Assembly: GCA_015061495.1 (NCBI GenBank) | Contig: SUWL01000018.1 | Span: 1 to 41,340 of the forward strand | Source: Lentisphaerota bacterium | GTDB taxonomy: Bacteria; Verrucomicrobiota; Lentisphaeria; Victivallales; Victivallaceae | Length of the DNA: 41,340 bases | Reading direction: 5' to 3' | Shown here: positions 1 to 41,340 of the stretch, piece after piece | Position numbering within the stretch: position 1 is the first letter of the stretch | How the letters are laid out: the number at the start of each line of letters is the position of its first letter | Translations under genes and position numbers: made by a program | Notes under the pieces: model-generated | Told to the model about the DNA's origin: nothing | Databases searched by the model: none | What the model saw: only the letters and a program-made list of their open reading frames with translations

Positions 1-1374
1 CCGCTTGTCGGCATCACGCTGCACCACACCGCCGATCGCCGCCACGATCTGCAGCTGCGTGGTTCCTTCGTAGATGTTGGTGATACGGGCATCACGATAG
101 TAACGCTCCGCATTGAAGTCCCGCATATAACCGGTACCGCCGTGGATCTGGATGCCGTCATAAGCGATCGAATTGGCACTTTCAGTAGCCAGAGCTTTGC
201 ACATCGGAGTCAACTGCGCAGCCAGTTTGGTGTAGTATTTCTGCTTGGCGCGGTCTTCATCCGTGGGCGTGCCGTGTTCGACCAGATGCGTATAGGTGTT
301 GCGCAGATCCACCACCCGGGTTGTTTCATAGAGCAGCGCACGGGCAGCAGTCAAACGGACTTTCATAGAACTGAGCATGGAGTAGATCGCCGGGAACTTG
401 TCGATGCTGCGTTTGAATTGTTCACGTTCAGAAGCGTATTTGCGTGCCTGACGGTAGGCTGCTTCGGCAATACCGACCGCCTGCGCACTGATCGCCACCC
501 GGGCACCATTCATCAAACTCATGACGTAACGGATCAATCCCAGACGACGTTTGCCGCAGAGCTGTGCCGGAACATCATTGAACTGCAATTCGCAGGTCGC
601 CACTCCGTGGATACCCATTTTATCCTCAATGCGGCGCACCACCAGCTGCGGGCATGCTTCGCAGATGAACATGGATAATCCGCGGCCATCGGTCGTACCC
701 TCTTCAGAACGGGCAAGCACCAGATGCACTTTGGAACAGCCATTGGTGATGAAGCGTTTCATGCCGTTGAGGTACCACTGACCGTTTTCGTCCTGATAGG
801 CACGGAGACGGACGGACTGCAAGTCTGAACCGTAATCCGGTTCAGTCAAGTCCATGGATCCGTCAAATTCGCCGGATGCGAAACGGGGCAGATAGAAATT
901 TTTCTGCTCGTCATTGCCGAAAAAGTTGATCGTTTCAGCGATGTCCTGCAGACCGAAAATATTCTGCAGGGAAGCATCCGCACGGGAAACGATTTCCGTC
1001 ATCATCGTGTACACGGAGCAGGGGAAATTCAAGCCGCCGTATTCGTGACCGAGCATGACTCCCATCAAACCTGCCTGCTTGAGATCTTCAAGATTCTGCA
1101 GCGTCAGCGGATGGTAGATCACTTTGCCGTCTTTGAATTGGGCGCCGACCTGATCGACAGTCCGGGAACGCGCTTCGATGCGTTCCGCCGCGATTTCTCC
1201 GATGATCTTGAGCGCACGCTCATAATTGTCCAGCGCATCTTTGAAGTCCACCGGAGCAGATTCAAATTTTTCCGCGTTGGTGTAATCTTTTTCCAGCAAG
1301 CCGGTGATTTCAGCAAGCTCAAGATTTTTCAGCGTGAATTCAAGATCCTGGTTATCTGAAAAATAGTTCAACAT
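1..1374 (-). CDS. Acyl-CoA dehydrogenase, C-terminus cut by window edge
   Basis: The frame is open without a stop from an ATG at 1374 to the left edge, giving 458 residues of an FAD-dependent acyl-CoA dehydrogenase, which makes the alpha,beta double bond in an acyl-CoA and passes electrons to ETF. Visible family signatures are LTEPDYGSDL (middle domain, FAD/substrate contact), IHGGTGYMRD and IYEGTTQLQ; E436 in the last is at the position of the catalytic base of MCAD-type enzymes. With more than 458 residues and a long N-terminal stretch before the first conserved block, it resembles the longer (about 560-600 residue) dehydrogenases rather than the 380-residue short-chain type. It lies 17 bp downstream of etfA in the same direction, so ETF is its likely electron acceptor. 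The substrate cannot be read from the sequence. Confidence 0.92.
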   Translation of the reverse strand, partial: MLNYFSDNQDLEFTLKNLELAEITGLLEKDYTNAEKFESAPVDFKDALDNYERALKIIGEIAAERIEARSRTVDQVGAQFKDGKVIYHPLTLQNLEDLKQAGLMGVMLGHEYGGLNFPCSVYTMMTEIVSRADASLQNIFGLQDIAETINFFGNDEQKNFYLPRFASGEFDGSMDLTEPDYGSDLQSVRLRAYQDENGQWYLNGMKRFITNGCSKVHLVLARSEEGTTDGRGLSMFICEACPQLVVRRIEDKMGIHGVATCELQFNDVPAQLCGKRRLGLIRYVMSLMNGARVAISAQAVGIAEAAYRQARKYASEREQFKRSIDKFPAIYSMLSSMKVRLTAARALLYETTRVVDLRNTYTHLVEHGTPTDEDRAKQKYYTKLAAQLTPMCKALATESANSIAYDGIQIHGGTGYMRDFNAERYYRDARITNIYEGTTQLQIVAAIGGVVQRDADKR

Positions 1375-1391
1375 TGTAAGAATTTCTCCTG

Positions 1392-2414
1392 TTACTGCTG
1401 CTTCGCTTTGAAAGCCTTGATCATCTGCGGGATCACCTGATTGAGGTCTCCGACAATCGCGTAGTGGGCGCAACTGAAAATCGGAGCATCCGGATCGGTA
1501 TTGATCGCAATGATCTTCTTGGATTCACTCATGCCGGCAGTGTGCTGGATGGAACCGGAAATACCGCAGGCAATGTAAAGACGCGGACGCACGGTCACGC
1601 CGGTCTGACCGACCTGATGATCGTGGCTGATCCAGCCGGCATCGACCGCCGCACGGGAAGCACCGACTTCGCCGCCGATGGCTTCGGCAAGATCGTAAAT
1701 GAGTTTGAAGTTTTCTTTGGAACCGACACCGTAGCCGCCGGCGACGATGATCTGCGCTCCCTGCAGATCGACTTCTTTATCGGCACGCACTCTTTCGATG
1801 ACCTGGATAACCGTATCTTCGGCGGTGAGTTCCACCGGGACACGGAGCAATTCACCTTTGCGGGAGGTGTCAGCTTCTCCAAGTTTCATCACGCCTTCAC
1901 GGACGGTGACCATTTGAGGATCGTCCCAGGTGTTGACGATAGTAGCGATGATGTTGCCGCCGAATGCCGGACGGATCTGCATGAGTTTATCGGTATAGCT
2001 CTGATTATTTTTCTTATCTTCAAAGTCATCGATCTGCAAATCGGTGCAGTCGGCAGTTAGTCCGGCGAGTTTTTCAGAAGCGATACGGGGGGCAAGTTCG
2101 CGGCCCTTGAGCGTTGCTCCGAAAAGCAGGATATTAGGTTTATGTTCCAAAATCAGTTTCATGATGACTTTGGCAAAAGGCAGCACGGTAAAAGGTTCCA
2201 GTCGGGGATCTTCCGCGAGAATGACCCGGTCGCAGCCGTAATGATAGAGCGTGTCGATACATCCGGAAAGGTTGTCACCCAGCAGGATGCCTTCCAGTTT
2301 CACACCGAGACGGTCGGCAAGTTCGCGTCCTTTGGAAACCAACTGCAGACTGACACCGGCGATTTTACCCTGTTCCTGTTCGATAAAGACCCAGACATTT
2401 CCAATATTAGCCAT
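1392..2414 (-). CDS. etfA: Electron transfer flavoprotein alpha subunit
   Basis: 340 residues, a normal EtfA length. The protein carries the structural FAD of the ETF heterodimer and relays electrons between acyl-CoA dehydrogenases and a downstream acceptor. The C-terminal FAD domain is plain: GASRAAVDAG (residues 251-260), GQTGVTVRP (269-277), GISGSIQH (284-291) and NTDPDAPIF (305-313). The N-terminal half is the alpha/beta domain shared with EtfB. The ATG at 2414 follows a GGGG-type ribosome site, and the gene starts 5 bp after etfB ends. Because the organism looks anaerobic, a bifurcating ETF is possible, but I see nothing here that decides between bifurcating and ordinary types. Confidence 0.96.
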   Translation of the reverse strand: MANIGNVWVFIEQEQGKIAGVSLQLVSKGRELADRLGVKLEGILLGDNLSGCIDTLYHYGCDRVILAEDPRLEPFTVLPFAKVIMKLILEHKPNILLFGATLKGRELAPRIASEKLAGLTADCTDLQIDDFEDKKNNQSYTDKLMQIRPAFGGNIIATIVNTWDDPQMVTVREGVMKLGEADTSRKGELLRVPVELTAEDTVIQVIERVRADKEVDLQGAQIIVAGGYGVGSKENFKLIYDLAEAIGGEVGASRAAVDAGWISHDHQVGQTGVTVRPRLYIACGISGSIQHTAGMSESKKIIAINTDPDAPIFSCAHYAIVGDLNQVIPQMIKAFKAKQQ

Positions 2415-2419
2415 ATTTA

Positions 2420-3307
2420 TTACCCCAGAGTGTGATCGCTGATGAGTTCATGCATAAGTCCGGCGATACCTTCGGCATCAGCGGAAACGGTTTTTGCTTC
2501 TCCGGCGGTAAGAACCACGCTCATGACCTGTTTGACTTTGGTCGGAGATCCGGGGAAGCCGATGCGGTTGGGATCGGCATCGATATCTGCCGCAGAGTAC
2601 TCTTCGATGAGCAAACCGCGGGATTTCAAATCTTTCTTGACCTGTGCGGCATCAGAAATTTCACCTTTTTTAGCGGCTGCATCGATCTCTCCGGGAGTCC
2701 GGGCGCGTTTGTATTTCATCATCAATTTGACATTCATCGGACGCGGATCATTGGCATCGATGACGGTCAACAGCGCGGGAGTGGGGGATGAGAGGATCTC
2801 ATAACCGCCTTCAATAGCACGGCGGGCAACGATTTTGCCGGGTTCCAAAGTGGTGACTTCTTCAACATAGCAAATTTGCGGGATGTGAAGTTTTTCCGCG
2901 ATCTGGGGACCGACTTGAGCAGTGTCGCCGTCGATTGCCTGACGTCCGCAGAGAACGAGATCGATATCACCGAGTTTTTTCGCCACGCAGCTGAGGGTAT
3001 AGCTGGTCGCCAGCGTATCGGCACCTGCCAGAGCACGGTCAGTTACCAGTACGGCACGGTCGGCACCGCGATAGAGCGACTGACGCAGAACTTCAGCGGC
3101 GGCGGGCATGCCCATTGTTGCAACGGTCACATGGGCCTGATAACGATCTTTTAACTGCAATGCCAGTTCCAACGCATTCAAGTCTTCCGGGTTGAAGATC
3201 GCAGGCAGAGCGGCACGGTTTACAGTGCCTTCGGGAGTCATCGCATCACCGGAAATATTTTGAGTATCCGGTACCTGCTTGACAAACACCAAGAGATGAA
3301 AACTCAC
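2420..3307 (-). CDS. etfB: Electron transfer flavoprotein beta subunit
   Basis: EtfB binds AMP, or a second FAD in bifurcating forms, and partners EtfA. The N-terminal VFVKQVPDTQ block and the nucleotide-site segment CGRQAIDGDTAQVGPQ are typical. I place the start at the GTG at 3307, because GGAGG sits a few bases upstream and homology begins at once (SFHLLVFVKQVPD). An in-frame ATG further up (3388) would run through the predicted promoter's start-site region. The chosen product is 295 residues, somewhat longer than the usual 250-265; the extra length is a C-terminal segment after the PTKVKQV motif. It is first gene of the etfB-etfA-dehydrogenase operon. Confidence 0.95.
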   Translation of the reverse strand: MSFHLLVFVKQVPDTQNISGDAMTPEGTVNRAALPAIFNPEDLNALELALQLKDRYQAHVTVATMGMPAAAEVLRQSLYRGADRAVLVTDRALAGADTLATSYTLSCVAKKLGDIDLVLCGRQAIDGDTAQVGPQIAEKLHIPQICYVEEVTTLEPGKIVARRAIEGGYEILSSPTPALLTVIDANDPRPMNVKLMMKYKRARTPGEIDAAAKKGEISDAAQVKKDLKSRGLLIEEYSAADIDADPNRIGFPGSPTKVKQVMSVVLTAGEAKTVSADAEGIAGLMHELISDHTLG

Positions 3308-3338
3308 GGGGTTACCTCCATAGTTTCTTTCAATACAA

Positions 3339-3352
3339 GGCACAATTGTGCC
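3339..3352. promoter_or_regulatory. Perfect 14-bp palindrome, candidate operator of etfB operon
   Basis: GGCACAATTGTGCC is a perfect palindrome between the predicted start site of the etfB promoter (about 3360) and the GTG start at 3307. The position suits a repressor site. It could also form a short hairpin with a 5-bp stem and 4-base loop in the leader RNA. No specific regulator is implied. Confidence 0.45.
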
Positions 3353-3366
3353 ACACCATTTCATAT

Positions 3367-3395
3367 AATATAATACAAGAGATGCCAATTTTCAA
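3367..3395 (-). promoter_or_regulatory. Promoter of etfB-etfA operon
   Basis: On the minus strand a -35 TTGAAA (3390-3395) and a -10 TATATT (3367-3372) are 17 bp apart, a sigma-70-type arrangement. The predicted start site near 3360 gives a leader of about 50 bases to the GTG at 3307. Confidence 0.6.
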
Positions 3396-3441
3396 ACCCG
3401 GAACGCGTTTTTTTGTATTTCTTGCTGTTTTCCGGGTTGAC

Positions 3442-3470
3442 TTAAACGGAATAATGTTGTATTGTATAAT
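3442..3470 (+). promoter_or_regulatory. Candidate promoter for PilT-like gene pair
   Basis: A consensus -10 TATAAT (3465-3470) has a weak -35 TTAAAC (3442-3447) at 17 bp. A better -35 match, TTGACT at 3437-3442, is 22 bp away, which is too far. The ATG at 3517 lies 47 bases downstream of the -10. Confidence 0.4.
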
Positions 3471-3516
3471 CGGGCAGGATGTTTTTACTGATTTTTTTTG
3501 CAGAAAGGAACTTGTT

Positions 3517-4977
3517 ATGACGGAAAATGCACCATTGGAGATTCAGTGGTTCGCTTATGTGCTTGCAGAAAAGGGTATTCTCAGTGATGAAGAAACCCAG
3601 AATTTCTGGCAGGCTTTGGGGTGTCCTGATGATGTCACTGTGTTGGCGCAGGAGATATTGAACTGGTGGAGCGCGCAACTGCCGCCGGAAGATCAGGAGG
3701 CTTGTGCCGCCCAGGTACAGGAGATGCTGGATTATGCCTGTTCTCAAGCCGGAGTTTCCGGGGGAGACACAGCTGCCGGATATGCGCAGAATATGTACAG
3801 CAGTGATGCAGATTATTCAACTTTGCCGAAACTGGATGATACGATGATGATTTCTGAAGAGGAGGTTCAGCAGAAAGTTGTGACTCTTTTGACCAGTTTA
3901 CGCGCCCTCGGATGCAGTGATCTGCACTTGTCTGCCGGTTCTCCGCCGTTTGTCAGGCGAAAGCTCCAAATCGAAAGGATCGATTCTTATACTCTGACCG
4001 CAGATGATGCCAGGCGGTTGAATTTTGCTTTGCTTTCTGATGCCCAGAAACAGGAATTTCTTGATACGCAGGATATGAGTCTGGCTCTTGAGGTCGGTTA
4101 TGACCGGTTCCGGGTTTGTCTGATGGACCAGAAAGACGGGGTTGCCGGAAGTTACCGGTTGGTTCCGGATCGCATCCAGTCTTTGGAAGAGTTGGGTTTT
4201 CTGGAACGGGATGTCGTCAGTATCAAACGGCTGCTGGATTATCACAACGGGTTGATTCTGGTGACCGGTCCGATCGGCTGCGGCAAAACCACTACTCTTG
4301 CATCCATGATCAACGTCATTAATGAGAAACGGCAGGATCATATCATTTCTGTTGAAGACCCGATCGAAATTTTGCAGATGTCGTACAATTGCCAGGTCTC
4401 CCAACGGGAGGTCGGACGGCACACCAACAGTTACCGCAGCGCGTTAAAAGCCTCTTTGCGCGAAGACCCGGATATTATCGTTATCGGTGAAATGCACGAC
4501 CTTGAAACGATTGAAAACGCTATTACCGCCTCTGAAACCGGACACCTGGTCATCGGTACATTGCACACCGGTAACGCAGCCAATACGTTGAACCGTCTGC
4601 TGGACGTGTTCCCCCCAGCGCAGCAGCCGCAGATCCGCGCAATGACTGCAGGCAGTATGCGTGGAGTGATCTGTCAGAAACTGGTTCCGGATGGATTCGG
4701 CGGTTTGGTGCTGATTTACGAATTGATGCTTAATACGATGGCGGTGGCAAATATCATCAGTGAAGGAAAAACTTTCCGCTTGCAATCGACGATGGCCACT
4801 GCTTCTGCACAGGGGATGTGTACCTTTGACCAGTGCATGTATGAGAAGTATTCGCTCGGTTTGATGACCAAAGAGGCCGTGCTTGCTGAAATGAAAGATC
4901 AGACTGTGATTGCCCAGGTGCATATGTTGGCAGCACGGCGTGAAGCGGAGCAGGCAATGGCTGCTCAAGGAAGATGA
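3517..4977 (+). CDS. PilT/PilU-family ATPase with N-terminal extension and altered motifs
   Basis: 486 residues from the ATG at 3517, which follows AGAAAGGAA; an in-frame ATG at 3346 would precede the predicted promoter. Residues about 1-120 are an acidic extension with no recognised domain. From about residue 125 the protein matches PilT-type hexameric ATPases of type IV pili, which power pilus retraction at the inner membrane. The Walker A is GPIGCGKTT (residues 251-259), where the following gene has GPTGSGKST. The Walker B-region motif is VIGEMHD instead of GEMRD. SVEDPIEI and the histidine-box segment HLVIGTLHTGNA are present. The motifs are altered but not destroyed, so it may be a slow or regulatory partner of the next gene, 21 bp downstream. 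Confidence 0.82.
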   Translation: MTENAPLEIQWFAYVLAEKGILSDEETQNFWQALGCPDDVTVLAQEILNWWSAQLPPEDQEACAAQVQEMLDYACSQAGVSGGDTAAGYAQNMYSSDADYSTLPKLDDTMMISEEEVQQKVVTLLTSLRALGCSDLHLSAGSPPFVRRKLQIERIDSYTLTADDARRLNFALLSDAQKQEFLDTQDMSLALEVGYDRFRVCLMDQKDGVAGSYRLVPDRIQSLEELGFLERDVVSIKRLLDYHNGLILVTGPIGCGKTTTLASMINVINEKRQDHIISVEDPIEILQMSYNCQVSQREVGRHTNSYRSALKASLREDPDIIVIGEMHDLETIENAITASETGHLVIGTLHTGNAANTLNRLLDVFPPAQQPQIRAMTAGSMRGVICQKLVPDGFGGLVLIYELMLNTMAVANIISEGKTFRLQSTMATASAQGMCTFDQCMYEKYSLGLMTKEAVLAEMKDQTVIAQVHMLAARREAEQAMAAQGR

Positions 4978-4998
4978 AATTCAACGGAGATCATATTT

Positions 4999-6132
4999 AT
5001 GGAACGACAGGAACCGATTATCAATGGATATCTGCGGCAAATGCTGGACAATGGCGGATCAGACTTGCATTTGTCAATCAATTTCCCGCCCAAAGCTCGA
5101 TTTCACGGTAATATCATGCCGTTGAGTGAGGAGATCCTTACTCCGGAATTCATGGCAGAGTTGATGGAAGAGATCTGCCTGCCGAAAAAACGCTGGGAAA
5201 TTTTTATGCAGAACCACGACTTGGACTTTGCACATGAGATCCCCGGATTGGCACGATTCCGCTGTAACTTTTTCTACAACTATCACGGCATGGCGTGCGT
5301 TCTGCGCCAGATCCCCAGCAAGATCCTTACCCTTGAAGATCTGCATCTGCCGGAAGTGCTTAAAGAAATATGTTCGTACAAATCCGGGTTGGTTCTGGTT
5401 ACCGGACCTACCGGAAGCGGTAAATCAACCACCCTGGCGGCGATGATCGACTATATCAACACCTATACCAGCAAGCATATCGTCACGATCGAAGATCCGA
5501 TCGAGTTCGTCCACCAGAACAAGAATTGCACCATCGTTCACCGGGAAATCGGTATTCACAGCCATTCGTTTCCTGAAGCACTGCGCGGCGTGATGCGTTC
5601 GGATCCGGATATCGTACTGATCGGTGAGATGCGTGATAACGAAACCATGCGCCTGGGGTTGACATGTGCTTCCATGGGAATGCTGGTATTCGCAACGTTG
5701 CACACGAATAACGCTCCCCAGACGATTGATCGTATCATTGATGCGTTTCCCTCTGATGAGCAGGCGCAGATCCGCACCATGCTCGCAGAATGTTTGCAGG
5801 CGATCGTTTCACAGCTGCTTTGCCGCAAAATAAATGGCGGGCGGGTGGCGGTCCACGAAGTTCTGCTTTATACGGACGGCTTGCCCAATACCATTCGCGA
5901 AGGACAGATATCCAATATCCGCACCATTATTGATGCCGGTGTCGGGCGTGGCATGATGGCGATGGACAACTCCATTCAGCGGGAATATGATGCCGGTAAT
6001 ATCAGCGCCGAAGAAGCCTATATGAAATCCAGTGATAAAGGCAGGTTTATGCCGATGTTGAAAGCTGAAAAAGAACAGATGGAGCAATGGATGGCTGCCC
6101 AACTGGCTCAAGAACAAATGCCGCAAGAATAA
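4999..6132 (+). CDS. pilT: Type IV pilus retraction ATPase, PilT/PilU family
   Basis: 377 residues, the usual PilT length. Canonical motifs are GPTGSGKSTT (Walker A, residues 136-145), TIEDPIEFVH (Asp box), LIGEMRDNETM (Walker B) and ATLHTNNAPQTIDRI (His box), followed by the AIVSQLLCRK arm. PilT-type ATPases depolymerise type IV pili or related pseudopili, allowing twitching or DNA uptake. The ATG at 4999 follows GGAGATC, and the gene pairs with the divergent paralogue upstream. PilT and PilU cannot be separated from sequence alone; the paired arrangement recalls pilT-pilU. No pilin, PilB or PilC gene is in view. Confidence 0.92.
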   Translation: MERQEPIINGYLRQMLDNGGSDLHLSINFPPKARFHGNIMPLSEEILTPEFMAELMEEICLPKKRWEIFMQNHDLDFAHEIPGLARFRCNFFYNYHGMACVLRQIPSKILTLEDLHLPEVLKEICSYKSGLVLVTGPTGSGKSTTLAAMIDYINTYTSKHIVTIEDPIEFVHQNKNCTIVHREIGIHSHSFPEALRGVMRSDPDIVLIGEMRDNETMRLGLTCASMGMLVFATLHTNNAPQTIDRIIDAFPSDEQAQIRTMLAECLQAIVSQLLCRKINGGRVAVHEVLLYTDGLPNTIREGQISNIRTIIDAGVGRGMMAMDNSIQREYDAGNISAEEAYMKSSDKGRFMPMLKAEKEQMEQWMAAQLAQEQMPQE

Positions 6133-6174
6133 GCAGAGCAAGAGCAGGTTGATACAACAACGGGGATGGTGTAA

Positions 6175-6657
6175 ATGGGGTTAAAGCATTTTTTATGTCC
6201 TGAATTGAAGCGTTCCCTTGTATTGCGGATATTGTTTATCGCCGTTATCAGTGTTGTGTTTTTTGGGATCTTCCGCCCGTGTCTGATCGTGGGAAGCAGC
6301 ATGGAACCGTCTTACCACGATCGCAGTGTAATGTTGAATTTCACGTTACGTTACATGTGTTCACCGGTCAAACGTGGAGATGTGGTGATCGTATCATACT
6401 TCGGGAAGGAGTATTTATTGAAACGGGTGGTGGCCCTTGCCGGAGATACCGTGGAATTCCGTTCCGGAAAATTGCTGGTAAACGGAGAAACGATAGAGGA
6501 AAAATATGTGAAGCATCCCGGGGACTGGACGATCCCGGAGGTTACTGTCGGCGAGGGGTGTTGTTATGTACTTGGAGATAATCGTGGACAGTCTCATTTG
6601 GAGCATAAACACGGACAGATATCCATGGATCGTATTTCAGGAGGGCCTTTGTGGTGA
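6175..6657 (+). CDS. lepB: Signal peptidase I, short form
   Basis: 160 residues. It removes signal peptides of secreted proteins on the outer face of the inner membrane using a Ser-Lys dyad. An N-terminal helix (about residues 15-32) is followed by SSMEPS with nucleophile S42, then LLKRVVALAGD with general base K83, then GDNRGQS (134-140). All the family boxes are present although the protein is compact, close to the Gram-positive or archaeal size rather than the 324 residues of E. coli LepB. Its stop overlaps the start of the next gene. Its position after the PilT genes could mean a role for pilus-linked or other secreted substrates, but prepilins need a different peptidase, so it may equally be the general enzyme. 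Confidence 0.9.
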   Translation: MGLKHFLCPELKRSLVLRILFIAVISVVFFGIFRPCLIVGSSMEPSYHDRSVMLNFTLRYMCSPVKRGDVVIVSYFGKEYLLKRVVALAGDTVEFRSGKLLVNGETIEEKYVKHPGDWTIPEVTVGEGCCYVLGDNRGQSHLEHKHGQISMDRISGGPLW

Positions 6658-7151
6658 AAAAGTGGATTTTTGTAATTGTTGCAGCATTGACAGTTGCCGC
6701 TGCTGCCGGAGTATGGTATTTTATCATAATCAGGGATCGTCGGGAGGTTCAAGCTCTGGTGAATAATGTCGCCGCATTAGCTTGCAAGAAAAAGGATAAT
6801 CTGCCTCATTCCGGGATATTCAAGCACACTAAAGTAGATGAATTATTTGATGAAAAGGTGAGAATCAAACTTTTTAAACCGGCGGTTGATATGGATTTGA
6901 CCAGAGAGGATTTGAAAGGTCGTGTCGCGGTCTTGCTGCGCATGGTCGATTATCTGCAGACAGAAGCCGGGAATGTAAACGTTGAAGTTTCCGGGGATCA
7001 GGCAACATTCTCATTTGATGCTCACGTCAGCGGCAAAGGCAAATCCGGCAGGGATGATTTTTCCGATGTGTACCAATGTTCCGGCAGCGCAGTAAAACGT
7101 GATGGTAAATGGCGAATATCTCTGTTGACCGCCGAGCCGGTGATAAAGTGA
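6651..7151 (+). CDS. Small membrane-anchored protein of unknown function
   Basis: 166 residues, not recognised. It has one N-terminal hydrophobic helix (residues 5-27, ending WYFIII) after two lysines, so it is probably anchored in the inner membrane with the rest in the periplasm. The remaining 135 residues are charged and end in a strand-rich segment (QATFSFDAHV, then DGKWRISLLTAEPV) that recalls NTF2-like domains; this fold guess is weak. The start is one of two adjacent GTG codons (6651 or 6654) placed 6 or 9 bases after AGGAGG. Both overlap the end of the signal peptidase gene, so the two are translationally coupled. Confidence 0.7.
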   Translation: MVKKWIFVIVAALTVAAAAGVWYFIIIRDRREVQALVNNVAALACKKKDNLPHSGIFKHTKVDELFDEKVRIKLFKPAVDMDLTREDLKGRVAVLLRMVDYLQTEAGNVNVEVSGDQATFSFDAHVSGKGKSGRDDFSDVYQCSGSAVKRDGKWRISLLTAEPVIK

Positions 7152-7190
7152 GAACTTGTAAACGCAGCATTCCGGTAATATATTATAAGA

Positions 7191-7217
7191 TTGACAAAAT
7201 TTCTTATGCAGGATAAT
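7191..7217 (+). promoter_or_regulatory. Candidate promoter for first amino-acid ABC transporter
   Basis: A perfect -35 TTGACA (7191-7196) is followed after 15 bp by GATAAT (7212-7217). The spacer is short but there is a TG-containing extended context (TGCAGGATAAT). The start site would be near 7224, leaving about 14 bases to the TTG start at 7238, with the ribosome site at the very 5' end. Confidence 0.45.
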
Positions 7218-7237
7218 CAAAAATCGGAGATCGTATT

Positions 7238-9472
7238 TTGAAAAATTTGTTTGTTTCCATGCTTCTGGCATTGTTCTGTTTCTGTCCGGCAGTTGCTGCT
7301 CCGCGTACTTTTACGGTCGGATTCGATGCCAATTTTCCGCCTTACGGTTATGTGAAAAACGGCGAATATAAAGGGTTCGATCTGGATCTTGCCCGGGAAG
7401 TTGCCCGCCGGAACGGTTGGCAGATCAAACTTAAAGCGATCAACTGGGATGCCAAAGATGGGGAATTGAACAGCGGTATGATCGATTGTATCTGGAATGG
7501 ATTCACCATCAACGGCAGGGAAAATAATTACACCTGGAGCGATCCTTACGTTATCAATGAGCAGGTCGTTATGGTCAAGTCCGGTTCTCCGGTGAAAAAA
7601 TTGACTGATCTTAAAGGTAAAAAGGTCGCCGTCCAAACCGACACTCCAGTTCAAAAAGCTCTCTCCCCCGGAGGTGAATGTTACGCCTTGGGACAGACTT
7701 TTGCCGGTTTGATCGTCGTCCCGGACTATAATAATGCTGTCATGCAGCTTGAATCCGGCAGTGTTGATGCCATCGCGCTGGATATCGGCGTCGCTAAAAC
7801 CAAGTTGAAAACCGGCGATTTCCGGTTGTTGAACGAAATCGTTATGAAAGAGATGTACGGTATCGGTTTCCGTAAAGGCGATACTGCGTTGCGGGATGCG
7901 GTTCAAAATACGCTGTTGGATATGGCTAAAGACGGAACCTCTGCCAAAATTTCCGCAGAATATTTTGATGGCAAAAACATCATGGTTCTCGGTAAATTGA
8001 AGTCCGTTCAAAAAAACAATGGGCAAAATGACAATGTTTTGTCATCGGAATCCGTGCTTTCGTTTTCGCAATCTTTTACGGTCGGATTCGATGCCAATTT
8101 TCCGCCTTACGGTTATGTAAAAAACGGCGAATATAAAGGGTTCGATCTGGATCTCGCCCGGGAAGTTGCCCGCCGGAATGGTTGGCAGATTAAACTTAAA
8201 GCAATCAACTGGGATGCCAAAGACAGTGAATTGAACAGCGGCATGATCGATTGTATCTGGAATGGATTCACCATCAACGGCAGAGAAAATAATTACACCT
8301 GGAGTGATCCTTACGTTATCAACGAGCAGGTTGTGATGGTCAAGTCCGGTTCTCCGGTGAAAAAATTGACTGACCTTAAAGGTAAAAAGGTCGCCGTCCA
8401 AACCGACACTCCAGTTCAAAAAGCTCTCTCCCCCGGAGGTGAATGTTACGCCTTGGGACAGACTTTCGCCGGTTTGATCGTCGTCCCGGACTATAATAAT
8501 GCTGTCATGCAGCTTGAATCCGGCAGTGTTGATGCCATCGCGTTGGATATCGGCGTCGCTAAAACCAAGTTGAAAACCGGCAATTTCCGGTTATTGAACG
8601 AAATCGTTATGAAAGAGATGTACGGTATCGGTTTCCGTAAAGGCGATACTGCGTTGCGGGATGCGGTTCAAAATACGCTGTTGGATATGGTATCTGACGG
8701 AACCGCCGCCAGGATTTCTGCAGAATACTTTGACGGCAAAAATGTCATGGCGCTTGGCAATTTGAAGCACGTTAAAAAAGATAATGATAAATCGGGTGAT
8801 AAACTGGCTTTTTACTCCGTCCTGAAAGAGTTGGGAAAGGGGTTGCTGGTCTCGATGGCAATTTTTGTGTTGACACTGGTATTTGCTCTGCCGCTTGGAT
8901 TGCTGGTCGCAGTCGGCAGAATGAGCAGAAATTTCCTGTTGCGGAATGTTTTCCGGATTTTTATTTCAATAATGCGCGGGACTCCGCTGATGCTGCAATT
9001 GCTGGTTTGGTTTTTCGGGCCATATTATCTGCTCGGAATCCAGCTGTCCAAATTGAGTTTTTGCGGTCTGGATTATCGCTTTATCGCTGTAATTATCGGT
9101 TTTTCTTTGAACTACGCCGCCTATTTTGCGGAAATTTACCGGGCGGGGATCGAATCCATTCCCAAAGGGCAGTATGAAGCCGCCGGGGTGTTGGGATATT
9201 CTTCCTGTCAGACATTTTTCCGGATCATTTTGCCGCAGGTCATCAAGCGGATATTGCCGCCGGTGACCAATGAGGTCATCACGCTGGTCAAAGATACATC
9301 TCTGGCGTTTTCACTGGCAGTATTGGAGATGTTCACCATCGCCAAACAGATCGCCAGTGCTTCATCATCAATGATGCCGTTCATTGTTGCTGGTGTCTTT
9401 TATTATGTGTTCAACTTTATCGTCGCCGGTGTGATGGCGCTGATCGAGAAAAAACTGAATTACTACCGGTGA
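7238..9472 (+). CDS. ABC amino-acid transporter: two binding-protein modules fused to permease
   Basis: 744 residues. A signal peptide (1-21, ending AVAA) is followed by two polar-amino-acid substrate-binding modules (about 25-260 and 280-515) and a His/Glu/Gln-type permease domain (about 525-744). Each module starts FTVGFDANFPPYGYV. The permease carries the family motif RGTPLMLQL and the EAA loop segment PKGQYEAAGVLGYS that docks on the ATPase. The two modules differ at only two residues over their first 205 positions (DGELN/DSELN and KTGDF/KTGNF), then diverge in the last 30. The start is TTG at 7238, supported by CGGAGA seven bases upstream and by the signal peptide. The chain would sit in the inner membrane with both modules in the periplasm; the ATPase is the next gene. 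The ligand is unknown. Confidence 0.93.
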   Translation: MKNLFVSMLLALFCFCPAVAAPRTFTVGFDANFPPYGYVKNGEYKGFDLDLAREVARRNGWQIKLKAINWDAKDGELNSGMIDCIWNGFTINGRENNYTWSDPYVINEQVVMVKSGSPVKKLTDLKGKKVAVQTDTPVQKALSPGGECYALGQTFAGLIVVPDYNNAVMQLESGSVDAIALDIGVAKTKLKTGDFRLLNEIVMKEMYGIGFRKGDTALRDAVQNTLLDMAKDGTSAKISAEYFDGKNIMVLGKLKSVQKNNGQNDNVLSSESVLSFSQSFTVGFDANFPPYGYVKNGEYKGFDLDLAREVARRNGWQIKLKAINWDAKDSELNSGMIDCIWNGFTINGRENNYTWSDPYVINEQVVMVKSGSPVKKLTDLKGKKVAVQTDTPVQKALSPGGECYALGQTFAGLIVVPDYNNAVMQLESGSVDAIALDIGVAKTKLKTGNFRLLNEIVMKEMYGIGFRKGDTALRDAVQNTLLDMVSDGTAARISAEYFDGKNVMALGNLKHVKKDNDKSGDKLAFYSVLKELGKGLLVSMAIFVLTLVFALPLGLLVAVGRMSRNFLLRNVFRIFISIMRGTPLMLQLLVWFFGPYYLLGIQLSKLSFCGLDYRFIAVIIGFSLNYAAYFAEIYRAGIESIPKGQYEAAGVLGYSSCQTFFRIILPQVIKRILPPVTNEVITLVKDTSLAFSLAVLEMFTIAKQIASASSSMMPFIVAGVFYYVFNFIVAGVMALIEKKLNYYR
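7309..8010 (+). repeat. Tandem intragenic repeat, copy 1 (binding-protein module)
   Basis: Copy 1 of a roughly 700-bp direct repeat whose second copy is offset by exactly 765 bp (255 codons). Long stretches, for example around 7565-7790 against 8330-8555, are almost identical even at synonymous positions. Confidence 0.95.
8074..8775 (+). repeat. Tandem intragenic repeat, copy 2 (binding-protein module)
   Basis: Copy 2 of the in-frame duplication. It lacks the signal peptide, and a linker of about 20 residues (roughly 8011-8073) joins it to copy 1. The last 90 bp are clearly more diverged than the rest, which suggests either relaxed selection there or gene conversion over the upstream part. 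Confidence 0.95.
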
Positions 9473-9476
9473 AAAA

Positions 9477-10223
9477 ATGAATCTTCTGAAAATAAACAAC
9501 TTGTCAAAAAGTTTCCGTGGTCATGAAGTGTTGCAGGACATTTCTCTGGAAGTGAATAAAGGTGAAGTGGTCGCTGTTATCGGACCGTCCGGCTCCGGAA
9601 AGACTACTTTGCTGCGCTGCGCCGTGATGCTGGAAAAGGCCGATGGCGGCGATATGTCTGTTGCAGATGTCCAGGTTATGACAAACGGTGTGTACGCGGC
9701 TAAAAATATCATTGACCGTGCCCGCCAGAAGTGCGGAATGGTATTTCAGAGTTTTAACCTTTTTCCTCACATGTCCGTCCTTGAGAATATTATTGATGCT
9801 CCGGTGCATGTGCAGAAAGTAAAACGGGATGTCGCGATCGAAGAGGCAAAGGGTTTGCTCGCGAAAATGGAACTGTCCGATCATGCAGATTCTTATCCAT
9901 GCGAATTATCCGGAGGACAGCAGCAGCGGGTCGCGATCGCCAGAGCATTGGCATTGCATCCGGAGATACTGTTTTTTGATGAACCGACTTCTGCACTTGA
10001 TCCGGAATTGACGCAGGGAGTATTGCGGGTTATCCGGGCTCTGGCTGCGGAAAAGATGACCATGATCATCGTCACTCACGAAATGGAGTTCGCTGAAAAA
10101 GTTGCCGACCGGATCATATTTATGGCTGATGGTGTGGTCGTCGAAGAGGGCAGGGCGGCTGATGTGATCAACCATCCGGAGAATGAACGGACAAAAGCAT
10201 TTATTGCCGGTTTGAAAAAATAA
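9477..10223 (+). CDS. Amino-acid ABC transporter ATPase, GlnQ type
   Basis: 248 residues, the usual length. Walker A GPSGSGKTT (36-44), the Q-loop segment VFQSFNLFPHM, the signature LSGGQQQRVAIARAL (from 144), Walker [13 protein letters not shown] and the switch histidine in IIVTHEMEF are all intact. It hydrolyses ATP on the cytoplasmic face to drive uptake through the permease domain encoded 4 bp upstream. An insertion between Walker A and the Q-loop (about residues 50-78, with TNGVYAAKNIIDRA) is slightly longer than in the second ATPase of the window. Specificity comes from the fused binding modules, not from this subunit. Confidence 0.95.
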   Translation: MNLLKINNLSKSFRGHEVLQDISLEVNKGEVVAVIGPSGSGKTTLLRCAVMLEKADGGDMSVADVQVMTNGVYAAKNIIDRARQKCGMVFQSFNLFPHMSVLENIIDAPVHVQKVKRDVAIEEAKGLLAKMELSDHADSYPCELSGGQQQRVAIARALALHPEILFFDEPTSALDPELTQGVLRVIRALAAEKMTMIIVTHEMEFAEKVADRIIFMADGVVVEEGRAADVINHPENERTKAFIAGLKK

Positions 10224-10234
10224 GAGGTGTTTTC

Positions 10235-11695
10235 GTGAAAAAATATGTGGTTTTTGCAATTCTATTTGCATTATTGCTGCCGCTTGCTTCGGCTGAAAAA
10301 AATGTGCTGCGGATGGTGACATCGGCGGATTTCCCCCCTTATGAATTTTATTCCGGCAGTAAGATCGTCGGAATCGATGCCGATATAATCCGGGAGATCG
10401 CCAAGCGCAATGATCATGAACTTGTAATCGAAGATATGAAGTTTGATTCGATCATCGCAGCAATCCAGTCCGGCAAGGGGGATATTGCCGCATCAGGATT
10501 ATCCGTGACAGAAGACCGGAAAAAGAAGGTTGATTTCTCGGTGTCTTATGTTACGGCAAAACAGGTGATCATTGTTCCGAAAAATTCTCCGATCCGTACT
10601 CCGGAAGATTTGAAAAATAAAAAAATCGGTGTGCAGCACGGCACTACCGGAGATACCTATGTTACTGAAAATTTGGGAGAACCGCAACGATTTGACAATG
10701 GCAGCACTGCCGTTGTTGCGTTGCTGAGGAATAAAATTGATGCCGTCGTTCTTGATGGAGAGCCGGCATTGGTGCATGCCGCAAAAAATCCTGATCTGCT
10801 GATTTTGGAAAAACTTCTCACCGAAGAAGAGTATGCATTTGCCGTGGCAAAAGGAAGAAAAGATCTTCTGGATATGATCAATCGCACCTTAAAAGAAATG
10901 CAGCAGGATGGTTCTTTACAGAAAATCGTTTTGCACTATCTTGCTCCGGATGTGATGAATGATTCAGGCAATTCCCCGGTTTCCACACCAAAGGAGACTT
11001 CCTTTGTTGAAGGATTGCAGGATGATTTATATTTGAATTTTGTAAAAGATCAGCGTTGGAAATATCTGGTCAATGGATTTTATATAACGATGACGGTTGC
11101 TCTTGCTGCGGTTATATTGGGCGTTGCAATCGGGTTTCTGGTTGCGATCATTCGCAGTACTGCGGATTTGACCGGAGGATTGACGGTTTCGAACTTTCTG
11201 TGCAAGGTGTATTTAACGGTGATTCGCGGAACGCCGGTTGTCTTGCAGCTGCTGATCATTTATTTTGTTGTATTCGGTTCGATCGATGTGAATAAAGTTG
11301 TGGTTGCGATCATTGCCTTCGGCATCAATTCCGGAGCTTATGTCGCAGAAATCATCCGCTCCGGGATCATGTCCATCGATCGTGGACAAATGGAAGCGGG
11401 GCGCAGTCTGGGGCTGTCATATTTTCAATCCATGCGTTTGGTCATACTGCCGCAGGCATTGAAAAATGTTTTGCCGGCGTTAGGCAATGAATTTATCGTT
11501 TTGCTGAAAGAAACCAGTGTGTGCGGATTTATTGCTCTGCAGGATTTGACCAAAGGCGGAGACATTATCCGCAGTCAGACTTACAATGCATTTCTGCCCC
11601 TTATCGCAGTAGCTTTGATTTATCTGTTCTTGGTTATGATATTCTCGTATGGATTGCAGATGCTGGAAAAGAGGTTGAAGAAAAATGAAAAATGA
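10235..11695 (+). CDS. ABC amino-acid transporter: binding protein fused to permease
   Basis: 486 residues from a GTG at 10235 after GAGGTG. A signal peptide (1-20, ending LASA) precedes one polar-amino-acid binding module (about 24-245, with [11 protein letters not shown] at its start and [18 protein letters not shown] in the hinge region). A permease domain follows (about 270-480, with [12 protein letters not shown] and the EAA-loop segment [15 protein letters not shown]). It is a single-module counterpart of the fused chain two genes upstream, but diverged in sequence, so it is an older paralogue and not part of the recent duplication. It overlaps the start of its ATPase gene by 11 bp. Substrate unknown, probably a polar amino acid. 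Confidence 0.93.
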
Positions 11696-12419
11696 TGTGA
11701 TATTGGAAGCTCGTGATCTGGTGAAGCAATTTACCGGCCTTAAAGCGGTGGATCAGGTATCCTTGTCGGTTCATCGTGGCGAAAAAGTCTTTATTGTTGG
11801 ACCGTCCGGTTCCGGAAAAAGTACGTTTCTGCGTTGTATAAACATGTTGGAAATTCCCACGAGTGGTGAGGTGATTTTTCAGGGAAAACAGATTGATCCC
11901 TTTTCCCGTTCGATCAACAGTTACCGGGGCAAAGTGGGAATGGTTTTTCAGCACTTCAATCTTTTTCCGCATTTGACCATTTTGGAAAATATAACTCTCG
12001 CTCCGATACAAAATGGAGCGATGTCCCGTTCCGATGCCGAAAAAGAGGCTGTGGCGTGGCTGAAGCGGATCGGTCTGGAATCAAAAGCCGATGCATATCC
12101 GATGCAGCTCTCCGGAGGACAGAAACAGCGGGTGGCGATCGTCAGAGCATGTGCAATGCATCCGGATGTGCTGCTGTTTGATGAACCGACCTCGGCGCTT
12201 GACCCGGAGATGGTCGGCGAAGTGCAGTTGTTGATGAAAGATCTGGCAGCAGAAGGTATGACCATGATGGTCGTCACCCATGAAATCGGTTTCGCTGCAG
12301 AAGTGGCAGACCGAATGGTTTTTATGGATCACGGCAAAATCGTGTCAGCCGGTACTCCTGATGAGTTGATGAATTCGACCAGTCAGCGGATGAAAGAGTT
12401 TTTTAACAAGGTATTGTGA
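11685..12419 (+). CDS. Amino-acid ABC transporter ATPase, GlnQ type
   Basis: 244 residues. Walker [10 protein letters not shown] (39-47), Q-loop [11 protein letters not shown], signature [14 protein letters not shown], Walker [14 protein letters not shown] and switch MVVTHEIGF are intact. It energises the fused binding-protein/permease encoded directly upstream, with which it overlaps by 11 bp. Compared with the ATPase at 9477-10223 the motifs are the same but the rest differs throughout, in keeping with an old duplication of a whole two-gene transporter unit. Confidence 0.95.
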
Positions 12420-12444
12420 TTATAAACATATAAGGAGATCTGAT

Positions 12445-12876
12445 ATGAAAAGATTACTGATCGCGTTGTGTGCAGTATGCTGTTTGTGTGGTTGTGTTAC
12501 TCAAAAAAGTACTGATTCTCTCCAAAAGGATGGAATTTTTGTCCGGGAACAGCAAATCGGTCAGGAGATGATCGAAGCTTTTCAAAAGCAGAATTATGAT
12601 AATTTTGTCAAATATCTGCCGGAAGGAGGTAAAAGAGTTTGGGGCAAAGATAAGTTCAATGAAGAACAGCGGGAGGTTGCTTCCAGGTTGGGAAAAATCG
12701 ATTCATACCGGTTTCTTACCAAGCTTGAACTTGAGCCTGCGCATCATCTGGTTTGGGTCGTCCGCTTCAAAAGCTACACCTTGAAGGGGGAAGAGACTTT
12801 TAAGGAGGCGCTTTTTTCTATTGTCGTTGGGCAAGTGGATGAAAATTTGAAGGTTTTTCTTTTCGGATTTAAATAA
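12445..12876 (+). CDS. Small lipoprotein, unknown function
   Basis: 143 residues, not recognised by name. The N-terminus is a lipoprotein signal with the lipobox LCGC (lipidated C17), so the mature protein should be anchored to a membrane on the periplasmic side. The mature part is short and charged, with a helix-rich first half (EQQIGQEMIEAFQKQNYDNF) and a strand-rich C-terminus ending VFLFGFK, a pattern seen in NTF2/SnoaL-like folds. It follows the second transporter by 25 bp with a good AAGGAG site, so it is probably co-transcribed with it and could be an accessory of that system. Confidence 0.75.
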   Translation: MKRLLIALCAVCCLCGCVTQKSTDSLQKDGIFVREQQIGQEMIEAFQKQNYDNFVKYLPEGGKRVWGKDKFNEEQREVASRLGKIDSYRFLTKLELEPAHHLVWVVRFKSYTLKGEETFKEALFSIVVGQVDENLKVFLFGFK

Positions 12877-12884
12877 AAAAAGAC

Positions 12885-12912
12885 TTGCAAAACTGAAAAA
12901 ACATGCTACATT
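12885..12912 (+). promoter_or_regulatory. Candidate promoter for tolC-like/def operon
   Basis: TTGCAA (12885-12890) and TACATT (12907-12912) are spaced by 16 bp in an AT-rich gap. The leader to the ATG at 12965 would be about 45 bases and contains AGGAGAT at 12947-12953. Confidence 0.4.
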
Positions 12913-12964
12913 ATATTAAATAGTTAAGTTAACCTTACATATATACAGGAGATATGTAACCAAA

Positions 12965-14587
12965 ATGAGAACCCAGCAAAGTAGATGGCGTACGGGGGCA
13001 GTGGCATTTATGCTGGTCGCTGCAGCCGGGTGTTACAGCTATAAGCAGCCGTCAGTGGCTACTTACGGTGAAAGTTATACGAAACGGCAGAAAGATGCAT
13101 CTGAAGATTTGCTTAAAGATGTGAAAATTCTTTCGATGCGTGACGCACAGCGGATCGCGATCAAGAACAATCCGACTTACATTGCGGCGTTCCACTCTAT
13201 GGAAGCTGCCAGATTGAAGTATTTGCAGGCTTGGGGAGCTTATTCACCCACTCTTACAGCCGGATTTGATTTGGGGTTTTCTCAAACTTGGCAGACCCGT
13301 TACCCCCGCGGCAGTTATCCAACCTATACCGGTCGCAATCCGCGGAACAATAATTTTACCACTCAAACCGGAATTCAGGCTAATATGTTGCTTTTTGACG
13401 GTTTTGCCCGGATGTTCCGGTTGAAAGCTGCCAAGAGCGGATTCAATTATCAGGCCCTTATGGAAGAGGATGCCTGCCGGACGATGATGGAGGCTGTTTC
13501 CTACGCCTACAATACAGTGCTGCTGGCAATTGAAAACCGGCGGATCGCTATTGAAGACCGTGACTTCCAGAAAAGTTCTCTGGAAAACACCCGGCATAAA
13601 TTCAATGCCGGTGCCGCGCCTTTGAGCGATGTGTTGAACTTTGAGATTTATGTGAACAGTGCAGAAGTAAGTCTGGTCGAGGCAAACTATCAGTATGAGG
13701 TCGCCATTTATGCTCTTGCACAGTTGATGGGATATCCGGAGGGGGTCCTGCCCGCGCATGTCAAATTTCCCACTGATTACAAAGCCGAATTTGCAGATCT
13801 TCCTGCGGTTGAAATCTATCTTGATGCGGCACTTGCCAACCGTCCTGACTTGAAAGCGTATCGCGAACAGTTGAATATCGCCAAATACCAGGTCTATCAG
13901 GCATGGGGAGCCTATTCTCCGACTGTTAATGGTTACTTTAACTGGGGTTATAACACTAATCGTGTAGATGGTTACTCCAGTAACTATCGCGCCCAGCACA
14001 ATGACAATATGAGCATGGCGATGGGGATCAATGTGGACTGGGTGATCTTTAACGGTGCGATCCGTTATAACCAGTTGCGTGAAGCAAAAGCCAGCCAGGC
14101 AGTTCAGGAATATCAGGTGGCTGCTAAATGGGCGGCTGTCGTGAGCGAAGTGCGTTCAGCCTATTCCAACTATATCAAGAGCGTGAAAAAGACCAAGTTG
14201 TATGCTCAAATGCGGACACTTTCTGCTAAACAGCGTGATTTGGTCGATGAAGAATACAAAGCCGGTAAAGCCGAATTGACCCGTTTGAATGAGGCACAGC
14301 GCGACTTGGTCGAAGCTGAAACCTCATTGGCGTCCAGTTATATCAACGTGCAGAATGCCAAGGCCCAGTTGTCGGCAGTTGTCGGCGGTAATAAAGCAGA
14401 TTTCTATATGAGTGACGTATCCGCTGCCAATGCCGCTCCTGGTTTGGAAGGTTTGCCGGATGCGGTGAAAAATGCCGATGCATCATCTGCAACGCAGACT
14501 GCACCGCTTGCAGTTCAGGATGTAAAACGGAATTTTCCGGAAAAACCGGTAGCAGCCATCCCTGAAAGTGCAACTGCTACCAAGTAA
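12965..14587 (+). CDS. TolC-family outer-membrane efflux lipoprotein
   Basis: 540 residues. The signal sequence ends in a lipobox AAGC (C23), as in OprM/NodT-type outer-membrane factors. Two homologous halves follow (about 50-265 and 275-455), each rich in long helices and each containing the repeated segment QAWGAYSPT, which fits the internal duplication of TolC barrels/tunnels. Three of these form a trans-periplasmic exit duct for RND or ABC efflux pumps or type I secretion. The last 60 residues (after SAVVGG) are low-complexity and probably disordered. No inner-membrane pump or adaptor gene is adjacent; instead def follows after 7 bp, so its partner is unknown. Confidence 0.93.
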   Translation: MRTQQSRWRTGAVAFMLVAAAGCYSYKQPSVATYGESYTKRQKDASEDLLKDVKILSMRDAQRIAIKNNPTYIAAFHSMEAARLKYLQAWGAYSPTLTAGFDLGFSQTWQTRYPRGSYPTYTGRNPRNNNFTTQTGIQANMLLFDGFARMFRLKAAKSGFNYQALMEEDACRTMMEAVSYAYNTVLLAIENRRIAIEDRDFQKSSLENTRHKFNAGAAPLSDVLNFEIYVNSAEVSLVEANYQYEVAIYALAQLMGYPEGVLPAHVKFPTDYKAEFADLPAVEIYLDAALANRPDLKAYREQLNIAKYQVYQAWGAYSPTVNGYFNWGYNTNRVDGYSSNYRAQHNDNMSMAMGINVDWVIFNGAIRYNQLREAKASQAVQEYQVAAKWAAVVSEVRSAYSNYIKSVKKTKLYAQMRTLSAKQRDLVDEEYKAGKAELTRLNEAQRDLVEAETSLASSYINVQNAKAQLSAVVGGNKADFYMSDVSAANAAPGLEGLPDAVKNADASSATQTAPLAVQDVKRNFPEKPVAAIPESATATK

Positions 14588-14594
14588 TTAAATT

Positions 14595-15185
14595 ATGTTT
14601 TTCAAAAACAAAAAAAAATCTTTTGTGGTTTACACTGCCGGTGCCGCTGTCTTGAAAGAGGTTGCGGCTCCGGTTGTTGCTGTTGATGATGAGATACGGC
14701 AGTTGGCATCAGAAATGCTGGATGCTATGCGTGTTTTTAACGGTATCGGTTTGGCTGCTCCGCAGTATGGTAAATCATTGCGATTGGTAGTATTTGATGT
14801 GCCTATGGAAAATAGCACCGGAACTCCCGGAGAAGAGTACCTGCTGCCCCAAATGCCTTTCGCGGTCATTAATCCGGAAATCATCGCCCGCTCGGGAAAA
14901 ACTGAAGAACGGGATGAAGGGTGTCTTTCCGTGCCGGATATCTATGCTCCCGTGGTTCGTCCGGCAAGTGTGGTTTTCAGGGCCCAGATGCTGGATGGCG
15001 AGTTTATAGAACTTGAGTGTGGAGGATTGCTTGGACGGTGTATTCAGCATGAACTTGACCATTTGGACGGTTTTCTTTTTACAGATCGGCTTTCAACGGC
15101 GGCAGAAAATGCCATTCGAGGAGATCTGAATCGTTTGAAAAGCATAGGTCAAAGTTGTAATTATCGAAGGATAAGTGGGAAATGA
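14595..15185 (+). CDS. def: Peptide deformylase
   Basis: 196 residues. It removes the formyl group from the N-terminal methionine of new proteins with a metal-bound water. The three diagnostic motifs are present: GIGLAAPQ (residues 50-57), EGCLS (108-112, metal ligand C110) and QHELDH (151-156, metal ligands H152 and H156, catalytic E153). Length and order are normal. It usually neighbours fmt; here it lies between a TolC-like gene and an uncharacterised membrane protein, which it overlaps by 4 bp (ATGA). No clear ribosome site precedes the ATG at 14595, only 7 bp after the previous stop, which suggests coupling. Confidence 0.95.
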   Translation: MFFKNKKKSFVVYTAGAAVLKEVAAPVVAVDDEIRQLASEMLDAMRVFNGIGLAAPQYGKSLRLVVFDVPMENSTGTPGEEYLLPQMPFAVINPEIIARSGKTEERDEGCLSVPDIYAPVVRPASVVFRAQMLDGEFIELECGGLLGRCIQHELDHLDGFLFTDRLSTAAENAIRGDLNRLKSIGQSCNYRRISGK

Positions 15186-16114
15186 ACTTTTTTCGTTCTC
15201 TTTTCGGAACATGTTGCGGAACTTATGTTTTCAGTGAATTGCGTAAAAATTCCTGGGGACGGGCATTCCGGCATTTATTATTGCTGTGCTTTTTTTGCAG
15301 TATTGCTATCGGGATCGGCAATTACTTGCTGATCAAATACCGTTGGCGTGCGGCATATAACAGCTATAACGAAATATTCGGAACCAGAATAAACTTTTCC
15401 GAGAATGGAATTGTGCCGGAGAAAGATCCCGGAATAAGCAGACGTCAGGAATTTCCCTACAATACATTATTGATTTATGTGTCATCTGAAAAAGGTGCAG
15501 AGGAGTATCCTGCCGAAACGTTGCGTGACCGTAATGTTATTGTGTATTGGAGTCAGGCTTGTGTCGCGATTTTTGCCAGACAGCATGATCTTTGGTCCAT
15601 GATGGAGATCACTCCGGATGCCAAATCTGTGGCAAACGATAAGAAAACTCTGACGTTTGAGGAACTGGAAGGGGAGATCAAGCGTCTTTCTGAACTGCCG
15701 GCTTCATCGAAGTGGGTGTTCCCGGAGGAGTATAAGAATGGATTGAGCAGTTCGCAAATGTTTCAAATGGTGCGGATCGGTATTGTCATAGGCAAATCTC
15801 TGATGTTTTTTATCGGCGGATTGTTGATGGTGCTGTTCATTACCTTGTTTTTCTCAATCGTGTATCGGGCGTTTTCAGTAAATAATCCCAAGCGTTTTGC
15901 GTTCTGGGAGCTGTGGAAAATCGCAATATATACGGCATTTCCTGTTATTTTGGTTGTATCTGCTTTCCCGGTGTTGCAATTGCCGTTGACGGGCTATTGT
16001 CACTATATGTTTATAATCGGTTGGTCGGTGTATCTGTTCTTTGTGTTGCGTTTTCTGGCGATGCATCAGGATGAAGATACGGATAAAAATTCCGCAGGTG
16101 AAGTAAATGAGTAA
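15182..16114 (+). CDS. Predicted inner-membrane protein, about four helices
   Basis: 310 residues; I cannot assign a family with certainty. The layout resembles DUF1189-like proteins: one hydrophobic helix at about 28-48, a soluble loop of about 140 residues outside, then three helices at about 202-228, 248-268 and 275-295. The loop includes the segment DLWSMMEITPDAKS. The C-terminal tail is acidic (HQDEDTDKNS). It overlaps def by 4 bp and the following CDC123-like gene by 8 bp, so all three are translated together. A role in the envelope or in delivering a substrate to its neighbours is possible but not shown. Confidence 0.75.
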   Translation: MNFFRSLFGTCCGTYVFSELRKNSWGRAFRHLLLLCFFCSIAIGIGNYLLIKYRWRAAYNSYNEIFGTRINFSENGIVPEKDPGISRRQEFPYNTLLIYVSSEKGAEEYPAETLRDRNVIVYWSQACVAIFARQHDLWSMMEITPDAKSVANDKKTLTFEELEGEIKRLSELPASSKWVFPEEYKNGLSSSQMFQMVRIGIVIGKSLMFFIGGLLMVLFITLFFSIVYRAFSVNNPKRFAFWELWKIAIYTAFPVILVVSAFPVLQLPLTGYCHYMFIIGWSVYLFFVLRFLAMHQDEDTDKNSAGEVNE

Positions 16115-16847
16115 GGAAAGAGACTTTTTGCGGGTTTCCAGTTGGTATACTGCACTTGCGCCATATACGTGGGATACCAAATTCGTAAAGTTGCGTAGCG
16201 AAGCTGTTGCTGCGTTGGCATCCGGCATGGATGCAGAGGCAGCAAAGAATTTTCTTTATACAGTTGCCGGCAAAGCAACAATGAACGATCTCGCCGTCCC
16301 GATGGGCGATATCCCTGGAAATGCATTTGTGTTTGTCGATACATGTGCTCCGACGGATACTGAACGTTTTGCCAGTAAAGGCGGGGCGGTTTATTCTCCG
16401 CGCAGTGCGTTGTTTTACCTGCTTCAAAGTAAAAAAATAGCCAACGCCGCTGCCAATGGAGAAGTCGAGTATGTCTGTCTGCGACCATTCCGCAACATCA
16501 CCAAGGCCAGAGAGTTCCGTTTGTTTATTTATGAAGGAGAACTTTCTGCAATGAGCCAATACCATTTGATCCGGCATTTCCGTCGTTTGGAAGGGGTGAA
16601 AAGTAATTATTGGTCATTGGCACAGGATTTCGTGAAAAACATCGTGTGGCGGATACCGGTAAAGACCCTGGTGATAGATATCTATATTACTTCGTCAAAA
16701 GATATTTTGATCATTGACTTGAATCGCTGGGGAGAGTGTGATCCTCTGCTGTTGCGTTCATGGGAACGGGATTGGAGAGACCCTGCCGGTATTCAGGTGA
16801 TGGCTCCTCCGACGGAAGTTTCCGGAGATGTGAAAGTTTCATTTTGA
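16107..16847 (+). CDS. CDC123/D123-family ATP-grasp protein
   Basis: 246 residues. The second half follows the CDC123 pattern closely: YVCLRPFRNI, AREFRLFIYEGELSAMSQYH, then VIDIYITS, IIDLNRWGECDPLLL and a closing SWE. The first half has the expected SPRSALFYLLQSKKI block (family SPKDA followed by a leucine-rich segment). The conserved Arg, Glu, Asp and Asn positions of the ATP-grasp nucleotide and magnesium sites appear kept. In eukaryotes CDC123 assembles eIF2; bacterial members have been proposed to modify proteins or peptides, but no reaction is established. It is the last gene of an operon with def and a membrane protein. The family call is from motif recall and should be confirmed by a profile search. 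Confidence 0.78.
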   Translation: MSKERDFLRVSSWYTALAPYTWDTKFVKLRSEAVAALASGMDAEAAKNFLYTVAGKATMNDLAVPMGDIPGNAFVFVDTCAPTDTERFASKGGAVYSPRSALFYLLQSKKIANAAANGEVEYVCLRPFRNITKAREFRLFIYEGELSAMSQYHLIRHFRRLEGVKSNYWSLAQDFVKNIVWRIPVKTLVIDIYITSSKDILIIDLNRWGECDPLLLRSWERDWRDPAGIQVMAPPTEVSGDVKVSF

Positions 16848-16856
16848 GTCAAGTTT

Positions 16857-17513
16857 TTACCAGACAGGCAGCGTTTTGGCGAATTGCTTCAAAAGTTCCT
16901 GTCTTGTTTTGAAATCCGGCATCGCCTCTTTGACCAATCTCCAGAAATTCGGGGAGTGGTTCAGTTCTTTCAGGTGACTCAATTCGTGTACGATCACGTA
17001 GTCTACGGTTCCCGGCGGGCATTGGATCAGTTTCCAACTGAAAGAGACGGTTTTATCCGATGTACAGGATCCCCATCTGAATGATGCTGAAGAAATACGG
17101 ATCTTCCTGGGGGAAACACCGCAAATATTTTCCCATTTCCCGATTCTGTCTCTGATGATTGTTCCGGCAAGTTCCCGGTATAAAGTTATCAGAGAATGTT
17201 TCATCTTTTCTGCGTTACCGGCCGGGATCAGAAATGCCTGATCAAAAGTGCGCAGTCTGGCTGTGATGCGCAGCGGGTACGGAATGCCGAGCAGCATGAA
17301 TTTGCTTCCATCAGAGAAATCCGGATATGTTCTGACCGGAGTGCGTTTTTTCAACTTTTCCAATTTCGGCAGATTATTGATGACTGCCTGCCGCAAATAT
17401 GATTCGCTGACATCTTGAGGTGCAAGGATTTCCAAGATCCCATCCGGCGCAAAACGAAAAGAGATCCGTTTGCGCCGCAGAGATCTGATGATTCTGAACT
17501 CACTTATTGGCAT
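16857..17513 (-). CDS. YgjP/M48-like zinc metallopeptidase
   Basis: 218 residues from the ATG at 17513, the point where homology begins (MPISEFRIIRSLRRKRISFR). Longer in-frame starts would run far into trxB. The family marks are the WGSCT motif with its preceding strand (ISSASFRWGSC), the zinc site HELSHLKELNHSPNFW (HExxH plus third ligand), and an N-terminal strand domain. YgjP-type proteins are small cytoplasmic metal-dependent hydrolases of poorly defined substrate. The start overlaps the end of trxB by 14 bp, so the two are co-expressed. It converges on the CDC123-like gene with only 9 bp between stops and no visible terminator. Confidence 0.9.
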   Translation of the reverse strand: MPISEFRIIRSLRRKRISFRFAPDGILEILAPQDVSESYLRQAVINNLPKLEKLKKRTPVRTYPDFSDGSKFMLLGIPYPLRITARLRTFDQAFLIPAGNAEKMKHSLITLYRELAGTIIRDRIGKWENICGVSPRKIRISSASFRWGSCTSDKTVSFSWKLIQCPPGTVDYVIVHELSHLKELNHSPNFWRLVKEAMPDFKTRQELLKQFAKTLPVW

Positions 17514-18429
17514 CAGCAAGATACTTTTCTGCATCCATTGCAGCTTTTGCTCCCATACCGGCTGCAATGATCGCTTGCCGGTATCTGGAGTCTGCACAAT
17601 CTCCTGCTGCAAAAACCCCGGGAATATTGGTGAGAGTTGTATTCGGTTTAACAACGATAAAGCCGGAAACATCTGTTTCAACACCGGCATCTTTGAATAT
17701 TTTGCTGCATGGCACATGCCCTAACGCTGTGAAAATTGCCGAACATGGCAGCACAGATTCTTTGTCAAATGCACGATCCAGAATTCGCACGCCGGAAACT
17801 TTTTGATCCCCGATGATTTCAGTGATCAGGCAGTTGAGATGAAATTTTATTTTGGGATGATTTTTTGCCCGTTCTGCCATGATCAGCGAAGCGCGTAATT
17901 CGTCCCGGCGGTGGATCAGATGGACTTCTGATGCAAAACGGGTCAGAAATAAAGCCTCTTCCATTGCAGAATCTCCTCCTCCGGCAACTGCGACCGGCAC
18001 ATCTTTGTAAAAAGCTCCATCGCAAGTGGCACAGGCTGATACGCCATTGCCGAAAAGGCGCTCTTCTCCGGGAACATCCAACTTTCTCGGTGTTGCTCCG
18101 GAAGCGATAATCAACGCATCGGTTTCGATCATTCTGCCGTCTGATACCATAAGTTTATGGGGTCCAGTGGCAGACAGTTGCAGAGAGGTTATCTCTTCGT
18201 ATTCGTACAAGGCACCGAATTTTTCTGCCTGAAATTGCATGTCCATGACCAGATCAAAGCCGTTGACTCCATCCGGAAACCCCGGGAAGTTTTCCACATC
18301 GCCAGTTTGGGTAAGCAATCCTCCGGGAAGACTGCCGGCAAATACAACCGGCTTCAATCCGGCCCTGGCTGCATAGATCGCTGCAGTTGAACCTGCCGGA
18401 CCATTACCGATGATAACGAGTTTTTCCAT
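17500..18429 (-). CDS. trxB: Thioredoxin-disulfide reductase
   Basis: 309 residues, normal length. It transfers electrons from NADPH through FAD and a redox disulfide to thioredoxin. GNGPAGSTAAIYAA (FAD, residues 8-21), the active site CATC (C133-C136), the second nucleotide site GGGDSAMEEA (150-159) and the C-terminal FAD motif GVFAAGDCAD are all intact. The ATG at 18429 follows AAGGGGATAAAAT. It is divergent from the ROK gene with a 179-bp shared upstream region, and co-transcribed with the metallopeptidase downstream. Confidence 0.96.
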   Translation of the reverse strand: MEKLVIIGNGPAGSTAAIYAARAGLKPVVFAGSLPGGLLTQTGDVENFPGFPDGVNGFDLVMDMQFQAEKFGALYEYEEITSLQLSATGPHKLMVSDGRMIETDALIIASGATPRKLDVPGEERLFGNGVSACATCDGAFYKDVPVAVAGGGDSAMEEALFLTRFASEVHLIHRRDELRASLIMAERAKNHPKIKFHLNCLITEIIGDQKVSGVRILDRAFDKESVLPCSAIFTALGHVPCSKIFKDAGVETDVSGFIVVKPNTTLTNIPGVFAAGDCADSRYRQAIIAAGMGAKAAMDAEKYLADANK

Positions 18430-18544
18430 ATTTTATCCCCTTCGTTTTTTTACAAGTAACGCATCTCATTACTAAACGTACATCGAATATGCTTTTTTTT
18501 CTACTGTATTATTGGAAAAAAATTACTTTTTTTAGTTATTTTAT

Positions 18545-18572
18545 TTGACATTGGAAAAATTTGGAGTATATT
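18545..18572 (+). promoter_or_regulatory. Promoter of ROK-nagB-phosphatase operon
   Basis: A perfect -35 TTGACA (18545-18550) and -10 TATATT (18567-18572) are 16 bp apart. The same TTGACA, with a T before it, is echoed as an inverted TGTCAA at 18581-18586, so the predicted start site is bracketed by inverted half-sites. That would suit autoregulation by the ROK protein but is only suggestive. Confidence 0.6.
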
Positions 18573-18608
18573 TCATAGTATGTCAACTGTGCTAACAAAC
18601 TTTTAATT

Positions 18609-19706
18609 ATGCGTTTTACATACATATCAGGCAAACGTCGAATTTTTGAAAAATTACGCAGGGAAGGGCGGATATCCCGTGCCGAACTGGCGCGTAAATG
18701 TTCGCTTACCAGACCGGCAGTTTCTGCGATCATCGAAGAGTTGATCGCAGATGGTTTGGTTCGGGAATTGGGGCCGGGACGTTCCACCGGTGGTAAGCCG
18801 CCGATCATGCTGGAGTTTATTCCGGATGCCCGATGTGCCGTCGGTATAAATTTAGGCGGAGATGGGCAAATCGAAGGGGTTTTATGCAATTTATCTTGTG
18901 AAATACTCAATTCCGAAGCAGTAGCCTACGAAAATAATTTTGAAAATATCCTCAATGGTTGTGAACGTCTGATACGGTTGTTGTCCAACAGTATTTCCGG
19001 CAGAAATATTTCCGGGGTAGGGATCGCCGTATCAGGAGTGGTGGATAATAATGGTTTCGTATTGCAGTCGATGCTGGATATTGTTGGCAAACCGCTTGCA
19101 GAACAGTTGGAACGCAACACAGGAATACCGGTGAGGATCGATCGTCGTCCAAATGCGGCAGCTGTGGCAGAGGCACTTTTCGGAGCCGGGCGTGATGCAG
19201 CAAAACTGGTCTATTTGACCAGCGGTATCGGTGTCGGAGCCGGATTGGTCATGAATTGCGAGAGCTTTACCGGCAGCAACGGCTTTGCCGGAGAGGTTGG
19301 TAAATTGCGTTTGCCGGATTCCCGTATCCTTGAAGAAGCTGCCCGCCCGAGTGCGATGTTGAAAGAATATATTGAAAAAACCGGAAAAAGTACTGATATG
19401 AACGGTTTTATCCGGAGTTTTTTCAGTGGCGACTCCATTGCAGTGCAGCTGGTGACTGAAAATGCTCATTTTCTGGCGTACGCTGCCAGTGTTGCCGCCA
19501 ATCTTTTTGATCCGGATGCGCTGGTTTTGGGTGGCGATATTCTGGAATTCGGAGATCGGCATTTTGAAATGTTCAAAAAAGAGTTCCAATCAATGTCTGT
19601 CGCTGCCGGACTGGGGAAATGTCCGGCTCTGGTCCGTTCGATTTTTGGCAGACAGGGGGTGGCTGTCGGAGGAGCGCAAATAATTCTTGATTCGCTGGTT
19701 CAATGA
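18609..19706 (+). CDS. ROK-family transcriptional regulator lacking kinase residues
   Basis: 365 residues. An N-terminal winged helix-turn-helix (about 12-60, RISRAELARKCSLTRPAVS, then the wing GRSTGGKPP) is joined to a ROK sugar-binding domain, as in NagC, Mlc and XylR. Kinase features are lost: the ATP-site Asp is N81 (VGINLGG), the catalytic Asp of the usual NDAN motif is R180 (DRRPNAAA), and the zinc-binding Cys-rich motif is absent after GEVGKLRL. It should therefore be a pure ligand-responsive repressor or activator. With nagB 34 bp downstream, an amino-sugar phosphate or related sugar is the likely effector. The ATG has no clear ribosome site. Confidence 0.93.
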   Translation: MRFTYISGKRRIFEKLRREGRISRAELARKCSLTRPAVSAIIEELIADGLVRELGPGRSTGGKPPIMLEFIPDARCAVGINLGGDGQIEGVLCNLSCEILNSEAVAYENNFENILNGCERLIRLLSNSISGRNISGVGIAVSGVVDNNGFVLQSMLDIVGKPLAEQLERNTGIPVRIDRRPNAAAVAEALFGAGRDAAKLVYLTSGIGVGAGLVMNCESFTGSNGFAGEVGKLRLPDSRILEEAARPSAMLKEYIEKTGKSTDMNGFIRSFFSGDSIAVQLVTENAHFLAYAASVAANLFDPDALVLGGDILEFGDRHFEMFKKEFQSMSVAAGLGKCPALVRSIFGRQGVAVGGAQIILDSLVQ

Positions 19707-19740
19707 TTTGCAGTCAAATTAATAAAGAAAGGGTATAAAA

Positions 19741-20484
19741 ATGGATGTAAAGGTTTTTGACGACAAATTCGCTCTCGGCAAAGCGGCTGCCGCGCTTGGC
19801 GCTGAAAAAATCCGTGCTGCGATTGCTAAAAAAGGCAGTGCCAATGTGATCCTTGCGACCGGGGCCAGCCAGTTTGAAATGCTTGAGGCATTGCTGCAGG
19901 AAAAAAACATCGACTGGAGTGTTGTCAAATTTTTCCATCTTGATGAATATGTCGGGTTGCCAATTACTCATCCTGCAAGTTTCCGTCTCTATCTCTGGAC
20001 CCGCTTTATTCAGAAACTTCCGGTTCCGCCGGCAGCATTTTTTCCGGTCAATGGTTCTGCGGATGATATTCAGGAGGTTCTTAAAGAACTTGAGAAAAAT
20101 ATTACTGCCAACCCGATTGATGTCGCATTTGTCGGAATCGGCGAAAATGGTCACCTGGCATTCAACGATCCCCCGGCAGATTTTGATACCGAAGATGCTT
20201 ATCTGGTCATTGAATTGGAAGAGCGCTGCCGCAAGCAGCAGCTCGGCGAAGGCTGGTTCCCGACCTTTGATGATGTTCCGACCCATGCTATCAGTATGAG
20301 TGTCAAACAATGTATGAAAAGCGCTTGCATCATCAACAGTGTGCCGGATCTGCGTAAAGCAGAGGCTGTCAAAGCCGCATTGGAAGGTCCGGTTACCAAT
20401 ATGTGTGCTGCCAGTATGCTGCAGCTGCATCCTGATTGCACGACTTTTTTGGATAAAGATTCCGCATCGTTGTTGAGCAAATAA
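19741..20484 (+). CDS. nagB: Glucosamine-6-phosphate deaminase family protein
   Basis: 247 residues. The family converts glucosamine-6-phosphate to fructose-6-phosphate and ammonia, feeding amino sugars into glycolysis. ATGASQFEMLEALL (phosphate loop), FFHLDEYVG (with D68) and GIGENGHLAFNDP (133-144, H138) are clear. Two active-site positions differ from E. coli NagB: Asp141 corresponds to N136 and Glu148 to D143. The segment CRKQQLGEGWF and these changes match a second NagB subgroup that I recall from Firmicutes and PVC genomes, so the deaminase call is probable but a different sugar-phosphate substrate is possible. AAAGGG precedes the ATG. The next gene starts 2 bp later. Confidence 0.85.
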   Translation: MDVKVFDDKFALGKAAAALGAEKIRAAIAKKGSANVILATGASQFEMLEALLQEKNIDWSVVKFFHLDEYVGLPITHPASFRLYLWTRFIQKLPVPPAAFFPVNGSADDIQEVLKELEKNITANPIDVAFVGIGENGHLAFNDPPADFDTEDAYLVIELEERCRKQQLGEGWFPTFDDVPTHAISMSVKQCMKSACIINSVPDLRKAEAVKAALEGPVTNMCAASMLQLHPDCTTFLDKDSASLLSK

Positions 20485-20485
20485 G

Positions 20486-21151
20486 ATGATCACAGAATTT
20501 GTTTATGTCCGGCACGGTGAAACCGCAGCCAACCGTGCCGGGATATTGCAAGGCGGTGGAGTCAATGTTTCTTTGAATGAAAATGGTGTGAGACAGGCAC
20601 ATGCTGTTGCTGAATATCTGTCGAAGGAACATTTTGACATCGCATTTGCAAGCGAGTTGCTTCGCGCTGCAGAAACGGCCCAAATTATCGCAGAACGCAA
20701 TGTGAGTGGATTCCAACTGCATTTGGTTCCGCAGCTGCGTGAGTGGTGTTGCGGTGAAATGGATGGTATGAATTTTTCGGATATCTACAAGCGTTTTCCG
20801 GTAGAGGGTCGTTCGTTTGCCTTTGAACAGATCGAAACTCAAATGCCGGGAGGAGAATCCGGAGTCGAGTTTCAGGCGCGGGTCGCGAACTTCGTTACAG
20901 AGTTAAGTCGCACTTATGCCGGAAAAAGAATTCTGCTGGTTGCTCATGGTGGAGTTTTGCAGAGAATTTTCCGCATGGTAGCGGGGGTAGTTCAACGTGA
21001 AAACATGCTCCCGTTGGCAGGGAATGCATCTGTGAGCAGTTTTATTTATAATGATGAATTGGATGCCTGGCAACTGACCTCGTGGAATCGCAATGACCAT
21101 TTGAAAGGAATTCCCCACGCATTTGTCTCGCGTGTGATATGGCTTCATTGA
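20486..21151 (+). CDS. Histidine phosphatase (phosphoglycerate-mutase-like)
   Basis: 221 residues. The phosphohistidine motif VRHGETAANRAG has nucleophile H10, the acid/base Glu region is PQLREWCCGEMDGM, and the second active-site histidine lies in LLVAHGGVLQRIFR. This fold includes cofactor-dependent mutases and broad phosphatases; the length and the CGEMDGM pattern favour a phosphatase of the GpmB/CobC-like group. It begins one base after the nagB stop and ends in a terminator, so it is the last gene of the ROK-nagB operon. A role in dephosphorylating a sugar or nucleotide intermediate is plausible. The substrate cannot be read from sequence. Confidence 0.88.
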   Translation: MITEFVYVRHGETAANRAGILQGGGVNVSLNENGVRQAHAVAEYLSKEHFDIAFASELLRAAETAQIIAERNVSGFQLHLVPQLREWCCGEMDGMNFSDIYKRFPVEGRSFAFEQIETQMPGGESGVEFQARVANFVTELSRTYAGKRILLVAHGGVLQRIFRMVAGVVQRENMLPLAGNASVSSFIYNDELDAWQLTSWNRNDHLKGIPHAFVSRVIWLH

Positions 21152-21159
21152 TCTTATCT

Positions 21160-21195
21160 GCTGCCTGAGTTTTATTTTCCGGCAGCGTTTTTTTT
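21160..21195 (+). terminator. Rho-independent terminator after histidine phosphatase gene
   Basis: A 6-bp GC stem GCTGCC (21160-21165) pairs with GGCAGC (21181-21186) around a 15-base loop, followed by G and eight T (21188-21195). It starts 9 bases after the stop of the phosphatase gene. Confidence 0.7.
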
Positions 21196-21207
21196 GCAAT
21201 TTTATTT

Positions 21208-22041
21208 TTAATCGTACAGTTTGGTGAATAAGATTTTGCACATATTGTCAGTCCGCTGCCGGATGATCGCTTCAGCCTGTTCGATATACTGCATGGCATC
21301 ATGCATATATGTTGTACTGTCGTTTTCATCTTTCCAATGATAGTTGCCTGCAAATATTTTTACGGGAATCATCCCGGCGGTACAATAATCCGTCAGCAGT
21401 AATCCCCGGGCAAAACAGCAGAAACCGTCAATCCCCATAAATTTGTCAAAACAAAAGTGATTGACCGAAACCAGTTTTTTCAAGATGTCATTTTGTTGAG
21501 GTGAAGCTGTCAGGATATTATACAATTCGATGAGAAACTGGTCAAAAAAATCATGCCAGTCATTTGTTCCGCGATAGCAGTTTATTGTGGTATTATCAGC
21601 CCGCCAATTAGGTAAAACAGCATAATTGCCAAGCAAATGACAGATTTTTCTGAACCGGCGCACTTTTTCCCGGATTTCATCAGACGGCGCATATTTTTCC
21701 AATCCGTAAAAGTGCCCCGGATAATTGGGATTTGCTTTGCCGAACATGGTGTGAAAGGTGTTTAAGGTTTCGCCCCGGTATTGTCTGCTGCCGCTGCCGC
21801 AATTGTTCATTGATAATCCGGGAAGCAGATCCTGCCAGAGAATGACATAAATTGCCCGCATGATATTCGTGTCATCGCAATCAAATTTTCTTCCAGGGCA
21901 ACCGAATTTTTGCGAAGAATACAACGTTTCAAAATCGAAATTACGGATGTTGTTAAGATCACCGGACAGGTGGTCGTTGATAAAGTCTGAAATCAATTTT
22001 TTGGCATCATGTCCCATGATAAATCTTTTCTTTATTTGCAT
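21208..22041 (-). CDS. Unrecognised 277-residue protein
   Basis: I do not recognise this protein with confidence. It has no signal peptide or membrane helix and should be cytoplasmic. It is rich in aromatic residues, Asn and Asp. Motif-like segments are RGETLNTFHTMFG (about 88-100), GHFYGLEKY, LLGNYAVLPNWRADN and YRGTNDWHDFFDQFL, which recall a loosely defined family of phage- and island-associated cytoplasmic proteins; this is a weak impression only. Start may be the ATG at 22041 or the one at 22017 (MGHDAKK); neither has a strong ribosome site. It stands alone, convergent with the phosphatase gene and divergent from the HD-glycohydrolase gene across a 455-bp gap. Confidence 0.75.
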   Translation of the reverse strand: MQIKKRFIMGHDAKKLISDFINDHLSGDLNNIRNFDFETLYSSQKFGCPGRKFDCDDTNIMRAIYVILWQDLLPGLSMNNCGSGSRQYRGETLNTFHTMFGKANPNYPGHFYGLEKYAPSDEIREKVRRFRKICHLLGNYAVLPNWRADNTTINCYRGTNDWHDFFDQFLIELYNILTASPQQNDILKKLVSVNHFCFDKFMGIDGFCCFARGLLLTDYCTAGMIPVKIFAGNYHWKDENDSTTYMHDAMQYIEQAEAIIRQRTDNMCKILFTKLYD

Positions 22042-22203
22042 TGTTTTTGTTGGAATGTCTTAAATTTTGTAAAACTTGCATTCAAAATTTGTTGATTGCG
22101 ATGATCACAAACACAAAAATATATCACAAACATTATGATTTGTCAACTGCTCAATAACGTCTTGATTAACATGGTTTGCCTCTGTGTTGTGAATTGAAAC
22201 GGG

Positions 22204-22315
22204 GGATGCAATGCGATCATCCTTCGCCGAGACTCCGGCGGACGTAAAATCAAATACCTCCTTACCACAGTTGTGAGTACATCGTAAGCTTAAGCAAAGA
22301 GGCAGCTCTACTGCC
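22204..22315. other. Run of stem-loops, possible structured RNA or repeat remnant
   Basis: Consecutive inverted repeats are GGATG/CATCC (22204-22208 with 22218-22222), CGCCG/CGGCG (22225-22229 with 22236-22240), CTTAC/GTAAG (22261-22265 with 22284-22288) enclosing CACA/TGTG, and GGCAG/CTGCC (22301-22305 with 22311-22315). The density and the GC contrast with the flanks suggest a structured non-coding element. I could not match it to any riboswitch, tmRNA, 6S or RNase P signature I know. Confidence 0.4.
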
Positions 22316-22392
22316 GCCGCAGGGCGATTTCGTGGAGAAGCAGCGCACATCACAATAGATGGGACAGTCACGAAAAATTCAACTGCGATTGC

Positions 22393-22420
22393 TTGAAAAC
22401 AATAAAAATTATGTTATTTT
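22393..22420 (+). promoter_or_regulatory. Weak candidate promoter for HD-glycohydrolase gene
   Basis: TTGAAA (22393-22398) and TATTTT (22415-22420) are 16 bp apart. The ATG at 22497 follows AAAGGAGC after about 70 bases of leader. Confidence 0.3.
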
Positions 22421-22496
22421 ATGCAAAGAAATAATGTATTATTCAGTGGCGCGTTTGGGAATCTTTCTGCTCATCCGCAAATGAAAGGAGCAAACA

Positions 22497-24020
22497 ATGA
22501 GAGAACTTGCAAAAAAATACCATGATGGGCAGATGCGCCGTGGAGAACCTGCTGTACCTTATATTGTTCATCCGCAAAATATTGTTGATATGCTTGCCGC
22601 ATGTGGGGAACCGGCGGAATCTTCTGCGGTATCCATTGCATGGGGACATGATCTTCTGGAAGATACGGTCGTATCCGAATCGGAAATCATCCGAGCCGCC
22701 GGTCGAGAGGTATTGGATGCTGTCAAATTGCTGACTTGTCCCAAAGATATGGACAAGCAGGAATATTTACGAAACATTGCAGCTTGCGGCAATCGTAATG
22801 TCCTGCTGGTTAAACTAGTTGACCGTATTTGCAATGCCCGTGACTTTATCCGGTTGAATGGGGCACTTTATGCATTGCGTTATTTGCGCAGCGCAGATTG
22901 TTTGCTTCCGGCGCTGAAGGTGTTTACTGGAGACAGAGTTGTTGAAAATATGCTGGTCAAACGTGACGAACTTTGCAAGTCGCTCCGCAAAGAATCTTAT
23001 CGGGATGCGGTTCGCGGTTGTTTGCTTGGGGGAGCCGTCGGCGACGCACTCGGTTCTCCGGTTGAATTTATCGATCTGCGTGGAATCAAATTGCTTTACG
23101 GAGATTTGATTTCTGATTATGTGGAATATTCGGATGGTACCGGAGCGATTACAGATGATACTCAAATGACCATTTTTACCGCAGAAGGATTGTTGAGGGC
23201 AAAAGTTGGTGAAAAATCGGGGAAGGAATGCAATTTGACCGAAATGGTGCATCATGCTTACTTGCGCTGGTTGAAAACTCAATATCAGCAGCCGGATGCT
23301 CCGGAAAATATTATAAACAGCGGATGGCTTGTCGGGCAAGAGCCATTGCATCGTGTGCGGGCACCGGGATCTACCTGTATCGCCGCGTTGAATTGCAATT
23401 CAACATCGCATCTGGCAGATAACAACAGTAAAGGCTGCGGAACAGTAATGCGCATGGCTCCTGTCGGATTGTGTTTGGAACCGGAAGCTGCATATCGGTA
23501 TGGGTGTGAATTCTCGGCAATCACTCATGGACACCCATCCGGAGTCACCGCCGGAGGCGCGTTCGCGATGCTGATTTCTTACCTGCGGGATGGAATCAGA
23601 CTGGATGAGAGCTTGGACTTGGTGGAAAAATATTTGTCATCCAGAGATGATGCAGGAGAAACTCTGGCGGCAATCCGACACGCCCGTTATGCTGAATCAG
23701 TCGCTGAACTCGGCGAGGGATGGATTGCCGAAGAGGCTCTTGCTATCGGTATTTTCTGTGCGCTTCATCATCAGTCGGAGTTTAAAACCGGGGTGCTTGA
23801 TGCAGTCAATATTGTTGGCGACAGTGATTCTACCGGTTCGATAGCCGGTAATATTCTCGGCGTTATCAATGGGGAGCAGGCTATCCCGGAAGAATGGCGC
23901 CGTAATTTGCGTGAATACGATATTGTCAGTCAGGTTGCCGATGATTTAAGTATTGGTATCCAATTGGCGTCGGATGGAAGTGTCAGCAGTACGTGGCAGG
24001 ATAAATACCCCGGGTTTTGA
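22497..24020 (+). CDS. Fusion of Mesh1/SpoT-like HD domain and ADP-ribosylglycohydrolase
   Basis: 507 residues. Residues 1-155 are an HD hydrolase domain of the RelA/SpoT-Mesh1 type: RRGEPAVPYIVHPQNIV (metal H25), WGHDLLEDT (H51 D52, E55 D56) and KLVDRICNARD (D109, N113). Those are the residues used for (p)ppGpp 3'-pyrophosphate hydrolysis. Residues about 168-500 are an ADP-ribosylglycohydrolase (DraG/ARH) domain: RGCLLGGAVGDALGSPVE, TDDTQMT (219-225), HGHPSGVTAGG and GDSDSTGSIAGN (441-452), with all magnesium-binding Asp and Thr positions kept. This domain removes ADP-ribose from proteins, nucleic acids or small molecules. Both active sites look intact. The gene is monocistronic and flanked by unusual non-coding DNA. 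The HD call could also fit another nucleotide substrate. Confidence 0.9.
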   Translation: MRELAKKYHDGQMRRGEPAVPYIVHPQNIVDMLAACGEPAESSAVSIAWGHDLLEDTVVSESEIIRAAGREVLDAVKLLTCPKDMDKQEYLRNIAACGNRNVLLVKLVDRICNARDFIRLNGALYALRYLRSADCLLPALKVFTGDRVVENMLVKRDELCKSLRKESYRDAVRGCLLGGAVGDALGSPVEFIDLRGIKLLYGDLISDYVEYSDGTGAITDDTQMTIFTAEGLLRAKVGEKSGKECNLTEMVHHAYLRWLKTQYQQPDAPENIINSGWLVGQEPLHRVRAPGSTCIAALNCNSTSHLADNNSKGCGTVMRMAPVGLCLEPEAAYRYGCEFSAITHGHPSGVTAGGAFAMLISYLRDGIRLDESLDLVEKYLSSRDDAGETLAAIRHARYAESVAELGEGWIAEEALAIGIFCALHHQSEFKTGVLDAVNIVGDSDSTGSIAGNILGVINGEQAIPEEWRRNLREYDIVSQVADDLSIGIQLASDGSVSSTWQDKYPGF

Positions 24021-24064
24021 AGTTAGGGAATTTATTTAATCATGCCTTGATATAAATTTATATG

Positions 24065-24072
24065 CATAAGTT
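24065..24072 (+). repeat. 8-bp target-site duplication, left copy
   Basis: CATAAGTT, repeated exactly at 24569-24576, directly abuts the outer end of the left terminal inverted repeat of the element at 24073-24568. Confidence 0.7.
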
Positions 24073-24097
24073 GCCTCATCGACGGTTTGAGACAGAA
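24073..24097 (+). repeat. Left terminal inverted repeat
   Basis: The strongest part is TCATCGACGGTTTG (24076-24089) followed by A and GACAGAA. The right copy reads the same in reverse complement apart from positions 2, 3 and 18. Confidence 0.8.
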
Positions 24098-24111
24098 TAT
24101 CACAATGATTT

Positions 24112-24340
24112 TCGTCTGCCCCGTCTGCTTGATCGCGCGCGAACGGCTTTGCAGGGAGGCGCTTACGCCGCCCCTGCATCCGGCGCCTGCTGAAGCAGGA
24201 TTTACTCGGGTTTGCACGCACTTCCCGGCGCGGTTGCCGCACCCGGGGGGAGTTCCCGCCGTACTCCCTTGGGGCTCGCCTCGCGTCTTGCCACCTCTGT
24301 CCTGCAACCGTTTGTATGCATGCTTTATGACACAGACGAT
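24112..24340. other. GC-rich folded core of the MITE-like element
   Basis: Nested inverted repeats are visible: TCGTCTG/CAGACGA (24112-24118 with 24334-24340), then AACGG..TGCAGG with CCTGCAACCGTT (24142-24155 with 24302-24313). Inside these lie local hairpins: TGCAGGG/CCCTGCA (24150-24156 with 24172-24178, containing GGCG/CGCC), CCTGCT/AGCAGG (24186-24191 with 24194-24199), and CCCGG/CCGGG (24224-24228 with 24243-24247) enclosing GCGG/CCGC. Some pairings are mutually exclusive. The composition differs sharply from the AT-rich flanks. The core could be a structured RNA, a folded single-stranded DNA substrate, or cargo. Confidence 0.6.
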
Positions 24341-24543
24341 TTGATGCGGTCACTATTATGCCACGCTTCTGATTTCTCCGTAATTCTCCGTGCTCATCCG
24401 TACGAACCGTCAGTTCTCAATAATAAAGGCAAGCCAATCCCGTGTTGAGTGTATCCGTGAGAAAAGGCTTTTTTTTTACTTTTTGAAGAAATATAATTCT
24501 GTTTTCAATCCCGTTTCGCAGTTTTTTATATTTTTCTGCGTAT

Positions 24544-24568
24544 TTCTGTCACAAACCGTCGATGAACC
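24544..24568 (-). repeat. Right terminal inverted repeat
   Basis: The segment TTCTGTC, A, CAAACCGTCGATGA (24544-24565) mirrors the left end with one mismatch in 22, and with two more mismatches in the three outermost bases. Confidence 0.8.
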
Positions 24569-24576
24569 CATAAGTT
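24569..24576 (+). repeat. 8-bp target-site duplication, right copy
   Basis: Exact second copy of CATAAGTT, abutting the right inverted repeat. The reconstructed empty site would join 24072 to 24577. Confidence 0.7.
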
Positions 24577-24646
24577 ATTGACAGCATCGGTAATAATATG
24601 GGCAACCTTGCCGCACTGCTGCGCCTTTGATAATGGCAAATTGTTG

Positions 24647-25315
24647 TTATTTGGAACGTCTTACTCCAATGGTAAAAAGACGCTCTCCTGCATTGGAAGG
24701 CAGAGAAAATACCGGGGTGTTCTGCCAGGAAAAATTTTTCATTTCAGCGAGTTGTTGACTTTCTTCCGCAGCTTGAGCAGGAGTTTTGTAAAAGATGAAT
24801 TTGCCATTGTGTTTGGGGAAATTCGATGCTTCTTTACAAATTTTGGGGGAAGGGGCAACTGCCCGGGCGGTAACTATATCAAAGCGGTATTGAAATTCTT
24901 TGCGGCAATTTAATTCAACAGATCTGCCGTGGAGTGCTGTCAGATTATTCAACTGAAGCAATTGGGCCGCATCGGCGACAAATTTGATTTTTTTGCCGAT
25001 AGAATCAATTGCCGTGATTTGCAGATTTGGAAATGCTGCTGCCAACACTAAACTTGGGAAGCCCGCTCCGCATCCGATGTCAGCAACAGATAATTTGCCG
25101 GAGGCAATTTCCGGAAATACAGTTGCGATGCTCAAGGAATCGGCAATGTGTTTAAAATAAAAATCATCGACCGAAATCAAGCGGGTCAAATTGACATGTT
25201 TATTGCACTCGGTCAGATACTCATGCAGGGCGATGCATCGGCTGATAAATTTATCCGGATCAGGTATGAAAACGGAATGGATAAAAGAAATAAAGTCGGC
25301 AGGAGGAGTATTCAT
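24647..25315 (-). CDS. rsmG: 16S rRNA (guanine-527-N7)-methyltransferase RsmG
   Basis: 222 residues, normal length. RsmG methylates G527 of 16S rRNA using S-adenosylmethionine; its loss is known to give low-level streptomycin resistance. The SAM site VADIGCGAGFPSLVLA, the acidic loop ITAIDSIGKKIKFV and the ARAVAP motif are present, with the N-terminal helical segment LTRLISVDDFYFKHIADSL typical of the family. The ATG at 25315 overlaps the stop of the upstream lipoprotein gene by 4 bp. Commonly found near gidA/parAB; here it ends a run of minus-strand genes that begins with hydF. Confidence 0.94.
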   Translation of the reverse strand: MNTPPADFISFIHSVFIPDPDKFISRCIALHEYLTECNKHVNLTRLISVDDFYFKHIADSLSIATVFPEIASGKLSVADIGCGAGFPSLVLAAAFPNLQITAIDSIGKKIKFVADAAQLLQLNNLTALHGRSVELNCRKEFQYRFDIVTARAVAPSPKICKEASNFPKHNGKFIFYKTPAQAAEESQQLAEMKNFSWQNTPVFSLPSNAGERLFTIGVRRSK

Positions 25316-26052
25316 TTCTCTTTTACATCGTCGTTATCTTCGGCTTCAAAAGGTACATCTCCGGCATTCCGGCGCATGCTTTCGCTTTTTTGAGCAAGTT
25401 GATTAAGCTCCTGATGCATCCGCAAGTTTTCCTGTTCCCGCAAAGCATCTGCCGCTTTGGCTTTTTCGGCGGCTTGGGTTGCTGCTTCCATTGCAGCTTG
25501 TGTATTGATTTGTTCTTTTTGAGCGACAGCTTTTTCACGGAGTTCGTATTGACGGAGGTATTCGATAAGTTCCGGAGTCATGTTTTCAGATAAGCCGGTT
25601 TCAGTCATCTCTCTGGCATCACTCATCGCTGCCGATCCGCGGGCATTATCCATGGCAGAAAAGTATTTTTCGGCATTGCGCAATTCGGCGAGTTTGATTG
25701 CACTGCGCTTGAGAACATCGTTGTCAGGGTAAATATGTCTGGACTTTTCAATGACCTTTTGCGCATTGGCGATTTTCCCACGCACCAGGTAGAATTGTGC
25801 ATCGGCAATAGTTGAATTGCTCTCCTGAATGCTGACCAGAGTAGCGACATGGTTTTGAGTTTCATCCAACGCAAAAATCTTTTTACCCTGAATCACCGCT
25901 GAATCAGAATTTTTATTTTCCACGCTTTTGAAAAAACGGACAACCAAGGATACCCTTTCAATCGGGGGCTTGGGATGAACTTGCCGTTCGCACCCGCAAC
26001 AAAGTGCAAACAGCAATACAATTCCTGATAATGTTGTAAATAAATTTTTCAT
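25312..26052 (-). CDS. Lipoprotein with helical/TPR-like middle and coiled-coil tail
   Basis: 246 residues, not recognised. The N-terminus is a lipoprotein-type signal (hydrophobic segment to LCCGC, probable lipidated C21). Residues about 35-130 consist of short helical pairs resembling tetratricopeptide repeats (for example QFYLVRGKIANAQKVIEKSR). Residues about 165-230 are a long alanine/glutamine/glutamate-rich helix likely to be a coiled coil (AAMEAATQAAEKAKAADALR). It probably sits in the periplasm as a scaffold. It lies 3 bp after mtaB and overlaps rsmG by 4 bp. Confidence 0.78.
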   Translation of the reverse strand: MKNLFTTLSGIVLLFALCCGCERQVHPKPPIERVSLVVRFFKSVENKNSDSAVIQGKKIFALDETQNHVATLVSIQESNSTIADAQFYLVRGKIANAQKVIEKSRHIYPDNDVLKRSAIKLAELRNAEKYFSAMDNARGSAAMSDAREMTETGLSENMTPELIEYLRQYELREKAVAQKEQINTQAAMEAATQAAEKAKAADALREQENLRMHQELNQLAQKSESMRRNAGDVPFEAEDNDDVKEK

Positions 26053-26055
26053 ATT

Positions 26056-27339
26056 TTATAACATACTTCCAGAATGATGATTTTTCAAATTTCCGGCAAG
26101 ATTTTTTTCATTTCCGGCAATTTTAATGATCATTCCTGGCTTATGAGAGCCTGCTGGAACACATACTGACAGATAATTGTCGCTCCATCCGGAGAGGATA
26201 CCGTTATGTTCCTGTTCAAATATGACCGGTAAATCTTTTCCGATTTGAGAAAGAGCAAAATTGGCGGCAAGTTTTTGTGATTCTGCTGTTAATAATTTCA
26301 TTCTTTCTTTAGTAACTGCTGATGGCACCTGATCCGGCATTGATGCAGCCGGTGTCCCCGGACGGACAGAGTAAGCAAACGCATGGATATTGGCAAAGCC
26401 GATCTGATTGGCTGCCTCAAGCATTTTTTGGAAATCATCATCGGTTTCTCCAGGGAAACCGACAATGAAATCGGTGCCGATATGAATGTCCGGAATCAGT
26501 TTGCGGATATTCTGAACCAGAGTTGTAAATTCTCCGGCGGTGTATTTACGATTCATTGCCTGTAAAATACGATCGCTTCCGTGTTGCATGGATAGATGCA
26601 GAAAACGGCAGAGTCGGTTGGCGGGATCCGCCATTAATTCCGGAATGATGAAGTTCGATGGGTGAGGTTCGGTCGAACTCAACCGGATACGGAAATCGCC
26701 CGGCAATGCGGCAATTTCCCTGATCAAGGCAGCTAAATCTTTGCCATCATCCAGATAATTGCAGGTGTTTACTCCTGTCAGAACAATTTCCGGGAAACCG
26801 GCTTCAACTGCATGGCGGCAATCGGCAATGCATTCTGCAAATTTGCGGGAACGGGATGCCCCGCGGACATATGGAACGATGCAGTAGGAGCAGAAATTGT
26901 CACACCCTTCCTGGATCTTGATGAAAGCCCGGGTACGGAATGGAAAGACAGAAACAGTGTTTTCTTGAAAGTTATCTTTCCCGGTATCTCTGCTTTTTCT
27001 TCCGCATGGTTTTGCTGCCGGAAAGTTTTTCTTATCCGGGTTGGCGAAAACTATATCGGCTCCGCTTTCCCGGAAGTTTTCAGGAGAAAGTTCTGCAGCA
27101 CAACCGGTAACAACAATTTTTGCTGCCGGATGTTCCCGGCGGAGCTTGCGGAGCAACTGGCGGCTTTTACGTTCAGCTTCAGCAGTAATTGCACAACTGT
27201 TGATGACGATCAGATCCGGAGATGGCGGATCGACCGCAAGGAGATATCCGGCTTCGCTTAAACGGTTGGATATCAAAGCGGTGTCGGCATGATTGAGCCG
27301 ACACCCTAAAGTGAATATTACTGCTTGTTTTGACGGCAT
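26056..27339 (-). CDS. mtaB: tRNA (N6-L-threonylcarbamoyladenosine-37-C2) methylthiotransferase MtaB
   Basis: 427 residues. A radical-SAM methylthiotransferase that converts t6A37 to ms2t6A37 in tRNA. The N-terminal UPF0004 domain has its three cluster cysteines C13 (TLGCRLN), C49 (NSCAIT) and C80 (TGCAAE). The radical-SAM site is CDNFCSYC (C146, C150, C153), and a C-terminal TRAM-like segment follows residue 360. The opening FTLGCRLNHADT and YVRGASRSR favour MtaB over MiaB and RimO. It starts 6 bp after the upstream redox gene. A linker at about residues 103-133 is longer and more polar than usual. Confidence 0.92.
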   Translation of the reverse strand: MPSKQAVIFTLGCRLNHADTALISNRLSEAGYLLAVDPPSPDLIVINSCAITAEAERKSRQLLRKLRREHPAAKIVVTGCAAELSPENFRESGADIVFANPDKKNFPAAKPCGRKSRDTGKDNFQENTVSVFPFRTRAFIKIQEGCDNFCSYCIVPYVRGASRSRKFAECIADCRHAVEAGFPEIVLTGVNTCNYLDDGKDLAALIREIAALPGDFRIRLSSTEPHPSNFIIPELMADPANRLCRFLHLSMQHGSDRILQAMNRKYTAGEFTTLVQNIRKLIPDIHIGTDFIVGFPGETDDDFQKMLEAANQIGFANIHAFAYSVRPGTPAASMPDQVPSAVTKERMKLLTAESQKLAANFALSQIGKDLPVIFEQEHNGILSGWSDNYLSVCVPAGSHKPGMIIKIAGNEKNLAGNLKNHHSGSML

Positions 27340-27345
27340 GATGCT

Positions 27346-29373
27346 TCAGCGTTTTTTACGCCAATCCAACGCTCCGGTCGGACAGGCATTGATACATTCA
27401 CCGCACTCTTTGCAATCCGCTGGAAATCCTTGGTCAAATGCGGTACCGATGCAACTGGCAAAGCCGCGTTTCTGTAAAGAAAGCAGAGATTTGTTGACCA
27501 CCTCTTTACAGATTTTTACGCAAATTCCGCACTTGATACATTTGCCGCGATCTTGAATGATTGCCGGATGTCGGACATCGTAAGATGCGGTCAGGCGGAC
27601 TCCGGAATAAGCATCGGTTTTGCATCCTGCTTCTCCGGCAAATTTGCGGAGCTTACATTCTGCTTTGTCCGAACAGCTGCATTCGATACAGCGTTTGGAT
27701 TCCGAAGACAACTGCTCCGGCGTCATGGAACAAGTTACTTCATTGAAGGTGGTTTTGCGCTCCTGGGTCGGAATGAAAGTCAGTTTTTCCCGCGAAGCAG
27801 AGGAGAGATTGTCCCGCAGCACCACCAGTTCATCTTTGGACAGATCCTGCCATTTGCCCCGGCTGACATTGATCGGATTTTCTTTTTCCATTGGGATGCC
27901 AAGCAGGTCACTGGCGGCAACAAGAGCCGCCTGCCGTCCTCCGGCGAGAGCTTCTACAACAGTAGCAGCACCGGAAACACAATCTCCGGCAGCATAGAGT
28001 CTTTCCGCAACCGTTACACCGTCATCTGCTGTTGCCAGAGAACCATAACGGTCCACCGGCAAACCTTCCGGAGCGGCAGTTTTTTGACCGATTGCGGCGA
28101 TTACAGTATCAGCTTCGATTTCAAAATCGCTGCCAATTTCCGGAACCGGCTTCCTTCTGCCGGAAGCATCCGGTTCACCGAGAACCATCTTTTGACAGGT
28201 GAGGATCAGTTTGCCATTGCGTTTTTCCAGCTTGACTGGAGCGGTAAGAAATTGGAAGTGGATACCCTCTTCTTTAGCTTCATGGATCTCAATTTTTTCG
28301 GCGGGCATTTCTGCTTCACTGCGGCGATAGATGCAAGTGACATCCGGAGAACCGAGACGGACACTGGTTCGCAAACAGTCCATCGCAGTATTGCCGCCGC
28401 CCACGACCAGTACTTTTCCGGGATTGGGGGCAACGCAATTGTTTTCGACAACATTGCGCAGGAAGTCGATTCCGGAGATGGCAAGTTCTTCACCTTCACA
28501 ACGCATGCCGGAAGCCTGCCAGCAGCCGATGGCAATGATAACCGCATCAAAGTTGGATTGCAATTCTGTCAATGACAGATTTTTGCCGAGAGTTTTACCA
28601 TAGGAAAACTCGATACCCATTTTGACGAAGTGTTCGATCTCTTTATTCAGCAAAGCTTTGGGCAGCCGGTATTCCGGAATCCCGTACCGGGTCATGCCGC
28701 CGGCAAATGGCATTTGTTCAAAAATAACGGAACTGATTCCGGAGAGGCGCAGATAGTACGCCGCCGACAAACCGGCGGGACCACCACCAACGATCGCCAC
28801 TTTTTTGCCGGTAAGTTCAGGAAGTTCCTCCATATAGGAATCAAAGCACTTATCAGCAGCGACACGTTTGAATTCATTGATTGCTACCGGTTCTCCGTCA
28901 ATATTTCGACGGCATTGCTTTTCGCAAAAACGGGGGCAGACTCTGCCGACCGTAATGGGCATGGGAATACGCTCTTTGATAATTTTTAAGGCCTCTGCAA
29001 AATTGCCGTTACCTGCTGCCCGGACATATTCTTCAACCGCTGCATGAGCCGGACAGGCAATAGTGCAGGGCGCTTCGCAGTCTCCATTGTGTTCACTTAA
29101 GAGCAAATTAAGTGCGGTGCGGCGCATTTCCAATACTTCTTCAGTAGTAACTTCGATTTCCTGCCCATTGGCAGGCATCGCGGAACATGAGGGGAGAAAT
29201 TTGCCGGTTTTCTTATCTTTTACCACGCATACAAAACAACTGGTTGTTTTGCTGATCCGTTTTTCACCGCAAAGTCCCGGTATTTCGATCCCGTTGGCTT
29301 TTGCGACCTGCATTATAGTTTGACCGGCCTGGGCTGTGACCAGCTTGCCGTCAAGGAAAAATTCTATACTCAT
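27346..29373 (-). CDS. NfnB/GltD-like flavoprotein with [2Fe-2S] and ferredoxin domains
   Basis: 675 residues. Residues 1-75 are a NuoG/HydA-type [2Fe-2S] domain (C35, C46, C49, C63). Residues about 95-160 are the GltD-type [4Fe-4S] region (C99, C103, C107; C146, C150, C154). Residues 190-510 form the FAD/NAD(P)H oxidoreductase: GGGPAG at 196-201, a second VVGGGNTAMDC, and closing YAAGDCVSGAATVVEAL. After an extra cysteine cluster (RCIECSCSD), two ferredoxin clusters end the protein (CIKCGICVKIC and CKECGECINAC). With the NuoF- and NuoE-like genes upstream it forms a three-subunit complex resembling the Sporomusa-type Nfn transhydrogenase. There is no H-cluster domain. Reaction inferred, not proven: electron transfer among NAD(H), NADP(H) and ferredoxin. 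The ATG follows AGGAGATAAATA. Confidence 0.88.
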   Translation of the reverse strand: MSIEFFLDGKLVTAQAGQTIMQVAKANGIEIPGLCGEKRISKTTSCFVCVVKDKKTGKFLPSCSAMPANGQEIEVTTEEVLEMRRTALNLLLSEHNGDCEAPCTIACPAHAAVEEYVRAAGNGNFAEALKIIKERIPMPITVGRVCPRFCEKQCRRNIDGEPVAINEFKRVAADKCFDSYMEELPELTGKKVAIVGGGPAGLSAAYYLRLSGISSVIFEQMPFAGGMTRYGIPEYRLPKALLNKEIEHFVKMGIEFSYGKTLGKNLSLTELQSNFDAVIIAIGCWQASGMRCEGEELAISGIDFLRNVVENNCVAPNPGKVLVVGGGNTAMDCLRTSVRLGSPDVTCIYRRSEAEMPAEKIEIHEAKEEGIHFQFLTAPVKLEKRNGKLILTCQKMVLGEPDASGRRKPVPEIGSDFEIEADTVIAAIGQKTAAPEGLPVDRYGSLATADDGVTVAERLYAAGDCVSGAATVVEALAGGRQAALVAASDLLGIPMEKENPINVSRGKWQDLSKDELVVLRDNLSSASREKLTFIPTQERKTTFNEVTCSMTPEQLSSESKRCIECSCSDKAECKLRKFAGEAGCKTDAYSGVRLTASYDVRHPAIIQDRGKCIKCGICVKICKEVVNKSLLSLQKRGFASCIGTAFDQGFPADCKECGECINACPTGALDWRKKR

Positions 29374-31091
29374 TATTTATCTCCTTTCGCCACCCGGCTG
29401 ATCGCGTGTTTGGGACAACTATCAAGACAGCTGTTGCAGCGGGTGCAGAGTGCCGGATCAATAACAAAATCATCACTGATGGCATTGACCGGGCAACTTT
29501 TCAGGCAAAGTTTACATTTGACACACTTGCTTTGATCAAGCGCGACATCAACCATTGCGTTGCATTGCATGGCATCGCATTTGTGTTCGTTGACATGTTC
29601 AAGATATTCATTGCGGTAGAATCGCAAAGTGGCAAGCACCGGATTGGGGGCTGTTTGTCCCAGTCCGCAAAGTGAACCGGCTTTGATTTTTTTGCCGAGA
29701 TCCTCCAGCGTGTCAAGATCAGCTTCGCAGCCTTTGCCGGCAACGATTCTTTCCAGAATTTCATACATGCGGGTCGTCCCAACCCGGCAGAAGGTACATT
29801 TGCCGCAGCTCTCCCGGTGGGTGAAGTCCAGAAAGTATCTGGCAGTTTCGACCATACAGCGATCCCGTCCGATAACAATGAGACCGCCGGAACCCATGAT
29901 AGCCCCAAGCGAACGCAGAGAATCATAGTCAACCGGGGTGTCGAATAATTCGACCGGGATACAGCCGCCGGAAGGACCACCGGTCTGGACGGCTTTTACC
30001 TGTTCTCTGTCCGCACCGCCGATTTCAAAGACGATTTCGTTGAGCGTGGTTCCCATGGGGACTTCCACCAGTCCGGGGTATTTGAGGTCTCCGGCAAGGG
30101 CAAACAATTTCGTTCCTTTGCTGCCCTCTGAACCGGTTTGTGCAAAAACATTGCCGCCTTCGCGAAGAATCACCGGAACATTACCGAAGGTTTCCACGTT
30201 ATTGATCATGGTCGGTTTACCCTGATATCCACGATCTGTCGGGAAAGGCGGACGGAAACGGGGCATTCCCCGCTGTCCTTCCAGGGAGGCTATAAGAGCG
30301 GTTTCTTCTCCGCAAACAAATGCCCCGGCACCTTCTTTGATGGAGATTTCCACGCTGCGGTTATCAAAAATATTGAGTTTTGCCGCGTAGATCTGTTCAA
30401 TCGCGATTTTGAGATGCTTGATCGCCAACGGATATTCTGCACGGCAGTAGATGACCAGACGGCTTGCGCCGGTGGCATAAGCGGCAATGAGCATGCCTTC
30501 CAATACCTGATGCGGCACACTCTCCATCAGTGAGCGATCCATGAATGCTCCGGGGTCACCCTCGTCGGCATTGCAGATGACAGTTTTATCAAATCCCGGT
30601 TTCGCAGCAAGGAAACTCCACTTCGTGCCGGTCGGAAATCCGCCGCCTCCACGACCGCGCAACCCGGAAAGTTTAATTTCATTGATGACCTCTTCCGGGG
30701 AGAGAGATAACGCTTTTTTCAGTCCCTCATATCCTCCGTTCGCGATGTAATCGTCAATGTCAGTCGGGATGATATGCCCTGCTAAAGCAAGCACTTTGAG
30801 CAGTTCTTTTTTCTTTCGGACTTCGGGGATGATGAAACGGCTGTTCTCTCCGAGAGCAAGAATATTTTGAATGCTTTTTTCATCCGGTTTGACATTGCAG
30901 TACATTACTGATGAACCATCGGCAAGACATGCTTCGACCAAAGGTTCCGCATAACAGTGACCGATGCATCCGACCTCTGTGATCGGCAGGGAAGTGGCAT
31001 TTTTCAGCGCGGAAAGCACTGCTTCGCCGCCGGCGGCAATACCGCAACTGGCAAGACCGATTTTGAAACCGATAATCTGCGCATTACTCAT
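29373..31091 (-). CDS. NuoF/HydB-like NADH-binding flavoprotein subunit
   Basis: 572 residues. Residues 1-90 are a thioredoxin-like domain (SCGIAAGG, then GCIGHC with C42 and C46) as in HydB and HndC. The NuoF core follows: GLRGRGGGGFPTGTKW (143-158, NADH/FMN), NADEGDPGAFMDR (174-186), and the [4Fe-4S] site CGKCTFCRVGTTRM. The C-terminus adds two ferredoxin clusters, CVKCKLCLKSCP and CTRCNSCLDSCP, absent from respiratory NuoF. This combination marks soluble bifurcating or hydrogenase-linked complexes, where FMN splits electrons. It overlaps the NuoE-like gene by 4 bp and the NfnB-like gene by 1 bp, so the three are translated together. Confidence 0.93.
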   Translation of the reverse strand: MSNAQIIGFKIGLASCGIAAGGEAVLSALKNATSLPITEVGCIGHCYAEPLVEACLADGSSVMYCNVKPDEKSIQNILALGENSRFIIPEVRKKKELLKVLALAGHIIPTDIDDYIANGGYEGLKKALSLSPEEVINEIKLSGLRGRGGGGFPTGTKWSFLAAKPGFDKTVICNADEGDPGAFMDRSLMESVPHQVLEGMLIAAYATGASRLVIYCRAEYPLAIKHLKIAIEQIYAAKLNIFDNRSVEISIKEGAGAFVCGEETALIASLEGQRGMPRFRPPFPTDRGYQGKPTMINNVETFGNVPVILREGGNVFAQTGSEGSKGTKLFALAGDLKYPGLVEVPMGTTLNEIVFEIGGADREQVKAVQTGGPSGGCIPVELFDTPVDYDSLRSLGAIMGSGGLIVIGRDRCMVETARYFLDFTHRESCGKCTFCRVGTTRMYEILERIVAGKGCEADLDTLEDLGKKIKAGSLCGLGQTAPNPVLATLRFYRNEYLEHVNEHKCDAMQCNAMVDVALDQSKCVKCKLCLKSCPVNAISDDFVIDPALCTRCNSCLDSCPKHAISRVAKGDK

Positions 31092-31540
31092 TTCGCTGCA
31101 TACTCCTTCAAAATTTTCATCATCGTCTTGCGGTCAAGTTTTCCATGGACTTTACCGTTGACGCTTATGACCGGTGCCAAACTGCAGCAACCGAGGCAGG
31201 CGACGGTTTCCAGAGAAAATGTACCGTCAGCGGACGTTTCTCCCGGTTTGAGTCCAAGTTCCTGATTGAGCCATTCATGGATGAGCGGAGCACCTTTGAG
31301 GTGGCAGGCGGTGCCGTCGCAAACCGAAATTTGAAAACGTCCCGGTTTCACCCGCTTGAATTGTGCATAAAAAGAAACCACTCCCTCTACATCAGCTTCC
31401 GGACGGTGAAAATATTCTGCCGCCGCCCGGATGCCATCTTCAGAGATGTATCCTTCAGTTGCTTGCAGCAACTGTAGCCCTTTGATCAGATTGCCCGGAT
31501 CGTCAGGGATCGTTTTGAGAAATTCATACTCTTTTTTCAT
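31088..31540 (-). CDS. NuoE/HydC-like [2Fe-2S] subunit
   Basis: 150 residues, the short thioredoxin-like 24-kDa subunit. The [2Fe-2S] ligands are C74 and C79 (CDGTAC) plus C115 and C119 (CLGCC; the extra C118 is unusual because Ala is common there). The helical N-terminus LLQATEGYIS and the VVSFYAQF segment are typical of NuoE. It relays electrons between the flavoprotein and the other iron-sulfur centres. First gene of the three-subunit unit and 45 bp downstream of hydF on the same strand. Confidence 0.93.
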   Translation of the reverse strand: MKKEYEFLKTIPDDPGNLIKGLQLLQATEGYISEDGIRAAAEYFHRPEADVEGVVSFYAQFKRVKPGRFQISVCDGTACHLKGAPLIHEWLNQELGLKPGETSADGTFSLETVACLGCCSLAPVISVNGKVHGKLDRKTMMKILKEYAAK

Positions 31541-31585
31541 AGAAAAACCTTAATAGTTACTGATAAATAAAGTCATCTTTATAAT

Positions 31586-32842
31586 TTACATCTTGGCTTT
31601 GTAATTGTCAAGTGTATCCCGGTAGGATTTCAGAGCATCCGGAAATGGCGAAAGCACCGTGGATATGACTCCGCGGCATGCTGAAATACACATGCCGTAA
31701 TTACACACCGGTACGCCGGCTTGCCGGGCAGTACGCATGCGGTTGAGCATCGCCCGGCGGTTGAGCATACAGCCTCCGCAATGGACGATCAATTTGAATT
31801 GCGACAAATCTGCAGGATAATCACTTCCGGCAAAAAAGGTGAAATCAAGTTTACCTCCGCATTTTTTCTCCAACAGCTTGGGGATTTGGATTTTTCCGAT
31901 GTCATTTTCAGCTGCGTGGTGCGTACATGCTTCGGCAATCAGAATTTTGTCGCCGGGCACAATGGTTTCGATGGCGGCACACCCGGAAGCAAATTCGCAG
32001 ATGTCGCCCTTTAATCTGGACATCAGAATCGAAAAAGTCGTTTGCGGAATTGCCGGATCGGTCGTCGTTATTAACTTATGAACAACCTGCGAATCGCAGA
32101 CCGCCAGAGCAGGAGGGACCGCCAGTTTGCTGTAGATTTCCGGGAAAGCATTTTCTTTGGCGATCACCACTTGAGCATTCCCGTCCAGAGCATCTCTTAT
32201 AGCGGTTACTTCCGGCATGATCAGTCGACCTTTGGGAGCCTGGGAGTCGATGGGAGTCATCAGTACGACCAGTGAGTTTTCCGGGATCAGGTCTTTTAAA
32301 AAAGGCGGAGTCGTCAATGATTCGGGCAATTTGTCCAGCAAATTAGCAGTCAACTGATCCAGAAATAATGAACGCTGATTGCGAGCTGCAGCATTGACGA
32401 TCAGCGGCTCTGAAGAACATTGGGACTTTACTAATTCGGAAAATTCTTTGGAAGCCGCTTTTTCGTACTGATTTATGACCGGAACGATCGGGATACTCCG
32501 GTCATTTGCCATTTGCAGCAAATGTATTTCAGTTTCATCCCAAAGTTCCGGAGTCAGAACCATGATGACGGCATCTGCCCGGTCAACGGCGGCAAGGGTT
32601 TTTTGCCTGCGTTTTTTGCCGATAACCGTGTCATCGTCCATTCCGGCGGTATCCAGCAGACAAACAGCCCCCAGCGGGCGCAATTCCATGGCTTTTTCCA
32701 CCACATCGGTAGTTGTTCCGCGTTCAGGAGAAGTGATCGCCGATTCCTGACCGGCTATGAGATTGAACAAAGTCGATTTGCCGGCATTGACTCTGCCGCA
32801 AATCGCCAGCTGCATCCGCATGGATTTAGGTGTGCTCTGCAT
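31586..32842 (-). CDS. hydF: [FeFe]-hydrogenase maturation GTPase HydF
   Basis: 418 residues. HydF is the scaffold on which HydE and HydG build the diiron subcluster before insertion into HydA. The N-terminal Era-like GTPase has GRVNAGKS (16-23), ERGTTTDV (switch I), DTAG and NQYEKA in place of NKxD. The C-terminal cluster domain has the family pattern: a Cys-x-His in ACTHH followed by HCGGC about 45 residues later, then the loop MLNRRAMLNRM. Presence implies an [FeFe]-hydrogenase elsewhere in the genome; HydA, HydE and HydG are not in this window. Confidence 0.93.
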   Translation of the reverse strand: MQSTPKSMRMQLAICGRVNAGKSTLFNLIAGQESAITSPERGTTTDVVEKAMELRPLGAVCLLDTAGMDDDTVIGKKRRQKTLAAVDRADAVIMVLTPELWDETEIHLLQMANDRSIPIVPVINQYEKAASKEFSELVKSQCSSEPLIVNAAARNQRSLFLDQLTANLLDKLPESLTTPPFLKDLIPENSLVVLMTPIDSQAPKGRLIMPEVTAIRDALDGNAQVVIAKENAFPEIYSKLAVPPALAVCDSQVVHKLITTTDPAIPQTTFSILMSRLKGDICEFASGCAAIETIVPGDKILIAEACTHHAAENDIGKIQIPKLLEKKCGGKLDFTFFAGSDYPADLSQFKLIVHCGGCMLNRRAMLNRMRTARQAGVPVCNYGMCISACRGVISTVLSPFPDALKSYRDTLDNYKAKM

Positions 32843-32890
32843 AATTGATAGAAATCCTTCGCCAAATTGTGATCGACTTGTACCAAAGAT

Positions 32891-32919
32891 AATATACTAT
32901 CACAGCCCGATGCTTGAAA
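32891..32919 (-). promoter_or_regulatory. Candidate promoter of hydF operon
   Basis: On the minus strand TTTCAA (32914-32919) and TATATT (32891-32896) are 17 bp apart. The -35 is weak and the -10 good. The ATG at 32842 is about 50 bases downstream. Confidence 0.35.
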
Positions 32920-33066
32920 GAGAAAAAGTGAAAAAATTGCAAAATTTTTCGATAATAAGGGTGCAAAAAATGATTTCAGGTGTTATATTCTTTTACATGC
33001 ACGGCAGAGCGATTGTTTTTTGCTGAAATTTTATAGAAAACTTAATATAATCGGAGAGTTTATAAA

Positions 33067-34311
33067 ATGTCAAAATGTTTTGAAAACGCCAAAGAATGTT
33101 ATGCATCCATCGGAGTTGATGTGGAAGCTGCAATAAACCGTCTGAATGAGATCCCGGTCAGCCTCCATTGCTGGCAGGGCGATGATGTTGCCGGATTTGA
33201 AAATTCCGGTTCTCTTGATGGAGGGTTGGCGGTCACCGGTAATTATCCCGGCAGAGCGCGCAATGCAGAGGAACTTCGTGCGGATATCGCCAAAATGTTG
33301 ACGCTGGTTCCTGGCAGCAAGCGATTGAATCTGCATGCGATCTATGCGGAAACCAATGGCGAAAAAGTTGAACGCAATGAATTGGAAACCAAACATTTTG
33401 CCAACTGGATCGAATTCGCCAGAGAGCAGCGTATCGGTTTGGACTTCAATCCGACTTGTTTTGCCCATCCGCTTGCTGTTAATGGCACTTTGACCAGCGC
33501 TGATGCCGGGGTACGCAAGTTTTGGATCGAACATGCTGCGGCCTGCCGCCGGATCGCCGCTGATTTCGGTAAGGCGTTGAATAACACCTGTGTTACCAAC
33601 ATCTGGATACCGGATGGTTCCAAAGATGTATTGTATGACCGCCTGGCTCCGCGGCAGCGTTTGATGGATTCTTTGGATGAGATCTTCTCAGAAAAAATCA
33701 ATCCCAAATACAATTTGGATGCTGTGGAATGCAAACTTTTCGGTATCGGCGCCGAAAGTTGCACATTCGGTTCCCATGAATTTTATATGGGGTACGCGGT
33801 GAGTCGGGGTAAGCTGCTCTGTTTGGATGCAGGACACTTCCATCCGACGGAAGTTATTTCGGATAAGATTTCCAGTACGCTGCTTTATCTCGATGATATT
33901 CTGTTGCACGTATCCCGGGGCGTGCGTTGGGACAGTGACCATGTTGTTTGTTTCGATAATGAATTGCAGGCGATTGCTTCTGAAATCGTTCGTCACGGAT
34001 TTGAAAAACGTGTGCATATCGGGTTGGATTACTTTGATGCATCGATCAACCGGATAGCTGCATGGAGTATCGGTGCCAGAAATATGTATAAAGCACTGCT
34101 TTGTGCATTGCTTGAGCCAGCGGAAATGCTCGCGGAAGCCGAAAAATCAGGAGACTACTCAACCCGGCTTATGTTGCTGGAAGAGCTCAAAACTCTGCCT
34201 TTTGGAGCGGTGTGGCACGAATATTGTAAACGCAATAATGTTCCATGCGGTATGGCTGTGATGGATGAAATCAAAGAATACGAAAAGAATGTGTTGAGCA
34301 AGCGGAATTAA
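33067..34311 (+). CDS. rhaA: L-rhamnose isomerase
   Basis: 414 residues, close to the 419 of E. coli RhaA and strongly similar throughout. It interconverts L-rhamnose and L-rhamnulose in the cytoplasm with divalent metal. Recognised blocks are [12 protein letters not shown] near the start, [40 protein letters not shown] and [15 protein letters not shown], which carry the metal-binding Asp and His residues. The ATG follows CGGAGAG. No rhamnulokinase or aldolase gene is in the window; folE follows after 5 bp instead, so the pathway is dispersed or the operon is mixed. Confidence 0.96.
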
Positions 34312-34316
34312 AGTTT

Positions 34317-34862
34317 ATGGATATGCAAAAAAACATCCGGGAAATACTCGTTGAACTCGGGGAAGATCCGGAACGTGAAGGTTTGATAAAAACTCCGGAA
34401 CGCGTTGATCGCAGTCTGCGCTTTTTGACCAGAGGTTATCACCAGAAACTTGAAGAAGTTGTGAATGATGCGCTTTTTGAGGCAGAATCAGATGATATGG
34501 TCATCGTACGTGATATTGAGTTTTTCAGTATGTGCGAACATCACATGCTGCCGTTTTTCGGCAAGTGCCATGTCGGATATATCCCGCAAGGCAGGATCAT
34601 TGGTGTCAGTAAGATCGCCCGGATCGTGGATATGTTTGCCCGCAGATTACAGGTTCAGGAGCGCTTGACTAAAGAAATTGCCCATGCACTTCAAGATATT
34701 CTTGGCGCAGAAGGAGTGGGCGTAGTTATGGATGCCCGGCATCTGTGCATGCAGATGCGTGGTGTGGAAAAGCAGAATTCTGTAATGACGACCAGTTCCA
34801 TGCTTGGCAGTTTCCGCCGGGAATTGGCGACCCGCAATGAATTTACCAGGCTGATCCGATGA
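34317..34862 (+). CDS. folE: GTP cyclohydrolase I
   Basis: 181 residues. FolE converts GTP to dihydroneopterin triphosphate, the first step of tetrahydrofolate synthesis. The zinc site has C73 and H76 in [10 protein letters not shown] and C144 in [10 protein letters not shown]. The opening [16 protein letters not shown] and the closing [17 protein letters not shown] are typical of the type IA enzyme. It overlaps dtd by 4 bp (ATGA). Confidence 0.96.
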
Positions 34863-35326
34863 GAGCGCTGATCCAACGGGTAAGGGAAGCATCGGTTGTT
34901 GCCGATGGAGAATTAACCGGAAGTATCGGACACGGACTACTGGTATTGCTGGGGGTTGCACCGGGGGATGATGAGGAAATCACCGCTTTTCTTGCTGACC
35001 GATGTGTGTCATTGCGGATATTTGAAGATGATTGCGGAAAAATGAACCGGTCGTTGCTGGATGTCCGCGGCAGTATGCTGGTGATTTCTCAGTTTACCCT
35101 GTTTGCGGATACCACCCAGGGCAGACGTCCTTATTTTGGTAATGCCGCTGCGCCGGAGCTGGCTGATGCTTTGTATGAGAAATTCAAGAAACGTGCCGCA
35201 GAATCGGTTCCGGTGCAATGCGGTAAATTCGGTGCCGATATGCAGGTATCTCTCTGTAATGACGGGCCGGTAACGATTATGCTTGAGGCGATCCGCAATT
35301 CATCCGGCAGAATTACTTTGATTTGA
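34859..35326 (+). CDS. dtd: D-aminoacyl-tRNA deacylase
   Basis: 155 residues. Dtd hydrolyses D-amino acids, and glycine mischarged on tRNA-Ala, from tRNA in the cytoplasm. [13 protein letters not shown], the SQFTL motif (77-81) and NDGPVT (134-139, family NxGPVT with the cross-subunit Gly-Pro) are intact. Normal length, full family fit. Coupled to folE by a 4-bp overlap. Confidence 0.96.
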
Positions 35327-35348
35327 TCTGTTATTGAAATGAGTCCTC

Positions 35349-35759
35349 ATGTGTGTGCAAAAATTAAAATTACGTATTGATTGGAGTGATTTGGATTTGC
35401 TCGGTCACGTGAATAATGTTGCTATCGTCCGTTATTTACAGGCGGGCAGGGTGCATTTTATGGAAAAAATCGGATTGCCGGTATTTCCCGGTATGAAAAC
35501 CGGTCCGATCGAGGCTGCCACCGAAATACAATTCCGCAAACAACTGCATTTTCCCGGCGACATCGAAGTTCAAACCTCGGTGCGCGAAGTGAAAAATACC
35601 AGTATTATTCTGAATCATCAAATTTGCGATAAAGATGGAGACGTCGCCGTAAGTGCAACAGAAGTTATCGTGCATTTTGATTTTATCGGACAATGCAAAA
35701 TTCCGCTGACTGATAAAATCAGAACGCAAATTATGGAATATGAGCGTTCGCTGCAATAG
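35349..35759 (+). CDS. Hotdog-fold acyl-CoA thioesterase, YbgC/4HBT type
   Basis: 136 residues. The active-site segment DWSDLDLLGHVNNVAIVRYL matches the 4-hydroxybenzoyl-CoA thioesterase family, with the catalytic Asp close to the GHVNN motif; the rest follows the hotdog strand pattern. It would hydrolyse an acyl-CoA or acyl-ACP, substrate unknown. The ATG at 35349 has no strong ribosome site. It lies 22 bp after dtd and is the last gene of the rhaA-folE-dtd run before a terminator. Confidence 0.87.
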   Translation: MCVQKLKLRIDWSDLDLLGHVNNVAIVRYLQAGRVHFMEKIGLPVFPGMKTGPIEAATEIQFRKQLHFPGDIEVQTSVREVKNTSIILNHQICDKDGDVAVSATEVIVHFDFIGQCKIPLTDKIRTQIMEYERSLQ

Positions 35760-35794
35760 AGCTTTCTTAATATATTCTTAAAATCTTAAAAAAG

Positions 35795-35820
35795 TCCGCA
35801 TTCCGCTTGCGGATTTTTTT
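35795..35820. terminator. Bidirectional terminator between thioesterase and LptA-like genes
   Basis: TCCGC (35795-35799) pairs with GCGGA (35809-35813) around a 9-base loop, flanked by A-rich sequence on the left and seven T on the right. The two genes converge here, so it can serve both strands. Confidence 0.7.
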
Positions 35821-38077
35821 ATTCACCGTCGTCCGGAACCATTATAACATTGCCGATACCACGCAAATCTTGAGTTTCCATATCACTGCAAATGATGTCG
35901 CAAGATTGCTTGCGTCCATTGGCACGAAGCCATGGGCGTTTAGGCCTTTCTGCTGTCAAGACCACTTCTCGGGTGTTGACTGTATAAACGGCACGGTCTC
36001 CTCCGGCTCGCTGTATTTGTCCCTTGTCATCCCGGCGCAAAAGGGCAACCTTTTTTTGGCAGACGATCCGCTTCAAATCTCTTGAGTCCGTGATTGCAAT
36101 ACGGGTCGGTACGGAATCTTCTCCCATATCTACTGCAAATGGATCGGCATCAAGTGCTTCTTCGTCTAACTGTTCTTGGTTTTTTTGCGGCTTTTGTACT
36201 TTTATATTTTCAACGATCTCTTCATTGATCGGAGATGCTCCGGTGAAAATATACATGTCATCACAGGAAATTTCAGTATTTCCATCCACAATGTTGACAT
36301 TGCCGTGGAATTCGGAGTAATCTTTGAGCAAATCACTCATCCCATTGGCTGCTTTCAACTTCCTCAATGTTTTTTGTCCGTTCGCGACCGTAGGGGAGGT
36401 TGCTGTAACCGAGCCGTCACATAAAATTTTGATCAGCTGGACTCCACCCGATTGAATCATGCCGGGAGATGGTTTTGCTCCTTCAGGAAGATCCCTGAAA
36501 AGCAGAGTCAATAAATCAGTTTGAATTTCATCACCGCGAGAGACCATATATACATCCCCCATTGCCATCAATTTGGTGATGGTTTTATTTTTTCCCTCCA
36601 TGCCGGCAGCCATGGGAGCTCCCGAAACTTCAGTCGATTTGAGGGACGTGCTGCGGTCTGCGAGGAAAATATCCAGCCGGTCACAATCCAGAGCTGCTGC
36701 GGAATCTCTGATTTTTACAGTCCGATAGAATACCAGTTTGTTGTCTCGATAATTCAATTCAGCCTGTTGCGAATGTATTGTACTGGTTTCGATCACCTTT
36801 TGACCGGGGATGTCAGGGGAATTTTTTTCAGAACGGTTGATGATCCGGACATTGCCATTGGCAAAGAGCAGTTCGATTTTGTGACTGGATGTGCGCTGAT
36901 CCTGAATGAGGTGTGCCCGCAGACTGTCGGTATGGAGCGTGGCACTCTGATCTGTGGCAACAACACTGCCGTGAAAGTTGGCGACATTACTTTTGCCATC
37001 AAAATTAGCCCGGTCGGAGTTTATTCTTCTGGCATAAAGCAGCATGCCTTTTTCATCACGAACCAGAGACGTGATGCGGCAATCCCGCATGACGAACATT
37101 TTGTCTTCGTTGCGGAGAAGTTCGATGCGTTTGCCGCTTAATTCTGAATCGCTTCCGCGGGTGAGGGTCGGGTTTTTATTGTCACCGGTGAGAATGATTA
37201 TTTCCCGACGGACGTCATATTCCAAATGTTCTGATTCAGATGTTTGCAGTTCTGTTGCAAGTTTTGCTGGATCTTCCGGGCGCTGTATCAGCAGTACATT
37301 GCCATCTGCCAGAACTCTGCTGACGCCATCCAGCGATGCTTTATCATCAGCGACTGGACTTTTTTGACGGTAAGAAGGGGATTTCTGTTGATCAAGAAAG
37401 ACCGTCAGGCGGTCACAGGAAAGCGTATTTCTGCCATCAATGACTTTTACGTTTCCGAGAAGCATTATTTTATTGTTCTGCCGGTCGATACGCAAACGGT
37501 CTGATGTTGCATGGATCAAACGCTGCAGTTTCGGCGGCTTTTCTCCGGCAAGTATTTTACGGGGATCAAGATCAGAATCCCGCACCACGATTTTTACATT
37601 GCTGGTCACTTCGATGACCTGACGGCGGAAATTTGCCCGGAATCCTTCTCCATCCAAGTCAAACATCGGAGTGCGCAGGAAAACAGGTTTACTGCCGAAA
37701 ACCTCTTCGTTTTTCTGGTCAATTGAACATGACGAGGTGAAAATAACTGCATCGCTGATTTTGACACGCGGTTTCCAAAACTCAAGAATTGCATCGATTT
37801 TTGAATTCAGCGGATAAAGTTTGGTTTGCCATCCATCAGGGATTTCATCAACATTGGCATTGTCCAGCAGCATATCCAGCATCGTATTGTTAGCCGCCAT
37901 CAAGCGTCCCTTGCGTTGTCCGGAATCTGAAAAAATCAGCAGCTGGATCTTTTTTTCTTTGTAAAACGGTATTTTTAAATGCTTCATCACCAAACCGTTC
38001 ATTTCCGAAATGCCGTCAGCCATTGCATTCTGGGGCACCATCAGCAAAAACAGTAATAAAAACAGCAATTTTTTCAT
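35819..38077 (-). CDS. Large multi-repeat LptA/OstA-like periplasmic protein
   Basis: 752 residues with a signal peptide (1-20, ending NAMA). Beyond a unique N-terminal part (about 20-185) it contains about four or five OstA/LptA-type beta units, seen as repeats of the sense 'structure, natural gain, degraded symbol': ATSDRLRIDRQNNKIMLLGN, then SCDRLTVFL; HSQQAELNYRDNKLVFY, then DCDRLDIFL; FHGNVNIVDGNTEISCDDMYIF; and GGDRAVYTVNTREVVLTAER. LptA normally has one such domain of about 160 residues and bridges the periplasm for lipopolysaccharide. The operon with kdsC, kdsA and heptose kinase supports a lipopolysaccharide-transport role. It overlaps kdsC by 4 bp. Confidence 0.85.
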   Translation of the reverse strand: MKKLLFLLLFLLMVPQNAMADGISEMNGLVMKHLKIPFYKEKKIQLLIFSDSGQRKGRLMAANNTMLDMLLDNANVDEIPDGWQTKLYPLNSKIDAILEFWKPRVKISDAVIFTSSCSIDQKNEEVFGSKPVFLRTPMFDLDGEGFRANFRRQVIEVTSNVKIVVRDSDLDPRKILAGEKPPKLQRLIHATSDRLRIDRQNNKIMLLGNVKVIDGRNTLSCDRLTVFLDQQKSPSYRQKSPVADDKASLDGVSRVLADGNVLLIQRPEDPAKLATELQTSESEHLEYDVRREIIILTGDNKNPTLTRGSDSELSGKRIELLRNEDKMFVMRDCRITSLVRDEKGMLLYARRINSDRANFDGKSNVANFHGSVVATDQSATLHTDSLRAHLIQDQRTSSHKIELLFANGNVRIINRSEKNSPDIPGQKVIETSTIHSQQAELNYRDNKLVFYRTVKIRDSAAALDCDRLDIFLADRSTSLKSTEVSGAPMAAGMEGKNKTITKLMAMGDVYMVSRGDEIQTDLLTLLFRDLPEGAKPSPGMIQSGGVQLIKILCDGSVTATSPTVANGQKTLRKLKAANGMSDLLKDYSEFHGNVNIVDGNTEISCDDMYIFTGASPINEEIVENIKVQKPQKNQEQLDEEALDADPFAVDMGEDSVPTRIAITDSRDLKRIVCQKKVALLRRDDKGQIQRAGGDRAVYTVNTREVVLTAERPKRPWLRANGRKQSCDIICSDMETQDLRGIGNVIMVPDDGE

Positions 38078-38595
38078 TTGCGGTAACGCTCCATTATCGT
38101 ATCATACAAATTTTTTGCTTTCAACACCATGGTGATAACTTCCTTTGCCGCACCTCTTCCTCCGGGGGCAACTGTACGGAAGTCTGCGCATTCATCCAAT
38201 TCCGGAACGGCATCTCCGACCGCCGCACCGATACCAGCCCGCCGGATGACCGGCATATCTACAACATCGTCCCCCAGATACAGACACTCATCCGGGCGGA
38301 TGTTTTCCTGAACCAGAAGTTCCTCAAATGCCGCCAGTTTGTTTTTTACTCCGAATCTTGCCCACGCAATGCCGAGAATTTCTACTAAATGCCTGCCGGC
38401 AAAATCATCTCCTCCGGAAATAATTGCGACTTTCAGCCCGCTTCGCAGAGCCAGTTTGATCCAATGCATGTCATGGTGATCGAAAAACTTGACCACCTGC
38501 CCATCGACCATATAACCGGCGCGTCCATCGGTAAGAGTACCGTCAATGTCAAAAATCAGAGTAGTGATTTTTTTTAATTCAACCGATGAGATCAT
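38074..38595 (-). CDS. kdsC: 3-deoxy-D-manno-octulosonate 8-phosphate phosphatase
   Basis: 173 residues, the cap-less HAD size of KdsC. Motif I is DIDGTLTDG with both Asp; motif II is ISGG; the Lys of motif III lies in VKNKLAAFEELL; motif IV is LGDDVVDMPV. It dephosphorylates Kdo-8-phosphate to Kdo for lipid A core synthesis. It starts inside the end of kdsA (17-bp overlap), so the two consecutive Kdo steps are coupled. Confidence 0.92.
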   Translation of the reverse strand: MISSVELKKITTLIFDIDGTLTDGRAGYMVDGQVVKFFDHHDMHWIKLALRSGLKVAIISGGDDFAGRHLVEILGIAWARFGVKNKLAAFEELLVQENIRPDECLYLGDDVVDMPVIRRAGIGAAVGDAVPELDECADFRTVAPGGRGAAKEVITMVLKAKNLYDTIMERYRK

Positions 38596-39394
38596 GGATC
38601 GCCTTGACTTGAATCAGGGTTTCGCGGATCATGGAAAAATCAAGTGAATTTGGACCATCGGACCATGCTTCCTGCGGACGGGGGTGGACTTCGGTAAAAA
38701 GGGCATCAATGCCGACTGCTGCCGCAGCACGGGCCAATGGCTGTACAAATTCTCTCTGCCCGCCGGAGGCGTTCCCCAGCCCGCCGGGGAGCTGGACTGA
38801 ATGAGTCGCATCAAATACCACCGGAACTCCGATTTGCCGCATGGTCATCAGTGAACGCATGTCAACTACCAGATTGTGATAGCCGAAAGAACTTCCCCGT
38901 TCTGTAAGCATAACCTGCTCATTACCGGTGCTGCGGAATTTTTCAACTGCTCCACGCATATCTTCCGGAGCCATAAATTGACCTTTTTTGATATTTACCG
39001 GTTTCATAGTTTTGCCGGCGGCAACCAGCAGATCGGTTTGTCGGCAGAGAAACGCCGGGATTTGAAGCAGATCTGCGACTTCCGCCACCGGTTCAGCTTC
39101 GTGACTTTCGTGAATATCTGTAACCACCGGAATACTGAATTTTTCTTTCACGGCTGCCAGGTATTCCAGACCCTTTTTCATGCCCGGACCGCGACGGGAA
39201 TTGCCACTGGAACGGTTGGCTTTGTCAAAGGATGCCTTAAAAATATATTGGATGTCCAGCTCTTTGCAAAGTCCGCTCAAATATTCTGCCACTTCCAGAC
39301 AAAGCTCCTGACTTTCGGCGGTACAGGGACCTCCAAGCAATGCAAGTTTGCATCCGGAACCGATCGCGATATTGCCGATTTTGACTGTATTCAT
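38579..39394 (-). CDS. kdsA: 2-dehydro-3-deoxyphosphooctonate aldolase (Kdo-8-P synthase)
   Basis: 271 residues from the ATG at 39394, chosen because GGGAGG sits eight bases upstream and homology begins at once ([11 protein letters not shown]); an in-frame start eight codons earlier would cover that site. It condenses phosphoenolpyruvate with arabinose-5-phosphate. [35 protein letters not shown] and [11 protein letters not shown] are the family blocks. The segment [11 protein letters not shown] carries the lysine that binds phosphoenolpyruvate. Confidence 0.95.
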
Positions 39395-39414
39395 AAAATA
39401 ATCCTCCCAAAAAA

Positions 39415-40425
39415 TCAATTCAATGCGGAAATCAATTCATTTTTATAAATCGGCGCAGTACCGATTTTGCCGACCACAACTCCTGCGGCATGGTTGGCAA
39501 TGATTGCAGCGGTTTCTGCATCGCACCCGCTTGCCAGAGCCATAGTGCAAACCGCAGCAACTGTGTCTCCTGCTCCGGAAACATCAAACACTTCTCTTGC
39601 CATAGTCGGAATTATGTTTAATAATTGTCCTTGTTGAAAAATCGCCATCCCCTGCGAGGCAAGAGATATAAGCAAATATTCCGGTTCCCATTCTTCGTAA
39701 ATTTTTCTGGCGGCCAGAGCCAAACTCGCATCATCAGCAGGATCACGTCCGATGCCGGTGTCGTGTACTTTTGACAATGCGAATGCTTCACTGCGGTTTG
39801 GTTTCAAAAGAGTCAAGCCTTTGACAGCAGTTACTCCTCCGGCTTTGGGTTTGGGGTCAAGTACAGTTGCAACATTATGTTTCCCTGCCGATTTTATGAT
39901 GCGTTCCAACATCCAGGCAGACAGTACGCCCTTGGCATAATCGTCGAAAATAACTGCGTTCACCGCATGGGATTCAATCAAATTTTCGATTTGATAAACC
40001 ATTTTTTCGCGCAAATCATCTTCCAAAGCTATCGCATCCTCGAAATCAGCCCGCAATAATTGTTGAGAACCGGCGATTACCCGGCATTTTTCAGTAGTTC
40101 TGCGTTTGGCAGAAGTCACTATTCCGGAGTTGTCAACGCCAAGATCTGCAAGTTCCTTCTGCAGCATCTCTCCGGATTGGTCATTGCCGATCGCACCGAA
40201 AGCGATGACTTTGCCGCCGCAAGTGGAAATATTGCGCATGACATTGGCTGCTCCTCCGGGACAACTGGTACGTCTGCACACGTCAACTACCGGGACGGGG
40301 GCTTCCGGAGAAATTCTGGAAACATTGCCCCATAAGTACACATCAAGCATCAAATCCCCGATAACGGCGATTTTTGTGCCGGAAAACTTTTCTACGGCTT
40401 GTTGATATAAATTATTGTTTGTCAT
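39415..40425 (-). CDS. hldE: D-glycero-beta-D-manno-heptose-7-phosphate kinase (HldE kinase domain only)
   Basis: 336 residues of the PfkB/ribokinase fold: IGDLMLDVYLWG and PGGAANVMRN near the N-terminus, VFDVSGAGDTVAAVC with the catalytic Asp near the C-terminus, and KPNRSEAF between them. It phosphorylates heptose-7-phosphate at C1 on the way to ADP-heptose. E. coli HldE is bifunctional (477 residues) with a C-terminal nucleotidyltransferase; that half is absent, so a separate HldC/RfaE2-type gene must exist elsewhere. First recognisable enzyme gene of the lipopolysaccharide run. Confidence 0.93.
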   Translation of the reverse strand: MTNNNLYQQAVEKFSGTKIAVIGDLMLDVYLWGNVSRISPEAPVPVVDVCRRTSCPGGAANVMRNISTCGGKVIAFGAIGNDQSGEMLQKELADLGVDNSGIVTSAKRRTTEKCRVIAGSQQLLRADFEDAIALEDDLREKMVYQIENLIESHAVNAVIFDDYAKGVLSAWMLERIIKSAGKHNVATVLDPKPKAGGVTAVKGLTLLKPNRSEAFALSKVHDTGIGRDPADDASLALAARKIYEEWEPEYLLISLASQGMAIFQQGQLLNIIPTMAREVFDVSGAGDTVAAVCTMALASGCDAETAAIIANHAAGVVVGKIGTAPIYKNELISALN

Positions 40426-40885
40426 TGTTGTTTACCCGTTTGTTGATCAAAGAGCGAATGTATGATGCTGAAGACAGTTTTTGTTCTTTAGCAAAACTGC
40501 CATCTTTCAGTTTTGATGCGATCATATATAAATCATTAACGATTGGTTCGAGTTCATTTATATCTTCCGGAGTGAGCCGGTCGGCTTCTTTGCGCAGGTA
40601 GATAGCCAAATGATTGAGGGTGTCGGACAGCAATTGTTTTTCCATGACGGTGATATCATCTTTCCCGTCGACTTTTTTACAAAGGCTTCTGGCATCGTCA
40701 AAGAGCATCAGAACTTGCCGTTTTCTGATTTCTTGTGAAAAAATGTTTTCCCTTTGAATAAATACCGGAATGCTCAATGCAAGCAGAAGTTCCGATGTGA
40801 TCATCAGAATGAACAGCATCAATGCGAAAAATGCAACATAATTGCGCTTGAAATTGGTTGAATATGTAATTTTTTGTGCCATCAT
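40412..40885 (-). CDS. Small membrane-anchored protein, unknown function
   Basis: 157 residues, not recognised. One hydrophobic helix (about 15-40, FFALMLFILMITSELLLALS) is followed by a charged, helix-rich domain with the segments KRQVLMLFDDARSLCKKVDG and EKQLLSDTLNHLAIYLRKEA, so it is probably anchored in the inner membrane with a periplasmic or coiled domain. The start is one of two tandem ATG codons at 40885 and 40882; no good ribosome site precedes them. It overlaps the heptose kinase gene by 14 bp and heads the lipopolysaccharide operon. It is in the position where lptC sometimes lies, but no LptC-like pattern is visible. Confidence 0.72.
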   Translation of the reverse strand: MMAQKITYSTNFKRNYVAFFALMLFILMITSELLLALSIPVFIQRENIFSQEIRKRQVLMLFDDARSLCKKVDGKDDITVMEKQLLSDTLNHLAIYLRKEADRLTPEDINELEPIVNDLYMIASKLKDGSFAKEQKLSSASYIRSLINKRVNNNDKQ

Positions 40886-41010
40886 CAACTCATTTTGTGT
40901 TAAAAAATAGTGTCACAGGAGAATATACATTGCATTTTGCATTTTATCAAGTGGCGCAGCAATAATATATTCGCTTTAATAAAAATATAAGTGAACATCG
41001 GGCGCACGAA

Positions 41011-41049
41011 AATAAAAAACTGCTGCAATCCAGTTGAGAAAGCAGCAGT
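41011..41049 (-). terminator. Rho-independent terminator of the right-edge gene
   Basis: ACTGCTGC (41019-41026) and GCAGCAGT (41042-41049) form an 8-bp stem with a 15-base loop. Read on the minus strand the stem is followed by a T-run (complement of 41011-41019). It lies 21 bp after the stop of the gene ending at 41070. Confidence 0.75.
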
Positions 41050-41069
41050 GAAATCGTTGTCAGTCCGTT

Positions 41070-41340
41070 TTACGCGATAAGCTCAAATTTGGTGTTGATG
41101 TTTTGAGTGCTTTCAGTAAGTGTGCTTACACCGATGGAGGATTCCGGCAGAGTTTGCCAGATTGTAAGATCGGCGGCAGTGCTGTCGGCAAAGAGCGTAT
41201 CATCCAGCGGAGATGGCGCGGAAGCACTCTCTTCCCAGAGGCATCCGGAAGCACTTTCCGGCATAGCGATTTCAGCGGAAGTTCCGGCGACCGCATCCCA
41301 CGGTGCGGCGGCATTGGTCGCCTGGGTGATTGCCAACGTA
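41070..41340 (-). CDS. C-terminal fragment of an unrecognised protein, cut by right edge
   Basis: The minus-strand frame is open from the right edge to a stop at 41070, giving about 90 residues. It is rich in Ala, Ser, Thr, Glu and Leu and ends INTKFELIA. The composition is low in Lys and Arg and contains repeated TLPESS/TLTEST-like phrases, which fits the tail of a secreted or surface protein, but no motif identifies it. A strong terminator follows, so it is the end of a transcription unit. Confidence 0.6.
   Translation of the reverse strand, partial: TLAITQATNAAAPWDAVAGTSAEIAMPESASGCLWEESASAPSPLDDTLFADSTAADLTIWQTLPESSIGVSTLTESTQNINTKFELIA

Follow-up and report, generated by a model that had tools for sequence, protein, structure and literature searches.

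A putative ISL3-family MITE carrying a truncated multi-hairpin repeat as passenger in a Lentisphaerota genome

MITEs derived from ISL3 elements are a class already published. PMC11448079 describes, in Microcystis aeruginosa, a 187-nt ISL3-related MITE whose ends match those of an ISL3-family IS, and both the MITE and its IS are reported there with 8-nt direct repeats. Two further systems offer parallels to the element studied here. As described in PMC4133298, TIMEs, which are Tn3-derived mosaic non-autonomous elements, use miniature ends to mobilise the unrelated DNA between them; our element shares this layout, but its ends are of the ISL3 and not the Tn3 type and its cargo is a non-coding hairpin repeat. 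In Streptococcus pneumoniae, the BOX, RUP and SPRITE repeats form clusters in which non-coding sequences crowd together and lie nested one within another (PMC10969869). The likeness to those clusters is one of description, and the hairpin family in Lentisphaeria covaries between species.

The window, by which we mean the whole 41,340-nt stretch of DNA analysed, is contig 48 of a 2.67-Mb assembly in 123 contigs that is 89% complete. The element lies intergenically, with two convergent genes either side. The features of the locus were as follows.

22497-24020, plus strand: ADP-ribosylglycohydrolase gene, flanking the element
24065-24072, no strand: left 8-bp direct repeat CATAAGTT, target-site duplication (from the sequence)
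24073-24097, plus strand: left terminal inverted repeat of ISL3 type, GCCTCATCGACGGTTTGAGACAGAA (from the sequence and comparison of ends)
24073-24111, plus strand: IS-derived left segment, common to the short MITE copies and resembling the IS left end (inner boundary at 24111 approximate, placed by eye)
24148-24230, plus strand: cargo modules A-B of the hairpin repeat (nhmmer E = 2e-9, profile positions 6-97 of 221)
24151-24177, plus strand: cargo A hairpin
24182-24199, plus strand: cargo B hairpin
24232-24309, plus strand: cargo module D, partly decayed, with a hairpin at 24232-24261 and a closing arm at 24299-24309
24315-24353, plus strand: cargo module E
24378-24411, plus strand: cargo module F (CCGTA repeats)
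24461-24477, plus strand: GAAAAGGCT9 tract between cargo and right segment, with a shorter version in the C2 composite
24502-24568, plus strand: IS-derived right segment (query positions 438-504), common to copies in sister species
24544-24568, minus strand: right terminal inverted repeat of ISL3 type, GGTTCATCGACGGTTTGTGACAGAA on the minus strand (from the sequence and comparison of ends)
24569-24576, no strand: right 8-bp direct repeat CATAAGTT, target-site duplication (from the sequence)
24647-25315, minus strand: gidB-type rRNA methyltransferase gene, flanking the element

A first-pass annotation had reported perfect 8-bp direct repeats around 25-bp inverted ends, and the repeats and ends were exactly as it described: the inner ends, GCCTCATCGACGGTTTGAGACAGAA and the reverse complement of GGTTCATCGACGGTTTGTGACAGAA, were identical at 22 of 25 positions. 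It had also held that this juxtaposition was hard to explain by chance. When all 4,482 pairs of identical 8-mers lying 60-3,000 bp apart in the window were compared, the CATAAGTT pair enclosed the best inverted 25-mers and was a clear outlier, the runner-up matching at only 15 of 25 positions. The GC-rich core that had been noted at 24112-24340 was borne out, with 64% G+C as compared with 47% for the window, 51% for the whole element, and 41% and 40% for the remaining parts of the element. The element was also said to lack a transposase, and the three open reading frames of 85-105 codons that overlap the core gave no Pfam match at E 0.001. The core alone folded only modestly better than shuffled sequences (z -1.97; 5 of 200 shuffles equally good). 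The whole 496 nt folded well (z -4.45; 0 of 100 shuffles as good), in good part because the ends pair. gidB was located in 31 of the 34 genomes of the genus, and 30 loci were taken (G001 was left out), one of them the window's own. The ADP-ribosylglycohydrolase gene was absent near gidB in all 29 loci from relatives, within a flank of up to 1.5 kb; gene order here is not conserved.

The ends recur throughout the genus. Allowing up to three mismatches, a 17-nt end motif was found at 42 sites in the element's own genome, as compared with 7 for a reversed control, and with at most one mismatch it was present in 20 of the 34 genus genomes. A pattern scan of the GTDB collection recovered 55 stretches, all with titles naming Lentisphaerae, Lentisphaeria or Victivallaceae. 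The records with matching ends are MAGs, and several titles mention sheep colon, roe deer cecum or horse faeces. Left ends begin GCCTCT, with TTCATAATGATTT further inside, and right ends begin GGTTCA, with ACGCAGAAAAATATAAAAA inside. This difference was consistent, as in an IS.

Matches to the ISL3 transposase (PF01610) were present in 10 of the 34 genus genomes and were mostly fragmentary. Two complete ISs with the same ends, as had been predicted for a helper, were found in relatives. The first (L098/L119, contig C257 of G013) is 1,362 bp long and has both ends with a 404-codon frame between them, whose product matches PF01610 at E 1.1e-64 and scores 289 bits against NF033550 (at L119; cut-off 180 bits). 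The second (L214) is 1,361 bp long and likewise has both ends and a 404-codon frame (PF01610 E 5.9e-65; NF033550 282 bits). Both frames are stop-free, with ATG at the second codon. In the complete IS, the left-type end adjoins the 3' end of the transposase gene. A single end in G044 (L118) adjoins a 413-codon ISL3 frame near a contig end (NF033550 264 bits). No such end motif was seen at the unfragmented ISL3 transposase copy of G009, which lies at a contig end.

The 89% complete assembly of the element's own genome yielded no intact ISL3 transposase. That genome does carry a 642-bp internal-deletion copy of an ISL3 IS with both ends (C109, at L123:1099-1740). Its 165-codon frame joins N- and C-terminal transposase remnants in one frame, matching positions 3-82 of the ISL3 transposase profile and positions 184-240 of the Pfam DDE domain. 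Two-ended copies numbered 21 and ranged from 114 to 1,362 bp, counting one row per copy and dropping the shorter of two pairings at L045 (22 before this step). The own-genome loci contained 32 unique ISL3 ends.

Because its ends equal those of complete ISL3 ISs, the window element is to be read as an ISL3-derived MITE. The first-pass description of it as MITE-like fits its matching ends, its lack of a transposase, its length of 496 bp and the multiple copies. Judged by its sequence, it is a non-autonomous ISL3-family MITE, and mobilisation in trans by the IS transposase is putative. It shares with ISL3-family ISs (PF01610/NF033550) the transposase family of the same-ended ISs and, in the window copy, the 8-bp duplication; it differs from them in that this copy has no transposase and in that the clade prefers sites after terminator T-tracts. 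Like the Microcystis MITE described in PMC11448079, it is non-autonomous, has 8-nt direct repeats, belongs to a mainly intergenic set and can form a stem-loop; the sequence of the Microcystis end is given as GGCTCTTCG, and the right end in the window begins with GGTTCATCG. In contrast to the MITE of that description, copies in Lentisphaeria are of differing lengths, clear duplications are missing from the two-ended copies other than this one, and in this species the copies carry a foreign multi-hairpin repeat.

The first-pass annotation had proposed a search for other copies with different 8-bp flanks. Matching 8-bp flanks were found in the window copy only, 1 of the 21 two-ended copies. In the other 20, likeness of the flanks was not above that of shuffled pairs, with 61 matches as compared with a mean of 67.2, and allowing 1 nt of slack gave 78 matches as compared with 81.1. 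A pair matching at 8 of 8 positions arises in 18% of shuffles in that test because many flanks are T-runs; CATAAGTT is not one. The complete ISs also lack the duplication, their flanks agreeing at 3 of 8 positions (L098) and 4 of 8 positions (L214). Both show a different arrangement, in which the right end is followed by 8 T-rich nucleotides and then by a second, truncated left end (from 1523 onward in L098; from 1563 downward, on the opposite strand, in L214). When 54 right ends were compared, only those of the two complete ISs had this arrangement. It is compatible with insertion at a distance of 8 nt from an older end, in the manner of duplication-spaced tandem insertions.

The flanks point to a target preference. 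Left ends stood directly after a T-run in 24 of 56 cases, as compared with 1-3 of 56 at eight shifted positions, and directly after an A-run in 10 of 56 (1-6 at shifted positions). Right ends had a T-run in the sense of the element in 22 of 54 cases (1-8 at shifted positions) and a run in the opposite sense in 8 of 54 (1-7). End types were assigned by rule in these counts and in those of module proximity given below, a few diverged ends being probably misassigned; different end rules gave 30 of 60 left ends at a T-run. The 36 nt upstream of the T-run folded well against mononucleotide shuffles (mean z -2.51; 13 of 24 below -1.5), and a control 60 nt further out did not (mean z 0.14; 1 of 24 below -1.5). 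Together, the T-runs and upstream folds indicate that this ISL3 clade often inserts behind intrinsic terminators, with one orientation prevailing. A tRNA gene lay within 160 nt upstream of 5 of 56 left ends, and four of these genes end 7-9 nt from the element. Left ends after terminator T-tracts were seen, for example, at L171, L122, L131, L088 and L036, and several stood at tRNA 3' ends. The window copy is not at a T-run. PMC11702846 describes DNA with an ISL3 element that was inserted, with an 8-bp duplication, inside an rRNA-operon terminator of Enterococcus faecium, the mechanism being called uncharacterised there; that insertion may be parallel to the T-tract preference of our clade.

MITEs typically consist of little beyond their ends, and the first-pass annotation had set this element apart from them. 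Here it was right, since the core derives from a hairpin repeat that forms a family in its own right. BLAST split the element, its ends matching short MITEs and query positions 80-420 matching arrays elsewhere in the same genome. The whole element gave 59 partial matches in its own genome, the core included, and a 660-nt array query gave 72, several of them at contig ends. Tandem arrays of the hairpin repeat were found at L007:1-660, L005, L014 and L009, with units of about 313-346 bp. Since several arrays lie at contig ends, the assembly may break in longer ones. Divided by eye, the arrays consist of modules A (tandem hairpins of about 48 bp), B, C (a long hairpin), D, E and F. The window core has the composition A-B-D-E-F; module C, which stands before D in array copies, is absent from it. 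Elsewhere in the genome the modules occur without ISL3 ends, often as arrays. Among the matches listed, module F, the CCGTA repeat, extends to a larger number of genus genomes than do the other modules, and it may be a separate short repeat.

The nhmmer profile of the repeat was built from 11 copies in five species (G043, G048, G016, G011 and G000). The unit of modules A-D is about 205-225 bp long, has several hairpins and is intergenic. Loci of the repeat include L285, L286 and L288 (G043), L281-L284 (G048), L289-L291 (G016), and L027, L005 and L014 in the element's own genome. G043 and G048 each contain blocks that are near-identical within the genome, at many intergenic sites. A covariance model of modules C-D was built from 12 copies of 4 species and then applied to other species. 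When 137 genomes of the order were searched, it had matches in 14; of these, 11 belong to this genus, represented by 34 genomes, and 3 to a second genus of the same family. Positive genomes had 3-26 matches each, more than 100 overall, some of the counted matches being antisense or partial. In a phylum-wide draw the model matched 8 of 387 genomes, all of the same family. Copy numbers are rough, since at most 28 candidates per genome were scored in the first survey and at most 9 in the second. At the gathering score, Rfam gave no match in the window; when the element and 15 loci were searched at E up to 1 or 5, only sub-threshold matches appeared (E 0.19-0.96). A literature search found no description of these hairpin repeats, which is weak evidence of absence. 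These comparisons identify the GC-rich core as a worn, truncated copy of a multi-hairpin intergenic repeat that is unrelated to the ISL3 element.

The hairpins covary. The alignment comprised 44 copies, 43 of them distinct, and 96.1% of its cells at paired positions could pair, as compared with 73.7% in shuffles; double-sided changes occurred in 192 cells, as compared with 55.3 +/- 5.2, and in 18 of 23 pairs, these pair counts resting on a structure-fitted alignment that leans towards that structure. Further pair types numbered 30 and were not above shuffles (29.9). The covariation score of 0.520 fell to 0.101 or less when partners were slid by 1-3 columns. Eleven of the 44 rows are training sequences of the model, and L305 is identical to one of those; the 42 loci searched were selected from loci with earlier matches. 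Antisense hits of the model, which arise because the hairpins are near-palindromic, were kept out of the count by an E-value cut. As the outer stem was misaligned in a plain MAFFT alignment of 19 copies, RNAalifold recovered from it no more than 11 pairs, 4 of them showing double changes.

The covariation in the C-D hairpins and the stable fold of the whole element might suggest a functional structured RNA as cargo, with a helper to move it; a mobile structured RNA was one of two options, beside folded DNA, that the first-pass annotation had raised. In RNA, G-U pairs are expected to be tolerated more than A-C. The 967 pair cells comprised 923 Watson-Crick pairs, 6 G-U, 11 A-C and 27 others, so that G-U was no commoner than A-C; the numbers are small, and they point to DNA hairpins, or palindrome-preserving repair, rather than RNA. 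Together with the absence of any Rfam match above threshold, and with a window copy that has no module C and a partly broken module D, this makes the structured-RNA proposal extremely unlikely, and we do not retain it.

Palindromic, intergenic, Watson-Crick-paired repeats are also what a REP/BIME-like family moved by a Y1 (RAYT/IS200) transposase would look like, and Y1_Tnp matches were present in 11 of the 34 genus genomes. Of the 11 genus genomes with the C-D repeat, 3 had such matches, as compared with 8 of the 23 others, which is no association in these incomplete assemblies, and units of about 205-225 bp with several hairpins also speak against this origin. We regard it as very unlikely.

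How the cargo and the ISL3 ends came together was assessed from their spacing. In the element's own genome a module lay within 600 bp inside 10 of 32 ISL3 ends (at 9 loci, the window contributing two) and within 600 bp outside none of the 32. All ten module-bearing ends are among the 42 sites found by the end motif alone. In relatives, modules within 600 bp of ISL3 ends numbered 0 of 79, inside and outside. The left junction, GATTTTCRTCTG joined to YCCCGTCYGCTTGCA, recurs with variation at C2, C6, C10, C14 and C78, and significant modules follow beyond it at C2, C10, C14 and C78, not at C6. Some short own-genome copies, such as C99 and C98, keep both core-flanking sequences and lack the core. 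C2 is the best second composite, with 83% identity over query positions 9-411 and the right end missing. Both ends and the core were seen together only in the window copy. These patterns suggest that capture of the cargo probably took place in this lineage, that the cargo then probably spread with the ends, and that it likely moved as a unit. One capture inside a short ISL3 MITE, followed by spread of the chimera and erosion, is the simplest history.

The order of events could instead be reversed, with the hairpin repeat as the primary mobile element that inserted itself into a resident ISL3 MITE, the composite never moving whole. This would be consistent with the model matches in 13 other genomes, 3-26 in each (up to 28 candidates scored per genome), with the near-identical copies within G043 and within G048, with the lack of any repeat within 600 bp of the 79 ISL3 ends of relatives, and with the single composite seen with both ends. 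It accounts poorly for the confinement of modules to the inside of ISL3 ends (10 of 32, as compared with 0 of 32 outside) and for the left junction shared by several loci, where the spread of a single chimera is a simpler account than independent insertions that repeatedly hit one point. We therefore judge it unlikely.

We consider it highly probable that 24073-24568 is an ISL3-family MITE with a truncated hairpin repeat as passenger, moved in trans into 24065-24072, and that the chimera spread after an ancestral capture. An ISL3 transposase supplied in trans would recognise both 25-bp ends; the DNA between them would have been moved into 24065-24072 with duplication of 8 bp, a move that we infer from the anatomy of the element. 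Earlier, in an ancestor of the species, a hairpin repeat would have come to lie midway inside a short deletion derivative of an ISL3 element, and the nested composition is seen in the element. Keeping its left junction, the chimera would then have reached several loci, probably via transposition, with ends or modules since lost from many copies. The hairpins would be pre-existing dispersed repeats that hitch-hike, probably as DNA, and nothing indicates a function for them inside the window element.

The MITE class is known, and what is new is the captured, covarying hairpin repeat. Here one non-coding repeat has been captured by another, and the copies form a graded series of complete IS, internal-deletion copy, short MITE, cargo MITE and eroded remains. 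That the ISL3 clade prefers terminator T-tracts (left ends, 24 of 56; shifted positions, 1-3 of 56) amounts to a target rule, and bench experiments can test it. The hairpin family is a more interesting by-product than the MITE itself. As a tentative and rather doubtful proposal, the core may represent a family, not described before, of mobile DNA elements with multiple hairpins, found so far in one Lentisphaeria family. These would spread within genomes in single-stranded or cruciform form via a recombinase, and the T-tract-homing ISL3 elements of the same hosts would pick them up and so provide a second route. With more than 100 model matches, strong covariation and no known protein, the family makes the mover of such structured repeats a testable question.
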